This document shows positions 1-64,000 of a stretch of 64,000 nucleotides of DNA, one piece after another (the first letter of the stretch is position 1; each line of letters begins with the position of its first letter). A model generated the notes under the pieces. It was not told the DNA's origin. It did no database searches and worked only from the letters and a program-made list of their open reading frames with translations. The stretch spans positions 930,001 to 994,000 of the forward strand of contig NZ_UWPB01000001.1 in NCBI RefSeq assembly GCF_900604945.1. Direction: 5' to 3'. The DNA comes from Ruminococcus sp. Marseille-P6503 (lineage in GTDB: Bacteria; Bacillota; Clostridia; Oscillospirales; Ruminococcaceae). Both the position numbers and the translations under genes were made by a program.

Positions 1-1
1 T

Positions 2-904
2 GATAATATCAGACTTATGCGCGCTCAGGATGGAGGTGTTAAAATTGTTTTACCTGAATTTCAAAAAGGAAATGAAGCAGAAACTCATGAGATATTTCAT
101 CCTGTAACCCGTGAAGCAAGAGAAAAGCTTGACATTGCATTGCTTACTGCTTATTCTAATGCTATTTCCAAAGGCGAAGTTGAGACAACACTTCCGGATA
201 ATAGTGGGGATTTTTCTGTAAGTTCCGTGAAAAGTGCTATCTATGAAAAAAATAATATTATCGGTCTTGCTACCATTTATTTTTCTGGTTCGTATGCTCT
301 TGAAGGTGTAAGAATATGCGAAGGGCAAAATGGTACATTTTTGAATATGCCTCAATTAAAGCATATCGTTAAAGAAAATGGACGTACAGTATACAATCTT
401 GATGGAACTGCAAAAACTACATACAGTGATATTTTTAAACCGATGTCATCTGACGCATACAATCATATTTATGGTGCCGTAATGCAAAGTTACAATCTGC
501 AGGTGATGATGTATGAAAATGCTGTAAATATTATGATTGAAGGCACAAACGAAACACGAAAGCTTCCAAATTTCCTTACATCTGATATTTCTACTGAAGA
601 CCTGATTGCAAGCAACATTGGCGATGGTGTTAATTTTAACACTGAAAAAGGAATGTTTTCAATGTCTGAGCAGCAATATAAAGCTATTCGCAATGTTATA
701 CTCACTGAAAACTATCATTTTGTTGCGCAGGAAAAGGCTAAAACCGCAAAATCCGTTGAAAATGCCGAAAAGAGTCAAAAATCTACGCGCAAATCCACTC
801 GCAAAGACATTGCGGATAAGAAAAAACAGGTAGAGCGTAATAAACAGCAGAATGCTGAAATTAACAAAACAAAAGAAAAAAATCAAAGTAAAGAAGCACG
901 ATAA
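2..904 (+). CDS. Tandem SpoVG-domain protein of the mobile element (5' end outside window)
   Basis: The frame is open to the left edge, and the codons before the first ATG (position 17) read DNIRL, which continues a SpoVG-type strand, so the true start lies outside the window. Two SpoVG-like units can be seen. The first is incomplete, with DNIRLMRAQDGG, then LPEF, then HPVTREAREKL. The second, about 70 to 165 residues after position 17, has GSYALEGVRICEGQNG, FLNMP and a DIFKPM..AYNHIYGAV helix. SpoVG is a small RNA/DNA-binding regulator; a duplicated version is typical of mobile-element proteins rather than of chromosomal spoVG. The last 60 residues are a Lys/Arg/Gln-rich tail, probably nucleic-acid binding. 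The next gene starts 14 bases downstream, so an operon is likely. The function in the element is unknown. Confidence 0.7.
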   Translation, partial: DNIRLMRAQDGGVKIVLPEFQKGNEAETHEIFHPVTREAREKLDIALLTAYSNAISKGEVETTLPDNSGDFSVSSVKSAIYEKNNIIGLATIYFSGSYALEGVRICEGQNGTFLNMPQLKHIVKENGRTVYNLDGTAKTTYSDIFKPMSSDAYNHIYGAVMQSYNLQVMMYENAVNIMIEGTNETRKLPNFLTSDISTEDLIASNIGDGVNFNTEKGMFSMSEQQYKAIRNVILTENYHFVAQEKAKTAKSVENAEKSQKSTRKSTRKDIADKKKQVERNKQQNAEINKTKEKNQSKEAR

Positions 905-918
905 GGGGGAACTGTTTT

Positions 919-2151
919 ATGCCTACGAATCAGGAAATAATAAATAGACTTAATGCTGATATTAAGAAAAGTCTTAATCAATCGCCGGAAGTAGTTGAGG
1001 AAAACGTTCCTCTCGTTGAGCAATCAGACGAGATTATTATGGAAACAGAAAAAGATCAAAAGATGCAACCTGATACTCGTCCAAGCTCAAACAAAGATCA
1101 GACACAGGAGGAAAAACTTCCTTACAGCAACGAACGAACTGAAAAGGTCGAAGTAATGCAGAATATGCTTCCTGGATTTAATGCATATGCAAATTATATT
1201 GAGGGTCAGATTGCAAAGCAGCAGGATAAGCTTAATACCATCAACGTTAAAATCGGACGTGCTCAGGATAAACTTGAAAAATTACAGAACAAGCTTGACA
1301 GTAGCCGCTATAGATCAGAATTTTTCAAGTATATTAGAAATGCAAATACTTTACCGGCAGTAAACGGCATACTCAATGCTCTTATCAAAAACGAAGAAAG
1401 AAAAATTTCACCTCTCTCAGAAAAAATAGCTGCCAAAAAGGCACAAATAACTGATCTTCAAAAAAAAGCTGATAATCGTCAGAAAAAAATAGATAAGAAA
1501 ATTTTTAAGCTTAATTCAGTTAAAGCTATATCTGATTTTATAAAAAATTTCGCTAACAGAAATACAGAAGAAAGGCGAGCTGCGTATATGGAGTGCCTCA
1601 AGGCTCTTAACAAAGCAAGTCTTGATAAAAATCAGAGTAAACTTAGTAGTTTGAATAACAAAATAGCAACATACAACAAACAGCTTAGTGATGATACCCT
1701 TACTAATGTTGAAAAGCTTAAAATAAAGAGAAAGCTTGATAAATGTACCGTAAAGGCGCAGACTATCAGTTTTCGTATTGAAAATTTTGCTGATGAAAAA
1801 TTAGATAAAGCAATAAAAAATACAATACGTTCTGCTGAGTTCACAGATAAAGCTATCGACGAGGCTATTGATAAAACATTTGAAACGGTTGCCGACATTG
1901 AGGCAGATAAGGTCGATTCAATAGCTGACACTTTAAATGAACTTAATATTGAAAACCTTCAAAAATATGCCGATGAATCGATAGAAAAGCTCAACAGTAT
2001 TTCTGTATCACATGATAATGAAAAAGCAGTGAAATCTGCCAAGAAAGATTCTGTTCATGAAAAAATACAGAAACTGCAGCAGCAAATTAAACAAGCTGAA
2101 AAGTCTGTTGACAAAGATTTAAACAAAATTATCAGCGATAAGTCATTGTAG
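919..2151 (+). CDS. Coiled-coil protein of unknown function (mobile element)
   Basis: A 410-residue, highly charged protein with no family that I recognise. AAGGGGGA lies 8 to 14 bases before the ATG. The first 80 residues are acidic and polar, probably disordered. From about residue 85 to the end it is nearly continuous heptad-like helix rich in Lys, Gln, Asn, Leu and Ile, consistent with a long coiled coil. There is no signal peptide and no membrane segment. It sits between the SpoVG-like gene and the CHC2 zinc-finger gene on the same strand and is probably cotranscribed with them. A structural or scaffold role in element processing is possible, but nothing in the sequence shows it. Confidence 0.6.
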   Translation: MPTNQEIINRLNADIKKSLNQSPEVVEENVPLVEQSDEIIMETEKDQKMQPDTRPSSNKDQTQEEKLPYSNERTEKVEVMQNMLPGFNAYANYIEGQIAKQQDKLNTINVKIGRAQDKLEKLQNKLDSSRYRSEFFKYIRNANTLPAVNGILNALIKNEERKISPLSEKIAAKKAQITDLQKKADNRQKKIDKKIFKLNSVKAISDFIKNFANRNTEERRAAYMECLKALNKASLDKNQSKLSSLNNKIATYNKQLSDDTLTNVEKLKIKRKLDKCTVKAQTISFRIENFADEKLDKAIKNTIRSAEFTDKAIDEAIDKTFETVADIEADKVDSIADTLNELNIENLQKYADESIEKLNSISVSHDNEKAVKSAKKDSVHEKIQKLQQQIKQAEKSVDKDLNKIISDKSL

Positions 2152-2163
2152 ATTTTTATACTT

Positions 2164-2187
2164 TAAGCGGCTGAAACCAGCCGCTTA
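2164..2187 (+). other. Intercistronic hairpin next to a ribosome binding site
   Basis: A perfect 10-bp stem (TAAGCGGCTG / CAGCCGCTTA) with a 4-base loop AAAC. Its last base is the first base of the AGGAGG ribosome binding site for the CHC2 gene at 2201. There is no T-run, so it is not an obvious terminator. It could protect a processed mRNA end or modulate translation of the downstream gene. Confidence 0.5.
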
Positions 2188-2200
2188 GGAGGTTTTACAA

Positions 2201-2944
2201 ATGGGAGAATTTATTGATTTTGACGATGTAAAAAGAAGTATTACTTTAAAGGATTTGATTAAAGGCTATGGTTTTGAAGTCAAAAGGAATAATGAACTAT
2301 GCTGTCCTTTTCATAATGAGAAAACTCCAAGCTTTCATATTTATGAGGATCATTATCACTGCTTTGGCTGCGGCGAACATGGAGACGCTATTACATTTGT
2401 TCAAAAGTTATTTAATTTGGAAAGAAAAGACGCAGCAATAAAAATCAACAGTGATTTTGGATTGGGTCTTTCTACGACGGTCAACAGGTCGCCCCAGGAA
2501 ATAAAACAGATAAAATCTGAAATTCTTGAAAAACAACAGCAGTTATCTTTTCAAGAAAAAATAGTTCATAATGTCGAGGTTAATATTTCAAAATATATTC
2601 GTGCTTTGAATCAATTTAAGTTTGAATATGCTCCAAAAAATCCTTATGATACAGTTGATTTGCGATTTGTAGAAGCTTTACAGAAACTAGATGAGATGAT
2701 GTACATATCAGAGAAATTTTCTGAATGCAGAACTATTAATGAAAAACTTGAATTTATGAATTCTGTATCCGAGTCTATTGCGTATGTCAATAAAAGAGTA
2801 TCACAGATCAGCAAGGCAGATACTAATAAAAGTTCCGTTCAAAAAAAAATTGACGCAAATATACGAAAGATAAAACAATCCGCAAAAATTGATCATTCCT
2901 TTGAAAAATCGGCAAAAATAAAGCCTGATAAAGAAATTGGATAA
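2201..2944 (+). CDS. CHC2 zinc-finger (DnaG primase N-terminal type) protein
   Basis: Residues about 5 to 90 carry the DnaG-type zinc-binding domain: CCPFHNEKTPSFHIY followed by YHCFGCGEHGDAITFV, that is Cys/His followed by Cys-x2-Cys with the GD(A/V)ITF signature. The usual primase catalytic (TOPRIM) domain is absent: the other 155 residues are helical, Lys-rich and unrelated. This short CHC2-only form is common in conjugative elements and plasmids, where it may help primer synthesis or DNA binding during replication of the transferred strand (inference). The start ATG follows AGGAGG with a 7-base spacer. It lies just upstream of the giant methylase/helicase gene. Confidence 0.8.
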   Translation: MGEFIDFDDVKRSITLKDLIKGYGFEVKRNNELCCPFHNEKTPSFHIYEDHYHCFGCGEHGDAITFVQKLFNLERKDAAIKINSDFGLGLSTTVNRSPQEIKQIKSEILEKQQQLSFQEKIVHNVEVNISKYIRALNQFKFEYAPKNPYDTVDLRFVEALQKLDEMMYISEKFSECRTINEKLEFMNSVSESIAYVNKRVSQISKADTNKSSVQKKIDANIRKIKQSAKIDHSFEKSAKIKPDKEIG

Positions 2945-3025
2945 CTACTATAAAAATAATTATTTACAAATAAGGCAAATATATCTTGACTTTTAAGGCG
3001 TTTTGTGTTACAATGGAGGTATAAG

Positions 3026-6000
3026 ATGAATAGCAAAAAAATAAATGAAATCAAGACTTCCCTTCCAATCCTGCAAAGTTATATTTTTTCTGATATAAAA
3101 ACATATAAGAAATTTTTAAGGCTTGCAGGATATACATACGAATATACCTTTGAAAATCAGCTCATGATCTTCAAGTATAATCCATATGCGAAGTCTTGTG
3201 CAACATTTGAACAATGGACGTCTGAGTTTGATAGACGGATCAACAGCAAATCGCAAGGAATTCCTGTGATTATTGATGGAAAACTGGAGTATTTGTTTGA
3301 CTCGTCTTCAACTTCTAAGAAGTATGATTATCAACCTGATGAGCCAGTTGTATGGCAGCTTGATGATAATAATACTGAAAAAGTAACTGCTGAACTTCAA
3401 TATGATTTTACAAACGCTAATCATATTGCAAATGCAATTAGGTTAGAAACGAATAAGCTTACATTTAAAAGCGAAGCTCAGAAGGAATTAATTTTAAATA
3501 GTGTGGCTTATGTGGTTTGTGAAAGATGCGGCGTTAACGGCGATGAGTTGATTGACGATGATATTGTTAGCATATTGAAATCAAGTCGTAGCAACACGGT
3601 CGATATAGGCAATTATGTCAATCGTCTAAGCAGAACTTTTCTACAGAAAATTGAGAATTGTCTGGACAATAATACGGAAAGGACGGATAATCATGAAAGA
3701 GAAAATCATCAACGGAATTCGTCACGTGCAGATACCCGGCACGGAGGAATGGTTGGCAGACACACTGTTCGAGGAGAACGGAACGTATATGCTGGACGAG
3801 AGAGAGGGTCGATTTCAGTATTATCCGATTTCAATGGAAAAGCTGACTCCAGAGGAGATAACTCCGGAAATGCGGATGGCTTTCATGGCAGAGCTAACGG
3901 AATCGGAAATGAACACCGAGAATCGTTACAGCCTGGGACGTCGCGAGAATTGGGAAATGGAGTTGATGCCTCGTTCTCTGAGAACGCTGTATTACAAAGA
4001 GGGCGATCATTGGATATTGGACAAAACGGCAGTTCCGTCAACGAAATACGCTCAGATCGCTCTGAAGCATATGAAGACTTCTCAAAAAGAGCTGTACAAG
4101 GATTTGAAAACGTCGAAGATGTTGGGATTGTATCTGGCGAAGCTAGACGATACTTGTCAACAGAAAATAGATCTTCTGACGGAGCAAATAATGAAAAGAG
4201 ACGAAGTGAACGCAGAACTTCAGAAGAAAGATTGGATGAAATACAGTCAGATGTTGAACATGAGCAAGCTGGAAGCGGAGGAAATAATCCTTCAGGAAAT
4301 GATCTACGATCAGTAAATTCAAATGCGGCAGGAACTACAATTCCTGCCGTTACTTTTTATAATAAGGATCAAAATATCATCGGCACTGTGAATGTTAGGT
4401 ATATAAAAGCAAAACGGTACAGAAAATTTGATACACCAACTGCAATCAGAATTGCTGAACAATTTGAAAAAAGCAATATATCATATTCGGGGAAAATTGA
4501 AGATAATTTTACAACGCTTACTTTTTCAAATGATGATATGTTACGCTGCAAAGCTATTATTTCACAAATTGAACGCAGCCTCCAGGAAAATGCCAAGGAA
4601 CTTAAGCACAGCGCAGCACGACTTAATCCTGTTACTGATCAATATAACAGTCTGCAAATTATAAAGGATGTTCAGAAGGCTTTAAAAGATCTATATAATG
4701 ACGACGCTCATGAAGGCGAGGTAAATGGCGGTTATGATTGGAAAAATTTCATAAGTAGCCTTGATGTTGTTTCAAAGCATAATCCCGGAGAAATAAGAAC
4801 ATTGATTAATGTTTCAGGTGCTGTTACTCTTTTACAACGAGCCTCAGAAATGAACAGTGGCACTTCAACTGAAAAAGAATACACATTTGCAAATGAGATT
4901 TTAGAGAAAATAATTAATGATTATCATTCAACGATAATTAATCCATCGGAGCATACTGATCAATTATCGGTGTTTGATAATTTTGTTCCTATTTCTGATA
5001 CCGAAAAAAAGCTTGCCGATAATGCAGAAGATAATATTTTGTTAGTAAATGATTTCAAAAAATTTGCAGTAGGTAGCTTGCAAGACAATTTGACTATACG
5101 TAATGCTCATCAAAATTCCGATAATGCAGAATTTCAATTAGAAGTACATAATGCAGTTAATGATTTGCTCACAGACCTTATTGCAGGCAATCAGCAGATT
5201 GAAGGATATGCTTTTAATGATATTTCTGTCTTTTACGACAAGTTTTTTGCTGATGAAACAATGCAAAAGGATATTTATAGATCTGTAATTGAAGATGTTG
5301 ACACATCGTTGCAGCAACTTGAAAAAGCACGAATTATTGCTAAAGAGCAAGGTATACCTTTTTCAGATAAATTTAGTAACGGGTTGGACGATGATGATCC
5401 CAATATCTATACATATGACGGAGGTATGTCTCCTGAAGACTTTTACAAGTGGCAGCTTTTAAATGAGCTGGCTGAAATAACAGGCGCAGAAGACGGTACG
5501 CCATATAAACTTATAGAAACATTTGAACAAAACCATGAAAATGCAGAAAATCTGATTTTTGAAATACTTAATGACAATGAATTGGCTCACAAAGTATTTA
5601 CTGTAATTTCCAACAGCAGATATATGAAAAATACTGCTTCTGATAGCGTCACAAAGTCAACTGAAGATAATTTGCCGACAATCACATGTGAGTGGAGCGA
5701 AAGCAATTATTTTGAGGATGGTAAAACGTACACAGTTTATGAGTTTGACAAACTTATGAAACAAGCTGATGATGAAATGGTTGCAGGAGCAAAAGCGGCA
5801 ATTGAAAAGTACGGTTCATCCGAGGCTTGGTATAGCTCTAATGATTATGATGAGTTTACACAGTTTAAGGGCTATAATAAAGTCAAATTCACTTTGAATA
5901 TGCCTAACGGAACGTCTTTTACCGAAAGGCAGGATGTAGGCGACGGTTACGGAGGGGTGATCGACTTTCTCCGTCAATATTCTAGCTACAAGAGTATCAT

Positions 6001-9000
6001 TCCTTTACTTGAATCTGTCAGAGATCTGCAAAAAGCAGAAGTAATTCTTGACAAAACAATATCAGAGAAAGCGCAGCTTGAAGTCTCTCAAACTACTATT
6101 GAAGCAGAAAAAAAATCTGAAGTTACAAATTATAAAGAAACGGATTTTACAGGAAACCAGTTATCTTTATTTGATAACTCAATTTCCTTTGAAGAATCAA
6201 AGAATGAACATCAGACAATAATTACTTCCGAAAATCAGATAGATTCCGAAGCTGCAGAGCCAAGAACAAATATTGAATCCTTGAAAAAACAGTTTGTAAA
6301 GTATTCAAGTGATAACACAATTTATGGTAAAAAAACATATGAACGGCTCAAAAATGCGCTTACTGAAAATAGTATTGACGTAAGAAGCCTTGAAAAAAAT
6401 GATTATCACATTTTTGAAACGGCTGAAAGATACGGTGCTAAGACTAATTTTCGCAACAATATAACGGCAATACGTCTGTTAAAACAAATTGAAAGCGAAA
6501 ATAGATTTGCAGACAGCAAAGAACAGCAGATTCTTGCAAAATATGTTGGATGGGGCGGTCTGCCTCAAGCTTTTTCACACGAAAATGAAAAATGGAAGAA
6601 AGAATATATTGAACTGAAGGATCTGTTGACAGAGAAAGAATACAGAGATGCAGCTACATCAACGCTTAGTTCTTTCTATACTGACTACAATATCATTAAT
6701 CAGATTTATGATTGTTTAATAAATATGGGCTTTGAATATGGCAGTATTCTTGAACCATCAGCCGGGATAGGAAATTTTATAGGCTCTATGCCTGTTGAAA
6801 TGTACAAACAATCGAAAATAACCGCCATTGAGCTGGACAGTATCGCAGCTCGTATAGCGAAATTGTTGTATCCATCTGCAAACGTTCAAATTAACGGATT
6901 TGAGAAAACTCAACTTGAAGATAATTCTTTTGATCTGGCAATAGGTAATGTCCCTTTTGGCGGATTTTCAGTTTTTGATCCCAAATATGACAGCCATAAA
7001 TTTATGCTGCACGACTATTTCTTTGCAAAGTCCATAGATAAAGTACGACCTGGAGGAATAGTTGCCTTTATCACATCTACGGGAACGATGGATAAGAAAA
7101 GTACAGACGTAAGAAAATATATAGATGAACGTGCTGAATTTATCGGTGCAGTAAGATTACCCGGTTCTGCATTTGCAACAACAGAAGCAAGCGCAGACAT
7201 TATATTTTTAAAGGTAAGAAAAAAGCCTGAATACACTAAATCTGAATGGATAGAAACAGATATAGCAGCTGACGGATTTACTATCAACAAATATTTTCTT
7301 TATCATCCTGAGATGGTTTTAGGAAAACGCGTTGCTGTAAATAAAATGTATGGACGTTCTGACAGTGCAATGTATGTGCCGTTCGATAATAACAATGATA
7401 TATCTGATTTACTGCATAAAGCATTACAGAATATCAAAACAGATTATAATGCGCAGCGTGTCTTTACTAAAGATAAAAATGAAAACGGACGTATCAAAGC
7501 ACCGGAACATCTGCAAGATACCAGGAATTACAGCTATATAATTTTTGATGATAAACTTGCTTTTTATAAAGACGGCTATATCGACTTTGTAAATGTAACT
7601 GAACGTGAAGAATCAAAGTATAGGCAGCTTATTGCCGTACGTGACAGCTTACGAAAACTTATTGCATTGCAGCTTAATGAAAGTACATCGGATGAACAGT
7701 TGAATGAGCAAAGAAACAATTTATCAGCTGAATATGATAAATTTGTAAAGAAATTTGGATATATAAATTCGCGCAACAACATTAATTTATTTAAAAATGA
7801 TAATTCCGCAATGCTTCTGACTTCCCTTGAGATTTTTAATGACAAGGGATTTGAGCGCAAAGCTGATATTTTCTTTAAAAGGACAATCAGCCCTCGTCAT
7901 GTTCCTGACAGGGCAGATTCTGCATATGAAGCATTAATTATATCTATGTCCGAAAAAGCAAGAGTGGACATTGACTATATTTCTGATCTGTGCGGAAAAT
8001 CATATCAGGAAGTAATTGACGAGCTCAGAAACGTTATATATCCAAACCCCGAAAAGTTTGACGGATATGGCAACGTTATATATGAATTGGCAGATGAATA
8101 TTTATCAGGTGATATACGTGAAAAGTTGTCAGCTGCCAAAAAAGCCGCTGAGAAGAACCCTTTATATGAAGCAAATATAAATGCTCTTAATGAGGCAATG
8201 CCACAACCATTAACGGCTGCGGAAATTGAAGTAAGGCTAGGAGCTACGTGGATCGATCATGAATACATAAGACAGTTTGTTTATGAGTTGCTGCAAACTC
8301 CGGTCAGCTTACAATATCTAGATACATTACCACCACGGTTGAATAATGATAGAATTGATATCGAATATTCAGAGTTCACTGCAAGATGGAATGTTTCCAA
8401 TTTCAAAAGAGATAATGATAATGTTCGCAGCAGTAATATTTATGGAACACAAAGAATAAGTGCATATGAAATAATTCAAAAAACACTTAATCTCCATGAT
8501 ATAAAGGTATATGATACCTATTACGATTCTGATGGTAAGCCTCAAAAAACGCTGAACAAATCAGCTACAATTGAGGCTCAGCAAAAGCAAACCTTGATTT
8601 GCCAGGAATTTAAAAATTGGATTTTTAGAGATTCGGAGCGCAGAAACAAACTGGTAGCAAAATATAACAGATTGTTTAATTCAATCAGACCGAGAACGTA
8701 TGACGGCTCCTTTTTGAAATTTGTCGGTATGAACCCTGAGATACAACTAAAAAAGCATCAGAAAGACGCTGTAGCTCATGGATTGTTTGGAGGCAATGAA
8801 TTATTAGCTCACGTCGTAGGCGCAGGAAAAACGTTTGAAATGGCTGCTATAGTCATGGAAGGCAAAAGATTAGGCTTACATAACAAAAGCCTTATAGTCG
8901 TTCCTAATCATATTACAGAACAGTTTGCTGATGAATTTATGAACCTTTATCCAGGTGCTAATTTGCTTGTTGCAAAGAAGACAGATTTTGCGAAGGAAAA

Positions 9001-11299
9001 CCGTAGGGCGTTATTTGGAAAAATAGCGACCGGAGATTATGACGCAGTTATTATCGGTCATTCTCAGCTAATTAACATTCCTATGTCCCAAGAGCGTCAG
9101 GTAGCTTTCCTTGAGAGACAGCTTGATGATATAACTACTGGTTTAGCCGAGGTAAAATACAGTAGGGGTGAAACTTTTCAAATCAAGCAAATGGAAAGAA
9201 CTCGAAAAACTCTTGAAGAAAAGCTGAAAAAACTCACTGAGACCCCTAAAAGAGATAATATTGTTACATTTGAAGAAATGGGCATTGACAAGCTTGTGAT
9301 CGACGAGGCGCATGCTTTTAAAAATTTGTATTTGCATACGAAAATGAATAATGTTGCAGGACTTTCTGCTGCCGGAGCTGCAAAAACCGAAGATCTGTAT
9401 ATGAAATGCGAATACATAAATGAGAAAACTAATTGCAGAGGCTTAGTTTTTGCAACAGGAACGCCATTAACTAAATCTATAACGGAAATATACACCCTTC
9501 AGCGTTATTTACAACCTGAATATTTGAAAAAAACAAATTTGTATCATTTTGATTCATGGGCTTCTACGTTTGGAGAAACAGTAACTGCCACTGAACTTGC
9601 TCCTGAAGGAACAGGGTATAGATTGAAAACACGTTTTTCACGTTTTTATAATTTACCTGAACTTATGGCTGCGTTTAAATTAGTCGCTGATATAAAAACA
9701 TCTGATATGCTTAATCTACCAGTACCTAAGTGTAACGTTCACAATATAAGTGCCGAACCTTCGGAAATTCAGGAACAGCTTATTAAAAATCTGAGCAAAA
9801 GAGCAGCTAAAATACACTCTGGTGAAGTAAACCGCGATCAAGATAATATGCTGAATATAACAAATGATGGTCGTAAAATCGGATTAGATCAACGTATTAT
9901 TAACTCCGATTTTGAAGATAATCCAAATTCCAAAGTTAATCTATGTGTTAAAAATGTATATAAAATTTGGCATGATACCGCCGATAATCGTTTAACTCAG
10001 CTTATTTTTTGCGACTTCTCAACTCCAACTGGAAAGTCTGAATTTAATATTTATGATGACATCAGAGACAAACTGATTGCACAAGGAGTACCGCGCGATG
10101 AAATCGCATTTATTCATGATTATAATACAGAGATTCGCAAAAAAAATCTCTTTGAAAAGGTACGCAGCGGCGATATACGGATTCTTCTTGGATCAACCGC
10201 AAAAATGGGGGCGGGTACTAATGTGCAAAATAAACTCATAGCTACTCATGACTTGGATGCTCCATGGAATCCGTCAGATTTGGAACAACGTTTAGGACGG
10301 ATGGTTCGCAGAGGAAATACTAATGACGAGGTAAATTTGTATCGCTATGTCACCAAAAATACTTTTGACGCATATTTATTTCAAATGCTTGAAAATAAGC
10401 AACGACCGATAAGTCAGATCATGACTTCAAGATCTGCAATGCGTTCATGTGACGATATTGACGAAGCAGTTTTGAATTATGCCGAAGTTAAGGCTTTATG
10501 TGCAGGAAATCCGTTGATTAAGGAAAAGATGGAATTAGATATTGAGATTACAAAGCTACAGTCGCTTAAAGCTTCGTATCTTAATAATGTATATCGCATG
10601 GAAGACGATGTGCTTAATAAGTATCCAAAGGAAATTACATTTTGGAAATCCAAAATTTACAATTTGCAAAAGGACATTGATATTTCAATGAAATATCCAA
10701 TTATTAAGGATAGCGATAATAAAAGGGTTATGACAGATTTGGTTATCAACGGAGTTACATTTACCAGCAAAAATGAGGCTGTTGAAGCTATTAATCAAGC
10801 TATAAAGAAAGCTCTGGATCATAAAGATACTTCTCCTTTTGCCCATTATCGCGGCTTTGATGTAGCGGCTGCACACAATCCGATAACTCTTGATGACGAA
10901 CTTTTATTATCCGGCAATGGAACATATCGCTTAGAGATAAATTTATTGAGTTCCGGTATAATAACCAAAATGGATAACTGTATAAAGAATTTTTCAAAGG
11001 AGTTATCAGAATCTAAAAAACAGCTGGGCATTGCAGAAAAAAATCTTGCTCAAGCAAAAGAGGAAATAAAGAAGCCATTTCTGCAGGACTCGGAACTTAA
11101 TTCTAAGCTTAAACGTGCAGCAGAGTTGACGGTACTGCTTGAACTCAATGATAAAACCGAAAATGGATTGGAAAAGGAGGAAAAAAAAGAATCTGTCCGA
11201 AAAAAAATAAAGGAAAATCAAGCAATAATAAAAAATCGGGATATTCAAAAAGAATTGCTTAAAAATGAACGTCCTGAGAAAATCTGTTCTGGAGAATAG
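3026..11299 (+). CDS. Giant ArdC-like / N6-adenine methylase / SNF2-type helicase polyprotein
   Basis: About 2757 residues. I start at the ATG at 3026, 5 bases after GGAGGT, rather than at an upstream GTG. Seen in order: an ArdC-like N-terminal domain (about 20-110, FENQLMIFKYNPYAKSCATFEQW); a Gly/Ser/Arg/Asn-rich linker (about 220-440); long alpha-rich regions of the large polyvalent protein type; VGWGGLPQAFS; a Rossmann methylase with motif I EPSAGIGNF (about 1243) and motif IV-like GNVPFGGF (about 1306); Walker A GAGKT (about 1932); DEAH (about 2092); ATGTPLTKS; and QRLGRMVRRGN (about 2420). Such proteins are hallmark genes of Clostridia conjugative elements; protection of incoming DNA from restriction is the usual inference. 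The linker DNA is also read in another frame (see 3693-4316). A TTGACT-17-TACAAT promoter ends at 3014, so transcripts from it would be almost leaderless. Confidence 0.9.
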   Translation: MNSKKINEIKTSLPILQSYIFSDIKTYKKFLRLAGYTYEYTFENQLMIFKYNPYAKSCATFEQWTSEFDRRINSKSQGIPVIIDGKLEYLFDSSSTSKKYDYQPDEPVVWQLDDNNTEKVTAELQYDFTNANHIANAIRLETNKLTFKSEAQKELILNSVAYVVCERCGVNGDELIDDDIVSILKSSRSNTVDIGNYVNRLSRTFLQKIENCLDNNTERTDNHERENHQRNSSRADTRHGGMVGRHTVRGERNVYAGRERGSISVLSDFNGKADSRGDNSGNADGFHGRANGIGNEHRESLQPGTSRELGNGVDASFSENAVLQRGRSLDIGQNGSSVNEIRSDRSEAYEDFSKRAVQGFENVEDVGIVSGEARRYLSTENRSSDGANNEKRRSERRTSEERLDEIQSDVEHEQAGSGGNNPSGNDLRSVNSNAAGTTIPAVTFYNKDQNIIGTVNVRYIKAKRYRKFDTPTAIRIAEQFEKSNISYSGKIEDNFTTLTFSNDDMLRCKAIISQIERSLQENAKELKHSAARLNPVTDQYNSLQIIKDVQKALKDLYNDDAHEGEVNGGYDWKNFISSLDVVSKHNPGEIRTLINVSGAVTLLQRASEMNSGTSTEKEYTFANEILEKIINDYHSTIINPSEHTDQLSVFDNFVPISDTEKKLADNAEDNILLVNDFKKFAVGSLQDNLTIRNAHQNSDNAEFQLEVHNAVNDLLTDLIAGNQQIEGYAFNDISVFYDKFFADETMQKDIYRSVIEDVDTSLQQLEKARIIAKEQGIPFSDKFSNGLDDDDPNIYTYDGGMSPEDFYKWQLLNELAEITGAEDGTPYKLIETFEQNHENAENLIFEILNDNELAHKVFTVISNSRYMKNTASDSVTKSTEDNLPTITCEWSESNYFEDGKTYTVYEFDKLMKQADDEMVAGAKAAIEKYGSSEAWYSSNDYDEFTQFKGYNKVKFTLNMPNGTSFTERQDVGDGYGGVIDFLRQYSSYKSIIPLLESVRDLQKAEVILDKTISEKAQLEVSQTTIEAEKKSEVTNYKETDFTGNQLSLFDNSISFEESKNEHQTIITSENQIDSEAAEPRTNIESLKKQFVKYSSDNTIYGKKTYERLKNALTENSIDVRSLEKNDYHIFETAERYGAKTNFRNNITAIRLLKQIESENRFADSKEQQILAKYVGWGGLPQAFSHENEKWKKEYIELKDLLTEKEYRDAATSTLSSFYTDYNIINQIYDCLINMGFEYGSILEPSAGIGNFIGSMPVEMYKQSKITAIELDSIAARIAKLLYPSANVQINGFEKTQLEDNSFDLAIGNVPFGGFSVFDPKYDSHKFMLHDYFFAKSIDKVRPGGIVAFITSTGTMDKKSTDVRKYIDERAEFIGAVRLPGSAFATTEASADIIFLKVRKKPEYTKSEWIETDIAADGFTINKYFLYHPEMVLGKRVAVNKMYGRSDSAMYVPFDNNNDISDLLHKALQNIKTDYNAQRVFTKDKNENGRIKAPEHLQDTRNYSYIIFDDKLAFYKDGYIDFVNVTEREESKYRQLIAVRDSLRKLIALQLNESTSDEQLNEQRNNLSAEYDKFVKKFGYINSRNNINLFKNDNSAMLLTSLEIFNDKGFERKADIFFKRTISPRHVPDRADSAYEALIISMSEKARVDIDYISDLCGKSYQEVIDELRNVIYPNPEKFDGYGNVIYELADEYLSGDIREKLSAAKKAAEKNPLYEANINALNEAMPQPLTAAEIEVRLGATWIDHEYIRQFVYELLQTPVSLQYLDTLPPRLNNDRIDIEYSEFTARWNVSNFKRDNDNVRSSNIYGTQRISAYEIIQKTLNLHDIKVYDTYYDSDGKPQKTLNKSATIEAQQKQTLICQEFKNWIFRDSERRNKLVAKYNRLFNSIRPRTYDGSFLKFVGMNPEIQLKKHQKDAVAHGLFGGNELLAHVVGAGKTFEMAAIVMEGKRLGLHNKSLIVVPNHITEQFADEFMNLYPGANLLVAKKTDFAKENRRALFGKIATGDYDAVIIGHSQLINIPMSQERQVAFLERQLDDITTGLAEVKYSRGETFQIKQMERTRKTLEEKLKKLTETPKRDNIVTFEEMGIDKLVIDEAHAFKNLYLHTKMNNVAGLSAAGAAKTEDLYMKCEYINEKTNCRGLVFATGTPLTKSITEIYTLQRYLQPEYLKKTNLYHFDSWASTFGETVTATELAPEGTGYRLKTRFSRFYNLPELMAAFKLVADIKTSDMLNLPVPKCNVHNISAEPSEIQEQLIKNLSKRAAKIHSGEVNRDQDNMLNITNDGRKIGLDQRIINSDFEDNPNSKVNLCVKNVYKIWHDTADNRLTQLIFCDFSTPTGKSEFNIYDDIRDKLIAQGVPRDEIAFIHDYNTEIRKKNLFEKVRSGDIRILLGSTAKMGAGTNVQNKLIATHDLDAPWNPSDLEQRLGRMVRRGNTNDEVNLYRYVTKNTFDAYLFQMLENKQRPISQIMTSRSAMRSCDDIDEAVLNYAEVKALCAGNPLIKEKMELDIEITKLQSLKASYLNNVYRMEDDVLNKYPKEITFWKSKIYNLQKDIDISMKYPIIKDSDNKRVMTDLVINGVTFTSKNEAVEAINQAIKKALDHKDTSPFAHYRGFDVAAAHNPITLDDELLLSGNGTYRLEINLLSSGIITKMDNCIKNFSKELSESKKQLGIAEKNLAQAKEEIKKPFLQDSELNSKLKRAAELTVLLELNDKTENGLEKEEKKESVRKKIKENQAIIKNRDIQKELLKNERPEKICSGE
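3693..4316 (+). CDS. tnpV: TnpV-like protein encoded out of frame inside the giant polyprotein gene
   Basis: A 207-residue frame nested entirely in the linker part of the 3026-11299 gene. The ATG at 3693 follows AAAGGACGG at good spacing, better than the ATG at 3651. The C-terminal 100 residues match the TnpV family of small transposon-borne proteins: a run of helices with ELYKDLKTSKMLGLYLAKLD, then DLLTEQIMKRDEV, then the family-end signature EAEEIILQEMIYDQ. It is a well-formed protein (mixed hydrophobic and acidic), whereas the host frame here reads as low-complexity Arg/Gly/Ser/Asn. Local GC is higher than in the flanks. This suggests that the TnpV frame is the constrained one and the host linker is its by-product. 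The role of TnpV is not known. Confidence 0.7.
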   Translation: MKEKIINGIRHVQIPGTEEWLADTLFEENGTYMLDEREGRFQYYPISMEKLTPEEITPEMRMAFMAELTESEMNTENRYSLGRRENWEMELMPRSLRTLYYKEGDHWILDKTAVPSTKYAQIALKHMKTSQKELYKDLKTSKMLGLYLAKLDDTCQQKIDLLTEQIMKRDEVNAELQKKDWMKYSQMLNMSKLEAEEIILQEMIYDQ

Positions 11300-11311
11300 T
11301 ATTAACGATCA

Positions 11312-11354
11312 AAAGACCATACCGCCTTTCACAATGGCGGTATGGTCTTTTTTT
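11312..11354. terminator. Bidirectional rho-independent terminator
   Basis: A perfect 15-bp stem (AAAGACCATACCGCC / GGCGGTATGGTCTTT) with a 9-base loop, an A-run on the left and a T-run on the right. It lies between the convergent giant polyprotein gene (plus) and parB (minus) and fits termination from both sides. Confidence 0.9.
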
Positions 11355-11441
11355 GTTGCATTTTATTCAGTATTCCGATATTTTTCTATGATGTATAACA
11401 AATATAAGTCTTTTAAACTTATCAGAAAAATTCTTTATTTT

Positions 11442-12374
11442 CTATGCTTTTGCAAAATAAAGCTCAAGAGCCTTTTCAATTATTTCGGAAATTTCATCTG
11501 CATTAGCTTTCTCATCAAAGAATTTACTATAGATTTCACTATTTATCCTTACAGTCCTGTTTTTTGGAATAGTTTGCGTTACATCGGTCATTTTTCCCGA
11601 TAAAATTTTTACAACAGTAAGTTGATCCAAGCCTTGAAGTTTATCATATTGACGCAGCTGCTCAGATTTTTTCATATCAATCTTATATATTTTCGCAAAC
11701 TTAATCAACATTTCTTGAATTTCCTGCGGAAGATATGATATGTTTACAGCCGCTCTGACCGAAATTGTTTTATCGTCTACAAGAGGTTTAAGCCCGTCTA
11801 TAAGCATATTTATTCTTAGCAACCGTGCAACGGAATCTTTACTCATGCGATATTCGTCTTTGAGCTTTTGCGCGGTTGTAAGCGTTTCTTTTTCTGAGGA
11901 ATATTCGCCTTTCTCCATTCTGTGCAGTTCCTCAATAATATCATTTCTCTTGCCTTGTGAAAACATCTGACTATGACGCATTGCTATAACTGCCGCTTGT
12001 TCTGAGATTTTAAGATTATCAAATCCTCTTTGCATAAGATTGGATTCAATGACGTACATTTCTGCTTCTTCCTCTGTAAGACCGTCTTTGATGATTGCCG
12101 GAACAGTCTGCTTTCCTGCCAGAATTGAAGCATTCCAACGGTTATGTCCTATAAGTATTTCATATTTGCCATTAAGCGGTTGAACGATGATCGGAATAAG
12201 CACACCATTGTCCTTTATGCTTGATACCATATCGTCAAGCCTCTCGCCGCTGTAAAGCTCGAATTTGTGATTGTGATAAGGTACAAGCATATCGCAGGGT
12301 ATCTGCTTGACCTGATTTTCCGTCGCAACGGACGGCGTACTGAGCATTGCTCCCAAATCAAATGCTGCTGTCAT
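11442..12374 (-). CDS. parB: ParB-family partition protein
   Basis: A 310-residue ParB/Spo0J-type protein. The N-terminal ParB nuclease/CTPase-like fold is seen at residues about 22-115: LVPYHNHKFELYSGERLDDM, then GVLIPIIVQPL, then IGHNRWNASILAG (the GxxR-type motif) and ESNLMQRGFDNL. A central helix-turn-helix part follows (KDEYRMSKDSVARLLRI, about 165-185). The C-terminal 50 residues may dimerise. The ATG follows GGAGG with a 9-base spacer. The gene starts 34 bases after parA on the same strand. With ParA it would segregate or stabilise the element, by binding a parS-like site and stimulating ParA (family knowledge). Confidence 0.93.
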   Translation of the reverse strand: MTAAFDLGAMLSTPSVATENQVKQIPCDMLVPYHNHKFELYSGERLDDMVSSIKDNGVLIPIIVQPLNGKYEILIGHNRWNASILAGKQTVPAIIKDGLTEEEAEMYVIESNLMQRGFDNLKISEQAAVIAMRHSQMFSQGKRNDIIEELHRMEKGEYSSEKETLTTAQKLKDEYRMSKDSVARLLRINMLIDGLKPLVDDKTISVRAAVNISYLPQEIQEMLIKFAKIYKIDMKKSEQLRQYDKLQGLDQLTVVKILSGKMTDVTQTIPKNRTVRINSEIYSKFFDEKANADEISEIIEKALELYFAKA

Positions 12375-12408
12375 TTCTTTTTCCTCCGTTTCTGCCTGAA
12401 CCTATTTT

Positions 12409-13209
12409 TCAGCTTTTACTTGTTCCCTGTTTACTTAAACAAATAATTTCTTCTGATAATTCAGTGTATTCATCACCAAGTCTGTTTTTCATCTTACATA
12501 ATGCATTTCCACTCTCTGTGGATTTAGCAGCTTCAACAGATTTATGTATTACTGTGCGGAATAAATTGTTGTATTCGTCAGAAAGCTTTCTAAGAGCGGT
12601 TTTACTGACGATAGTGTTATCTACCATTGTTGGCAGTACACCTATCAGAGTAAGTGTTGGATTGATTGTAGCGCGTATTTGGTAATAAAGAGAATTAAGA
12701 GCCTGTAAGCCATCCATTGCAAATTTTTGAGTTTGTACAGGAATAATCATTCCACTTGCCGCAGTTAGGGCGTTAATAAGCAGTATACCGAGAGACGGTA
12801 GGCAATCGATAAGAACGTAATCGAAATCCTCCATAACGCTGTCTGAAAGTATACGCTTTAATATTGTCTCTCTCGCAAGAGCTGTTGACATAACGGTCTC
12901 GGCGTTCGCAAGATTGATGTCGGCAGGTAGATAGTAAAGGTTGTTCAATTCGTTATATCTGATACATGACTTTACGATTTCGGCGGAAACCATTGCTTTT
13001 GAAGCTACCTCCGTTATGAGCTGCGTCATCGTAGGTTTATTGTCCGCATCCACAAATCCGAGGTATTCTGAAAGATTAGCCTGCGGATCTAAATCTACAA
13101 GTAACACCTTTTTGTCAAATTTAAGCGCAAGAGCAGCTCCAAGATTGAATGTGGTTGTGGTTTTTCCTACTCCACCCTTTTGATTGCAGATCGCTATTAC
13201 TTTACTCAT
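12409..13209 (-). CDS. parA: ParA-family partition ATPase
   Basis: A 266-residue Walker-type ATPase. The deviant Walker A motif KGGVGKTT lies at residues 10-17, Walker A' DLDPQANLSEYLG at about 40-52, and the Walker B-like DYVLIDCLPSLG at about 128-139. The length is standard for a small (type Ib/Soj-like) ParA without an N-terminal helix-turn-helix domain, so autoregulation would need another protein. The start overlaps the end of the small upstream gene by 8 bases, which implies translational coupling. It would form a nucleoid-bound gradient that moves ParB-bound DNA (family knowledge). In integrated elements such pairs stabilise the excised circle. Confidence 0.95.
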   Translation of the reverse strand: MSKVIAICNQKGGVGKTTTTFNLGAALALKFDKKVLLVDLDPQANLSEYLGFVDADNKPTMTQLITEVASKAMVSAEIVKSCIRYNELNNLYYLPADINLANAETVMSTALARETILKRILSDSVMEDFDYVLIDCLPSLGILLINALTAASGMIIPVQTQKFAMDGLQALNSLYYQIRATINPTLTLIGVLPTMVDNTIVSKTALRKLSDEYNNLFRTVIHKSVEAAKSTESGNALCKMKNRLGDEYTELSEEIICLSKQGTSKS

Positions 13210-13426
13210 TTTTGTCTTCCTCCATTAAATTTTTATATACATTTGTTATAAAACCTTCGATTATTTCTTTTCGCTCAATACAATCAGCATTCTTTGTAAT
13301 GTTGTAGAGAAAGCGATGGACGATAGTCTCGCACTCTAATAACATATCGTATATTGAGCCTTCTGCTTTAAAATTTAAAGCTACTCCGTTAATTTCATTA
13401 AGAAATTTTGCGTTAGCTTCAATCAT
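13202..13426 (-). CDS. Small protein of unknown function heading the par operon
   Basis: A 74-residue protein, mostly helical, weakly acidic, with no recognised motif. I prefer the ATG at 13426, about 8 bases after GAGAG, to the GTG at 13435, which would almost touch the site. Its stop overlaps the parA start by 8 bases, so it is the first cistron of a small-gene/parA/parB operon. First cistrons of such operons are often regulators or accessory partition factors; that is inference only. Confidence 0.65.
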   Translation of the reverse strand: MIEANAKFLNEINGVALNFKAEGSIYDMLLECETIVHRFLYNITKNADCIERKEIIEGFITNVYKNLMEEDKNE

Positions 13427-13445
13427 TTTTTTCACTCTCTTTCTG

Positions 13446-13470
13446 ACTTATTCGCCAGTGGCGAATAAGT
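13446..13470. repeat. Inverted repeat in the leader of the par operon (candidate operator or parS)
   Basis: Perfect 11-bp arms ACTTATTCGCC / GGCGAATAAGT around a 3-base centre AGT. It lies 20 bases before the first par-operon gene and 16 bases downstream of its promoter. The position suits a binding site for a partition or regulatory protein of the operon. A role as parS cannot be decided from one copy. Confidence 0.6.
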
Positions 13471-13485
13471 TGTTTTTATGATTAT

Positions 13486-13514
13486 AGAATATCATACTGC
13501 TGTCAGTATGTCAA
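13486..13514 (-). promoter_or_regulatory. Promoter of the par operon with an internal operator-like repeat
   Basis: On the minus strand: TTGACA (13509-13514), 17-base spacer, TATTCT (13486-13491). The spacer holds a 7-bp inverted repeat CATACTG / CAGTATG (13493-13499 and 13504-13510), placed exactly where a repressor would block RNA polymerase. With the leader repeat at 13446-13470 this suggests tight autoregulation. Confidence 0.65.
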
Positions 13515-13562
13515 TAAGCATAAGTAACAAAATATTACTTGAATATTTAGTTATTTTTTATA

Positions 13563-13591
13563 TTGCTATCAATATTTTAAAATGGTATAAT
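13563..13591 (+). promoter_or_regulatory. Promoter of the ribbon-helix-helix gene
   Basis: TTGCTA (13563-13568), 17-base spacer, TATAAT (13586-13591). It lies 12 bases before GGAGGTGAT and the TTG start at 13616. Confidence 0.65.
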
Positions 13592-13615
13592 ATAAAAGAT
13601 TTTGGAGGTGATAGC

Positions 13616-13804
13616 TTGGCATATTCGGACGCCAACCGCAGAGCTGTGAATAAGTATAACAAGAAAAATTACAAGGTAATCACTGTCAGAGTAAAAAAAG
13701 GCGAGGAGATTCGCATTCAACAAAGAGCTGATTCACTTGGTCTGAGTGTTAATAAGTATATTCTTAATCTGATCGACAAAGATATCGAAGAAGCTTATGA
13801 TTAG
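13616..13804 (+). CDS. Small ribbon-helix-helix-like protein
   Basis: A 62-residue basic protein starting at TTG 13616, just after GGAGGTGAT. A longer in-frame extension to 13478 is hydrophobic, overlaps the promoter and is rejected. The beta-strand KVITVRVKKGEE and the following helices (IRIQQRADSLGLSVNKYILNL) are typical of Arc/CopG-type DNA-binding proteins. It is divergent from the par operon and convergent with the relaxase gene (2-base gap). It could be a copy-control or partition repressor, or a relaxosome accessory protein (inference). Confidence 0.75.
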   Translation: MAYSDANRRAVNKYNKKNYKVITVRVKKGEEIRIQQRADSLGLSVNKYILNLIDKDIEEAYD

Positions 13805-13805
13805 A

Positions 13806-15176
13806 TTATCTTGAGCGGTTGTTATCCTTTTCTTTTACTTCTTTTTCAGGCTCTTCGGTACGCATATACTTATCGAGCTGCCGCCTCATTTTTTCAAGTT
13901 TATACGCTTCTTTTTTCGACTGGCTGTATTCTGAATACAGTCGGTCTTTTTTTTCTTTCAACTCATCGATCTGTTTTTGAATAATTGAAATCTGGGGAAG
14001 TTTTTTTCTCCCGAATTGTTTTCTCAGTTGTTCAACAGCTTCCTCATACAGCATTATATTGCTTTCGTTTTCTCTGAAAAATTTTTCTTTATTTTTTGCC
14101 GTTTTATACTTATCATACAGTGGTTTTAATTCGTTATATTCTTTCAAGTTTCTGACTGATATTTGCAACGAATTTATTTTACTATCAATAGTCTTTATCG
14201 ATTCTCTGGCTTCAATTCTTTGCTCATGCATTTCATCAGTTTTCGCTAAAAGTTGGCTGTCATTGCTTATTCCATGCTCAGATAAATAGCTGAGTATTTC
14301 CGCTGCTGCTTTGAAATTCTTCAATTTAGCCCAATGCTCCAGACCATCGCCTTGTCTGAATTTTTCCTGAGAAGTATCAATAATTTGCGGAAGATTAAGT
14401 GACTGCATGAATTCACGACGTCGTCCAGTATTTTTTTCAATACGCTCTATAATTTTTTCTTCCGTATAGTAATAACCTAATGTTTTTGAACGAGTATACC
14501 GCTGCTGTCCCGGAGCTTTAAATTTCAAATAAACGCCTTCGTTGTTGACCTCATAGCCAGCTGAACGCATTTTGTTTATAAAATCATCGAAGTTTTTTGC
14601 AGTCCTTATATTTGTGTCGATCTCAGATCTAAGTTTGCTTTTATACGATTTTCCTTCTTTATCTATTAACCATTCATAATAAGATTTTCCTGTTCCCAGA
14701 TAAGCATTTTCAACAATTGAAAGATTCATTTCCTTACATATCTCGTCAGAAATTTTTCTAACGAGATACCACGCTTTTCCGCCGCGATTGTGTTCTGTAT
14801 TAAATGTTCTGCCTGATACCATATTTACAGAATTAAAAATGATATGGTTATGTATTTTTCCCGTGTTTAAATGTGTTGCAATTACATATTCGTACTGTCC
14901 TTTTAATAGTCTATCCGCAAGCTTTTTTCCTGCCTCCATAGCTTCTTCTACTGTTACTTCACCAGCTGCAAACGACTGATATATATGATGTGCAAGTACG
15001 CTGTTCTGACCTGTTCCTTTTGTGCGCTGAGTGAATAACATTTCGGAAGCTGCTGTGGTAGGAGTGCAGGCATAGGATTGAATTGTTCTTCCATTATCCG
15101 TTTTGTATTTGTTACATATATATTTTATTGCAAGATCTAGCGTTTCTGTGATAGCAAAGATACCTGTAACCGCCAT
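13806..15176 (-). CDS. mobA: MOBP-type relaxase (MobA/MobL/VirD2-like nuclease)
   Basis: A 456-residue mobilisation relaxase. The catalytic part is the first 200 residues: an N-terminal strand-helix with YIC..Y candidates for the nicking tyrosine, GQNSVLAHHIYQSF (about 77-90), and the metal-binding His triad in ATHLNTGKIHNHIIFN (about 120-135), the relaxase motif III. RGGKAWYLVRKISDEIC follows. The C-terminal 200 residues are a long charged coiled coil. The start follows GGAGG at 4 bases and overlaps mobC by 40 bases. The protein nicks oriT and pilots the transferred strand (family knowledge). No coupling protein gene is in the window. Confidence 0.92.
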   Translation of the reverse strand: MAVTGIFAITETLDLAIKYICNKYKTDNGRTIQSYACTPTTAASEMLFTQRTKGTGQNSVLAHHIYQSFAAGEVTVEEAMEAGKKLADRLLKGQYEYVIATHLNTGKIHNHIIFNSVNMVSGRTFNTEHNRGGKAWYLVRKISDEICKEMNLSIVENAYLGTGKSYYEWLIDKEGKSYKSKLRSEIDTNIRTAKNFDDFINKMRSAGYEVNNEGVYLKFKAPGQQRYTRSKTLGYYYTEEKIIERIEKNTGRRREFMQSLNLPQIIDTSQEKFRQGDGLEHWAKLKNFKAAAEILSYLSEHGISNDSQLLAKTDEMHEQRIEARESIKTIDSKINSLQISVRNLKEYNELKPLYDKYKTAKNKEKFFRENESNIMLYEEAVEQLRKQFGRKKLPQISIIQKQIDELKEKKDRLYSEYSQSKKEAYKLEKMRRQLDKYMRTEEPEKEVKEKDNNRSR

Positions 15177-15469
15177 ATTTCCTCCATTTTTTCGTTTAAA
15201 GTTTTTAAATCTTCTGCATATAAAGAGTTTGTTGTATTTACTCGTTTTGCAATTTGATTTATGTTATTTGAAATGCTGAAAAGCAATTGATTCATACGCT
15301 TTAACTGTTCAGAATCTACTACTTTTATTTCACCGTCAACAGTCATTTTTCTGACATATGCACTTAAATTTTCTGTGCCGATTATCTGCATTTTTGCATT
15401 GATAATTTCCATTTCCTCTTCAGAAAAATACACATGAATCTGCTGCTTACGTCTACGATTTTTTTGCAT
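15137..15469 (-). CDS. mobC: MobC-like relaxosome accessory protein
   Basis: A 110-residue protein. I start at ATG 15469, which has AGGAG 8 bases upstream; a longer frame would run through the palindromic oriT-like DNA. The N-terminus is very basic (QKNRRRKQQ), followed by IHVYFSEEEMEIINAKM, a ribbon-helix-helix-like start, and a MobC-type helical core with LSAYVRKM and NNINQIAKRVN (the typical family signature). It overlaps the relaxase gene by 40 bases, so the two are coupled. MobC proteins melt or hold oriT for the relaxase (family knowledge). Confidence 0.88.
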   Translation of the reverse strand: MQKNRRRKQQIHVYFSEEEMEIINAKMQIIGTENLSAYVRKMTVDGEIKVVDSEQLKRMNQLLFSISNNINQIAKRVNTTNSLYAEDLKTLNEKMEEIWRLQVSLLSQKR

Positions 15470-15522
15470 TTTGTCATCTCCTGATTTTTTTGGTTTAGGG
15501 GTTTGGGGGCTTCCCCAACAAG

Positions 15523-15566
15523 CAATTTTAACACATTGTTCACTAATGAACAATGTGTTAAAATTG
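15523..15566. repeat. Perfect 20-bp inverted repeat
   Basis: The arms begin CAATTTTAACACATTG and are perfectly complementary over 20 bp with loop CTAA. There is no T-run bias beyond the arms, and the right arm runs straight into a second palindrome, so I read it as a protein-binding or oriT dyad rather than a terminator. Confidence 0.8.
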
Positions 15567-15586
15567 GCAAGTGTGTACACACTTGC
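15567..15586. repeat. Perfect 20-bp palindrome
   Basis: GCAAGTGTGTACACACTTGC is its own reverse complement. It adjoins the 20-bp inverted repeat on its right and is a likely dimer-binding site in the oriT region, for example for MobC or the small ribbon-helix-helix protein. Confidence 0.75.
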
Positions 15587-15660
15587 GATGCTTGCTACTT
15601 TGAAGGTCCGGAAACTCCGCAGAGTGTCCGGTCGCCCAAAGGGCGAAAAAGCGAATTATT

Positions 15661-16139
15661 GTTCATAGTTTTTTCATATATAAATATTCATCAAAAACTT
15701 AAATAAATTTTTTGGCAGAAAGATTTTAAAAGCGGAATTTTTGCAAAAAGCAGCTTACTTAAATAATGCATTACATTTTTAATTTTATGATTCCGGCGCA
15801 GCAGAGCTTTACATTTCTCTCCGGTCAGAAACATCTAAGTAGAAGCGTTAGACAAAGATTAAGCTTGCAAAAAAAATCTACGAAATTTTACAATTCCGTA
15901 GTTTAGCACAACTTTATTTTTTTGTCAAGCCCTATCAAAAAAATTTTTTTCTCTTAAATATTGTGAAATGACGTATATTAAAGCTTTCAGCTTATACAAA
16001 AAAATTAATTTTTCTATTAATATGAAAAATCAATTTAATGATAAACAATGAACCAGGCTGACGGAATAATTTGAATCATTTAGATATTTTGCATAAATTT
16101 AGCTTATTTTTTTGTTAAAACCGCCAAATTCACATAAAA
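15661..16139. other. AT-rich non-coding stretch
   Basis: About 480 bases with no credible gene. There is one imperfect dyad around 15879-15901 (CTACGAAATT / AATTCCGTAG) and many A/T runs. It could hold a replication or regulatory site, but nothing specific can be read. Confidence 0.5.
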
Positions 16140-16152
16140 TGCGCAAAAGTGC

Positions 16153-16181
16153 TTGACAAATGTGCATTTTAGGTGTATAAT
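16153..16181 (+). promoter_or_regulatory. Promoter/operator module, copy 1
   Basis: TTGACA (16153-16158), 17-base spacer, TATAAT (16176-16181). It is flanked by an 11-bp inverted repeat with one mismatch, TAAAATGCGCA (16135-16145) and TGTGCATTTTA (16161-16171), that straddles the -35 box. A 55-base block from 16140 recurs at 18964 with 48 identical positions, which implies the same regulator at both sites. Confidence 0.8.
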
Positions 16182-16227
16182 AAGAGTATAGAAAAAACCA
16201 GTAAATTTTAATTAAGGAGTGGTCATA

Positions 16228-16440
16228 ATGAATAGAACATTAAGAGACTGGAACGGGTACACAATGCGAGGACGCACAGATTATGATGATGATTTAATTC
16301 GTGAATGGTTATTGCTGCATGGCGATGAGGAGTTAGTAGTTGATGATTGTAACAGGTTGATGTCATCCGCAGACGAAACGTCAAGAGTGTATATAGCTGA
16401 CATTCAAGATGTTGAATACGGTGAAGGACACTACTGTTAG
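16228..16440 (+). CDS. Small acidic protein of unknown function
   Basis: 70 residues, clearly acidic (runs YDDDL, GDEELVVDD), with no recognised domain. The ATG at 16228 has AAGGAG 8 bases upstream and a near-consensus promoter 46 bases upstream, so it should be well expressed. An upstream in-frame GTG lies inside the ribosome binding site. Small acidic proteins of mobile elements are sometimes DNA mimics such as anti-restriction proteins; I see no motif that supports this here. Confidence 0.6.
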   Translation: MNRTLRDWNGYTMRGRTDYDDDLIREWLLLHGDEELVVDDCNRLMSSADETSRVYIADIQDVEYGEGHYC

Positions 16441-16530
16441 TTATGGTTCTGACGGGTTTATCCAAAAGCCCGTTTCCAAGAACGCTAGTTCTAATGATTA
16501 AAAAAATTTTGTTGTCAAGGAGGATTTGTT

Positions 16531-17454
16531 ATGAGCAAAAACAAGGAAATTGAATGGGTGCAGATCAATCAAAATCTTTCTCCAGAACAATTCAAACAGT
16601 ATATTCTTGATGAAAGCGTATACGTTGAACCGGAAGAGGTAAGAAACTACATCCAAAACTATTACGAGCCGAATTTTGATCTTTTCACGATTATCACAGA
16701 AGATCTCAAAGATGTGCTTGTATCAACAGACATAGAAGGAAAGGAATATCGGTACGGAATCGGTGCGCTGGCACGTAACGAAGAACTGAATGAGAAAAAT
16801 ATGTTGACACTTTTGACACTTTCAGATTACCCGGACGACTATGTAAAAGGACAGCTGCTTTGCAACAATTATCTTCCTTTTTACATTTACGAAAAAATGG
16901 TTAAAGACTATAATAATTCTGAACGTGTTCCGTGCGAGGAATCAAATAACCGCGTGACAGACGATTACTACAGCTGTCTGATGAAAAAATCTGTAGAATA
17001 CGCAATGTATGCTGAACAAAGCACAGAAGACAAAAACTGTGATAACCGAGGACGTCACTTTGCAAAGCTTACCGAATCAGAGTTTTCAGAGCTTTACGGA
17101 ATGGACGTAGATCACGACACAGTATCTATGAAGCTTTACAGAAATATGAATGCTCCGGCTTACATTCGCATTTGCGCTGCTTTTAGTCTCGCTCGTCTGG
17201 AGGACCCGGTCGACGACGCGGGAATAAATACAGCTCAGATGTTCAAGACGATTTTTCAAGGAGTGGCTTTTGTGGAAGACTTTGATGTTTATCATAAGCA
17301 GCTCGGAGAACAAGTTTGCAAACATCTTTTCAAAGAAATTGATCCGGAACTGAAAAATGCTTTTCTGCGTTTTATTTACAATGAAGATGTTAAGCAATCT
17401 GATATTGAAACAATCAATAACAGATTAGAATCTTCTTTAAGTGTGCCACTTTAG
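16531..17454 (+). CDS. Unrecognised 307-residue protein of the mobile element
   Basis: No family is recognised. The ATG follows AAGGAGG with an 8-base spacer. The protein is acidic, soluble and apparently all-helical, with no signal or membrane segment; helical segments such as YIRICAAFSLARL suggest a HEAT-like or similar alpha fold. It follows the 70-residue gene by 90 bases and precedes a 13-bp hairpin and an XRE regulator gene, probably in one transcription unit. The function is unknown. Confidence 0.6.
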   Translation: MSKNKEIEWVQINQNLSPEQFKQYILDESVYVEPEEVRNYIQNYYEPNFDLFTIITEDLKDVLVSTDIEGKEYRYGIGALARNEELNEKNMLTLLTLSDYPDDYVKGQLLCNNYLPFYIYEKMVKDYNNSERVPCEESNNRVTDDYYSCLMKKSVEYAMYAEQSTEDKNCDNRGRHFAKLTESEFSELYGMDVDHDTVSMKLYRNMNAPAYIRICAAFSLARLEDPVDDAGINTAQMFKTIFQGVAFVEDFDVYHKQLGEQVCKHLFKEIDPELKNAFLRFIYNEDVKQSDIETINNRLESSLSVPL

Positions 17455-17472
17455 TTAATATTTTGAAGTGAA

Positions 17473-17501
17473 ATTAAGTGCGACATTATGTCGCACTTAA
17501 T
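17473..17501. repeat. Perfect 13-bp inverted repeat between genes
   Basis: ATTAAGTGCGACA / TGTCGCACTTAAT around a 3-base loop TTA. It lies between the 307-residue gene and the XRE regulator and has no T-run. It is a possible operator for the XRE protein or an mRNA processing hairpin. Confidence 0.65.
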
Positions 17502-17524
17502 AAACAATAAGGGAGTGTGATTTT

Positions 17525-18034
17525 GTGAATGTTATAGATTATGAAAAATCTGGAGCATTTGCGGGAAGTAAAACGGTTATTACATCAAACGCAAAAGATC
17601 GGCTGCTGAAAGCGATCGATGGAAACAATATGTATGAGATAGCTTTCTCTATCTTTTCTGCCGCTGCTTCTGTAAAAATTGAAGAAAGTGTTTGCATAGC
17701 TATAAATCTATTGTCCGAGGCGGACGAAGAACAGATAAGAAGCTTTGCTCATGCGTTTCTTTCTGAAGTGACCGTTACAAATAACTTGCTACATCTTCAA
17801 AGAGTAGAATCCGATAAGCTTTTGGTTGCAAAAATGGCAGACAGCAAAGGAGATTTGAAAGCTTTGCGAAAACTCGCCGGGCTTACGCAGAAAGAGCTGG
17901 CGGAAAAAGCGGAAGTTTCTTTAAGAACAATAGTTAATATCGAGTCTGGCGCGAAATCTTTAGAACATTATCGGTTCCAGACAGTTCAAAAGATTGCTGC
18001 AGCATTGAATATTGAAACAGAAATGCTGAAGTAA
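17525..18034 (+). CDS. XRE-family helix-turn-helix regulator with an N-terminal extension
   Basis: 169 residues, GTG start, with GGGAG about 11 bases upstream. The C-terminal 65 residues are a clear Cro/C1-type helix-turn-helix: LKALRKLAGLTQKELAEKAEVSLRTIVNIESGAKSLEHYRF. The N-terminal 100 residues are helical and of unknown type; in such regulators this part often binds a partner or signal. It is next to a perfect 13-bp inverted repeat and within the block whose two promoters share operator sequences, so it is the best visible candidate for the shared regulator (inference). Confidence 0.85.
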   Translation: MNVIDYEKSGAFAGSKTVITSNAKDRLLKAIDGNNMYEIAFSIFSAAASVKIEESVCIAINLLSEADEEQIRSFAHAFLSEVTVTNNLLHLQRVESDKLLVAKMADSKGDLKALRKLAGLTQKELAEKAEVSLRTIVNIESGAKSLEHYRFQTVQKIAAALNIETEMLK

Positions 18035-18056
18035 GTAGTTAGAGAGAAGAATAGTA

Positions 18057-18818
18057 ATGGATAAGAAGCTTTTTTTTGAAACAGTTGCCAGCAATTCCTG
18101 CAAAGAGATTCAGAAATCTACGCTTATTTTCTTTTGTATGGATTACAACATAAGCATAAAGACTACTGACAGCCGCGCAAAAATTGTTGACGCTATTGAG
18201 AACAGCTCACAAGCTGAGATGTTTTATGAAACATACAAAGATGTTATTTTAATCCCGGCTTATAAGATCGCTAAAGAGTTGAATTGTAATAAAAAGGATC
18301 TTTCTGTATTGCTAAATTTACAGATTGTCAAGTCAAGATCAGAAACTATAAGTGTCTATAGTCGTAACGAGCATGGATACATAGATGTTTTATGCTACTC
18401 TGCCGATTTTCTTGACATTGATTCAGAAACAATGAAGTCAGCTCTTGACGATTATTACTCTCAAGCTTGCAGTATAAGAATTGAAACGAAAAAACAAGCT
18501 CAGATAAAAGATATTATATCTCTTCTTGAAAAACTTTTTTATGTAGAAGAAGATAAAATATCTTCTTATGAGCAGAGAAACGGTTCGGGATATTATCACT
18601 ATCTCCGCGTTCATCCTCTCTCTGATCAGCCAGATCCAAATTGCCAGCCGGACCAGCCAGGTCCAGATCGCCATGAAGATGTCTATGTGAAATTTAAAAA
18701 CATCTGGAACTCTGAGTTGTGGGATGAACCGTTATTCTCTGAAAGTGAATTCAGAAAACTTCTTAAACGCTATGAAAATTACAAAGATTTTTACATTAAA
18801 AATAAAAAAAGCGAATGA
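18057..18818 (+). CDS. Unrecognised 253-residue protein with a Pro/Asp-rich insert
   Basis: It starts 22 bases after the XRE gene, with AGAGAGAAG upstream, and is probably cotranscribed with it. No known domain is seen. The first 180 residues are a mixed alpha/beta or helical region (YKIAKELNCNKKDLSVLLNL could be a helix-turn-helix-like pair). Residues about 195-210 carry short imperfect repeats of Gln-Pro-Asp (DQPDPNCQPDQPGPD), mirrored by repeats in the DNA. The C-terminus is helical and basic. It may work with the XRE protein as a pair, since adjacency with a 22-base gap often marks regulator-partner or toxin-antitoxin-like pairs, but there is no motif evidence. Confidence 0.55.
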   Translation: MDKKLFFETVASNSCKEIQKSTLIFFCMDYNISIKTTDSRAKIVDAIENSSQAEMFYETYKDVILIPAYKIAKELNCNKKDLSVLLNLQIVKSRSETISVYSRNEHGYIDVLCYSADFLDIDSETMKSALDDYYSQACSIRIETKKQAQIKDIISLLEKLFYVEEDKISSYEQRNGSGYYHYLRVHPLSDQPDPNCQPDQPGPDRHEDVYVKFKNIWNSELWDEPLFSESEFRKLLKRYENYKDFYIKNKKSE

Positions 18819-18860
18819 TAATATACAACTGCGGTTAAAATTGAAAAGAAAAAAGCAAAG

Positions 18861-18895
18861 ACTGATGAAATATCTGAGATATTTCATCAGTTTTT
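18861..18895 (+). terminator. Rho-independent terminator
   Basis: Near-perfect stem ACTGATGAAATATC / GATATTTCATCAGT with a tiny loop, followed by TTTTT. It ends the transcription unit running from about 16.2 kb. Confidence 0.85.
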
Positions 18896-18976
18896 GTTAT
18901 ATGTCACAAAAAAATCATGGAAATTTGTGCAAAATGACATTTTTTAAAAAAATGCATATTTTTTGCGCAAAAACGC

Positions 18977-19005
18977 TTGACAAATATGCATTTTTAGTGT
19001 ATAAT
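18977..19005 (+). promoter_or_regulatory. Promoter/operator module, copy 2
   Basis: TTGACA (18977-18982), 17-base spacer, TATAAT (19000-19005). The block 18964-19018 matches 16140-16194 at 48 of 55 positions. A perfect 12-bp inverted repeat AAAAATGCATAT (18948-18959) / ATATGCATTTTT (18984-18995) spans the -35 box, resembling the repeat around copy 1. Confidence 0.8.
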
Positions 19006-19058
19006 AAGAACATAGAAAGGGAAAGGAAAATCCCAAACACCAGAAAGGAATGATCTCA

Positions 19059-19715
19059 ATGGCAAAAACGATAAGAATCTCTTACAAGGATTATAAGAAT
19101 GATGAAAATTTTCGTAAGTGTAAGTCTGTACCCGACAGCTATGATTCAAGAACAAAAACAATTGAAATATATATGCTTGACATATATGAATATGTTGACA
19201 AATACACAGAAGCAAGAGCACAGGCAGATATTCGCACTTGTGAACATGTTTCAAGAATGTTGTACAAGATTAAGGAACTTAAAAGCACTCAAAAGATGCA
19301 GCTTAAAGGCACTCAAAGAGTGCAGAAAACTACGGAAATTGAGAGCACAAACGATTTTATCGGAAAGAAGATGAAAAACGGAAACTTCTTTGATGGATTG
19401 AATGAACTTTCATGGTTTGATTTTTCTGATGATGACGACTACATGGTAAAGCAAATTTACAAAGCTATGCTCGAAGCTGCACAGAATTATATGTCTGATA
19501 TGTCTATTGCTTCTGACGGTACGTTTAAGCACTCTTATTTTAAGCTGATATTTGAGAACGGCGGCAAACAAAAAGAGATATGCTTTAATTCAGCTGTATC
19601 TCCTCGCTATGTAGAAGAATATCTTGAGTTAGACAAACATTCATGCGTTTTAGAAGAATACGACTACGACATAGAAAGCGATACGTTTACTCTTGTAAAA
19701 AAAGAAGATGCTTAA
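19059..19715 (+). CDS. Unrecognised 218-residue protein under the duplicated promoter
   Basis: I start at ATG 19059, 9 bases after AAAGGA; the ATG at 19050 would abut that site. The N-terminal third is basic, the C-terminal two thirds acidic (FSDDDDYM, EEYDYDIESD). No domain is recognised. The beta-rich end (HSYFKLIFENGGKQKEICFN) could be a small alpha+beta domain. It is a monocistronic unit between the terminator at 18895 and a weak hairpin at 19724-19747. Because it shares its promoter module with the 16.2-kb unit, it is probably expressed under the same condition, for example induction of the element. Confidence 0.6.
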   Translation: MAKTIRISYKDYKNDENFRKCKSVPDSYDSRTKTIEIYMLDIYEYVDKYTEARAQADIRTCEHVSRMLYKIKELKSTQKMQLKGTQRVQKTTEIESTNDFIGKKMKNGNFFDGLNELSWFDFSDDDDYMVKQIYKAMLEAAQNYMSDMSIASDGTFKHSYFKLIFENGGKQKEICFNSAVSPRYVEEYLELDKHSCVLEEYDYDIESDTFTLVKKEDA

Positions 19716-19723
19716 GGAACAAG

Positions 19724-19747
19724 AAGCGGAGTTTAACGGCTCCGCTT
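19724..19747 (+). terminator. Weak terminator-like hairpin
   Basis: AAGCGGAG / CTCCGCTT, 8-bp stem with an 8-base loop, followed only by TTAATATTAT. It may end the 19059 gene. Confidence 0.4.
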
Positions 19748-19890
19748 TAATATTATCAGTCAGAATGATGTTCAAATTTTATGAGAAGGACAGCTTATGT
19801 GATTTTCATTCTTTTGAGTGTGTCAGCATGACACACTTCTTTTTTCAAAATAAATAAAATAATAAATTGAAAATTTTTTTTGATGAAGTA

Positions 19891-19919
19891 TTGACATTTC
19901 AAAAAATACAGTGTATAAT
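19891..19919 (+). promoter_or_regulatory. Strong promoter before the structured RNA region
   Basis: Consensus TTGACA (19891-19896), 17-base spacer, TATAAT (19914-19919). No ribosome binding site or credible ORF follows within several hundred bases, so the transcript is probably non-coding. Confidence 0.75.
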
Positions 19920-19925
19920 ATTGGC

Positions 19926-20583
19926 ATAGGGTAAGTAAGATTCTTGAAACTATCCATTTTTGGGTAAAAAAATAAAACACCCCCACAGGCTAAACTTTCT
20001 TGCCGGAAAGTTTAGCCCAAGCCGCACAGATGTCTCACCACAACTGTGAAACCTTTTGAGGATGCTTAATCTCGTGCTTTATTTTAACACGATTAAGATA
20101 CATTTGTCAAGAGCTTTTCAGATTGTTTTAAGCAGACATCTGAGAAGCTCTTATCTTTTTGCTAGTTAAATCTGTTTTCACAGATTTGATATAGAATCGG
20201 ATAAGCCTCCGCTAGGTGACTAATTATCCGATTACAACTGAATAAAGAATTTGATGTCGGAAGACTGACCACTCCAACAAGAACTACGCCGAGACCTGCA
20301 CGCCATGACCTTGATCAGAGCGAGCGATAAAATGCAGCAGCGAGTATATATACCCGTGGGTTGAGCTACCGTTGGGGATTCGTTTGAAAGCGAAGTATGG
20401 TGCAGTTGCAAATAGTAATTTGCGAAAGGCAATGCGAAATGCCGTTTACTCTTATAGCATAATGGACTATAAGACAAACTGAGATGAGGTTGGGTCACAT
20501 CATTGCATTAGCATCAGCAAAATGAAAAACATCAAAAACAAAAAATGTATTTATCGGGTGGGTCGGAACTCACCGATCCGCCC
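19926..20583 (+). ncRNA. Candidate large structured non-coding RNA (about 650 nt; ROOL/GOLLD-like hypothesis)
   Basis: Behind a consensus promoter comes a gene-free stretch with a series of stable hairpins. Seen: 19951-19966 (6 bp), 19988-20017 (12 bp, GGCTAAACTTTC), 20025-20048 (5 bp), 20065-20097 (10 bp plus a bulge), 20109-20152 (15 bp with one G.U), 20168-20187 (8 bp), 20195-20233 (10 bp, AATCGGATAA), 20408-20423, 20451-20473 (7 bp) and a terminal 11-bp stem 20556-20583 (two G.U pairs). Loops between stems are purine-rich, as in ornate RNAs. ROOL and GOLLD RNAs are of this size, occur in Firmicutes mobile elements and stand alone next to their own promoter; assignment to them is a guess. 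A T-run after the 20152 hairpin could instead end a shorter RNA of about 235 nt. Confidence 0.6.
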
Positions 20584-20616
20584 TTAAATATATGACAATT
20601 GAATAAAATATTAACA

Positions 20617-20634
20617 GCGGCTGTTAACCGCAGG
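20617..20634 (+). repeat. 18-bp inverted copy of the tRNA-Asn anticodon arm
   Basis: GCGGCTGTTAACCGCAGG is identical to the anticodon arm of the neighbouring tRNA-Asn gene (20734-20751), in inverse orientation, with about 100 bases between. It also forms a dyad TTAACAGC/GCTGTTAA with its left flank. It may be a leftover of integration or an integrase arm/core site at the tRNA end of the mobile element, but a chance dyad is possible. Confidence 0.5.
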
Positions 20635-20657
20635 CGGTCAACGAGCTGATATATTGT

Positions 20658-20692
20658 GCAAAGTCCGTAAACACGATGTTTACAGACTTTGC
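20658..20692. terminator. Strong hairpin downstream of tRNA-Asn
   Basis: A 16-bp stem with one mismatch (GCAAAGTC-C-GTAAACA / TGTTTAC-A-GACTTTGC) and loop CGA, 11 bases past the tRNA-Asn 3' end. It probably ends or processes the rRNA/tRNA transcript on the minus strand, although no clear T-run follows. Confidence 0.5.
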
Positions 20693-20702
20693 GGAGTAAT
20701 AT

Positions 20703-20778
20703 TGGCTCCCCAAGTTGGACTCGAACCAACGACCCTGCGGTTAACAGCCGCATGCTCTACCGACTGAGCTATTGAGGA
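20703..20778 (-). tRNA. tRNA-Asn (anticodon GTT)
   Basis: A 76-nt cloverleaf: acceptor TCCTCAA / TTGGGGA, D-arm AGCTCAGTCGGTAGAGC, anticodon arm with CTGTTAA (GTT), T-arm GTTGGTTCGAGTCCAAC, and encoded CCA. It is the last gene of the rRNA operon. Its 3' end faces the AT-rich mobile element, so it is a plausible integration target. Confidence 0.97.
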
Positions 20779-20829
20779 ATATAATGAATAGAGAAAGTGA
20801 AGAACACTTTCTCTATTCTTTTTAAAAGA

Positions 20830-20944
20830 GCCGGCAAGACCTATTTTACCGGGCCGTACCCAGCCAAGTATCGTTGGCGAAGATGAGCTTAACTTCTGTG
20901 TTCGGCAAGGGAACAGGTGGGACCTCATCTCAATCATCACCGGC
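20830..20944 (-). rRNA. rrf: 5S ribosomal RNA
   Basis: About 115 nt on the minus strand with the 5S signatures TCCCACCTGTTCCC, CCGAACACAGAAGTTAAG and the closing helix GCCGG..CCGGC. It lies between 23S and tRNA-Asn. Ends are set by the terminal helix. Confidence 0.95.
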
Positions 20945-21021
20945 TATAGTGAAGCATGACAGCTTCAAAATTGAATAATGGATAAAGTAAGGCGTCAGAG
21001 GGGAGGGATTGACATAATAAA

Positions 21022-23857
<2,836 letters not shown>

Positions 23858-24119
23858 TTGAATTATGTCTTTTCCTCTTCTTGCTTTTCGCTAATTGTAG
23901 GTTTCTCAAGATCTCTCTTGATTTACCCGACTCTTAATCTCTTTCGATTAATTTGTCGTTTTTCCTCATTTGCATTACTTTTCTTCATTATTCAATTTTC
24001 AAGCTGCCAAAGCTCTTGCGCAGCAAGAGCTTGAAAAATCCCTTTGATGAATTATTTCATCAATTTCGCTTTCGCGAAACCGGTATTTTTCTTTGTTCGT
24101 TAATTGTTCTCCAATTAAC

Positions 24120-24196
<77 letters not shown>

Positions 24197-24272
24197 GAAA
24201 CTTCCTTTCAGTTCCGGTGAAGACTACGCTTCATCATGTGTGCTACGGTTGTTCTTCCTCCTAAACTCTTGT

Positions 24273-24348
24273 TGGTGGAGATGAGGAGGATCGAACTCCT
24301 GACCCCCTGCGTGCAAGGCAGGTGCTCTCCCAGCTGAGCTACACCCCC
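24273..24348 (-). tRNA. tRNA-Ala (anticodon TGC)
   Basis: A 76-nt cloverleaf in the 16S-23S spacer: GGGGGTGTAGCTCAGCTGG, anticodon arm with CTTGCAC, T-arm GTTCGATCC, and encoded CCA. The order Ala then Ile in the direction of transcription is seen. Confidence 0.97.
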
Positions 24349-24491
24349 AGATCCAAGGGCTTAGGTTCCGTTCTTATGCTCTATTCCTTTTTTAAGATGC
24401 CTTTTCAGACATCTTCAAAATTGAATAACAACTCTGCTTCTGTTTCTTCCCTTGTCTGACCGGAGTCTGCTGCTTTTTATTCAGCCTTACT

Positions 24492-26008
<1,517 letters not shown>

Positions 26009-26236
26009 TAAGTTGTATATTATATACATCCCTGTATCTAATATCTCTTCCTGTTTCAGTTCCTCACTGACTGTCGTAGTTTTTTTCGTCTTCTACTTGA
26101 CTTCTTAATTCCTTCCAAGTACTTTCTCTCTCTTCTGGAATCTCCAAGGGTTTCTTCTTCGTCTTCGTTGTTATTCAATTTTCAAGATGCCTTACCGCTA
26201 TCCCCCCTTAGCTCTCGCTTTCGGGACAGCTCGTTT

Positions 26237-26265
26237 ATTATATCACTTCCGGCGGCTCTTGTCAA
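26237..26265 (-). promoter_or_regulatory. rRNA operon promoter P2
   Basis: On the minus strand TTGACA (26260-26265), 17-base spacer, TATAAT (26237-26242), about 230 bases before 16S. Perfect consensus. Confidence 0.85.
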
Positions 26266-26334
26266 GACCTTTTTTTAATCTTTTTTCTGCCTCCGTATAC
26301 TGCCTCCGCTTTCGCTCTTTGAGACAGCTTATTT

Positions 26335-26363
26335 ATTTTATCACCCTTTTCTTTTCTTGTCAA
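26335..26363 (-). promoter_or_regulatory. rRNA operon promoter P1
   Basis: On the minus strand TTGACA (26358-26363), 17-base spacer, TAAAAT (26335-26340), about 100 bases upstream of P2. Tandem promoters are usual for rRNA operons. The remaining leader (26009-26521) shows no gene. Confidence 0.75.
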
Positions 26364-26521
26364 TCCCTTTTTGCTCTTTTTGGTGTTGTGCATAAAAAAA
26401 CTTATCTTTTTTATACATTTTAATGACTTATGCCTACATTATTGACAAAATTCCATACTATATTCAGCGTCAAGCAAATAAACAGACTCACTATGCGCTT
26501 TTTCCCGCCATAAGCTTCAAT

Positions 26522-27115
26522 TTAATAATCGTCCGAAACGCTCGGCACATACTCCTCATTTTCTATGACATAGTCCATGACCCTGCAATAAAAATCTGTA
26601 GGATTCATCATTATCTTAGATTTGATATACTCCGCTTGCTCCCTATCGGGAGCGTATAAAGTCATATCCATAAGAACAAGACCGTTGTCTTCGCAGGTAC
26701 AGTGAACCGAATAGCCTTTTTTTGCGGGAACAATTTCAAAGCTGACGTCATGCTCAGCCTTCAGCTTGGCGAAAAACCTCAGTCCGGCGGCATAAATTCT
26801 GTCGCGCACGCTTTTGCTTACAAGCTTTTTAAAGCTTTGCGCGCCCTCCCTGCCTTTCTCCGTAAGAAGATAATACGACGTTCCCTCCTGTTCCTCAAGG
26901 GTCAGAGTCTTATTTTCCAGCATTTCGCTTACCGCCTCGGAATACAGAAAATAATTAACTATCCCGTCGCCCGTAGCGATTTCGGTAAGCTGGTTGGGTG
27001 TGACCGGCCTGTCCATCTGAAACAGAAAATACGCCAGCAGTATCTTTACCTCGTAAACGTCTGTAGGATTGAAAATATCCGGCGTTATATTAAGCTTGGA
27101 ATAATCCTGTTCCAA
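26522..27115 (-). CDS. DUF4364-family protein
   Basis: A 197-residue protein of the uncharacterised DUF4364 family common in Clostridia. The N-terminal part looks like a winged-helix domain (VYEVKILLAYFLFQMDRPVTPNQLTEI, then SYYLLTEKGREG as the wing), followed by an alpha/beta C-terminal domain ending in an acidic tail. The start is TTG with AGGAGTG 7 bases upstream. It lies 82 bases after aroC on the same strand. A DNA-binding regulatory role is inferred from the winged helix; no target is known. Confidence 0.8.
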   Translation of the reverse strand: MEQDYSKLNITPDIFNPTDVYEVKILLAYFLFQMDRPVTPNQLTEIATGDGIVNYFLYSEAVSEMLENKTLTLEEQEGTSYYLLTEKGREGAQSFKKLVSKSVRDRIYAAGLRFFAKLKAEHDVSFEIVPAKKGYSVHCTCEDNGLVLMDMTLYAPDREQAEYIKSKIMMNPTDFYCRVMDYVIENEEYVPSVSDDY

Positions 27116-27141
27116 AATATCACTCCTGTATGTTTTTATTC

Positions 27142-27196
27142 AGGTGACGCCGCTGCCAATTACGTCTTGTCCTCGTCGTCCTCAGCGGCGCCACCT
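27142..27196 (-). other. Long hairpin downstream of aroC
   Basis: A 14-bp stem with one mismatch (AGGTGACGCCGCTG, 27142-27155, with 27183-27196) around a 27-base loop, directly after the aroC stop. There is no T-run. It may stabilise the aroC end or reduce readthrough into the DUF4364 gene. Confidence 0.45.
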
Positions 27197-27197
27197 A

Positions 27198-28289
27198 TCA
27201 AAAATTTGGGTATTCCAGCATATGATTGAGCAGCGCGATATTAACGGCAGCCTCTACGCAGGGAACCGCTCTCGGCACCACGCAGGGATCATGCCTGCCT
27301 TTGATCGCAATGGTTTCGTTTTTCATAGCGGAGTAATCCACCGTCTGCTGAGGCTGCGAGATCGACGGCGTAGGCTTGAACGCTACTTTGAGAGTTATAG
27401 GCATACCGGAAGAAATTCCGCCTAAAATTCCGCCGTGAAAATTTGTTCTCGTAACAACATGACCCTGTTCATTGACGTAAAATTCATCGTTGTTTTCGCT
27501 GCCCAGCATTTTAGCCGCGTTGAATCCCGCGCCGAACTCCAGTCCCTTTACCGCCGGAATACCGAAAATAAGCTGAGCGATCGAATTTTCAAGTCCGTCA
27601 AATATAGGAGAACCTATTCCGGCAGGCACGTTTATAGCTATACATTCCACAACTCCGCCGACGCTGTCCTGACATTCCCGAGCCTTTTCGATGTCCTTTA
27701 TCATAAGTCTGCCCTTTCGGTCTGAAAGGGTCGGAAATTCCTTTTCCCTCAGAGCCATGATATCGTTTCTGGAGGTTCTGATGTGGTCGAAGCTGTCGTC
27801 CTTTATTTTGTGTATTTCAGAAATATGCGCGCCGACATAGATTCCGCGCTTTTCAAGAATCTGACCGGCTACCGCTCCCGCGAAGCAAAGAGGCGCGGTA
27901 AGTCTGCCGGAAAAATGTCCGCCGCCTCTCTGATCGTTAAAGCCTCTGTATCTCAGAGCGCCCGTATAATCGGCATGACCCGGACGGGCAAGCTTGGATA
28001 TATTGCCGTAATCCTGCGAATGCTGGTCGGTATTCTGAATAAACGCGCAAAGCGGAGTGCCGGTGGTTTTTCCATTGAAAAAGCCCGACATTATCTGCGG
28101 CATATCCTTTTCTCTCCGCTGAGTTGAGGTCTTGTCCTTCTTAGGGGCGCGCCTTGCCATAAACTGCATAAGCCTGTCCATATCAATGCTTTCCCCCGGC
28201 GGAACGTTATCTATAACCACGCCTATCGCGGGACCGTGGCTTTCTCCGAAAACCGAAAAGGTTATATTGTTACTCCATGTTGACGACAT
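27198..28289 (-). CDS. aroC: Chorismate synthase
   Basis: Converts 5-enolpyruvylshikimate 3-phosphate to chorismate with reduced FMN, the last shikimate-pathway step. 363 residues from the ATG at 28289, which follows GGAGGTAAAAT; an upstream in-frame start would lack a ribosome binding site. Signatures: FGESHGPAIG (about 11-20), RRAPKKDKTSTQRREKD (about 43-60), RPGHADYTG, GGGHFSGRLTAP and GRHDPCVVPR near the end. It sits in an aro gene run, 19 bases after a small unknown gene. Its product feeds the trp operon 17 kb away and other aromatic pathways. Confidence 0.98.
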   Translation of the reverse strand: MSSTWSNNITFSVFGESHGPAIGVVIDNVPPGESIDMDRLMQFMARRAPKKDKTSTQRREKDMPQIMSGFFNGKTTGTPLCAFIQNTDQHSQDYGNISKLARPGHADYTGALRYRGFNDQRGGGHFSGRLTAPLCFAGAVAGQILEKRGIYVGAHISEIHKIKDDSFDHIRTSRNDIMALREKEFPTLSDRKGRLMIKDIEKARECQDSVGGVVECIAINVPAGIGSPIFDGLENSIAQLIFGIPAVKGLEFGAGFNAAKMLGSENNDEFYVNEQGHVVTRTNFHGGILGGISSGMPITLKVAFKPTPSISQPQQTVDYSAMKNETIAIKGRHDPCVVPRAVPCVEAAVNIALLNHMLEYPNF

Positions 28290-28308
28290 TATTTTACCTC
28301 CAACTATC

Positions 28309-28770
28309 CTATTTTTTGGACTTGTATTGCTTGTAAGCCTTATCAATAAGCTTCTTTATACTTTTATATTCCTTTTTTCCGGAAAGCGCGCCGTAGACCT
28401 GGGTATCGCCAGTCAGGACGGCTTCGCCGTAATCGCTTAAATATGCTTTTTCGTAGTACTTTTCTACAAACGGCAGAATATCCTCCCTCACGTCTGATTC
28501 CCAGAACTTTCCGTCGCAGTATTCCATAAGATATTCTGAGCCGGAAATCTTGCCCTTGCGCACAAGCTCCGTACCCTCCGGGTCGCTTTCCTCTCCTTCA
28601 AAGCCGTTTTCTATTATCCAGCGCAGAAACAAGCCTATGTGATTTGCGGCGCAAAGCCATATCTCATTAACCTGTTCATTGCTGAGTTCACAATCATCGC
28701 TTAAATTCATACGCCTGTAATATTCTTTTTCCGCGCTTTCGTAATGCCAGTCGGCTCTGTCAATACTCAT
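28309..28770 (-). CDS. Uncharacterised DWHY/HIGLFLRW-motif protein
   Basis: 153 residues, start ATG immediately after the aroA stop codon (0-base gap), so it is cotranslated with aroA. Near the N-terminus is DWHYESAEKEY and at about 47-57 HIGLFLRWIIENG. This motif pair is found in a group of small uncharacterised bacterial proteins, some of them encoded as immunity-like proteins; that relation is from memory and not certain. Acidic N-terminal half, basic C-terminus (KKEYKSIKKLIDKAYKQYKSKK). It has no evident enzymatic link to chorismate synthesis. Confidence 0.6.
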   Translation of the reverse strand: MSIDRADWHYESAEKEYYRRMNLSDDCELSNEQVNEIWLCAANHIGLFLRWIIENGFEGEESDPEGTELVRKGKISGSEYLMEYCDGKFWESDVREDILPFVEKYYEKAYLSDYGEAVLTGDTQVYGALSGKKEYKSIKKLIDKAYKQYKSKK

Positions 28771-30012
28771 TTAAATCACCTCAAAATTTCCGCCCAGCGC
28801 TCTGAAATCCTCCCAGAAATTCGGATACGACTTTGAAACGCACTCCGCTCCGGTAATAATAAGAGGCTCGGTACAGCGGGTCGAAGCGACAGCCATTGCC
28901 ATTGCTATTCTGTGATCGTTGCAGGAATCGACCACTCCTCCTCGCAGCGATCCTACGCCCGCCAGCTCAAGACCGTCCGGCAGCTCGGTTATCTCAGCGC
29001 CGACGGCGTTAAGATTATGCGCCATAGCCGCAAGACGGTCGCACTCCTTGATTCTGAGTCTGGCGGCGTTTGCAATATGCGATCTGCCCATACAGAACGT
29101 TCCCAGAACCGCTAAAATCGGCACAAGATCGGGAATATCCGAGCAGTCAAGCTCAAACGGCAAAAGCGTACCGTTTTTATTATACACCATTTCCCTGCAT
29201 ATTTCAATGATTTTTTTATCGCCCTGATATGAATTTACATTCAATCCGTCAATTTTCACGGAGCTTCCTAAAGCGTTGGCTACCTCGAAAAACGCCGCCT
29301 GGGAATAGTCGCCCTCAACAGCTCCGTTAAAAGGCGTAAAGACCTGTCCGCCCCTGACGGAAAATCCGTCCGCGGTATCGGTTATCTCACAGCCGAAGTC
29401 TTTCAGCGTACCTGAGGTTATATCGACATAAGGTCTTGATTCAAGACGCGATGTAAGGCTTATTCTGCTGTCCCCGTCAAGTACAGGAAGCGCGAAAAGC
29501 AGTCCTGTAATAAACTGAGAGGATATTCCCCCGCTGAGAGAAAAATCTCCGGAGGTCAGCTTTCCTCTTATTGTGCAGGGAAGAAATTCCCCCTCCCCGG
29601 CTCCGCTGAAATCAATGGTCACTCCGTGTCCGGGAAATTCCTCTATATAGGGAGTTATCGGGCGCACCGGAAGCTTTCCTCTGCCGAGAAAGGTGCACTC
29701 GACTCCCAGAGCCGCCGCGACGGGCATCAGGAAGCGCAGAGTCGACCCGCTTTCACCGCAGTCAAGCGCCGCCTTTTCAGGGATTTTTTCAATTCCTGTA
29801 ACGACCGCGCGGGCGCCGGAAAATTCTATCCGCGCGCCAAGCCTGCGCATACATTCCATAGTGGCGAGAATATCCTCCGAGGGATATAAATTTGATATCT
29901 CCGACCTGCCCTCTGCCAGAGCCGCCGCTATTATCATTCTGTGAGCGACGCTCTTGGACGGCGGTATTTTTACCGTTCCGGCAAGCTTTGAGGGGGTAAT
30001 TTTTATATCCAT
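28771..30012 (-). CDS. aroA: 3-phosphoshikimate 1-carboxyvinyltransferase (EPSP synthase)
   Basis: Transfers the enolpyruvyl group of PEP to shikimate 3-phosphate. 413 residues, normal length. N-terminal PPSKSVAHR (substrate binding), CGESGSTLRFLMP (about 85-97, the PEP-site loop, here with GES in place of the usual GNA), SRPYVDIT, RLRIKECDRLAAM (the family signature) and DHRIAMAMAVA near the C-terminus. The start follows CGGAGGAAT. It lies in a minus-strand run with aroC downstream and aroB upstream. A shikimate kinase (aroK), dehydroquinase (aroD/Q) and shikimate dehydrogenase (aroE) are not in the window. Confidence 0.97.
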   Translation of the reverse strand: MDIKITPSKLAGTVKIPPSKSVAHRMIIAAALAEGRSEISNLYPSEDILATMECMRRLGARIEFSGARAVVTGIEKIPEKAALDCGESGSTLRFLMPVAAALGVECTFLGRGKLPVRPITPYIEEFPGHGVTIDFSGAGEGEFLPCTIRGKLTSGDFSLSGGISSQFITGLLFALPVLDGDSRISLTSRLESRPYVDITSGTLKDFGCEITDTADGFSVRGGQVFTPFNGAVEGDYSQAAFFEVANALGSSVKIDGLNVNSYQGDKKIIEICREMVYNKNGTLLPFELDCSDIPDLVPILAVLGTFCMGRSHIANAARLRIKECDRLAAMAHNLNAVGAEITELPDGLELAGVGSLRGGVVDSCNDHRIAMAMAVASTRCTEPLIITGAECVSKSYPNFWEDFRALGGNFEVI

Positions 30013-30063
30013 TTTATTCCTCCGTTATTTTATAAGTCCGACGGGCATTTAACCGTTTACCGC

Positions 30064-30642
30064 TTAAATACCCAAAGCTTCATGCACCGCGTTTTCAATA
30101 GCCTTTACCCTTTCGCGCAAAAATCTCGGATTTTCCTTAAACCATTTTACGTTAAGAGGCGACGGATGTGGCAATATATACGCCGGTCTGCCGTTTATTT
30201 TTTTATCCGCAAATACGAGCGACGTAAATTCCTCGTCCTTGAAAAACAGCTCTGCGGCTTTTCTGCCGATAATTATATATATCTTATTGCTCACGGCTTC
30301 AAGCTCGTTAAACAGCCATTTTTTCGCGCACACCGCGGGAGGAAGCCTGTCTCCTCCGCCCGGAGCTTTTCCGGGATAGCAGTGTCCGGCGCAGGTCATA
30401 TAGAAATTCGAGGGATCGTAAAAATCCTCGTCGGATATTTTATACCAATCCTTTCTGAGCTTTCTTCCTCCCGCGTCGTCAAACGGTTTAAGCGTCGCGG
30501 ATACGCTTTTGGACGGCGCCTGACTTATCTGGACGATACAAGCGTCGGCATTGCCGAAAAAAACGGGACGCGGCTCAAAGCCGAAGCGTTCCCAGCACAA
30601 GCGGCAGGAAAGTATTCCGCTTTTCAGTTCTTGAAAATCCAT
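30064..30642 (-). CDS. Uracil-DNA glycosylase-family protein
   Basis: About 192 residues with the UDG-like fold. Seen: an N-terminal Cys pair CRLCWERFG, VQISQAPSKS in the place of the motif that activates water, a middle Cys (CAGHCYPGK), and the C-terminal LPHPSPLN motif of the superfamily. Cys spacing suggests the iron-sulfur-type (family 4-like) branch, but the catalytic residue cannot be fixed. It would remove uracil or deaminated bases from DNA. The start is uncertain: ATG 30642 or GTG 30651, both near AAAGGAT. It sits inside the aro run with no metabolic link. Confidence 0.75.
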   Translation of the reverse strand: MDFQELKSGILSCRLCWERFGFEPRPVFFGNADACIVQISQAPSKSVSATLKPFDDAGGRKLRKDWYKISDEDFYDPSNFYMTCAGHCYPGKAPGGGDRLPPAVCAKKWLFNELEAVSNKIYIIIGRKAAELFFKDEEFTSLVFADKKINGRPAYILPHPSPLNVKWFKENPRFLRERVKAIENAVHEALGI

Positions 30643-30676
30643 TTTCAGCACCGATCCTTTGCAAATTCCGAACTTT

Positions 30677-31333
30677 TTATTCGCTGCCCGCAGATAAGAC
30701 TTCTTTTTTATACGCCTGTTCCGTCAGAATATCCTTAACGGAGCAGGGCGGAAATTCCGCAAGAGAGGAGTGCTCCGTAAGCGTTCGGAGTATACGCCAC
30801 CCGTCATAGCTGTTTACCGCGTTTTCAGGTATCGGCTTAAATCCGAAATCAAGATACAGTCTTGCCGCAACCCATGAGGTCGTCTGGGTCGGTATCTTTA
30901 TTGTCTTGTATCCAAGCTCCCTGAGCCTTGCAAGCGTATGTGAAATAAGCGGACGCGCAAGCCCTCTGCCCTGAAATTCACGGGCAACGGCTACCCAATG
31001 AAGCCAGCCGGCGCCTGAGGTATCCCTCGGCTCGTAATAGGCTGTAGCCGTCGCGACCTTTTCGCCGCTTTCCGTTTCAATAAAAAACATACGGCTGCAA
31101 AGCTCGGCTTCATGTCCGCCGTAATACTTTTCCCAAGCCTTTATTCCGTCCTGACAGGTTTCAAATTCCTTTGCCGACCGCTCGATTCTTATCCAGCTGT
31201 CCCTGTCGCCGTCGTTATAATATACAAAGCTGTAACCCTCGGGCAGAGGATACTCCTTTATTTCATCAACAGTATCGTTATAAAGCAGCAGCTCATAATA
31301 TTTTATTCTTTCGTCATGATTGTCAAATTTCAT
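30677..31333 (-). CDS. GNAT-family N-acetyltransferase
   Basis: 218 residues. The acetyl-CoA binding motif is VAREFQGRGLARPLISHTLARLRELGY (Arg/Gln-x-x-Gly-x-Gly/Ala, about 131-157), followed by AARLYLDFGFKPIP, the usual end of the GNAT core. The strand before it is GWLHWVAV. The substrate is unknown. There is no signal peptide, so it acts in the cytoplasm. It lies between the CAT-like enzyme gene and the glycosylase gene on the same strand, 15 bases from the former. Confidence 0.85.
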   Translation of the reverse strand: MKFDNHDERIKYYELLLYNDTVDEIKEYPLPEGYSFVYYNDGDRDSWIRIERSAKEFETCQDGIKAWEKYYGGHEAELCSRMFFIETESGEKVATATAYYEPRDTSGAGWLHWVAVAREFQGRGLARPLISHTLARLRELGYKTIKIPTQTTSWVAARLYLDFGFKPIPENAVNSYDGWRILRTLTEHSSLAEFPPCSVKDILTEQAYKKEVLSAGSE

Positions 31334-31348
31334 AATAAACTCACTCCG

Positions 31349-31990
31349 TCAGCCGTTATTCCCCAAGGAATCCATATACTCCTGCAATTTCTGATAAAGC
31401 CTTGCCACATGGATACCATCGGCAAAGGAATGATGCACCTGAACCGAAAAGGGCATAAGCTTTCTACCGTTCTTTTCATAAAATCTTCCCCAGTCAAACA
31501 TCGGATTCGCTTTAGTATTATCGCCGGAAAACGTGTGCGAAACCGAGGTGTAGGAAAACCACGGCATGGGCGAAAACTGAAACGCGTCGTTCGCCGGAAG
31601 CGAATCGAAGTAGGTTTTCTGTTCGGCAATGATCCTTTCCGCATTATTTATATATTCCTCCATGCTTTCGGCATACGGCGCACAGATATAATAGAAAAGC
31701 TCATCACCGTCTTTAAGGTATGTAAACTCTGTACCGCACTTATCATACAGCACAATATTCCCGTCCAAAAAACGATAGCGGAAGTTTTCAAGCTCATTGG
31801 CGCACTTCATGACCGCATAAATAAACGCAAGTGTAAAGGAACAGCCTTTAGCTTTTACATAGCTGTAAAGCTCAGTAACATCTATATCGGAAGTTATACA
31901 GTAGCACGGCTGCGCCGAATTTCTGAAAATACGGCAGTGAAGCTTTCTGTCCAAGCCGCTTTCGTCGATAATTTTATATCCGCCGTTCAT
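31349..31990 (-). CDS. Chloramphenicol O-acetyltransferase-like protein
   Basis: 213 residues, the standard CAT length. The catalytic signature HHSFADG (His-His-x3-Asp-Gly, about 184-190) is intact, with the following IHVARLYQKLQE helix, and FTLAFIYAVMKCANE and FRYRFLDGNIVLYD as in type A CATs. The start follows AAGGAGA. The enzyme family acetylates chloramphenicol, but chromosomal CAT-like relatives often have other or unknown acceptors. Resistance cannot be claimed from the sequence. Confidence 0.85.
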   Translation of the reverse strand: MNGGYKIIDESGLDRKLHCRIFRNSAQPCYCITSDIDVTELYSYVKAKGCSFTLAFIYAVMKCANELENFRYRFLDGNIVLYDKCGTEFTYLKDGDELFYYICAPYAESMEEYINNAERIIAEQKTYFDSLPANDAFQFSPMPWFSYTSVSHTFSGDNTKANPMFDWGRFYEKNGRKLMPFSVQVHHSFADGIHVARLYQKLQEYMDSLGNNG

Positions 31991-32015
31991 TTGCCTGTTC
32001 TCCTTTTATCGTTAA

Positions 32016-33125
32016 CTACATTTTTTCCAAGACGTCTGCTATCTCCCGTTCTGAAATTTCCCTGCCGTAATTATTTTCTCCGAACTGTTCCATTGCGCCT
32101 ATCTCATGCTGGAACACGAATCTAAGCTTTCCGTCGCGGACCTTTTTATCTGTATAAAGCTTTTTGACAAGCGCTTTGCGGTCGATATATTTCGGAACCG
32201 ACGCCGGCAGACCGGCGCGCAGCAGAAGCCGTTCCAATCTCAGCACGTTTTCATGAGAAATAAAGCCCAGCCTTTCACCCAGCCTTGCCTGAGCGCAAAG
32301 CCCGATGGAAACCGCTTCTCCGTGCAGAAGCTTATAATCCGAAACCGTTTCGATCGCCCTGCCGACCGTATGACCGAGATTGAGTATTTCCCTCAGTCCG
32401 CTTTCACGCTCGTCCCGCATTACGACTTTATATTTTACATCGCAGTTTTTCTCGGCAATATATTCGCAGACGGCCTGGTCGTTTTCAAATACCTTTTCAA
32501 TATTCTTTTCAAGGTATTCAAACAGCTCCGAATCTCCAAGACAGCCGTGCTTTATCGTTTCGGCAAGCCCGCTGGAAAGCTGTTTGCGGGGCAGGGTTTT
32601 CCATGCGCTTATATCAATATACACCTTTTTCGGCTGGTTGAATATACCGATAAGATTTGTGGCAAGCGGAGTATCCACAGCGGTTTTTCCGCCGACGGAA
32701 GCGTCTGCCGCAGATAAAAGAGTAGTGGCATAGTTGACAAACGGCACTCCCCTGCCGAACGTGCCTGCCACAAAGCCCGCCAGATCGGAAACAACTCCGC
32801 CGCCTACGGCAATTACTCCACAGTCCCTGCGGTAACCGGATTCAAGCATGGTATCCTCGACATATTCTTTCATCGCCCTCGTTTTGGATCTTTCGCCGGC
32901 AGGAATTGTTATCATATCCGACTGAAAGCCCGCTTCAAGGATTTTTTCGCGGATCTCATCCGCATACAGACCCTCTACGGTCGAATCGGTCACAACGGCA
33001 AACTTTTTAACGTTTCCCAGAAGTCCGTTTTTCAGATCGTCAATCAGCGTATCCTGCAAAGCGTGACCGATCTCAATATCGTAGGAATCGTCCACAACCT
33101 TTTTCAGCTTGCAGTAAAATTTCAT
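32016..33125 (-). CDS. aroB: 3-dehydroquinate synthase
   Basis: Cyclises DAHP to 3-dehydroquinate with NAD and a metal ion, step 2 of the shikimate pathway. 369 residues, start ATG 33125 behind GGAGGTAAC. The glycine-rich NAD site is GVIAVGGGVVSDLAGFVAGTFGRG, the next motif TTLLSAADASVGGKTAVD, and the metal ligands lie in ETIKHG (Glu/His), LNLGHTVGRAIE and LLHGEAVSIG. The length is normal. It follows the LURP-one-like gene by 43 bases and probably shares its promoter at 33.8 kb. Confidence 0.97.
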   Translation of the reverse strand: MKFYCKLKKVVDDSYDIEIGHALQDTLIDDLKNGLLGNVKKFAVVTDSTVEGLYADEIREKILEAGFQSDMITIPAGERSKTRAMKEYVEDTMLESGYRRDCGVIAVGGGVVSDLAGFVAGTFGRGVPFVNYATTLLSAADASVGGKTAVDTPLATNLIGIFNQPKKVYIDISAWKTLPRKQLSSGLAETIKHGCLGDSELFEYLEKNIEKVFENDQAVCEYIAEKNCDVKYKVVMRDERESGLREILNLGHTVGRAIETVSDYKLLHGEAVSIGLCAQARLGERLGFISHENVLRLERLLLRAGLPASVPKYIDRKALVKKLYTDKKVRDGKLRFVFQHEIGAMEQFGENNYGREISEREIADVLEKM

Positions 33126-33168
33126 TTTTGTTACCTCCAATATCAGGTTTCAGCAAAAGCCGCGGATT

Positions 33169-33636
33169 TCAGCGGCCCGAGCATTTTTCAGCGTCTATCG
33201 CAAGCGCTATCATAAGTCCCGAAAGCGCGTTTTCATCATTATAAACGTCCAGAATATAGGTGTCCGTCAGACGCACGATATCTTTTGATACCGTCATTAT
33301 CTTATCTTCTCCGCTGTACACCGAATAGTCCCATTCAAGCCAGTTGCCGTCTACCGTCCAGCCGTTGTAATCAAGGGTGAATTTCGGCTTGAAAAAGGTA
33401 AGCTGCTTTTTTATTCTTCCGGCATAGCTTCCGTCTATGTACATCTCAAATACCGGAAGAAAGCTTAAAACCTTTTCCTTCAGCATTCCGACTTCGCTTC
33501 CCGTTCGGTCGTAAATCCTGAAGCAGTGACCCCACGCAAGCTGACCTTTTACGGTAAATACGGTGTTACCGCTTTCGTCGTAAATATCGTAGCTGTCAAA
33601 CCATGAAAATATTCTCTGTCTGAATACAAGCTTCAT
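33169..33636 (-). CDS. LURP-one-related (tubby-like fold) protein
   Basis: 155 residues made almost wholly of beta strands: RQRIFSWFDSYDIYDESGN, FTVKGQLAWGHCFRIYD, SEVGMLKEKVLSFLPVFEMYIDG and FFKPKFTLDYNGWTVDGNW. This is the LURP-one-related/YxjI family with the phospholipid scramblase (tubby-like) fold. The bacterial function is unknown; membrane phospholipid binding is proposed for the fold. It is the first gene after the promoter at 33793-33821 and leads the aroB unit. Confidence 0.8.
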   Translation of the reverse strand: MKLVFRQRIFSWFDSYDIYDESGNTVFTVKGQLAWGHCFRIYDRTGSEVGMLKEKVLSFLPVFEMYIDGSYAGRIKKQLTFFKPKFTLDYNGWTVDGNWLEWDYSVYSGEDKIMTVSKDIVRLTDTYILDVYNDENALSGLMIALAIDAEKCSGR

Positions 33637-33792
33637 TGCTCATCATCTCCCCAAATATCTCTTAATATTTTCCGCGGCGCTGTTTTCTTTCTGAAAGAGC
33701 CGGAGCTTTATTTATAAACTCCGCCTGAGTGCGGCATTCCCTCCATAGAAAGTCCTTTGCAATATACCGCTGTAACGTTTTAAACTGAAATA

Positions 33793-33821
33793 ATTATACC
33801 ATAACGTCCGTCAAAAGTAAA
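33793..33821 (-). promoter_or_regulatory. Promoter of the LURP-aroB transcription unit
   Basis: Minus strand TTTACT (33816-33821), 17-base spacer, TATAAT (33793-33798). It lies about 160 bases before the LURP-one-like gene. Confidence 0.6.
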
Positions 33822-34009
33822 TAGCCGCCGGAGCATACGCGCTGCTCTGCCGCTTAGCGCGGCTGCAAATCAAGCTCCTCACTTACAGGCACAAAAACGG
33901 GAAAAGTTGCACGCGAATGTGCAACTATGAATAAAAAAGTTTTTTGTTAGATCAATTTTTGTAGACAATTACAAAAAACATTTAGAAAGTTTGTCAAATA
34001 TCACGATAA
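33822..34009. other. Intergenic stretch without a gene
   Basis: No credible ORF. One 8-bp hairpin AGTTGCAC / GTGCAACT at 33905-33926 may be an operator-like dyad near the LURP-aroB promoter. The rest is AT-rich. Confidence 0.4.
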
Positions 34010-34043
34010 GAATAACAAAACAGGGCAGATCGCTCCGCCCTGT
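34010..34043 (-). terminator. Terminator after aroF
   Basis: On the minus strand ACAGGGC / GCCCTGT with a 10-base loop, followed by TTTTGTTATT, immediately downstream of the aroF stop. It separates aroF from the LURP-aroB unit. Confidence 0.8.
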
Positions 34044-34050
34044 GGCTTTA

Positions 34051-35070
34051 TCAGTTAATGTCAAGAGGCTTGCCGCAGAACTCCGCCATCGCCCTGATCT
34101 TTTTCATTGTTTCGGCGAACTGAGCGGGAGTAAGTGACTGCGCTCCGTCGCTCCACGCGTTCTTGGGATCGTTGTGCACCTCAATCTCCAGCGCGTCGCA
34201 GCCTGCCGCAACGGCACACAGCGACATAGGCTCAACCAGAGAAGCTATACCGGTTGCGTGGCTCGGGTCTATAACTATAGGAAGATGGGTTTTCTGCCTT
34301 AGCAGAGGAACAGCGGATATATCAAGGGTATTTCTCGTGGCAGGCTCAAAGGTTCTGATTCCTCTCTCGCAGAGTATTACCTTGCTGTTGCCCTCGGACA
34401 TGATATACTCCGCGGACATAAGCAGCTCCTGCAAAGTGCTTGAAAGACCTCTTTTAAGGAGAACCGGCTTGTCGCAGCGACCCAGCGCTTTAAGCAGGGT
34501 GAAGTTCTGCATATTTCTCGCTCCGACCTGAACTACGTCCACATCGGCGAAAAGGTCAATATCAGACAGATCCATGATCTCAGTTACGATAGGCAGACCG
34601 GTTACCTTTCTTGCCTGTATAAGCAGGTCAATACCCTCCTTGCCAAGACCCTGAAAGGCGTATGGCGAGGTTCTGGGCTTGAAGGCTCCGCCTCTCAGCA
34701 TTGTAGCTCCGGCTTCCTTAACGGCGATCGCGGTAGTAATGATCTGCTCCTCGCACTCAACCGAGCAGGGGCCCGCGATCACGTTAAGAGTTCCGCCTCC
34801 GATTTTTCTTCCCGCTACTTCTATAACGGTGTCGTCGGGATGAAAACGTCTGTTTGCGTTCTTATAGGGCTCCTGAACCCGCTTTACCGCTTCGACGATT
34901 TCCTTTGCCTGCACCGACTCCATATCTATTCTTGTCGTATCTCCGATAAGTCCTATGATGTTGGAATGGATTCCGTGAACCAGATTTGTTTTTACGTCGA
35001 ATCCCTGAAGCCAGTTCATAAGCTCGTCGATCTGCTTTTCAGAAGCCGAATTTTTCAGTACGATTACCAT
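34051..35070 (-). CDS. aroF: 3-deoxy-7-phosphoheptulonate (DAHP) synthase, type I beta with regulatory domain
   Basis: Condenses PEP and erythrose 4-phosphate to DAHP, the entry to aromatic biosynthesis. 339 residues: an N-terminal ferredoxin-like (FL) domain (about 1-75, [20 protein letters not shown]) that in the Thermotoga-type enzymes binds Phe or Tyr for feedback inhibition, then the barrel with AGPCSVE (about 101), [17 protein letters not shown] (about 125), KPVLLKRG and DPSHATG (about 268). The start follows AGGAGG. It is monocistronic behind its own leader (promoter, Phe-rich leader peptide, terminator), so it is probably controlled both by attenuation and by feedback. Confidence 0.96.
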
Positions 35071-35109
35071 TTTAAATTCCTCCTAAATTTGATAATGAAT
35101 ATTTATTAA

Positions 35110-35145
35110 TAAAAAAGCCGCGGCCCGAACATATCAAGCCACGAC
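35110..35145 (-). terminator. Attenuator terminator upstream of aroF
   Basis: On the minus strand GTCGTGGC / GCCGCGGC (8 bp, two G.U pairs) with a 13-base loop and then TTTTTTT, 39 bases before the aroF ATG and 32 bases after the leader peptide stop. It would stop transcription unless ribosome position changes the fold. I could not define the competing antiterminator with certainty. Confidence 0.8.
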
Positions 35146-35177
35146 TGAAATATTACAAGTATAAAGCTTTTACCCAA

Positions 35178-35294
35178 CTACTCGCCTAATCTCAATGCAG
35201 CTTTCTTCACACGCCAAAAAAACCTAAAGCCAAAAAAGAAGCTAAAGGCAAAAAAGAAGTATGTAAAGACTGCATTTGAAATTACAGGATACAT
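35178..35294 (-). CDS. Phenylalanine-rich leader peptide of the aroF attenuator
   Basis: A 38-residue ORF starting at ATG 35294, about 11 bases after GAAAGGA; a longer in-frame form would begin upstream of the -10 box. Between residues 10 and 27 it has 11 Phe plus Tyr and Trp: VFTYFFFAFSFFFGFRFFW. It ends KKAALRLGE. It lies between a consensus promoter and an intrinsic terminator upstream of DAHP synthase. The pattern is like enterobacterial PheL, whose seven Phe codons stall ribosomes when charged tRNA-Phe is scarce and so prevent termination. By analogy this peptide should relieve termination of aroF under Phe starvation (inference). Confidence 0.85.
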   Translation of the reverse strand: MYPVISNAVFTYFFFAFSFFFGFRFFWRVKKAALRLGE

Positions 35295-35331
35295 AGCAAG
35301 CTTTTCCTTTCGTAATTTTATTAACACAAAT

Positions 35332-35360
35332 ATTATAAACCCTGAACGTATACTTGTCAA
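35332..35360 (-). promoter_or_regulatory. Promoter of the aroF leader
   Basis: Minus strand TTGACA (35355-35360), 17-base spacer, TATAAT (35332-35337). Transcription would start near 35325, giving a leader of about 255 nt before aroF. Confidence 0.85.
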
Positions 35361-35420
35361 GCGCAATAAGATTTTTTTACATTTTATTCATATCGGTCTG
35401 ACGGAACAAGCCGACAGGCA

Positions 35421-36674
35421 CTATTCCGGCGCCGATACTTTATATATGGCGGCTTTTGGATAGACTTTGACATCTATCAGGGCGTCGCACAGGATTCCGT
35501 CGGGAGTGTATTCCTCAGACAGAATCTTTCCGTCTGTCCGTATCTCGTTGAGCAGTCCGCCCTCGGAAAAAGGAACCAGCAGCTTTGCTCTTACCGCCGA
35601 CTGGGGCAGCGCTTTGGCAACGGCGTCAAGCAGGAGGTCAATGCCCTCTCCCGTTTTGGCTGAAATTTTTACCGCGCCCTCTAGGCTTCCGACGTTGTCG
35701 ATATACGGAACCTTGTCGCATTTATTCAGCGCCGTAACTACAGGTATCCCCTCGCAGCCAAGCTCCTTAAGCAGCTCCAGAGTTACCTTCGCCTGCTCCG
35801 CGCAGTCGTCGGCGGAAGCGTCGCAGATGTGCAGTATAACGTCGGCGTTTGCCGCCTCTTCAAGGGTTGACTTGAACGCCTCCACCAGATGGTGCGGCAG
35901 ACGTCTTATCAGACCTACCGTATCTACAAGCATAACGCTTCTTCCGTCGGGAAGCTCTATAGCCCTTGAGGTGGTTTCAAGCGTAGCGAACAGCTTGTTT
36001 TCCGCCAGCACCCCGGCCTCGGTCAGGGTATTGAGCAGAGTGGACTTTCCTACGTTTGTATACCCTACGATAGCGCACACAAGTACGCCGTCCTTCCTGC
36101 GTCTTGCACGCTGATTGGTACGGCGCTTTTCTATTTCCTTCAGCTCGCCGCTGAGCGCCGCTATTCTGGTTCTTATATGCCGCTTGTCGGTTTCAAGCTT
36201 GGATTCTCCCGGACCTCTCGTGCCTATTCCCGCTCCCAGACGCGAAAGCTTAACGCCCATTCCGGCAAGCCGGGGCAGACGGTAACGGTGCTGGGCTATC
36301 TCAACCTGAAGCCTGCCCTCCCGGGTAGTTGCCCGCTGTGCGAAAATATCCAGAATAAGCATAGTTCTGTCAATTGTATGAACCTTGCATATATCCTCGA
36401 TATTGCGTATCTGGGTCGCGGTAAGCTCATGATCGAAAATAATCTGGTCGATACCGTCCCTTTCGCATATTTCAGCCATTTCCTCCAGCCTGCCGCTTCC
36501 GATACAGGTTGCCGGCTCAAAGGACGGTCTTTTCTGAGTTATCCTCACAGCCGTTTCCGCTCCGGCGGTTGCGGCAAGCTCCTCAAGCTCGTCCAGCGAA
36601 CGCTCGACGTCGTACGCTCCGGTGTCCACCGCGCACAGCATGACTTTCGGAATCCTTATTTCGTTTTCTATCAT
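35421..36674 (-). CDS. hflX: GTPase HflX
   Basis: A 417-residue ribosome-associated GTPase. The N-terminal HflX domain includes CIGSGRLEEMAE and FDHELTATQIRNIED. The linker has RLQVEIAQHRYRLPRL and GAGIGTRGPGESKLETDKR, the family hallmark. The G-domain holds G1 GYTNVGKST (about 204-212), G3 DTVGLIRRLP and G4 NKCD. HflX splits stalled 70S ribosomes after heat or antibiotic stress in several bacteria (family knowledge). The start follows AAAGGAG. It lies 37 bases after the methyltransferase gene on the same strand and probably shares its promoter. Confidence 0.96.
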   Translation of the reverse strand: MIENEIRIPKVMLCAVDTGAYDVERSLDELEELAATAGAETAVRITQKRPSFEPATCIGSGRLEEMAEICERDGIDQIIFDHELTATQIRNIEDICKVHTIDRTMLILDIFAQRATTREGRLQVEIAQHRYRLPRLAGMGVKLSRLGAGIGTRGPGESKLETDKRHIRTRIAALSGELKEIEKRRTNQRARRRKDGVLVCAIVGYTNVGKSTLLNTLTEAGVLAENKLFATLETTSRAIELPDGRSVMLVDTVGLIRRLPHHLVEAFKSTLEEAANADVILHICDASADDCAEQAKVTLELLKELGCEGIPVVTALNKCDKVPYIDNVGSLEGAVKISAKTGEGIDLLLDAVAKALPQSAVRAKLLVPFSEGGLLNEIRTDGKILSEEYTPDGILCDALIDVKVYPKAAIYKVSAPE

Positions 36675-36711
36675 AATACTCCTTTAACGCTAAAACAAAA
36701 GCTTTGGTTTT

Positions 36712-37488
36712 TCAGTCTTTTACGGCCGTAAAGAAAAATCTCGGGAAGCGGAAGATTATCTGTCCGTTTTTCTGTACAGGGTAAGCTGCCGTCAGTTTTT
36801 CCCGTACCTCGTTTTCAAACTTCTCTCTGCCTGAAGCGTCAAGCTGTTCAAGATAAGGCTTCATGCCTGTGCTCTTATACCATTCAATGATATCGTCATG
36901 GCTGTTCATAACATGAAAATAGGTAGTGCTCCAAAGGCTGAAATCGCTGCAAAGCGAGCCGAGCAGATCAAAATACTCCGACTGTGTCAGAGTATGAAAG
37001 ATCCTGGTCCGGCTGAAAAGCTTTTTCCATTTTTCCTCGCGGACCGTTTCGCTGATGATCCTGTGAACAGGCTCCTCATAATTCATAGGGATCTGAACCG
37101 CAAGCATACCGCCGCTTTTAAGACATTCAAGCATATTGGGGATAAGCCTTTCATGGTCGGGTATCCACTGGATACAGGCATTTGAGAAAACAAGATCAAA
37201 ATCCGTTCCCAGAACAGAGATATCTCCGCTTGCGTCAAACAGGCGAAAATCTATATCCTTATAAGACCTTTCGGCCTCGGCTATCATATTTTCCGAGCTG
37301 TCCACGCCTAGTACATAAGCCGACGAAAACGCTTTTTTCAGCTGCGCCGATGAATTTCCGGGACCGCAGCCGATATCAAGTATTTTTTCCGGCTCGGCCG
37401 ACAGTCTGATCCGGTTAATAAGATCGACCGACGGGAGAGTTCTTTCCTTCTCGAATTTAAGATACTGCAATGAATTCCAATCCGCCAT
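36712..37488 (-). CDS. tam: Trans-aconitate 2-methyltransferase-like SAM methyltransferase
   Basis: 258 residues, close to E. coli Tam in length and layout. N-terminal DWNSLQYLKFEKERTLPSVDL, then SAM motif I ILDIGCGPGNSS (about 36-47), GVDSSENMIAEAE (acidic motif II), LVFSNACIQWIPDH and the C-terminal FRFPRFFFTA typical of Tam. It methylates trans-aconitate, an inhibitory side product of the TCA cycle, in the known member; another substrate is possible. The start follows CGGAGG. It has its own consensus promoter and is followed by hflX. Confidence 0.85.
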   Translation of the reverse strand: MADWNSLQYLKFEKERTLPSVDLINRIRLSAEPEKILDIGCGPGNSSAQLKKAFSSAYVLGVDSSENMIAEAERSYKDIDFRLFDASGDISVLGTDFDLVFSNACIQWIPDHERLIPNMLECLKSGGMLAVQIPMNYEEPVHRIISETVREEKWKKLFSRTRIFHTLTQSEYFDLLGSLCSDFSLWSTTYFHVMNSHDDIIEWYKSTGMKPYLEQLDASGREKFENEVREKLTAAYPVQKNGQIIFRFPRFFFTAVKD

Positions 37489-37510
37489 AGTATACCTCCG
37501 TTCACACAGA

Positions 37511-37539
37511 ATTATAGCGTATAATAATTATTTTGTCAA
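37511..37539 (-). promoter_or_regulatory. Promoter of the tam-hflX unit
   Basis: Minus strand TTGACA (37534-37539), 17-base spacer, TATAAT (37511-37516), 23 bases before the tam start. Confidence 0.85.
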
Positions 37540-37692
37540 TATATTGCCGCGTAATGCGCCTAGGTCTTTTGCGCCGCGGCCGACGAAGGTAAGCAGATAC
37601 GGAAACTAAAAAAACAGTGGTATTTTAAGCCTTCCCCGCACATATATTGTACAAACTGCAAGTTGTACGATCATCAGAAGGAGTGTCTATTC

Positions 37693-38415
37693 ATGAAAAG
37701 AAAACAGCTGTGGACTATCGTTACCTTTATTCTAATACTCGGAATCTCAATTGCCGGAAGCAATCTAACCGAAAAGCGAATCGCGGTTGAAACCGCAGCC
37801 GAAAAAATAGGAACGGCGCTGGACCGTCCCGTCGTAGTCATCGACGCCGGCCACGGAGGTATGGACGGAGGCTGCGTATCTATAGACGGCGTATCGGAAA
37901 AGGGTATCAACCTTAATATTGCCATGTCGCTGAAGGATATGCTCACAGTTATGGGATACCAGCCTGTATGCACAAGAGAAAGCGATATTTCAATACACGA
38001 CGAAGGAATAGAAGGGCTTTCAAAGCAGAAAAAATCAGATATGCAAAACCGGCTGGAGCTGTTCAACAAATACGACGGAGCCGTAGCCGTGTCAATCCAT
38101 CAGAATCAGTTTACAGACAGCAAATACAGCGGCGCCCAGATGTTCTACAGCGAAAAAAGCTCCGACAGCGAGCGGCTTGCGGGAATCATGAAGGAACAGT
38201 TCGTTTCTTTTCTTCAGCCGGAAAACAAACGTGAAACCAAGCCTGTCGGCGACGAGCTTTACCTGCTGAACAATTCGTCAAATCCGGCGGTAATGATAGA
38301 ATGCGGCTTTCTTTCCAATCAGGACGAATCGCTGAGGCTTCAGGACGAAAACTATCAGAAGCAGATAGCTTTTACCATATTTACAGGACTGTGCAGATAC
38401 CGCTCCGAAGCGTGA
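37693..38415 (+). CDS. cwlD: N-acetylmuramoyl-L-alanine amidase, CwlD-like
   Basis: 240 residues from the ATG 8 bases after AAGGAG. An N-terminal signal/anchor (about 6-24, WTIVTFILILGISIAG) places the rest outside the membrane. Amidase_3 domain: VVVIDAGHGGMDGG (zinc His, about 52-65), AVSIHQNQF (second His) and MIECGFLSNQDE (catalytic Glu) are all present. CwlD makes muramic-delta-lactam in the spore cortex of Bacillus and Clostridium with PdaA (family knowledge), so it hints at a sporulating lineage; a vegetative amidase is the alternative. Monocistronic, divergent from tam. Confidence 0.9.
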   Translation: MKRKQLWTIVTFILILGISIAGSNLTEKRIAVETAAEKIGTALDRPVVVIDAGHGGMDGGCVSIDGVSEKGINLNIAMSLKDMLTVMGYQPVCTRESDISIHDEGIEGLSKQKKSDMQNRLELFNKYDGAVAVSIHQNQFTDSKYSGAQMFYSEKSSDSERLAGIMKEQFVSFLQPENKRETKPVGDELYLLNNSSNPAVMIECGFLSNQDESLRLQDENYQKQIAFTIFTGLCRYRSEA

Positions 38416-38471
38416 CAGAAAGCAAATCTGTATATTGCGTGCCGAATACGGAAAAATTTTTTATTTTGCTA

Positions 38472-38500
38472 TTGACAAGCTGCGGATAATGAGTTATAAT
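38472..38500 (+). promoter_or_regulatory. Promoter of the CNNM/CorC leader
   Basis: TTGACA (38472-38477), 17-base spacer, TATAAT (38495-38500). Transcription from about 38507 would cover a 25-codon leader ORF and a terminator before the transporter gene. Confidence 0.85.
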
Positions 38501-38532
38501 ATATTCAATTTATCCGGAGGTGAAAAATCTAA

Positions 38533-38610
38533 ATGTCTGACGACGCCGATTGTTGTAACGACAGTATTATTTACATAAAGAATATTATGGCATGGTCTGC
38601 GCCTTTATAG
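38533..38610 (+). CDS. Short acidic leader ORF before the CNNM-type transporter
   Basis: 25 codons, beginning MSDDADCCNDSII and ending AWSAPL. CCGGAGGTG lies 11 to 19 bases before the ATG. The stop codon falls in the loop of the terminator that follows, so a ribosome finishing or stalling on this ORF would directly affect that hairpin. An acidic N-terminus is also found in leader peptides of Mg2+ transporter genes (MgtL-type), where low Mg2+ destabilises translating ribosomes. The link is suggestive because the downstream gene is a CNNM-type membrane protein. Whether the ORF is translated is untested. Confidence 0.6.
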   Translation: MSDDADCCNDSIIYIKNIMAWSAPL

Positions 38611-38629
38611 GCGTGGGCTATGCCTTTTT
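38589..38629 (+). terminator. Leader terminator overlapping the acidic leader ORF
   Basis: A 15-bp stem including four G.U pairs (GGCATGGTCTGCGCC / GGCGTGGGCTATGCC), loop TTTATA, followed by TTTTT. It lies 34 bases before the TTG start of the transporter gene, in attenuator position. Confidence 0.85.
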
Positions 38630-38662
38630 GTGTTTTGAAAATTGAAACGGAGGAAATTTATT

Positions 38663-40015
38663 TTGGAAAATTCAATTGTTTGGCAAATTTTACTACAGGT
38701 GGTGCTTATAGCTCTTAACGCCGTATTCGCCTGCGCCGAGATAGCGGTAATATCGGTAAATGAGGGAAAGCTGGAAAAAATGGCGGAAGAGGGCAACAAA
38801 AAAGCCAGACGTCTTTTTAACCTTACGACAAATCCCGCAAGATTTCTCGCTACGATACAGGTAGCTATCACCCTGTCCGGATTCCTCGGCTCCGCCTTTG
38901 CCGCGGATAACTTTTCGGAAAAGCTGGTAAGCGTTCTTTTGAAAACCGGTGTGAACATTCCGGAAAAAACGCTTTCCACAATTTCGCTTATTCTGATAAC
39001 GCTGATCCTTTCATATTTCACTCTGGTGTTCGGAGAGCTTGTGCCGAAGCGTCTGGCAATGAAAAATTCAGAAAAGCTGGCTTTGGGTATGTCCGCGCTT
39101 ATCTCCTTTATTTCCAAGCTGTTCGCGCCGGTAGTGTGGCTGCTTACCGCGTCTACAAACGGTCTTTTAAGGCTTTTAGGCGTTGATCCTGACAGCGAGG
39201 ACGATACGGTCACAGAGGAGGAGATACTGCTTATGACTGAACAGGGTCATAAAAAAGGCACTATCGACGAGGGCGAAAGCGAGCTTATCAGAAACGTTTT
39301 TGAATTTGACGACCTGACCGTTGAGGAGATATGCACTCACAGGCGTGAGGCCGCCGTTCTGTGGACGGACGAAACCGGCGAGGAATGGGAAAGGACTATA
39401 CATCAGTCAAGACATTCCATGTATCCGATCTGCGGGGACAGCGTTGACAATATAGTAGGCGTACTGAATGCCAAGGACTATTTCAGACTTACGGACAAAT
39501 CGAGGGAAAGCGTAATGAAAAACGCTGTGAGAGAGCCTTATTTCGTGCATGAATCCATGAAAGCCGACAAGCTTTTCACTAAAATGAAAAAGAACGCTTC
39601 CCACTTTGCGATAGTGCTTGACGAATACGGCGGAATGTGCGGCATAATAACGATAACGGATCTTGTTGAACAGCTTGTAGGCGATTTTGACGACGATGAG
39701 TTCCGTGAAGCGGAAATGGAGATCGAAAGGCTTGATTCACGCACATGGAAAATACTAGGCACAGCGCCGCTTGACGACGTCGCCCGCGCGCTGGAAACCG
39801 AGCTGCCCTCCGACGATTTCGATACCTTCAGCGGTTATGTTATAGGACTGTTGGGAGAAATTCCTCAGGACGGCACCAAAACGGAAATTGAAACCGAGGA
39901 AATGAAAATTCAGGTGCTTGACGTTAAAAGGCACTGTATAACCAAGACGATAGTCCGCATAAATAAGGCTGAGGACGAAAAAAGCGAATCCTCCCCGGAA
40001 CAGCAGAAGGCGTGA
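38663..40015 (+). CDS. CNNM/CorC-type hemolysin-family membrane protein
   Basis: 450 residues, TTG start 38663 with CGGAGG 9 bases upstream; another in-frame TTG lies before that site. Four hydrophobic segments form the CNNM (DUF21) domain (about 1-185: WQILLQVVLIALNAVFACAEIAV, FLATIQVAITLSGFLGSAFA, LILITLILSYFTLVFGELVPKRLA). A CBS-domain pair follows (about 205-340, with VGVLNAKDY and ITDLVEQLVGDFDDDE), then a C-terminal CorC_HlyC domain (about 350-435). Bacterial relatives act in Mg2+ (or Co2+) efflux at the membrane. The upstream leader ORF and terminator suggest regulated expression. Confidence 0.9.
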   Translation: MENSIVWQILLQVVLIALNAVFACAEIAVISVNEGKLEKMAEEGNKKARRLFNLTTNPARFLATIQVAITLSGFLGSAFAADNFSEKLVSVLLKTGVNIPEKTLSTISLILITLILSYFTLVFGELVPKRLAMKNSEKLALGMSALISFISKLFAPVVWLLTASTNGLLRLLGVDPDSEDDTVTEEEILLMTEQGHKKGTIDEGESELIRNVFEFDDLTVEEICTHRREAAVLWTDETGEEWERTIHQSRHSMYPICGDSVDNIVGVLNAKDYFRLTDKSRESVMKNAVREPYFVHESMKADKLFTKMKKNASHFAIVLDEYGGMCGIITITDLVEQLVGDFDDDEFREAEMEIERLDSRTWKILGTAPLDDVARALETELPSDDFDTFSGYVIGLLGEIPQDGTKTEIETEEMKIQVLDVKRHCITKTIVRINKAEDEKSESSPEQQKA

Positions 40016-40120
40016 TCCACGCAGGTACCGCTCGGCTGTTCAGGCGGCGACCGCCTGTATGCTTTATTTGAATGAAAAAACGTATATTTATTCTGATTTA
40101 ATATAAAAGGAGATTAAACG

Positions 40121-40759
40121 ATGAAAAGAATTATGAAAAAAATCGCGCTTACGCTCTGCGCCGCTCTGACTCTCGGGCTTCTGTCCTCCTGCGGGGACAC
40201 CTCTGAAAGCTCGGATAACGGAGCGCAGCTCAGCGGAAATGAAAAGAGCTTCGTTATAACTCTTTATTCCCAATACGCTCCGATAACCTGTGAAAATTTT
40301 GAAGAGCTTGTAAAGGACGGCTTTTACAACGGACTGACCTTTCACCGCGTAGTGGAGGATTTCATGGCGCAGGGCGGCGATCCGAATGGCGACGGAACAG
40401 GCGGAAGCGAAAAAACTATCAAAGGCGAATTTTCGGCGAACGGCGTTGACAACAAGCTTTCGCACACGAGAGGCATAGTTTCAATGGCCAGATCTCAGGC
40501 TTTTGACAGCGCCTCCAGTCAGTTTTTTATCTGCTATACCGACGAATGTACCTTCCTTGACGGTCAGTACGCGGCGTTCGGAGAGGTAACCGAAGGCATG
40601 GAAACTGTAGACAGCTTTCTTGAAATTGAAAGAACGCTGGGAAGCGACGGAGCGATGTCGTCCCCGTCGGAGCCTATAACGATCGTCAAAGCGGAAATGA
40701 TAAGCGATGACGCAGACGGAAATCACCGGGCAGAGTTTTTTGTGACCGTAGGCGAATAG
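40121..40759 (+). CDS. Cyclophilin-type peptidyl-prolyl isomerase lipoprotein
   Basis: 212 residues. Signal peptide KKIALTLCAALTLGLLSSC with lipobox LSSC, so a lipoprotein on the outer face of the membrane. The cyclophilin domain covers about 45-200: YAPITCENFEELVKDGFYNGLTFHRVVEDFMAQGGDPNGDGTGG and IVSMARSQAFDSASSQFFICY match the catalytic Arg (FHR), Gln/Gly and QFF positions. It assists folding of exported proteins. The start follows AAGGAGA, and a strong terminator follows the gene. Confidence 0.93.
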   Translation: MKRIMKKIALTLCAALTLGLLSSCGDTSESSDNGAQLSGNEKSFVITLYSQYAPITCENFEELVKDGFYNGLTFHRVVEDFMAQGGDPNGDGTGGSEKTIKGEFSANGVDNKLSHTRGIVSMARSQAFDSASSQFFICYTDECTFLDGQYAAFGEVTEGMETVDSFLEIERTLGSDGAMSSPSEPITIVKAEMISDDADGNHRAEFFVTVGE

Positions 40760-40770
40760 AAAACTGAAAA

Positions 40771-40806
40771 ACGGACGAATGTTTATTGTACATTCGTCCG
40801 TTTTTT
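40771..40806 (+). terminator. Terminator after the cyclophilin gene
   Basis: 12-bp stem ACGGACGAATGT / ACATTCGTCCGT followed by TTTTTT, preceded by an A-run, so it may also serve the convergent AraC-type gene. Confidence 0.9.
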
Positions 40807-40841
40807 ATAGCCTCTTGATTGTTAAAATACTCCGTTCATTT

Positions 40842-41615
40842 TCAGCCGCTTTTTATGCTGCGCCGGTATTCAGAGGGAGTTACGCCGGTGATCTGCTTAA
40901 ACTGCCTAGAAAAATGCACCTCGCTGTTATAGCCGCAGGAGAAAGCGACTTCATAAATAGTCATACGGCTTTCGCTAAGCAGCTCCTTTCCGGCCTCTAT
41001 ACGGCTGTTTATTATATCCGAGCCGCATGATATTCCGAACTGCCGCTTATATATGGCCTGAAAATACGCGGGGCTTATATTCATCGTCCGGCTTATCTTG
41101 CTTATGCTCCAGTCGTTTTCGGGACAGCGGTAGATTTCACGGCGAAGCTCCATTAATTTCCGATAATGCCTGTTAGAAGCCTGCCTTTTATTTAAGCAGT
41201 CCGAAAGATTCATAAGCAGCGCCTGGAGCAACAAGGAACAGATTTGTCGGCGCAGTGGATTTTCGCTGACAAAGCTTTCCGATAAAAGCTTTATATACCC
41301 CGAAGCGTCAAAACCTTCTCCTATATAAACGCCTTTTTCAAACACAATGTTCCAGCTTTCAATAAGAGTACGGCTACATTGAAAATGTAGCCAATCGTAT
41401 ATATTAACGCAGCTCTCCACGCAGTGTATCAGAGGCAGACAATTATCAAAGATTACTATCGTATCAGACTTTACAGAAAATTCTCTGCCATCGAGAACAA
41501 AGCAGGCTTCTGAATTTGCATAAATCAGAAGATAATCGGAGATTCCCGATTCCTGACAAGCATTGAACTGCGGAGGCTGAGCCGGACTGCGCCCGAGATC
41601 TGAAATTGAAAGCAT
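40842..41615 (-). CDS. AraC-family transcriptional regulator
   Basis: 257 residues. The C-terminal 100 residues contain the double helix-turn-helix of AraC/XylS proteins: WSISKISRTMNISPAYFQAIYKRQFG, then MTIYEVAFSCGYNSEVHFSRQFKQITGVTPSEYRR. The N-terminal part is a cupin-like sensing domain (DYLLIYANSEACFVLDGREFSVKSDTIVIFD). The effector is unknown; carbohydrate regulation is usual in the family. The start follows AAGGTG. No target operon is obvious next to it, so it may regulate in trans or itself. Confidence 0.9.
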   Translation of the reverse strand: MLSISDLGRSPAQPPQFNACQESGISDYLLIYANSEACFVLDGREFSVKSDTIVIFDNCLPLIHCVESCVNIYDWLHFQCSRTLIESWNIVFEKGVYIGEGFDASGYIKLLSESFVSENPLRRQICSLLLQALLMNLSDCLNKRQASNRHYRKLMELRREIYRCPENDWSISKISRTMNISPAYFQAIYKRQFGISCGSDIINSRIEAGKELLSESRMTIYEVAFSCGYNSEVHFSRQFKQITGVTPSEYRRSIKSG

Positions 41616-41806
41616 AATACCACACCTTGACGTACATTTCCGTAAAAATTATTATAGCGTTACGGTATTCCATAGCCGCTATAAATTTCGCTTATTATAT
41701 AATAAACTCATCGCGGCGTTTTGTCAATGGAAATAAACGCATAATGACCTGCGTGCGCAGACATTGCGAGGTCAAACAGATACGGCGCAGCTTATCCGCT
41801 TTATAA

Positions 41807-43024
41807 TTACTTCTGTCTGTAGCCGCTGAGAAAATCGGACATTTCATCCGCCGCTTTTCTGAGCACATCAGCTTCAGGAAGATAAACGATCCTGAAATGA
41901 TCCGGCTTGTCCCAGTGAAAGCCTCCCCCGTGGACAAGAAGTATTTTCTTTTCCTTCAGCAGATCAAGCACAAATTTCTCGTCGTCCTTTATATTGAACT
42001 TTTCCGCGTCGATTTTCGGGAATATGTAAAACGCAGCCTGCGGCTTGACCGCGGAAAGTCCGTCTATGGAATTCACCGCGTTATATATAAGCTCCCTCTG
42101 CTCGTAAATACGTCCGCCCGGGAGCAGCAGTCTGTCGGTTTTGTCAAAATCCCTCAGAGCCGTTTTGATTATGAACTGAGAAGGCACGTTGGAGCAGAGC
42201 CTCATTGACGACAGCATATTAAGCCCTTCAATATAGCCTCCGACGCGGCTCTTGTCGCCGCTCAGCACCATCCAACCGCAGCGGAAGCCCGCTACCATAT
42301 GCGACTTGGAAAGTCCGTTGAAGGTAACGGTAAAAACGTCGGGCGCAACGGAAGCGATTGAAGTATGCTTAACTCCGTCCATAAGCAGCCGGTCATATAT
42401 TTCGTCAGAAAACAGTATCAGCTCGTTCTCTCTCGCCAGCTGAGCTATCTGCTCAAGAATTTCCCTGGGGTATACCGCGCCTGTAGGATTGTTCGGATTG
42501 ATAATGACGATAGCCTTTGTTCTGTCGGTTATCTTTTTTCTCATATCCTCAATATCAGGGTACCAGCAGGAGCTTTCGTCGCATAGATAATGAACCGCGT
42601 TTCCTCCGGCAAGAGTAACCGAAGCGGTCCACAGAGGATAATCTGGAGCCGGCACAAGAACCTCGTCGCCGTCGTTGAGCAGTCCCTGCATTACCATTAC
42701 AATCAGCTCGGACACGCCGTTTCCAGTGTAAATATCGCTGAGTTCAACGCCGCGGATGTTTTTGTATTCGCAGTAATCCCTGATAGCCAACCGGGCGTCC
42801 TCTATTCCCTTGGAATCCGAATAGCCCTCGGCGCTGCGCAGGTTTTCCGTCATATTCCTGATTATATCATCAGGCGCGGAAAAAGCAAAGGGCGCCGGAT
42901 TTCCGATATTCAGCTTCAGTATCTTTTCTCCGGAGGCTATCATTCTGTCCGCCTCGTCCATAACCGGACCTCTTATATCATAGCATACGTTATCAAGCTT
43001 TGACGATTTTGAATAAACTTTCAT
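41807..43024 (-). CDS. PLP-dependent aminotransferase, AlaA-like
   Basis: 405 residues of fold type I, class I/II aminotransferase. VPAPDYPLW (substrate entry), INPNNPTGAVYP (PLP/substrate binding), SDEIYDRLLMDG (Asp-Tyr pair), the PLP lysine in FNGLSKSHMVAGFRCGW (about 243) and the carboxylate-binding FRIVYLPE near the end are all intact. It is closest to glutamate-pyruvate (AlaA-type) aminotransferases; a role in the last step of Phe/Tyr formation is possible in this neighbourhood but not shown. The start follows AAGGAG behind a promoter at 43.1 kb. Confidence 0.88.
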   Translation of the reverse strand: MKVYSKSSKLDNVCYDIRGPVMDEADRMIASGEKILKLNIGNPAPFAFSAPDDIIRNMTENLRSAEGYSDSKGIEDARLAIRDYCEYKNIRGVELSDIYTGNGVSELIVMVMQGLLNDGDEVLVPAPDYPLWTASVTLAGGNAVHYLCDESSCWYPDIEDMRKKITDRTKAIVIINPNNPTGAVYPREILEQIAQLARENELILFSDEIYDRLLMDGVKHTSIASVAPDVFTVTFNGLSKSHMVAGFRCGWMVLSGDKSRVGGYIEGLNMLSSMRLCSNVPSQFIIKTALRDFDKTDRLLLPGGRIYEQRELIYNAVNSIDGLSAVKPQAAFYIFPKIDAEKFNIKDDEKFVLDLLKEKKILLVHGGGFHWDKPDHFRIVYLPEADVLRKAADEMSDFLSGYRQK

Positions 43025-43100
43025 AAAAAGGCTCTCCTTAAAGATAAATTAAACAGCCGATCATAAAAACTTTTACTCACGTCTGTAAAGATCAAAATTA

Positions 43101-43129
43101 ATTATACTACTTTCCGTATTGAATTGCAA
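43101..43129 (-). promoter_or_regulatory. Promoter of the aminotransferase gene
   Basis: Minus strand TTGCAA (43124-43129), 17-base spacer, TATAAT (43101-43106). The rest of the 300-base gap up to 43322 shows no gene. Confidence 0.65.
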
Positions 43130-43322
43130 CGTCAAATTACACAAAAACCTGATTTTTTCAGCAGGCGGCAAAACCGTTGACAAACCGCTCAGAAATTATT
43201 GATACAGGCTCTTTTACAGCGATTAAAATGCAGCCCTACCGCTTACGAGCGGATAAAGCTGCACAAAAAACCGACAGGATACATAACGGAAAACAACATT
43301 CAGCTTCGGCTTACGGCGTTAT

Positions 43323-44618
43323 TCAGCTTTCCTCGTTCTCCGTTTCATCATGGTCAAGAACCGCTTCGTTCACTTCGTCGGCAGAGGGAATAACGATTTT
43401 CTCCAGCTGCTCCGGAGTAAGAGGAGCTTTTTTCTCACGCTTTGAGGCGTATAGCTTGTCGGGATTCTCAACATAATATTGCGTTGATACGGGAAGCTTC
43501 TTTTTCCTGAGCCTTGCTTCAACGCTTTCTCTTGTAAGGCTGTAGATCAGAGCAAAGGTCGGAACTGCCAGGATCATTCCTACAAAGCCGAACAGACCGC
43601 CGCCGACAAACAGAGAGATCATTACCCAGAAAGCAGGAAGCCCCGTTGAACCTCCAAGTATCTTCGGTCCTAAAATATTTCCGTCAAACTGCTGTAAAAT
43701 CAGTATGAACAGTAAAAACCATATGGTTTTCCTCGGCTCTACAAACAGAATAAGCAGGGCTGAGGGCACCGCTCCTATAAAAGGTCCGAAAAAAGGAATT
43801 ACGTTTGTAACGCCGACGATAACGCTTATTAGCACATTATAAGGCATATCAATAATGGTAAGTCCGATAAAGCAAAGGATTCCTATGATCAGCGAGTCAA
43901 TGATCTTTCCGGTTAGAAAGCTGGAAAAAACCCTGTTAGCCTGCGATGAAAGCCTGAGGATCTTCTCGCTGAACGGCTTTTTGAACAATGCAAATAAAAT
44001 TTTCTTTGTCTGAGCGATAAGAGTTTCCTTTGAAAAAAGCAGATAAACCGATACGATAAAGCCAAGGAGAAAATTCTTAACAAGCGTGACGAAGCCCCAC
44101 GCGCCGGACAGAATGTTTTCAAGCATCGGCTGAAGCTTAGTCAGATCGGTGCCGAAATCCACAAGCTTTTCGGAAATAAAGCTTTCGATCTGAGGATAGT
44201 TTTTCAGCAGTTTGTTGATCCATTTCTGAGTATTGGTTGCAAACCCTGAGAAATTGTTTATGATCTCGTTAAAGCTGTTGATAAACTCAGGCACAATTAC
44301 GGCTATGATACCAGCTACGATCCCCAAGAACACGATTGATGAAACAGTTACCGACGCAAAGCGCAGCGTTTTTTTGCGGACGGGTTTTTTCGCTACTCTT
44401 TTCGTAAACAGGCTCTCCAGCTTCACCATTATCGGGTTCATCAGAAAAGCTATGGCTAAGCCCCATATAAGAGGCATTAAAACTCTTATCAGCGCCGACA
44501 GAATTTTCATTATTGTTCCGAATTTAAACACGGCTACAACTATAAGCACGTTTATGGCTATTACAAGCACCGCATATAATGCAATCGTGTTATACCTTTT
44601 GTTGGTATAAAGTTTCAT
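43323..44618 (-). CDS. AI-2E family (PerM-like) membrane transporter
   Basis: 431 residues with about eight membrane segments: near the N-terminus (IALYAVLVIAINVLIVVAVF, IWGLAIAFLMNPIMV, ASVTVSSIVFLGIVAGIIAVIV), a soluble linker, then LLGFIVSVYLLF, SLIIGILCFIGLTIIDMPYNVLISVIVGVTNVIPFFGPFIGAVPSALLIL and a final group ending GMILAVPTFALIYSL. The signature GVTNVIPFFGPFIGA identifies the AI-2E/PerM family. Members export autoinducer-2 or act as Na+/H+ antiporters; the substrate here is unknown. The acidic C-terminal tail (DEVNEAVLDHDETENEES) is probably disordered. Confidence 0.92.
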   Translation of the reverse strand: MKLYTNKRYNTIALYAVLVIAINVLIVVAVFKFGTIMKILSALIRVLMPLIWGLAIAFLMNPIMVKLESLFTKRVAKKPVRKKTLRFASVTVSSIVFLGIVAGIIAVIVPEFINSFNEIINNFSGFATNTQKWINKLLKNYPQIESFISEKLVDFGTDLTKLQPMLENILSGAWGFVTLVKNFLLGFIVSVYLLFSKETLIAQTKKILFALFKKPFSEKILRLSSQANRVFSSFLTGKIIDSLIIGILCFIGLTIIDMPYNVLISVIVGVTNVIPFFGPFIGAVPSALLILFVEPRKTIWFLLFILILQQFDGNILGPKILGGSTGLPAFWVMISLFVGGGLFGFVGMILAVPTFALIYSLTRESVEARLRKKKLPVSTQYYVENPDKLYASKREKKAPLTPEQLEKIVIPSADEVNEAVLDHDETENEES

Positions 44619-44750
44619 GTTCTTTTCCTTTCATATATTAAACTGTTCTTTGATAAATCTGACAAACTGACGGCCGTAATCAAGCAAAGCAATAAACGCA
44701 GGCAAAAAAATTCAATCCGCTCAGCAATTTCTTAAGATTTATGACTTATA

Positions 44751-44779
44751 ATAATATTATACACGATAAACCAAGTCAA
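44751..44779 (-). promoter_or_regulatory. Possible promoter of the AI-2E family gene
   Basis: Minus strand TTGACT (44774-44779), 17-base spacer, TATTAT (44751-44756). It is divergent from the trp promoter. Confidence 0.45.
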
Positions 44780-44840
44780 TGCAATATTTTTTCCCTCAAT
44801 AACAAAAAAATAATATTTACAATTTTTTAAAATAAGACTA

Positions 44841-44869
44841 TTGACAAATCTGAGCTGACGGAATATAAT
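44841..44869 (+). promoter_or_regulatory. trp operon promoter
   Basis: TTGACA (44841-44846), 17-base spacer, TATAAT (44864-44869), just before the T-box leader. Confidence 0.85.
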
Positions 44870-44875
44870 ATTATT

Positions 44876-45188
44876 AAGTTTTGAAAAGTTAATAATTTAA
44901 ATCCGTTGATCAAAGGTAAGTAGCCTGTTTGGATTGTTTCAGAGAGCTGATGGCCGGTGTGAATCAGCACATGATGTTCAGGTGAATGGATTTGTGAGGA
45001 GCAGTGTGAAATCTTAGCTGAAAGTATCACTCGCCGCGTGTTCCTGCGTTAGTGTGACTGAGTATTGATTTCAAGGCTTATGCCGAGAATGCGTACTTGT
45101 GAGCCGGCGTTTTTCGCCGGGAAATTGGGTGGCACCACGGTTCTATCGTCCCATAGCGTTATGCTATTGCGGCGGCAGGACTTTTTTT
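44876..45188 (+). ncRNA. T-box riboswitch leader of the trp operon (tRNA-Trp)
   Basis: About 310 nt. Seen: AGAGAG (44941-44946, stem I), a specifier candidate GAATGG with TGG at 44987-44989 just before the closing ATTT that can pair with AAAT at 44899-44902, the T-box sequence TGGCACCACGG (45130-45140), and a terminator GTCC..GGAC with an inner ATAGC/GCTAT stem and TTTTTTT (45148-45188). TGG is the Trp codon and fits the genes downstream. Uncharged tRNA-Trp would stabilise the antiterminator and switch on trp synthesis (family knowledge). Confidence 0.93.
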
Positions 45189-45266
45189 ATTGCCTTTTTC
45201 GGGCAGAATATTACTGACGATTTTCCCGATTATTCGCCAGGTTTAATTTTTCAGGAGGTTTTTGCT

Positions 45267-46739
45267 ATGTATCCGTCAATTGAAAAGGTAAGAGAGCTGT
45301 TAAACGACTACAGGACCGTACCAATATTCTATGAGCTTCTGGTTGATTCCTTTACGCCGGTGCAGCTTTTTAACTGTCTGCACACGACCTATGAAAACTG
45401 CTTTATACTTGAATCGGTGGACAACAAGGATCAGTGGGGAAGATATTCTTATATCGGGATTAATCCCAAGGCGGAATACACGCTGAAAAATCATACAGCG
45501 ACAATAAAGGAGCACGGCAGAGAACCGGTAAGCGTTCAGGTCGGCGATCCAATTGAGTTCTTCTCTGAAATAATCAGAAAGCACCAAGCGCCGAAATTCA
45601 ACGGCAAACCTAAGCTTACGGGAGGTCTTATCGGATATTTTGCCTACGATATGGTCAGATACTTTGAAAAAACTCTTGTCAACGCTCCCGATGACGATCT
45701 GAATATGCCTGACGCCGATCTGCATTTGTTCGACGAGCTTGTGGCATACGATCATCTCAGCAACAAGGCGGTAATAATCCTCAACATCAACGCCGACGAC
45801 GATCTTGAGGAAAAATACGCTCAGTGTGAAAAAAGAAAAGATGAAATAATCCGGGTTCTGAGAAATTATCAGCCTAAGCCGCAGGAAATCAGGTCTGAAC
45901 GTCCGGCAATAAGCGTCAGATCAAATATCACCAAGGAGCAGTATATAAAAAACGTGGAAAAGGCAAAGGAATACATCAAAAACGGCGATATATTCCAGGT
46001 CGTGCCTTCACAGCGGTTTGAAATCGACAATCCTTCCGACAGCTTTGACGTATACAGAATGCTGCGCTCCACCAATCCCTCTCCTTATCTCTACTATTTC
46101 AAAAACAAGAATTACGCCATAGCCGGAGCGTCGCCTGAAATGCTGGTTTCGGTAAATGAAAACACGGTAATCACACGTCCTATCGCCGGAACGATCAGAA
46201 GGGGCGAAACAGACGAGGAGGATAGAAAAAACGAAACTGCCCTACTAAACGACCCCAAGGAAAAGGCGGAACACACCATGCTGGTGGATCTGGGACGGAA
46301 CGACGTGGGAAAGGTATCTGAATTCGGCTCGGTGCAGGTTACCGACTATATGACGATAGAGCGCTATTCAAAGGTAATGCACCTTGTTTCAAATGTAAAG
46401 GGAACTCTCCGCGGCGACCTCAACCCTCTCGACGCGCTTGCGGCGCTGCTGCCTGCGGGCACTCTTTCCGGTGCTCCCAAGGTAAGAGCGATGGAGATCA
46501 TCGACGAGCTTGAGCCTGCAAAACGCGGACTTTACGGCGGAACTGTGGGATATCTCGCGTTTGACGGCAGTCTTGACACCTGCATTGCAATCAGAACCGT
46601 TCTTTTCAGAAACGGCAAGGCTTACGTTCAGGCGGGCGGCGGAGTAGTCGCCGACAGCGTTCCCGAAAACGAATACCAGGAATCCGTAAACAAGGCAAAG
46701 GCAGTTATCAACGCCATAGAGGAAGCCTCAAGGCTTTAA
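45267..46739 (+). CDS. trpE: Anthranilate synthase component I
   Basis: 490 residues, ATG 45267 with AGGAGG 8 bases upstream; an in-frame extension to 45099 runs through the T-box and is rejected. N-terminal DSFTPVQLF and ILESVDNKDQWGRYSYIG carry the Trp feedback site (the L-E-S element). The chorismate-binding domain has GGLIGYFAYD, VPSQRFE, NPSPYLYYF, RPIAGTIRRG, LVDLGRNDVGKV and AGTLSGAPKVRAMEIIDELE. With the glutaminase domain of the next gene it makes anthranilate from chorismate. It is the first gene of the operon. Confidence 0.98.
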   Translation: MYPSIEKVRELLNDYRTVPIFYELLVDSFTPVQLFNCLHTTYENCFILESVDNKDQWGRYSYIGINPKAEYTLKNHTATIKEHGREPVSVQVGDPIEFFSEIIRKHQAPKFNGKPKLTGGLIGYFAYDMVRYFEKTLVNAPDDDLNMPDADLHLFDELVAYDHLSNKAVIILNINADDDLEEKYAQCEKRKDEIIRVLRNYQPKPQEIRSERPAISVRSNITKEQYIKNVEKAKEYIKNGDIFQVVPSQRFEIDNPSDSFDVYRMLRSTNPSPYLYYFKNKNYAIAGASPEMLVSVNENTVITRPIAGTIRRGETDEEDRKNETALLNDPKEKAEHTMLVDLGRNDVGKVSEFGSVQVTDYMTIERYSKVMHLVSNVKGTLRGDLNPLDALAALLPAGTLSGAPKVRAMEIIDELEPAKRGLYGGTVGYLAFDGSLDTCIAIRTVLFRNGKAYVQAGGGVVADSVPENEYQESVNKAKAVINAIEEASRL

Positions 46740-46752
46740 GGAGGTATGCAAA

Positions 46753-48390
46753 ATGATCCTACTGATAGACAATTACGACAGCTTCACCTATAATCTCTAT
46801 CAGGCTGTCGGAATATTGCACGACGAGATAAAGGTCGCCAGAAACGACGAAATAACCATTGAGGAAATTGAAAAGCTTAGACCTCAGGCAATCATTGTTT
46901 CGCCGGGCCCCGGTTACCCCGCTCAGGCAGGTATTTCCGTAGAAGCCGTAAGACATTTCAGCGGAAAAATACCTATCCTCGGAGTATGTCTGGGACATCA
47001 GGCAATAGCGGAAGCGTTCGGCGGAAAAATCGTTCATGCAAAGGAACAGCTGCATGGAAAGCAGACGGTAATAAAGATCAACACCTCCGCTCCCCTGTTT
47101 ACGGGACTGCCGGAGGAAATCACAGCGGCAAGATACCATTCGCTTATCGCCGACAGCGTAACGCTTCCCTCCTGCCTCTCGGTCATAGCAACGGACGACA
47201 AGGCGCAGATAATGGCGCTGCGCCACAAAGAGCATCCGACCTACGGAGTTCAGTTTCATCCAGAGTCGATCCTGACCGATACCGGTGAAAGCATTATTTC
47301 CAACTTCCTTAACAACGTCGCCGGAATAAAGACAAAGCTCTCAAAGGCTCCGTCGGTTCCCGCCGCCAAGCGCACCGAGCTTAAAGACTATCTGAAAAAG
47401 GTCGTTGACGGACAGTCGCTTACCGAAGAGGAAGCCTACAGCGCCATGGACATAATTATGAGCGACAGGGCAACGGAAGCGCAGATCGCAACGCTTCTTA
47501 CGGCAATGCGCATGAGAGGGGAAACAATAGAGGAAATCACCGGATTTGCAAAGGTAATGCGGCAGAAAATGGCGGTAGTCAATCCCGATTCCCCCGTGCT
47601 TGATATAGTAGGCACCGGCGGAGATCTGTCAAACAGCTTCAACATTTCAACTACCGCCTCGTTTGTTATATCCGGCACCGGACAGAAGGTAGCAAAGCAC
47701 GGAAACAGAAGCGTTTCCTCTAAAAGCGGAGCCGCCGACGTACTGGAGGCGCTGGGCGTTAAAATAGTTTCAACTCCCAGAAAGGCGGAGGCCTGCCTCA
47801 ACGAAGTAGGACTTTCCTTCCTGTTTGCGCAGAGCTATCACTCGGCAATGCGGTTTGTGGGACCTGTAAGGGGTCAGATCGGTGTAAGAACGGTTTTCAA
47901 CATACTCGGACCTCTTGCCAATCCCGCCAAGGCGGATTATATGGTTCTGGGGGTCTACGATCCGAAATTGCTGGAAACAATGGCTAAGGTGCTTATGAAT
48001 CTCGGCATAAAGCGGGCGCTTCTCATCTACGGAAACGACAATCTTGACGAATTTTCCATCTCCGCTCCCACTACGGTGTGCGAGGTTAAGGACGGAAAGA
48101 TAATCAAATATGAAATATCGCCTACCGATTTCGGACTGAGAATGGGCAGCAAGGCTTCCATTATCGGCGGAAACGCCATGCAAAACGCTCAGATAACTCT
48201 GGAAATACTCAACGGCGCCATTAAAGATTCGCGGAGAGATATAGTTCTGCTCAACGCCGGAGCCGCTCTCTATGTCTGCGGAGCCGCCGATACTATAGAA
48301 GACGGTATCCGGCTTTCCAAGGAATCCATTGAAAGCGGAAAAGCGCTGGGCAAGCTTCATGAGCTGATCGAATTTACAAACCGCAGCTGA
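46753..48390 (+). CDS. trpGD: Fused anthranilate synthase component II / anthranilate phosphoribosyltransferase
   Basis: 545 residues. Residues 1-190 are the glutamine amidotransferase: VSPGPGYP, the Cys nucleophile in GVCLGHQA (about 79), YGVQFHPES with His and Glu of the triad. Residues about 200-545 are TrpD: TLLTAMRMRGET, DIVGTGGDLSNSFNISTTASF (PRPP site), KHGNRSVSSKSGAADVLEALG, VRGQIGVRTVFNILGPLANPA. The domains supply ammonia to TrpE and add the phosphoribosyl group to anthranilate. The same fusion occurs in enterobacteria; here it replaces separate trpG and trpD. It starts 13 bases after trpE. Confidence 0.97.
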   Translation: MILLIDNYDSFTYNLYQAVGILHDEIKVARNDEITIEEIEKLRPQAIIVSPGPGYPAQAGISVEAVRHFSGKIPILGVCLGHQAIAEAFGGKIVHAKEQLHGKQTVIKINTSAPLFTGLPEEITAARYHSLIADSVTLPSCLSVIATDDKAQIMALRHKEHPTYGVQFHPESILTDTGESIISNFLNNVAGIKTKLSKAPSVPAAKRTELKDYLKKVVDGQSLTEEEAYSAMDIIMSDRATEAQIATLLTAMRMRGETIEEITGFAKVMRQKMAVVNPDSPVLDIVGTGGDLSNSFNISTTASFVISGTGQKVAKHGNRSVSSKSGAADVLEALGVKIVSTPRKAEACLNEVGLSFLFAQSYHSAMRFVGPVRGQIGVRTVFNILGPLANPAKADYMVLGVYDPKLLETMAKVLMNLGIKRALLIYGNDNLDEFSISAPTTVCEVKDGKIIKYEISPTDFGLRMGSKASIIGGNAMQNAQITLEILNGAIKDSRRDIVLLNAGAALYVCGAADTIEDGIRLSKESIESGKALGKLHELIEFTNRS

Positions 48391-48406
48391 AGGAAGGGAG
48401 AATCTG

Positions 48407-49186
48407 ATGATACTTGACGATATAACCGCAAAAAGGCAGCTTCAGCTTGAACGTGAAAAAAGCGTTATTTCCGACGGACAAATGAAAAGGCTTGCCGAGA
48501 AATCAGATATGCCCGTTATCTCCTTTTCTCAGGCTCTTAAAGGCGGCAGACTTTCTGTGATATGCGAGGTAAAAAAAGCAAGCCCCTCAAAAGGGATAAT
48601 CAAAGCCGATTTTGATCCGGCGGAAATCGCGAGAGAATATGAAAGCGCCGGAGCGGACGCGATATCCTGTCTTACTGAGGAATTCTATTTCAAGGGATCG
48701 TCGGAATATCTTAGGGAGATACGCAGATGCGTCGGCATACCTATTCTGAGAAAGGATTTCGTATTCGACGAATATCAGATCTATGAAGCGAAATATATCG
48801 GCGCAAACGCTGTGCTGCTGATAGCCGCCGTTCTTTCTCCGGCGCAGCTTGACCGTCTGTATAAGCTGGCGCGTTCACTGGGTCTGGAATGTCTTATAGA
48901 GGTTCACAATACCCAAGAGCTTGAAAAAATATCAGCTTTGGATTTTGAAATTCTCGGTATAAACAACAGAAATCTGAAAACGTTTGAGGTCGATCTGAAT
49001 ACCACGGCCAGACTGAAGGAATATATTCCTGAGGATAAGATCATCGTGTCAGAAAGCGGAATAAAAACAAACGCCGATATGAAAGCGGTACGCAGCCTCG
49101 GAGCCGACGCGGCGCTTATCGGTGAAACGCTGATGCGCAGCAGCAATATTGCCGCAGAGCTTTCAGCCCTCAGAAAGGGCGTCTGA
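48407..49186 (+). CDS. trpC: Indole-3-glycerol phosphate synthase
   Basis: 259 residues, beta/alpha barrel. Signatures: VICEVKKASPSKGIIKADFDP (catalytic Lys, about 51-71), SCLTEEFYFKGSSEYL, PILRKDFVFDEYQIYEA (second Lys), IEVHNTQEL, GINNRNLKTFEVD and SESGI. It converts CdRP to indole-glycerol phosphate. The length is normal, not fused to TrpF. It starts 16 bases after trpGD. Confidence 0.98.
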   Translation: MILDDITAKRQLQLEREKSVISDGQMKRLAEKSDMPVISFSQALKGGRLSVICEVKKASPSKGIIKADFDPAEIAREYESAGADAISCLTEEFYFKGSSEYLREIRRCVGIPILRKDFVFDEYQIYEAKYIGANAVLLIAAVLSPAQLDRLYKLARSLGLECLIEVHNTQELEKISALDFEILGINNRNLKTFEVDLNTTARLKEYIPEDKIIVSESGIKTNADMKAVRSLGADAALIGETLMRSSNIAAELSALRKGV

Positions 49187-49187
49187 T

Positions 49188-49808
49188 ATGACAAGAATAA
49201 AAATCTGCGGTATGCGGAGGACTGACGACATTCTTTATGTAAACAAATACCGTCCCGATTATGCGGGCTTTATTCTGACGGACGGCTTTAAAAGAACGGT
49301 AAGCCGCAGCGGCTTCCGGCAGCTGGAAAGCCGTCTTGACAAGGCTGTAAAGCGTGCGGGGGTTTTCGTCAACGAGCCGCCGGAGAATATCCTGAAATAC
49401 TACGCGCAAGCGCTCGACGTCATACAGCTGCACGGAGACGAGGACAGAGATTATATTTTAAAGCTTTCCTCCGCCTGCGGCTGCGAGATCTGGAAAGCGG
49501 TAAGAGCGCGGACGTCAGAGGACATTGAAGCCGCCTGTCTGCTGCCTGTTCACAAGCTGGTTATTGACAGCTATTCCAAAGCCAACTACGGCGGAACAGG
49601 TAAACGGGTCAATCTTGAAATAATCAGGCAGGCAAAAATTACAAAGTCCTTTTTTCTCGCCGGAGGACTTAGCGCGGAAAATATTGCCGGAGCAATAAAA
49701 GAAATCAGCCCTTACGGAGTTGATTTTTCAAGCTCAGTCGAAACTGACGGCTTCAAGGACGAAAAGAAGATCCGAGATATTATCAAAGCTGTAAGAAGCA
49801 GCAAATAG
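49188..49808 (+). CDS. trpF: Phosphoribosylanthranilate isomerase
   Basis: 206 residues from the ATG at 49188, 1 base after the trpC stop; a longer in-frame version starting inside trpC is rejected. The N-terminal IKICGMRR holds the catalytic Cys, YAGFILTDGFKRTV follows, VIQLHGDED is the barrel signature, and VDFSSSVETDGFKDEKKI (Asp and phosphate site) ends it. It isomerises PRA to CdRP before TrpC acts. Confidence 0.97.
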   Translation: MTRIKICGMRRTDDILYVNKYRPDYAGFILTDGFKRTVSRSGFRQLESRLDKAVKRAGVFVNEPPENILKYYAQALDVIQLHGDEDRDYILKLSSACGCEIWKAVRARTSEDIEAACLLPVHKLVIDSYSKANYGGTGKRVNLEIIRQAKITKSFFLAGGLSAENIAGAIKEISPYGVDFSSSVETDGFKDEKKIRDIIKAVRSSK

Positions 49809-49844
49809 AAATTTTATCTACCATATTTGAAAGAAGGAAAAACA

Positions 49845-51035
49845 ATGAGTAAAATCGGAAGATTCGGCGAATACGGAGGACAATATGTTCCCGAAACCGT
49901 AATGAACGCCGTTCACGAGCTGGAAGCGGCTTATTCAAAATACAAAAACGATCCGGAGTTTTCAGACGAGCTAAGAACGCTGTACAGGGATTATGCCGGC
50001 AGACCGTCAATGCTTTACTTTGCGGAGAAAATGACCGAGGATCTCGGAGGCGCAAAAATATATTTCAAGCGCGAGGATCTTAATCATACCGGCTCTCACA
50101 AAATAAACAATGTTCTGGGACAGATCCTTCTGGCAAAAAAAATGGGCAAAAAGCGCGTTATCGCGGAAACAGGAGCCGGTCAGCACGGCGTTGCGACAGC
50201 TACCGTCTGCGCGCTGTTCGGCCTTGAATGTGAGATATACATGGGCGCAGAGGACACTAAACGGCAGTCGCTCAACGTTTACCGCATGAACCTGCTGGGA
50301 GCCAAGGTCAACGCTGTGGACAGCGGAACGGCAACACTGAAGGACGCGATCAACGAAGCCTTCAGGGATTGGTGCACAAACGTCGAAACCACATTCTACT
50401 GCATAGGCTCGGTAATGGGACCGCACCCGTATCCTGAAATGGTCAGAGATTTTCAGAAGGTTATATCCGAGGAAATTAAGGCGCAGATCCTTGAAAAGGA
50501 AGGCAGACTTCCCGACTGCGTGGTCGCCTGCGTAGGCGGAGGCTCAAACGCGATGGGCGCTTTCTACAACTTTATTGAAGACAAGCAGGTAAGGCTGGTC
50601 GGAGCGGAGGCCGCCGGACGGGGCGTTGATACCGATATGCACGCGGCTACCATGGCAAAAGGCACAACAGGTATTTTTCACGGCATGAAATCTCTGTTTT
50701 TGCAGAACGAATACGGTCAGATCGATCCTGTCTATTCCATTTCGGCCGGACTGGATTATCCCGGAGTAGGTCCTGAGCACGCTTACCTGAAAGCAGAGGG
50801 ACGCGCGGATTATGTCAGCATTACCGATGAGGAAGCCGTAAACGCCTTTGAATATCTGTCACGGACAGAGGGAATCATTCCGGCAATCGAATCTTCCCAC
50901 GCGGTTGCAGCGGCAATGAAAATCGCTCCGCAGATGGATAAAAACCAGATACTGATCATCAATCTTTCGGGAAGAGGAGATAAGGACGTTTATTCGGTCG
51001 CTCGCTATAGGGAGGTAGAAATCAATGAAGAATAG
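49845..51035 (+). CDS. trpB: Tryptophan synthase beta chain
   Basis: 396 residues, ATG 49845 after [21 protein letters not shown] at the N-terminus, the PLP lysine in [43 protein letters not shown] (phosphate loop) and the C-terminal LSGRGDKDV are all intact. This is the TrpB1 type that pairs with TrpA. It joins indole and serine. Confidence 0.98.
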
Positions 51036-51813
51036 AATCGACGTCTGCTTTGAGCAGCTTAAAAGGGAAAATAAGAAAGCGCTTATTACTTTTGTGACGG
51101 CAGGCGATCCTGATCTGGAAACTACGGAAAAGTGCGTCTATTCAATGTTTGAAAACGGAGCCGACATAGTTGAGCTGGGCGTGCCGTTCTCTGATCCCAT
51201 CGCGGAGGGACCGACGATACAAAAGGCAAGCCTGAGAGCGCTTGAAAAAGGCACTACGCTGGATATGATATTCGGCACTGTAAAAAAAATCAGAAAGAAC
51301 TGCGACAAACCGCTTCTTCTGATGATGTACGTAAATACGATTTTCAGATATGGAACTGAAAAGTTTTTCAGCCTTTGCAGCGAATGCGGAATAGACGGGG
51401 TTATCGTTCCGGACCTTCCTTTTGAGGAGCGCGACGAAATAACGCCGTATGCCGACAAATACGGAGTATACTCGATCAACCTGGTAGCGCCGACCTCTCA
51501 TGAAAGAATAAAAATGATCGCCGGAGAATCAAAGGGATTTCTTTATGTGGTTTCGTCACTTGGCGTTACGGGAAAGAGAAGCGAATTTACGACCGATTTC
51601 AGCCAGCTGCTCGCTCCGCTGAAAGACTCCGGAATAAACTGCCCCGCCTGCATAGGCTTCGGAATATCCAACCCGCAGCAGGCTGCAAAGATGTCCTCCT
51701 ACTGCGACGGAGTTATAGTCGGCAGCGCTGTAGTTGACATTATTGCCGAATACGGAAAAAACGCGCCTGAAAAAACCGGAGAATTAATAAGATCGCTCAA
51801 ATCGGAAATGTAA
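51025..51813 (+). CDS. trpA: Tryptophan synthase alpha chain
   Basis: 262 residues, overlapping trpB by 11 bases with GGGAGG upstream, so the two subunits are translationally coupled. [15 protein letters not shown] and [19 protein letters not shown] (catalytic Glu and Asp), [29 protein letters not shown] and [11 protein letters not shown] are intact. It cleaves indole-glycerol phosphate to indole. Last gene of the operon. Confidence 0.98.
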
Positions 51814-51851
51814 ATACGGTACTTAGAATACGTCTGAAAAATATTGATAGT

Positions 51852-51926
51852 ATAAAACCCTTTAAGAGGTTCGGAAAAGATCTGACGATCATTTATTTCC
51901 GATTCCCCTTAAAGGGTTTTATTTTT
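51852..51926 (+). terminator. trp operon terminator
   Basis: A long stem ATAAAACCCTTTAAG / CTTAAAGGGTTTTAT with extended inner pairing, followed by TTTTT. It lies 38 bases past the trpA stop, and the A/T ends also allow function toward the convergent GNAT gene. Confidence 0.85.
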
Positions 51927-51976
51927 AACGTATCCGCTTCCGCAAGCATTTGCGGGATAAACTGACGAAATAACTC

Positions 51977-52717
51977 CTATAGAACAAGTACGTCCGCAAG
52001 CTTAATAAAACCGATTTTCTCAGCTAATTTTTGTGAAGCAATATTTTCGGCTTTTGTTGACCACAAAGGGCATTTTTTACTTTGGATAATGCTTTTGATA
52101 CACGAGGTACAAACATCGGCAGCATACCCTTTTCCTCTGAATCCGCTAAGGGTATTAACTCCTATCTCCTGCACGGTCTGCGCCATATAAGGCATATCGG
52201 GAACGTCGGTACAGCTTACCAGTTCTCCGTTAATAAAATAACCGCAGCATAAATTTCGGTCAACCATATCAGCGAAATAATCCTTGAGCCAATCTGTGTT
52301 TCTGCATTCAGGATTATTCTTTTTAAAGAAATTCAGGTATTCCTCATATTGAGTCATTACAAGCGGTTTTGAAACAAACTCTTTCGATATAGGTTTGCCG
52401 AAAACATATTTTACATTATGCCCGGCAGCTGTTCCAAATATCTGAAAAAGAATTTCTTTTAAATCACAGATAGGTATAGAGGATTTTATTTTTGCCTTAC
52501 AAATTTCAATTTTATCAAGCATTTTATCCCCGTATGAGATAACCGCTCTGTTTTGCTGGCAAAAAACGTAAAGATCAAACGCTTTCGGATATCCTGTCTG
52601 CACCCTGTTTCTTTCCTCAGAATAAACATACCTCACGCCGGAGAAATCCTCATTGAGGATATTTTCCTGACCCAGCCATTCTGAATAATAACTGTTTGTA
52701 AGCGTCAAAAAATCCAT
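51977..52717 (-). CDS. GNAT-family N-acetyltransferase (two-part)
   Basis: 246 residues. The GNAT core is in the last 90 residues: QEIGVNTLSGFRGKGYAADVCTSCIKSI (Arg-Gly-Lys-Gly acetyl-CoA site) and ENIASQKLAEKIGFIKLADV. The N-terminal 140 residues are a separate helical/strand half as in some two-domain GNATs (GNAT_acetyltransferase type). The start follows CAGGAGA. The substrate is unknown. It lies alone between the trp terminator and tRNA-Leu. Confidence 0.85.
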   Translation of the reverse strand: MDFLTLTNSYYSEWLGQENILNEDFSGVRYVYSEERNRVQTGYPKAFDLYVFCQQNRAVISYGDKMLDKIEICKAKIKSSIPICDLKEILFQIFGTAAGHNVKYVFGKPISKEFVSKPLVMTQYEEYLNFFKKNNPECRNTDWLKDYFADMVDRNLCCGYFINGELVSCTDVPDMPYMAQTVQEIGVNTLSGFRGKGYAADVCTSCIKSIIQSKKCPLWSTKAENIASQKLAEKIGFIKLADVLVL

Positions 52718-52854
52718 ATTTATCTCCTGTATATTATTAAGAGTTTAGTTATCCCCGAAATCAGGGACAGATATAAAAAAGAAAGCCTGCAAACGTAGCT
52801 GTATCAAAAGTTTGCTGACTATTGATTCTGTGTTGTGACTATAAAATAGATAAT

Positions 52855-52884
52855 TACCCGTCACCACAAAATGATGACGGGTAT
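52855..52884 (-). terminator. Terminator-like hairpin after tRNA-Leu
   Basis: Stem TACCCGTCATCA / TGGTGACGGGTA (one non-pair) with a short loop, 21 bases past the tRNA. AATTATCTATTTTA follows on the minus strand. Confidence 0.6.
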
Positions 52885-52904
52885 TGCGCTGTCCGCGCTA
52901 ATAC

Positions 52905-52991
52905 TGGTGCCGGTGACCGGGGTCGAACCGGTACGGTATTGCTACCACAGGATTTTGAGTCCAGCGCGTCTGCCAATTCCACCACACCGGC
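52905..52991 (-). tRNA. tRNA-Leu (anticodon CAA)
   Basis: An 87-nt class II tRNA: acceptor GCCGGTG / CACCGGC, D-arm TGGCAGACGC, anticodon loop CTCAAAA, long variable arm TGGTAGCAATACC, T-arm CCGGTTCGACCCCGG, encoded CCA. Confidence 0.97.
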
Positions 52992-53016
52992 ATTCAGATA
53001 AAATCAACGCTTATAA

Positions 53017-53045
53017 ATTATATCATATTATAATATAAAAGTCAA
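53017..53045 (-). promoter_or_regulatory. tRNA-Leu promoter
   Basis: Minus strand TTGACT (53040-53045), 17-base spacer, TATAAT (53017-53022), 25 bases before the tRNA. Confidence 0.75.
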
Positions 53046-53102
53046 GCTTTCGGCAATAAAAAAACTTGTAATAAATTTATGCATATTTATATAAAAAACT
53101 CC

Positions 53103-53131
53103 TTGCTTTTAAATTAAAACTATGATAAAAT
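53103..53131 (+). promoter_or_regulatory. Promoter of the CheY/CheX-like pair
   Basis: TTGCTT (53103-53108), 17-base spacer, TAAAAT (53126-53131), about 60 bases before the GTG start at 53191. Confidence 0.55.
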
Positions 53132-53190
53132 TAATTTATGGAATCAATCCTTTTTCTATAGGATCACTATCGGTCAAGGAGGTTTTTGAA

Positions 53191-53571
53191 GTGTTGATAA
53201 ACGATATGAAAATATTAATATGCGATGATTCAATGTTTGCAAGAAAAAAACTCGGTATGTTTATATCTTCTCTCGGAGTCACAACAATTTATGAAGCTGC
53301 CGACGGAGCAGAATCAGTTGAAAAATACAATCAGTTTAAACCCGACGTTGTTTTTATGGATATTGTTATGCCTGTGATCTCAGGCGTTGAAGCTTTAAAG
53401 CAAATTATAAAATCTGACCCTGAGGCTAAGGTTGTTATGGCTTCCTCCGTCGGAACTCAAAGCTATCTGAAGGAAGCTATCAATGCAGGGGCGGTCAGCT
53501 TTCTTCAAAAACCGATTGAAGACAGTCAGGTTGAAAAGATTTTAAATGATATTGCAAGGGGGATCGATTGA
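53191..53571 (+). CDS. CheY-like single-domain response regulator
   Basis: 126 residues from GTG 53191, 8 bases after AAGGAGG; a longer in-frame form overlaps the promoter. A single receiver domain and no output domain: acidic pocket ICDDSMFA, phospho-acceptor Asp in VVFMDIVMP, switch Ser/Thr in VMASSVG, Lys in FLQKPIE. Its stop codon overlaps the next start (ATGA type), so the pair is translated together. No kinase, flagellar or other chemotaxis genes are in the window. Confidence 0.92.
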   Translation: MLINDMKILICDDSMFARKKLGMFISSLGVTTIYEAADGAESVEKYNQFKPDVVFMDIVMPVISGVEALKQIIKSDPEAKVVMASSVGTQSYLKEAINAGAVSFLQKPIEDSQVEKILNDIARGID

Positions 53572-54458
53572 TGTTTGCACAATTTTTCGGCGGCTATCTG
53601 CTGAATAAAAATCTGGTATCAGCAGAAGATCTGGCTCTTGCCATTGAAGATAAAGCGCATACGCGCGCACGTCTCGGCGTTCTCGCTATCAACGCGGGTC
53701 TTATGACCGCGGATCAGGTCGAACATATCAATGTGGCTCAGCAAAGCGTCGACAAACGCTTCGGAACGCTTGCCGTGGAATTCGGTTATCTTACCGAAAC
53801 GGACGTCGACAGGCTTTTATCGGAACAGCCAAAGGACTATCTGGTTCTGGGACAGACGCTTGTAAATAACGGCGTTTTGACAAACTCTCAGTTTGAAAAG
53901 GCTATCAACGATTATAAAACTGAAAATAAGCTGTCGGACGAAGATATTTCAAACAGTCAGAGTGAAAAGCTGATAGGTCTGGTAAAAAAATTCTATCACT
54001 TCAACACTGCTGAATACGCCCGCATTTATTCAGAATATATCACGCTGCTTTATAAAAACATCATCAGATTTATCGGAGACGATTTCACTCCCTATGAATC
54101 AGCCGTTGTAAGAAGCGTTGAAGCTGAAAACATTGTAAGCCAGAAAATAGGCGGTCAGTATAACGCTCAGATATGTATCGTATGCGGACGCAACGAATAC
54201 ATTCATCTTGCCGAGCGTTTTTCAAAAGAAAGCCTCAGCGAAGCAGACGAATACGCAGACGCCATAGTAGGAGAATTTCTGAACATAACAAACGGTCTGT
54301 TTTCCGTCAGCGAATCAAATGAATACGGTAACGAGCTTACATTGGAACCGCAGGAATTTATCAAATCAGGAAGCGTAGAATTTGCAAACGACGCTTTTCT
54401 GATCCCTGTCGCGTTTTCCTTCGGCGAAGTTATTTTCGTTATATCGGTATGTGAATAA
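53571..54458 (+). CDS. MshEN-like plus CheX-like phosphatase domain protein
   Basis: 295 residues. The N-terminal part (about 1-110) has repeated leucine-rich helices LGVLAINAGLMTADQVEHI, GTLAVEFGYLTETDVDRLL and LGQTLVNNGVLTNSQFEKAI, resembling type II secretion/MshEN N-terminal domains. The C-terminal part (about 150-295) resembles CheC/CheX phosphatases: EYADAIVGEFLNITNGLFS carries the Asp/Glu..Asn..Gly signature that removes phosphate from CheY. It overlaps the response regulator stop by 1 base. So the pair is probably a regulator and its own phosphatase, with the N-terminal part as sensor or partner domain (inference). Confidence 0.8.
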   Translation: MFAQFFGGYLLNKNLVSAEDLALAIEDKAHTRARLGVLAINAGLMTADQVEHINVAQQSVDKRFGTLAVEFGYLTETDVDRLLSEQPKDYLVLGQTLVNNGVLTNSQFEKAINDYKTENKLSDEDISNSQSEKLIGLVKKFYHFNTAEYARIYSEYITLLYKNIIRFIGDDFTPYESAVVRSVEAENIVSQKIGGQYNAQICIVCGRNEYIHLAERFSKESLSEADEYADAIVGEFLNITNGLFSVSESNEYGNELTLEPQEFIKSGSVEFANDAFLIPVAFSFGEVIFVISVCE

Positions 54459-54473
54459 AAATATATTTTATGC

Positions 54474-54519
54474 AAAACCGGACAGTCAGCGGCCGAATAG
54501 TCTATGACTGTCCGGTTTT
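54474..54519. terminator. Bidirectional terminator
   Basis: A perfect 15-bp stem AAAACCGGACAGTCA / TGACTGTCCGGTTTT with a 16-base loop, between the convergent CheX-like gene and the pilus locus. Confidence 0.9.
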
Positions 54520-54538
54520 CATTATTGATAATACTAAA

Positions 54539-55162
54539 TTATTCCGCAGCCGTTCTCACAGCTACACGGCTCCAGCCGCTCCAGGTACAGGTAAAAAGCG
54601 TCAGGTCCCATTCCTCTGAACCGGACAGCATTGCGTCAATATCAGTGCCGTTTACAATATCCGTCTGGATCACCTGAAAACGATGCTCGATTCCCGAAGC
54701 GGTTGTAAAAATCACCTCATCGCCGCTGTTAAGCTCGTCAAGCCGTGAAAAGAAGTTTTTGTAATTATGGGCGGCTATAACCATATCCCCCGCTGCCAGC
54801 GAGCCGGAATATCTGCAAGGCGCTATGTTCAGATTATCATAGCTCCATTCATCCATTACGGGCAGCTCCGCTTCGATCGACGGAATGGAAATGTAACCGA
54901 TATAAAGCTTTCCGTCAATTTCAATATAGTCTTTTTCAGGCGATACGACGCCGCTTTTATCTCCGGCGCCCTCATCTGAACTGACGCTGCCGTCAGACGA
55001 GCCTTCGCTTATTTCCTTTTTCAGCTCGCTCAGAACAGCTGTCATTGAATTTTCGCTTCTGCGTTCACGATAGCCGTTCCATAAGACAAGGGACAATGCC
55101 GCTAAAAGCAGCACCGTCCCCGCAGCTATCAGAAAACGCCCTTTTGCGTTTCTTTCAGCCAT
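54539..55162 (-). CDS. Sortase (second sortase of the pilus locus)
   Basis: 207 residues. N-terminal membrane anchor (FLIAAGTVLLLAALSLVLW, about 10-28), a Ser/Glu-rich stalk, then the sortase barrel: IGYISIPSIEAELPVMD, catalytic His in VIAAHNYKNFF, catalytic Cys in LTLFTCTWSGWSRVAVR with the following Arg. It lacks the C-terminal membrane segment of class C enzymes, so it may be a housekeeping-type or class D/B-like sortase that fixes the finished pilus to the wall (inference). It starts 9 bases after the minor pilin gene with no strong ribosome binding site, suggesting coupling. Confidence 0.88.
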   Translation of the reverse strand: MAERNAKGRFLIAAGTVLLLAALSLVLWNGYRERRSENSMTAVLSELKKEISEGSSDGSVSSDEGAGDKSGVVSPEKDYIEIDGKLYIGYISIPSIEAELPVMDEWSYDNLNIAPCRYSGSLAAGDMVIAAHNYKNFFSRLDELNSGDEVIFTTASGIEHRFQVIQTDIVNGTDIDAMLSGSEEWDLTLFTCTWSGWSRVAVRTAAE

Positions 55163-55171
55163 ATATTATTT

Positions 55172-56128
55172 TCACTTTCTCTTTGAATTAAGTCTTACCC
55201 CGACAGCTATCAATATAAGTCCTGCCGCCGAAAGCAAGGGAACCGGCCACCAGAGCTGACCTGTCTGAGGCAGCCTTCCGCCGTTTGACGACGTTTCGGT
55301 TTTGGAGCTTGTGTCCGTATCCGAGGAATCGGTCGTTATTGACGAATCATATGTATTAACTATTTCTATAAGCGTTTCGTTGGATTTATAGACGACCTTA
55401 TAGCCTTCTGCCACATCCTTTTCCTTAACACGCCAGTCCTCATCTTCAGCCGCCTGCCACTCGTAGGTCCAGCCGTTTTTCTCGCTAAGGACAACGGTTT
55501 CCCTCAGTTCGCCGCTGCAATAAAGCTCCACGCTTATGGAATCGGGTCTTAAAGCGGCATAATCATTATCCCACAGCTTGGCTACCTTATACTCGGCAGA
55601 ACCCGAAGCCGGTATTTCGCTCACAGAAAACTTAGGATAAACGGATAAATCAAACGCCTCGCTGTCGTCAGACAGCTCGACAAGCGCCGCTCCGGGAGTA
55701 TACCGCATACCGTCTATATCAACGGGCGCTCCGATCACAAGATACAGGCCTTCTGTAAGGTTTTCAAAAATAACCGTCCCCTCCGAATCAGTCGCTCCCG
55801 TTACGTCTGGAACAAGCTTATCAACAGAAGCGTAATTTTCCAGAGTATTCGCCGCCTCCTGTATTGCAGAAGCCGACATATCGTCAAGCGATACAGGATA
55901 CTGCGCAAAATCTCCGTCAAGGGCGAAGCTGCCGTCGTCCTGCCTTAAGCCAACGCGATACAGCTTCATTTCCATTCCGGAAAGAACCGCGTCGTCGGTT
56001 TTGCAGATAAGCGTAAGCGTTCCGCAGACTTCATAAGATGCATGAGCAGTAAATCCGGAAACAGAAAACAGGACTGCTGCCATTATAGATATTACAGCGC
56101 TGATAAAACGTTCAGACTTTATTTTCAT
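55172..56128 (-). CDS. LPXTG-anchored minor pilin-like surface protein
   Basis: 318 residues. Signal peptide (SAVISIMAAVLFSVSGFTAHA), a first Ig-like domain ending in FDLSVYPKFSV (VYPK matches the pilin lysine motif), a Cna-B domain (YKVAKLWDNDYAALRPDSISVELYCSG with Lys and VKEKD for an isopeptide bond), a Ser/Thr linker, then the sorting signal LPQTG, a membrane segment and KRK tail. Two sortase genes flank it. It would be a base or minor pilin. Confidence 0.88.
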   Translation of the reverse strand: MKIKSERFISAVISIMAAVLFSVSGFTAHASYEVCGTLTLICKTDDAVLSGMEMKLYRVGLRQDDGSFALDGDFAQYPVSLDDMSASAIQEAANTLENYASVDKLVPDVTGATDSEGTVIFENLTEGLYLVIGAPVDIDGMRYTPGAALVELSDDSEAFDLSVYPKFSVSEIPASGSAEYKVAKLWDNDYAALRPDSISVELYCSGELRETVVLSEKNGWTYEWQAAEDEDWRVKEKDVAEGYKVVYKSNETLIEIVNTYDSSITTDSSDTDTSSKTETSSNGGRLPQTGQLWWPVPLLSAAGLILIAVGVRLNSKRK

Positions 56129-56142
56129 TAGCTATCACCTCG

Positions 56143-57042
56143 TTAATCACCAGATTCATCGTTTACGCCGGAATCGTCGCTCTGACGATCCAACAGATCG
56201 GAAATAGAATACTTTCTTTTCTTGCGTTTGTTTTTTCCGCCGAAAATCCAATACAGTATCAGTACCGCCAGCATAGGAGCCGCTACTATCGGGAAGACAG
56301 TCATCGGATCTATCTGAACGGCGTCGGAAACTACCCTTGCAGTTGAAGAATAAACGGTATCGATCCTTTTTCCCCTTACCAGAAGTCTGTGAGAATTTAC
56401 TCCGTAGGGGGTGCAGGTCATAAGAGTTACATAATCGCCGCCGGGTATTATAGCCAAGTCGTCGATTTCATCAGGCAGAACTATCAGAATTCTATCTACC
56501 TCGTAGGTATACACTTCGTTGAGAACGGTAACTGTAAAAACATCGCCCTCTGTAAGATCGTCCAGATCGCTGAAAAGCCTTGCCGACGGCAGACCTCTGT
56601 GAGCAGATATGACCGAATGGGTATCCGTTCCGCCCACAGGCAGCGACGAACCCTGAAAATGACCGACCGCAATATTAAGCACCTCGGCGCTTGTACCGTG
56701 ATATATCGGAAGATTAACGCTTATCTCAGGAATAGTTATATATCCCATTATTCCCGTTCCAGTAATATCAAGTATTTCCTCATAGTCAGGAATTTCATCA
56801 TAGTCGGTAAAGGGAGCGGAAAGTCCGCAGAGAAGCCGATTATATTCCCTGGCTCTCTGAAAAATCTCTTCAAAATCTTCCTCGCTCATTTCGCTTACTT
56901 TTTTATCGTAGGTTTCGATTGCGCGGCTCTGCACCCGTGAATTCCACCAATCGCTTATTATAGGATACAGCATCACGGAGAACCCCACCAGCAATATTAC
57001 CAGCAATACAATGGTCGATATCTTACTGCTATTTTTCCTCAT
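56143..57042 (-). CDS. srtC: Class C (pilin-polymerising) sortase
   Basis: 299 residues with membrane segments at both ends (STIVLLVILLVGFSVMLYPI and MTVFPIVAAPMLAVLILYWIF), the class C arrangement. Catalytic His in VISAHRGLPSARLFSDL, Cys in VTLMTCTPYGVNSHRLLVRGKR with its Arg: the TLxTCTPYGVNxHRL signature is diagnostic of pilus sortases. It would link the LPSTG of one pilin to the pilin-motif lysine of the next. The start follows GGGAGG. It lies directly after the major pilin gene. Confidence 0.95.
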   Translation of the reverse strand: MRKNSSKISTIVLLVILLVGFSVMLYPIISDWWNSRVQSRAIETYDKKVSEMSEEDFEEIFQRAREYNRLLCGLSAPFTDYDEIPDYEEILDITGTGIMGYITIPEISVNLPIYHGTSAEVLNIAVGHFQGSSLPVGGTDTHSVISAHRGLPSARLFSDLDDLTEGDVFTVTVLNEVYTYEVDRILIVLPDEIDDLAIIPGGDYVTLMTCTPYGVNSHRLLVRGKRIDTVYSSTARVVSDAVQIDPMTVFPIVAAPMLAVLILYWIFGGKNKRKKRKYSISDLLDRQSDDSGVNDESGD

Positions 57043-57121
57043 GGAGTCCTCCCTAACGTCTGCCGACAGAAGTATTTCCGCCGGCAGATAAGCTATAGGT
57101 AAATCAATTATGATTCAATAA

Positions 57122-58720
57122 TCAGTTTGCGCGGTTTTTCATGCGCTTCTTAACTATAAGCAAAACGCCTGAACCCAATACAAGAGCGCCGCCGGATACA
57201 TAGAAGATCGTAGTACCGATTCCGCCGGTTGAAGGAAGCTCAGCGCCGGTATTGTTGGCAACAGTGATCTGAGCTATTCCTGTGTCTGCCGAAGCAACGC
57301 CGTCTTCTTCGCCCGCCTTAACGGTCAGACTGGTAAGAGCGTCAGAAGTGCCGTCCCAGTTCTGTCCCTCAGCCGTTGTTGCGGTAAGAGTAACGGTAAT
57401 AGGGCTTGTAAGCTTGTTATAGCCTTCAGGAGCATCGGTTTCTGTAAGGATATATTCTCCGTCCTCAATACCGATAACCTTGAACAGACCGTTTTCATCG
57501 GAAGTAAGCACCGTTGCCTGAGCAGCTTCGCTTGTCCAGCCAGTCACCTTTCCGTCTGCGCCAACCTGAACGTACATATTGTCGCTTGATCTCTGGAGAG
57601 TGAACTTCGCGTCTTTAAGCTTGGTAGCATTGTCGCTGCCGTCAACCTTTACCGTGTCAAGCTCATATGTAAATACAATTACCTTGTCAGCAGGAGTGCT
57701 GCCTGTGTTGTTATCGCCGGCTCCAGAAGCATCAGGCTGATTTGAAAATTCCAGATATACTTCGTTGGGGTTTCCTGCCTTGCCGATCACCGCGCTGGTA
57801 TTAAGCTTTGCAGTATACTCGACTACGATCTGGCTGCTGGCTGTAACGCTGTCAATCGCCTTTACATCGTTGCAGGTTGCTGTAAGAGTATTTCCGCTGT
57901 TCTGGATCGTAAATCTGTCGGTAATCTCAGTTCTGCTGTCGCCGTTTACAAGATAAACCTTAGCGTCGCTGTTGTAGGTCAGACCAGAGCTCAGAGTATC
58001 ATGGAAAATATATTTATATGTTTCATAATCCGCAAGTCTGCTTGGAAGAGTTCCGATAAGCTTGAAGGGAACATTGTCTCCTATATCCCAGTCGGCAACG
58101 TCGTTGTAGCCTTCACCGTAAGTATCGTCCGCAGTATATGACTCCTCGTTTACTTTCTTTACAACTGTCGGAACCGCGCTCTTAGGAGTAACAGTTATAT
58201 CTCCGGCAACCTTGAGCATAAGCTTTGAATACGCATCGGTAGTGGGTACTGTATTATCCCTTATCAGATAATAGCCGGCGCCAAGCCCGTCAAGAGAGCT
58301 TCCCTCGCTGACATTTCCGGAAGGATCCGTCACATGCTTAGCGGCAACCGCAGCGAATGCAAAAGCTGCGTCTGAATCGTCGGCAAAAGTTCCGATAACT
58401 GTTGCAACATCGGCAGCGTTTGAGCAGCTTGTGAATTTTCCGGTCAGAGCGCTGTCGCTTGTTGACTTTAATTCGGCAAGCAGAGCGTCGCCGTTTACAT
58501 CGCTGCCCCAGGTAATAAGTTTAAGGGTATCTCCCTCAAGATTTCCGGTGAAGATCTGATAAACGTCGTAGGTATGGCTTGCGCTGCTTCCCTGGATCGT
58601 AATGGTATACGTTGTCGGTTCTGACGAAGCAAAAGCGGTAAACGAAACCGACGCGGTGACCATGCTGACTGCAACAATTGCGGCGGCTGCCATACCGGCA
58701 AATTTCTTGACTAAATTCAT
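57122..58720 (-). CDS. Major pilin (SpaA/FctA-like backbone with LPSTG)
   Basis: 532 residues from the ATG 8 bases after GGAGG. Signal peptide (AGMAAAAIVAVSMVTASVSFTAFA). N-terminal domain ending in DITVTPKSAVPTVVKKV, where TPK is the likely pilin lysine for polymerisation. A fimbrial isopeptide (D2-type) domain is next (WDIGDNVPFKLIGTLP, YKYIFHDTLSSGLTY), then a SpaA/Cna-B domain (ATKLKDAKFTLQ ... YILTETDAPEGYNKL with the isopeptide Glu in TETDAP). Ends LPSTGGIG, membrane helix and KKR tail. It is the backbone of the pilus, by its match to Spa-type major pilins. Confidence 0.93.
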   Translation of the reverse strand: MNLVKKFAGMAAAAIVAVSMVTASVSFTAFASSEPTTYTITIQGSSASHTYDVYQIFTGNLEGDTLKLITWGSDVNGDALLAELKSTSDSALTGKFTSCSNAADVATVIGTFADDSDAAFAFAAVAAKHVTDPSGNVSEGSSLDGLGAGYYLIRDNTVPTTDAYSKLMLKVAGDITVTPKSAVPTVVKKVNEESYTADDTYGEGYNDVADWDIGDNVPFKLIGTLPSRLADYETYKYIFHDTLSSGLTYNSDAKVYLVNGDSRTEITDRFTIQNSGNTLTATCNDVKAIDSVTASSQIVVEYTAKLNTSAVIGKAGNPNEVYLEFSNQPDASGAGDNNTGSTPADKVIVFTYELDTVKVDGSDNATKLKDAKFTLQRSSDNMYVQVGADGKVTGWTSEAAQATVLTSDENGLFKVIGIEDGEYILTETDAPEGYNKLTSPITVTLTATTAEGQNWDGTSDALTSLTVKAGEEDGVASADTGIAQITVANNTGAELPSTGGIGTTIFYVSGGALVLGSGVLLIVKKRMKNRAN

Positions 58721-58740
58721 AATCAATTCCTCCATTTTAT

Positions 58741-61700
58741 TTATTTGCGTTTTTTGCCAAACGCTTTTTTATTATTAAACCCATACAGCGCTCCAACGGC
58801 AACGGCAGCGCCCACGGCATAGAATACCGAATTTCCGGTTCCGCCAGTTTCGGGCATCTGTACGCTTTCGTCAGCCGTATCGGATTTATTTATGATTGAA
58901 ATGGTGCCTTTTGAACCGGCGCCGTTATTGGAATAGCTTACAGAGAAGCCATCCGTCACGCTGGTTTCAGCTACATAATAATAATACGGATCACCGCTGC
59001 TGTCAGCGGCGTTAAGACCGTCGATCACAACGCTCCAGCTGTTATCACCGTTAAGGATATACTCTGTTCCCACAAGCTCCGCGCCTAAAGGAACTCCGTT
59101 TTCATCGTTTTCCCTGTTGGGAGAGTTCGGAGCGACGGTAGATCGGTAAACCTTAAAGCTTACGCTTGCGCCGTCAGGAGGAGTTACGGTTATACCGTTC
59201 AGATCCACCCAAAGCTTTTCTACAGTAAGACTTATCTCATTATGTATTTCAACGGTTCCGTCTGAATTCAGACCGTTGCCTGAATATGACGGCACATACG
59301 AAGCGTCTTCTCCGACCGTATATTCCGTTCCGCCTATATTATAGGATATCTCCTTTACATAATAGTACAGCGGCAGACCGTTTTCATTTCCGTTATAGAG
59401 CTTGTCCCATGTATACGACCATTTGCCGTTTTCATATCCGACGGTCACCGGATCGCCTACCGGCTCAAGACTGACGGGAAAACCGTCGCTTTTGTTTACC
59501 GTCGAGCTGTAAAGCTGAAGCGTAACCGTATCGCCGTCATGAGCGGCTGAATCGCTCCACCTTTTCTCTGCCGTAACGGAAATTTCCTTAGTGTTATCCA
59601 CCGCCAGAATACTTCCGGATAAAACAAACTTTATTTTATCATAATCCACTTCCTCCGGAATACTTTCACGGTCCGGCATGGCTCTATAGGCAAAATAAAA
59701 TGGTTCGCTCAGTTTGATATATCCTTCCGGCTGAACTGTTTCCACAAGCTTGTACAGCGAGCCGTCGTCAAGAACATTATCAACGAGCTGCAGCTCAAAC
59801 AAATTGGTTTCGCTGGTAGTTATATCCAATGGAGCCGCATTGGGATCAGAGCTCCATTCGGCTATTCCTATATAATCCGTGCCTGACACATTCTCTGACC
59901 GGACGGCAGCCATCCACTCGCCGGTTTCGGCATTATATTTATACAGGTTGAAAGTCGCGTTAAGATATACCGCGTCGTTACCTATATCGACCTTTTTTAT
60001 GCTTATAGGAGAATTTGCCGTAGACGTCGACTGGGTATGATCCTTTATTACAAACAGCGAATCGTCAGAAGCGCTATCCGCAACCGTCTGAGTTTCAATG
60101 GAAACGCTGTTGAACACGCCAACGCTGTCGTCAAGGGAATCCGTTTCACGCCAGCCGTAATATGTGTACTTGATTCTCAGATGTCTGCTGTCAGGTACGG
60201 TAAACGTCAGCTGCGCGGCATACTCGTGACCGGTTTTGGTAAACTCCGCGCTTACTTCGCTTATGCTGTTCTCTCCGCCCCAGTGTTCAAATTGAACGAC
60301 ATATCCGTCAGGGCAGTTTCCTATCACATCAAAGGTCAACCGCGCTTTTCCTTCGCTGTCAAAAGTAATACTAAACTCTGTAGTCGGATAGGACCAATTC
60401 ATGCTTTCTCCGACAGGCGCGTATCCATATCTTCCCGAAACAGTTGTTCCGGGAGAACCGCTGAACGTTATGTCCGCCTGAGAGCCGTTTATCAGACCTG
60501 CAATATTAATTAAATTGCCCGAATATGACACTTCGCCCTGGCTCTTTTCAACCTCTACAGGTCTGCTGTCGTCGAAAACATAGCTGTACTGATTGGACGG
60601 CAAGGGGATCTCATTACCCTCAGCGTCAACGTGGTATACCTGAATCGAACGGAGCGCTACCTGTATCGCGCCGGAATCCGTACAGATATAGCCGGTTCCG
60701 TCGCTGTCGTAATAGGTTCCTGTTCTGAGAGTATCCACAATGGTAAGCGTGTCGCCCGACGAAAGATCGTTTGCCTCAGGATTTACATCGACGGTATAAT
60801 CAATATATCCCGCGGCGCCGGTAGTCATAAGTCCTGTTTTTGACAGAACGCCTTCCTCTACGCGCTGAGTCTGCTCTATTTCGTCGTACTTTCCGTCCGA
60901 ATCCTGAAGCCGGTTTGTAAACGAAACCGCACCGTTGTTTTCATGAAGCATTTCATCAAGCCTGTCAGCTTCTATCATCGCGCTGTACTTGATCGAACAC
61001 TTATTGCCGTTATGCGAGGAGATTACAAAAGTAATGACCTGAGAGCCGTTTTCCTCGCTGAGAGTATAGCCTTCGCCCCACTGATTGTAGGAAAGATTCT
61101 TTGTATAGCCGTTGCTGTCCGTTAAAGTAATACCGCCCGCCTCATACAGCCTTAAGCCTGCCGGAAGCGTATCCTTCAACACAATATCGCCGCTTTCGTA
61201 AACGCGGTTTTCATTTGCCTCGATACACCACTTGAAGAGATAATATTCCGTTCCGTCAACCGTAACAGTGTCAAGCTCAGACGGCTTCATTTTTGTAGTT
61301 CCGGTAGTCTGATTTGAATAATCTCCGTCCTTTGAATACCATGCGTCATATTTTTTATACGGAGCGCTTCCGTCGGGAACGGTATAATCATAAGACTTCT
61401 CACTGTCCCGGTTGTTGAAAGACGCATAGTTCTTATATGTAACAACAGAGCCGGGCTCCGCGCCTGAAACATCTACAATACTTGAATACGAAACGCGTAT
61501 ATTTGCTACATTATCAAAAAACTCGCTGTCCGCGAAGGAAACGCTGAAGCTGCCGCCGCTTTCAGTTACGGTATAATAATCATCGCTCAGAGTGACAAAA
61601 TTCCCCGAGCTGTCCTTATATTCAACCGAAATGCTCTGACTTCCAGAAAAGCTATGAGAAGCTCCGCCGCCGGAAATACTCATTACATCTTCAAGCGTCT

Positions 61701-63561
61701 TTCCTCTGAAAAAGCCGTTTTCCTGATCCATATTAACAGTCCACGGAATCTCCAAGGTTTCATCGTCGTTATAAATTACCTCTCCCCTGTCTTTATAGAC
61801 GCTGTTTGTGGGAGTATATTCGGCAGTTTCGCTGTCCTCCGCCCAGGAAACGCTATCCTCGTCCTTCAGCTCGGCAGTATTTACAGTGACATATTTTCCG
61901 CTCGACGGATCTAATTCAGCGTCCTCGATACGGTCGGTTTTATATGTAATGACGATTTCGCTTACTCCGTCGGGAACATTCTTGAATGTAACGGTATCTC
62001 CGTTCTGCTCATATTCAATATCGACAGTACCGTCTGACGACGTGATTTTAAACGAACCGTTAGCAATACCCTCCGCCAGCAGATTATCCGTTACGGTAAA
62101 TCCGTTTAAGGAACCGCTGCCGGTATTGTTTGTCACTTTAACAGTCCAGGTATAAGTAGAATCATTCCAGTCGGTTTGATAATACTTATCAAGAGTATAC
62201 GCCTTATCAACCGTAGCGGATACGTCCTTATAGGAACCTCCGTCAGGCGTTTCGATTCTGGCAGTATTGGAATAATCAGCTTCATTTACAAGCGGGGCTT
62301 CATAGGTAATAGCTACAGACGTATCGGTAACCCCGTCTTTAAAAGTAAGAACGCCGTCGGTCAGTTCATATTTACTTGAGTCAATACCGGTAATAACCGT
62401 ATCGGCTTTAAACGCCGTATCCTTTATTTTATAGCCGCCCAAGTCCAGACCATTGCCGTTTTCTATGGTAACAGTCCACTGAACGGTGTTGTTATCATAA
62501 TCAGGCGCGCCTGTTTTGGCAATATTGACGGAGGACTGACACCAAACATAAACGTCATCCTCATCAATCACCGTATTCTGGCTGTCGCTGAGATATGCCT
62601 TGTTATATGCGTTTTCACCGTTTAAAACAGCATTTCCCGGAGCCTGTGTTTTATAGGTTACAGTAACCGATTTGTCATTTATACCGTTTGCAAACTCAAA
62701 TCTTCCGGTGTCAGGATTATAGCTGCCTGCTCCGCCGGGACTGACTTCAAAATCAGAGGCTTCAGAGAACATCCCGTCTGTAAGATAATATCCGTCAAGA
62801 TAATCGCCTCTGGGATTATCCACTTTAACAGTCCACGTTATAGTTCCGTCCTTATTGTCGGTTCCGGATTTTTCAACCGAAAGCTTTTTTTCAGGATACC
62901 CGGGAATTGTAACGGTAACATCTCCGAACGAAACGTCAACCTCCTGATCCATATCGGTGTCCGCACGCTTCACATCCGCGTCAAACGTAAGAGTACCGCT
63001 TATAGCCTCGCCGATATGATCGTTCAGATAAGCGTCGTTAAACTTAATGATAACAATTCCGTCCTCTGTAATCACATAGGTTCCGGATATTACTCCGTTA
63101 TCATAAACATTTCCGGGAGTAAGATTCCCGTTATTATCCTGCGGCAGACCGCCTTCCGGTACGGCTATGTGCGAATCAAGCCTATACCATATATAAGGCT
63201 GGTAGGGATCGATACTTACATCGCCGACGTCAAGTGAATAGCCAAGATTAAAAATAACATGCTTAACTTCACTGTCAGCAGTATCCGAAGAGCCGGCAAC
63301 CGTTACATCTTTGATATTCGGCTCAAAATAATGTCCGGTTTTGGTAGCTTCGTCTATATCAATAGCTCCGTCCGTATCAGCGAGCAAAGCGATACCGTTG
63401 TTCACGTTGTCCTCAGATGACAAACTTATCGCCGGCATTATAAGGCTTGCGACTACGGACACCGCCACAAGCAGAGACAAAACTGCCGCCGTTATCCCGC
63501 GGCGCTTGCTGATTTTGTGCTTTTTCATATACAGCCCGATTTTTCTTTTGAAATCAAGCAT
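58741..63561 (-). CDS. Giant surface adhesin / pilus tip protein
   Basis: 1606 residues; the start follows AGGAGG. A long signal/anchor with a basic stretch (KKHKISKRRG) and a hydrophobic segment (about 22-45). Then at least four copies of an adhesin-type repeat of about 110 residues built like KSGTDNKDGTITWTVKVDNP and VQWTVTIENGNGLDLGGYKI and TYTWTVKVTNNTG and LEIPWTVNMDQENG (about 225-720). Later parts have further strand-rich domains, two or more Cna-B domains (ISVTAEKRWSDSAAHDGD, ISLTVEKLWVDLNG) and a variant sorting signal MPETG, membrane helix, KKRK tail. The gene position before the major pilin suits a tip adhesin. Ligand unknown. Confidence 0.85.
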   Translation of the reverse strand: MLDFKRKIGLYMKKHKISKRRGITAAVLSLLVAVSVVASLIMPAISLSSEDNVNNGIALLADTDGAIDIDEATKTGHYFEPNIKDVTVAGSSDTADSEVKHVIFNLGYSLDVGDVSIDPYQPYIWYRLDSHIAVPEGGLPQDNNGNLTPGNVYDNGVISGTYVITEDGIVIIKFNDAYLNDHIGEAISGTLTFDADVKRADTDMDQEVDVSFGDVTVTIPGYPEKKLSVEKSGTDNKDGTITWTVKVDNPRGDYLDGYYLTDGMFSEASDFEVSPGGAGSYNPDTGRFEFANGINDKSVTVTYKTQAPGNAVLNGENAYNKAYLSDSQNTVIDEDDVYVWCQSSVNIAKTGAPDYDNNTVQWTVTIENGNGLDLGGYKIKDTAFKADTVITGIDSSKYELTDGVLTFKDGVTDTSVAITYEAPLVNEADYSNTARIETPDGGSYKDVSATVDKAYTLDKYYQTDWNDSTYTWTVKVTNNTGSGSLNGFTVTDNLLAEGIANGSFKITSSDGTVDIEYEQNGDTVTFKNVPDGVSEIVITYKTDRIEDAELDPSSGKYVTVNTAELKDEDSVSWAEDSETAEYTPTNSVYKDRGEVIYNDDETLEIPWTVNMDQENGFFRGKTLEDVMSISGGGASHSFSGSQSISVEYKDSSGNFVTLSDDYYTVTESGGSFSVSFADSEFFDNVANIRVSYSSIVDVSGAEPGSVVTYKNYASFNNRDSEKSYDYTVPDGSAPYKKYDAWYSKDGDYSNQTTGTTKMKPSELDTVTVDGTEYYLFKWCIEANENRVYESGDIVLKDTLPAGLRLYEAGGITLTDSNGYTKNLSYNQWGEGYTLSEENGSQVITFVISSHNGNKCSIKYSAMIEADRLDEMLHENNGAVSFTNRLQDSDGKYDEIEQTQRVEEGVLSKTGLMTTGAAGYIDYTVDVNPEANDLSSGDTLTIVDTLRTGTYYDSDGTGYICTDSGAIQVALRSIQVYHVDAEGNEIPLPSNQYSYVFDDSRPVEVEKSQGEVSYSGNLINIAGLINGSQADITFSGSPGTTVSGRYGYAPVGESMNWSYPTTEFSITFDSEGKARLTFDVIGNCPDGYVVQFEHWGGENSISEVSAEFTKTGHEYAAQLTFTVPDSRHLRIKYTYYGWRETDSLDDSVGVFNSVSIETQTVADSASDDSLFVIKDHTQSTSTANSPISIKKVDIGNDAVYLNATFNLYKYNAETGEWMAAVRSENVSGTDYIGIAEWSSDPNAAPLDITTSETNLFELQLVDNVLDDGSLYKLVETVQPEGYIKLSEPFYFAYRAMPDRESIPEEVDYDKIKFVLSGSILAVDNTKEISVTAEKRWSDSAAHDGDTVTLQLYSSTVNKSDGFPVSLEPVGDPVTVGYENGKWSYTWDKLYNGNENGLPLYYYVKEISYNIGGTEYTVGEDASYVPSYSGNGLNSDGTVEIHNEISLTVEKLWVDLNGITVTPPDGASVSFKVYRSTVAPNSPNRENDENGVPLGAELVGTEYILNGDNSWSVVIDGLNAADSSGDPYYYYVAETSVTDGFSVSYSNNGAGSKGTISIINKSDTADESVQMPETGGTGNSVFYAVGAAVAVGALYGFNNKKAFGKKRK

Positions 63562-63597
63562 ATCATATCCTCCTTTCCGCGATACTTTTTATTTGCT

Positions 63598-64000
63598 TTA
63601 ACTGAAAAATCCTATTTCTTTCAAAGGCCATATTCTTAATGAAACCTTACCGACCACAGCTTCTTCCGATATACATCCGACTGCCGACGAACGGCTGTCG
63701 ATCGACGTTGACCTGTTGTCCCCCATCACAAAAATCCGCTCGTCAGGGACCTGATAAGGAAGCTCAATATCACACTCGCCCATAGCCTTTTCGGTCAGAT
63801 ACGGTTCGTCAAGCTGTTTTTCATTCACATAAACATTGCCGTTTTCATCTATATCGATATAATCTCCGGAAACTCCGATAACCCTTTTAAGCAGAATCTT
63901 ATTATTATAATAGAAAGCAACAATGTCTCCCCGCTCGAAATTTCCTGTTTTTCTGCATACCACAAGCTGATCGTTCATAAGCGTCGGCGCCATGCTTGTA
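63598..64000 (-). CDS. lepB: Signal peptidase I (5' end outside window)
   Basis: At least 133 residues; the frame is open past the right edge. The last codons before the edge read T-S-M-A-P-T-L, so the catalytic Ser (SMxPTL) is at 63994-63996 and the membrane anchor is outside. KRVIGVSGDYIDI holds the catalytic Lys region (KR), FVMGDNRSTSIDSR is box E, and VGKVSLRIWPL ends it. Type I signal peptidases adjoining pilus operons help export or process pilins in several Gram-positives (family knowledge). It is the first gene of the visible locus. Confidence 0.9.
   Translation of the reverse strand, partial: TSMAPTLMNDQLVVCRKTGNFERGDIVAFYYNNKILLKRVIGVSGDYIDIDENGNVYVNEKQLDEPYLTEKAMGECDIELPYQVPDERIFVMGDNRSTSIDSRSSAVGCISEEAVVGKVSLRIWPLKEIGFFS

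Follow-up and report, generated by a model that had tools for sequence, protein, structure and literature searches.

A covarying RNA family at the attachment end of tRNA-integrated elements in Ruminococcus and its relatives: a candidate antisense-controlled transcription attenuator

The DNA analyzed here (the window, i.e., a stretch of 64,000 nucleotides from Ruminococcus sp. Marseille-P6503, to which coordinates refer unless stated otherwise) contains a non-coding gap between an open reading frame at 19050-19715 and a gene for tRNA-Asn (GTT) at 20703-20778 on the minus strand. The tRNA gene is adjoined by 5S, 23S and 16S rRNA genes, all on the minus strand as well. For positions 19891-20583 within this gap, the original prediction had proposed a consensus promoter followed by an ORF-free structured RNA of about 650 nt, perhaps of the ROOL or GOLLD type, in a mobile element. 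The promoter, of the sigma-70 type (TTGACA-17-TATAAT, 19891-19919, plus strand), did match the consensus at 12 of 12 positions, and no plus-strand ORF of 60 amino acids or more was found within 19891-20583, nor did this copy contain an ATG ORF of 18-120 amino acids with an SD-like sequence. Folding of 19926-20600 gave -194.7 kcal/mol, compared with -152.3 kcal/mol for 20 dinucleotide shuffles (z = -8.77). Many stems were present, including a final GC-rich one at 20556-20583, but of the several said to be perfect over 10 bp or more only two proved to be so (12 bp at 19988-20017 and 10 bp at 20195-20233), the others having mismatches, as in a 15-bp stem at 20109-20152 that is 93% paired. The proposed length of about 650 nt is qualified by a terminator-like stem followed by a T-run (P6, 20109-20160) inside the stretch, so that transcription may by default yield an RNA of about 235 nt instead. 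A minus-strand promoter-like site running from 20110 to 20081, with 11 of 12 matches, was absent from the original prediction.

The gap lies at the end of an integrated element. A 29-nt repeat in the 3' end of the tRNA-Asn gene (20702-20730), which serves as the presumptive attachment site, has a second copy with 96.6% identity 47 kb away (C7:903736-903764, outside the window), and from the sequence the window copy of the RNA forms the end of a 47-kb element of conjugative type whose integration site is tRNA-Asn. A hairpin at 20658-20692 adjoins the attachment site, and a similar stretch is found before the far one. Within the window the element carries genes for ParB and ParA (11442-13209, minus strand; Pfam ParB_N and AAA_31/CbiA) and for a relaxase and NikA/MobC-like proteins (13806-15580, minus strand; Pfam Relaxase, NikA-like and MobC), while its part outside the window encodes, according to Pfam, a tyrosine integrase, a PrgI-family protein and a RepA_N protein. 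It also encodes a protein of 2764 amino acids with SNF2, helicase and LPD25 domains (3005-11299, plus strand). Between the RNA and the attachment site, at 20617-20634, lies an 18-nt exact inverted copy of the anticodon-arm sequence of the tRNA-Asn. This analysis confirmed that the structured RNA has a promoter of its own and lies in a mobile element, and no Rfam family matched it at threshold. At gathering scores, Rfam models detected only rRNA, tRNA and one T-box, i.e., a leader at 44897-45156 on the plus strand, in the whole 64 kb.

Three copies of the RNA were found in the organism's own genome, i.e., that in the window, one 85% identical to it over most of its length, and one matching it at 77% over about 200 nt in the 5' part. 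Three more came from two genomes of the same genus and one MAG titled Ruminococcus. A covariance model (R1) built on 130 positions of the 5' core in six sequences detected eight further, more distant loci, and a second model (R2) was built from 14 sequences; both span the helices P2 to P5. Since eight candidates were scored per genome in the large searches, the prevalences obtained with R2 are lower bounds: in the family at least 32 of 396 genomes (the organism's own among them), at least 6 of 394 in a sample of the order, all of them from the same family, and at least 1 of 391 in a sample of the class, this being the own genome. Searches by blastn with the window RNA against phage and plasmid records, and with two homologues against plasmid records, gave no match. 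Viral contigs yielded nothing with a strict pattern and 95 stretches with a loose one, 80 of which were searched with R2 without a significant match (best E value 0.28). Ten homologous loci, compared with Rfam, matched tRNA and no other family. Among titles and the starts of abstracts, we recognized no paper describing this RNA, which could be included unnamed in a survey of thousands of candidate RNAs from human microbiomes (PMC8040213).

Covarying pairs in homologues were a check that the original prediction had named, and they were found. In an alignment of 37 loci (A6; six further R2 places from the family search were left out), all 27 pairs were changed on both sides, standard pairs occupied 90.1% of 948 cells compared with 55.2% in shuffles, and the covariation score was 0.77, compared with 0.17 in shuffles and 0.10 or less when the partners were slid, although the alignment was fitted to the structure, which favors these figures. 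With a MAFFT alignment of the six close sequences, which was not fitted to the structure but from whose sequences the structure had been drawn, 2 of 500 shuffles reached the observed covariation score and 1 of 500 the number of cells paired; further pair types in the same alignment were unremarkable (63 of 500 shuffles). The stems P1 and P6 lie outside R1 and R2, and their pairing was judged by eye together with separate tests of P6 and of the closing stem described below. A candidate GAATG:CAUUU pairing around P5 was dropped, being broken in locus L018. We conclude that the window RNA represents a new covarying RNA family, seen in one bacterial family in the genomes sampled.

The conserved 5' core, defined by R1 and R2, the 37 loci and covariation, occupies 19926-20160 on the plus strand (ends predicted) and consists of P1, P2, P3 and P5 followed by P6. 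A plus-strand promoter upstream of P1 had 11 or 12 matches in 27 of the 37 loci; the scan covered 90 nt and the window's own promoter lies partly outside it, so that this copy was scored as 9. The window copy carries an insert before P1. All 12 pairs of the hairpin P2 (19988-20017, loop 20000-20005) change on both sides among the 37 sequences, and the hairpins P3 (20025-20048) and P5 (20072-20092) covary too. Between P3 and P5 is the motif GGATGC (20060-20065; GAATGC in others), the complement of which can close a stem in the predicted antisense RNA.

The loop of P5 holds the -10 box of the minus-strand promoter (TTGACA-18-TAAAAT, 20081-20110). P5 is followed by a conserved motif, UUUGUCAAG, whose complement is CTTGACAAA; together with the complement of the P5 loop, the latter makes up the promoter. 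It occurs at a fixed offset in 35 of the 37 loci (12 of 12 matches in 16, 11 in 9, 10 in 7 and 9 in 3), a conservation not wholly independent of the selection of the loci, since R1 and R2 include part of the minus-strand -35 box. Promoters with at least 11 matches were virtually lacking in mononucleotide shuffles. In L013 and L014 the minus-strand promoter is poor or lacking.

The transcript predicted from this promoter is an antisense RNA of about 105-115 nt (19967-20074, minus strand, with approximate ends) that would span P3, P2 and the 3' arm of P1, and consist of two hairpins and a closing terminator-like stem with a U-tail. Its ends can pair, e.g., GCAUUCAC with GUGGGUGC, and a U-run follows; in the window the closing stem has 11 bp. 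On the antisense strand the closing helix had a mean of 9.5 contiguous bp compared with about 7 in shuffles, whereas on the sense strand the mean was 5.4 bp, the same as in shuffles (about 5.4). A closing helix of 8 bp or more was present in 30 of 37 loci on the antisense strand and in 1 of 37 on the sense strand, although these counts refer to helices of that length rather than to this exact stem, because the longest helix is sometimes in another register; in the other seven loci the stem was shorter than 8 bp. The G-U pairs of the closing stem would be A-C mismatches in the sense RNA, an indication that for this stem the functional molecule is the antisense RNA. The antisense strand of the window at 19968-20084 folds at -46.0 kcal/mol (z = -5.1), and the four antisense RNAs that were folded all adopted the same closed two-hairpin structure, with z values from -4.5 to -5.7.

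P6, the stem that resembles an intrinsic terminator by a sequence rule and is a candidate attenuator, met a loose form of that rule in 36 of the 37 loci (L063 was missed), but so did 149 of 370 shuffles, and we therefore also counted stems with at least 12 pairs, which were present in 32 of 37 loci compared with 8 of 370 shuffles. The apical or 3' part of P6 offers an alternative partner for the 5' arm of P3, to which it is complementary; in the window, CAGATGTCT (20027-20035) could pair with AGACATCTG (20134-20142), forming a candidate antiterminator. With 33 of the 37 sequences (four near-duplicates were dropped), the helix between the P3 5' arm and P6 had a mean of 7.48 bp when the partners were matched and 6.61 bp when they were permuted, a value that none of 2000 permutations reached, whether or not G-U pairs were allowed. 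Of the 2000 permutations run for each of four control segments, between 88 and 1418 reached the observed value, the fewest being for the P3 3' arm when only Watson-Crick pairs were counted (p = 0.044). Taken singly, only 7 of 37 sequences reached p ≤ 0.05 for the P3:P6 helix. P6 is present in the minimum-energy fold of the window leader, so any antitermination would have to be kinetic.

Beyond the core lies a 3' module, which in the window occupies 20165-20583 on the plus strand and ends in the GC-rich stem. It is variable. After the core, the window module is 84% identical to that of L011 and shares only pieces with L012, L013 and L061, and the modules of the family fall into several groups without detectable similarity to one another. 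Four short forms at tRNA-Met have no module, with 63-90 nt from the core to the tRNA, P6 included. The 16S leader of the organism's own rRNA operon, and also a spacer in that operon, contain CTTGAAAATTGAATA, which we take to be the rrn boxA region. On the sense strand, 11 of 33 modules agreed with the rrn 15-mer at 12 positions or more, whereas none of the 33 did so on the opposite strand; the motif had been noticed in the modules first, and the 15-mer was tested afterwards. In the window copy the boxA-like stretch, GATTACAACTGAATA (20230-20244, plus strand), is weak (10/15, p = 0.34).

The position of the core relative to tRNA genes, which played no part in finding the loci, is also conserved. 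A convergent tRNA gene lay downstream in 33 of the 37 loci, 63-731 nt past the end of the modelled core, compared with a chance estimate of about 1% (25 tRNAs in 989 kb around some of the loci); the exceptions were L014, L026 (at a contig end), L045 and L055. Three of the six R2 places outside A6 were examined, and each had a convergent tRNA. The tRNAs were those for Asn, Arg, Leu, His, Lys, Tyr, Met, Cys, Ala, Val, Gln, Ser, Thr, Pro and Trp. Among 13 loci examined, a second attachment site was found for seven; for five none was found in the stretches fetched, and one more had no tRNA to start from. Besides that in the window, the resolved elements were those of L011 (attachment repeat of 130 nt, 50 kb), L012 (65 nt, 36 kb), G185 (24 nt, 19 kb), G372 contig 1 (81 nt, about 53 kb), G217 (48 nt, 43 kb) and G167 (57 nt, 75 kb), which we term conjugative-type from their size and from reading of the translations. 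The elements of the window, L011 and L012 are three large elements in one genome, at tRNA-Asn, tRNA-Arg(CCT) and tRNA-Arg(ACG), respectively.

The reading that we favor, and consider moderately probable, is transcription attenuation under antisense-RNA control, exerted by a locus at the attachment end of mobile elements integrated in tRNA genes. The sequence itself shows the end of the element, both promoters, the covarying helices, P6, its covarying alternative pairing with P3 and the antisense fold; from these we infer transcripts, binding, attenuation and a regulated output, as follows. The sense RNA would start at P1 and head toward the attachment site, and the short antisense RNA would start in P5 on the minus strand, span P3, P2 and the 3' arm of P1, and stop at its own terminator. 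Binding of the antisense RNA is predicted to occupy the 5' arm of P3, so that P6 would form and the sense RNA would stop at about 235 nt. Without antisense RNA, the P3 5' arm would pair with part of P6, and the polymerase might continue through the variable module toward the attachment site. While the element is integrated, such read-through would run antisense to the tRNA; in the excised circle it would cross attP and enter the far-end genes, which are often int or par. As antisense RNA rises with copy number, such a switch would report the copy number of the element.

A precedent for such an arrangement is plasmid pIP501, where, as described in PMC4981023, facing promoters are present and a 136-nt RNAIII causes premature termination in the 329-bp repR leader. 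The predicted antisense RNA of about 110 nt, the predicted leader of about 235 nt and the terminator-like stem resemble that system as it appears there. Plasmid pT181 has an antisense-RNA transcription attenuator of the same type. Of the features that mark the pIP501/pT181 type, an antisense promoter facing the sense promoter within the leader is found by sequence in 35 of the 37 loci, and both a compact, hairpin-containing antisense RNA that ends at a terminator of its own, and a terminator after the antisense target with an alternative pairing, are predicted. The replication gene expected downstream was not recognized; a tRNA follows in 33 of 37 loci. Also unlike pIP501, the transcript would be aimed at the attachment site of an integrated element, and the RNA matches no Rfam family at threshold.

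What read-through might reach was examined at the far ends of the seven resolved elements, i.e., across attP in a circle. In five of the seven (L011, L012, G372 contig 1, G217 and G167; translations read) the far end begins with, or soon reaches, parA-parB. That of the window element starts with a minus-strand integrase, its parAB lying inside the element, and no parA was seen at the far end of the 19-kb element of G185; we therefore claim no single fixed target. No rep gene was recognized by eye among the far-end genes of the seven. A plus-strand terminator-like site occurs in the first 3.5 kb of all seven far ends, directly before parA in L011, L012, G372 contig 1 and G217, and before the first plus-strand gene in the window element. 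However, blocks from the interior of elements contained a mean of 1.0 such sites (14 of 20 blocks hold one), compared with 0.14 in shuffles. We therefore dropped the presence of a far-end terminator as a special feature, and only the position before parA is notable.

These far ends recall canT of Tn916. In PMC11658703, Tn916 is described as having a promoter and a structured non-coding RNA, canT, at one end of the element, with transcription reading through attP in the circle; the RNA lets transcription pass a terminator, T1, beyond attP toward the conjugation genes after excision. Promoter, RNA module and attP follow one another here too, and in four elements a terminator-like site stands immediately in front of parA. 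The layout fits the resolved elements, but 14 of 20 interior blocks also hold such a site. The portion of PMC11658703 at hand describes no antisense-controlled attenuator for canT. Antitermination of the canT type by the module is a candidate function here, hinted at by the boxA-like match in 11 of 33 modules; the window copy reaches 10/15. A more far-reaching reading is a two-stage gate, in which the antisense RNA would sense copy number at P6 and the 3' module, with its putative rrn-type boxA in many copies, would make the polymerase terminator-resistant; only in the excised circle would the transcript then pass attP and the terminators into the par and transfer genes, and loop changes would let several elements share one cell without mutual silencing. 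On these sequence features we regard the gate as possible but rather unlikely, having lowered our estimate slightly in view of the interior-block control.

A different use of the same two RNAs, control of copy number or replication of the excised circle, has a model in ColE1, where antisense RNAI covers the 5' hairpins of the long non-coding sense RNAII. The sense RNA would then be a precursor of an RNAII-type primer, with an RNAI-like antisense RNA, and the arrangement in the window is alike in that the predicted antisense RNA would overlie the hairpins at the 5' end of a long sense RNA without coding capacity. The facing promoters speak for this reading. The YUNR U-turn motif, typical of the loops in antisense control, was present on either strand in P2 loops at 30 of 37 loci compared with 40% of shuffled loops, the window being among the seven without it. 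Co-resident copies have different loops, as expected if the loops carry specificity: the differences between L028 and L033, which are almost identical and share one genome, are mostly in the P3 loop, and the copies in the organism's own genome differ in their P2 and P3 loops, among other places. Both loop observations equally support the attenuator. The parA-parB genes near attP in the circle (5 of 7 elements) and an A-rich run toward the 3' end of the window RNA also speak for replication control. Against it stand the terminator-like P6 directly after the antisense region, the 3' modules, which are unrelated between groups and missing in four short forms, and the initiator of the RepA_N type encoded by the window element; the location at an attachment site is a further difference from ColE1. 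We consider this explanation unlikely.

Less likely again is that the locus is an island of terminators insulating the element from the tRNA or rRNA operon, with the antisense RNA incidental. P6 could serve such a purpose, the tRNA operon converges on the RNA locus, and among 29 long forms nine had a further plus-strand terminator-like site before the attachment site and eight had a minus-strand one near the tRNA. Those nine extra sites would also limit read-through. A terminator at the end of the module was rejected as a general feature, being found in nine of the 29 long forms only. Insulation leaves unexplained the strong promoter directed toward the tRNA, the covarying P2, P3 and P5, the conserved antisense promoter and the P3:P6 alternative.

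The ROOL/GOLLD assignment in the original prediction was not upheld. As a rival it would make the locus a stand-alone structured RNA of 650 nt forming a multimeric cage, with antisense control as an extra. Size, own promoter, strong fold, mobile element and tRNA neighborhood all speak for it; in PMC12286853, ROOL and GOLLD are said to be often near tRNA islands in phages, and the window RNA resembles them, as described there, in being large, structured, on mobile DNA and near tRNA genes. When 19700-20700 was searched with E values up to 10, however, the 13 Rfam matches were all far below gathering scores (best E value 0.63), and neither ROOL (RF03087) nor GOLLD was among them; the GOLLD model was presumably present in the Rfam copy used. 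A ROOL search of the whole genome also gave nothing, which is weak by itself since control genomes gave nothing too. Unlike ROOL and GOLLD, the conserved part is a short two-strand core, and most of the length is unconserved between homologue groups, the 3' half being variable and, in four homologues, missing. We judge a cage RNA very improbable. That the pair is a type I toxin-antitoxin system, with a small peptide toxin encoded by the sense RNA and the antisense RNA as antitoxin, is hardly credible, because, although a sense/antisense pair on a mobile element might suggest it, a search for a conserved small ORF gave none: an ATG ORF of 18-120 amino acids with an SD-like sequence was lacking in 28 of 37 loci, and the ORFs in the other nine look unrelated except for a shared start in the close pair L028/L033.

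The antisense-controlled attenuator would matter because conjugative elements must be silent in the chromosome yet switch on after excision. If correct, a promoter directed at attP and followed by an antisense-controlled terminator would constitute a protein-free switch and copy-number sensor in Ruminococcus and its relatives, whose mobile elements have, to our knowledge, been little studied. The locus also illustrates that a 'giant RNA' called from its layout alone can conceal what may be a two-strand regulatory device.

Two observations concern other members of the family. In one single-contig genome, the cores of L092 (13098-13222 of that locus, minus strand) and L093 (10557-10682, plus strand) lie about 17 kb apart and point outward to tRNA-Leu and tRNA-Asn, respectively; a second attachment site was found for neither. 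The genes beside the RNA of L041 (3987-9663, minus strand), also catalogued as L032, look from their translations like what we take to be a type I restriction-modification set.
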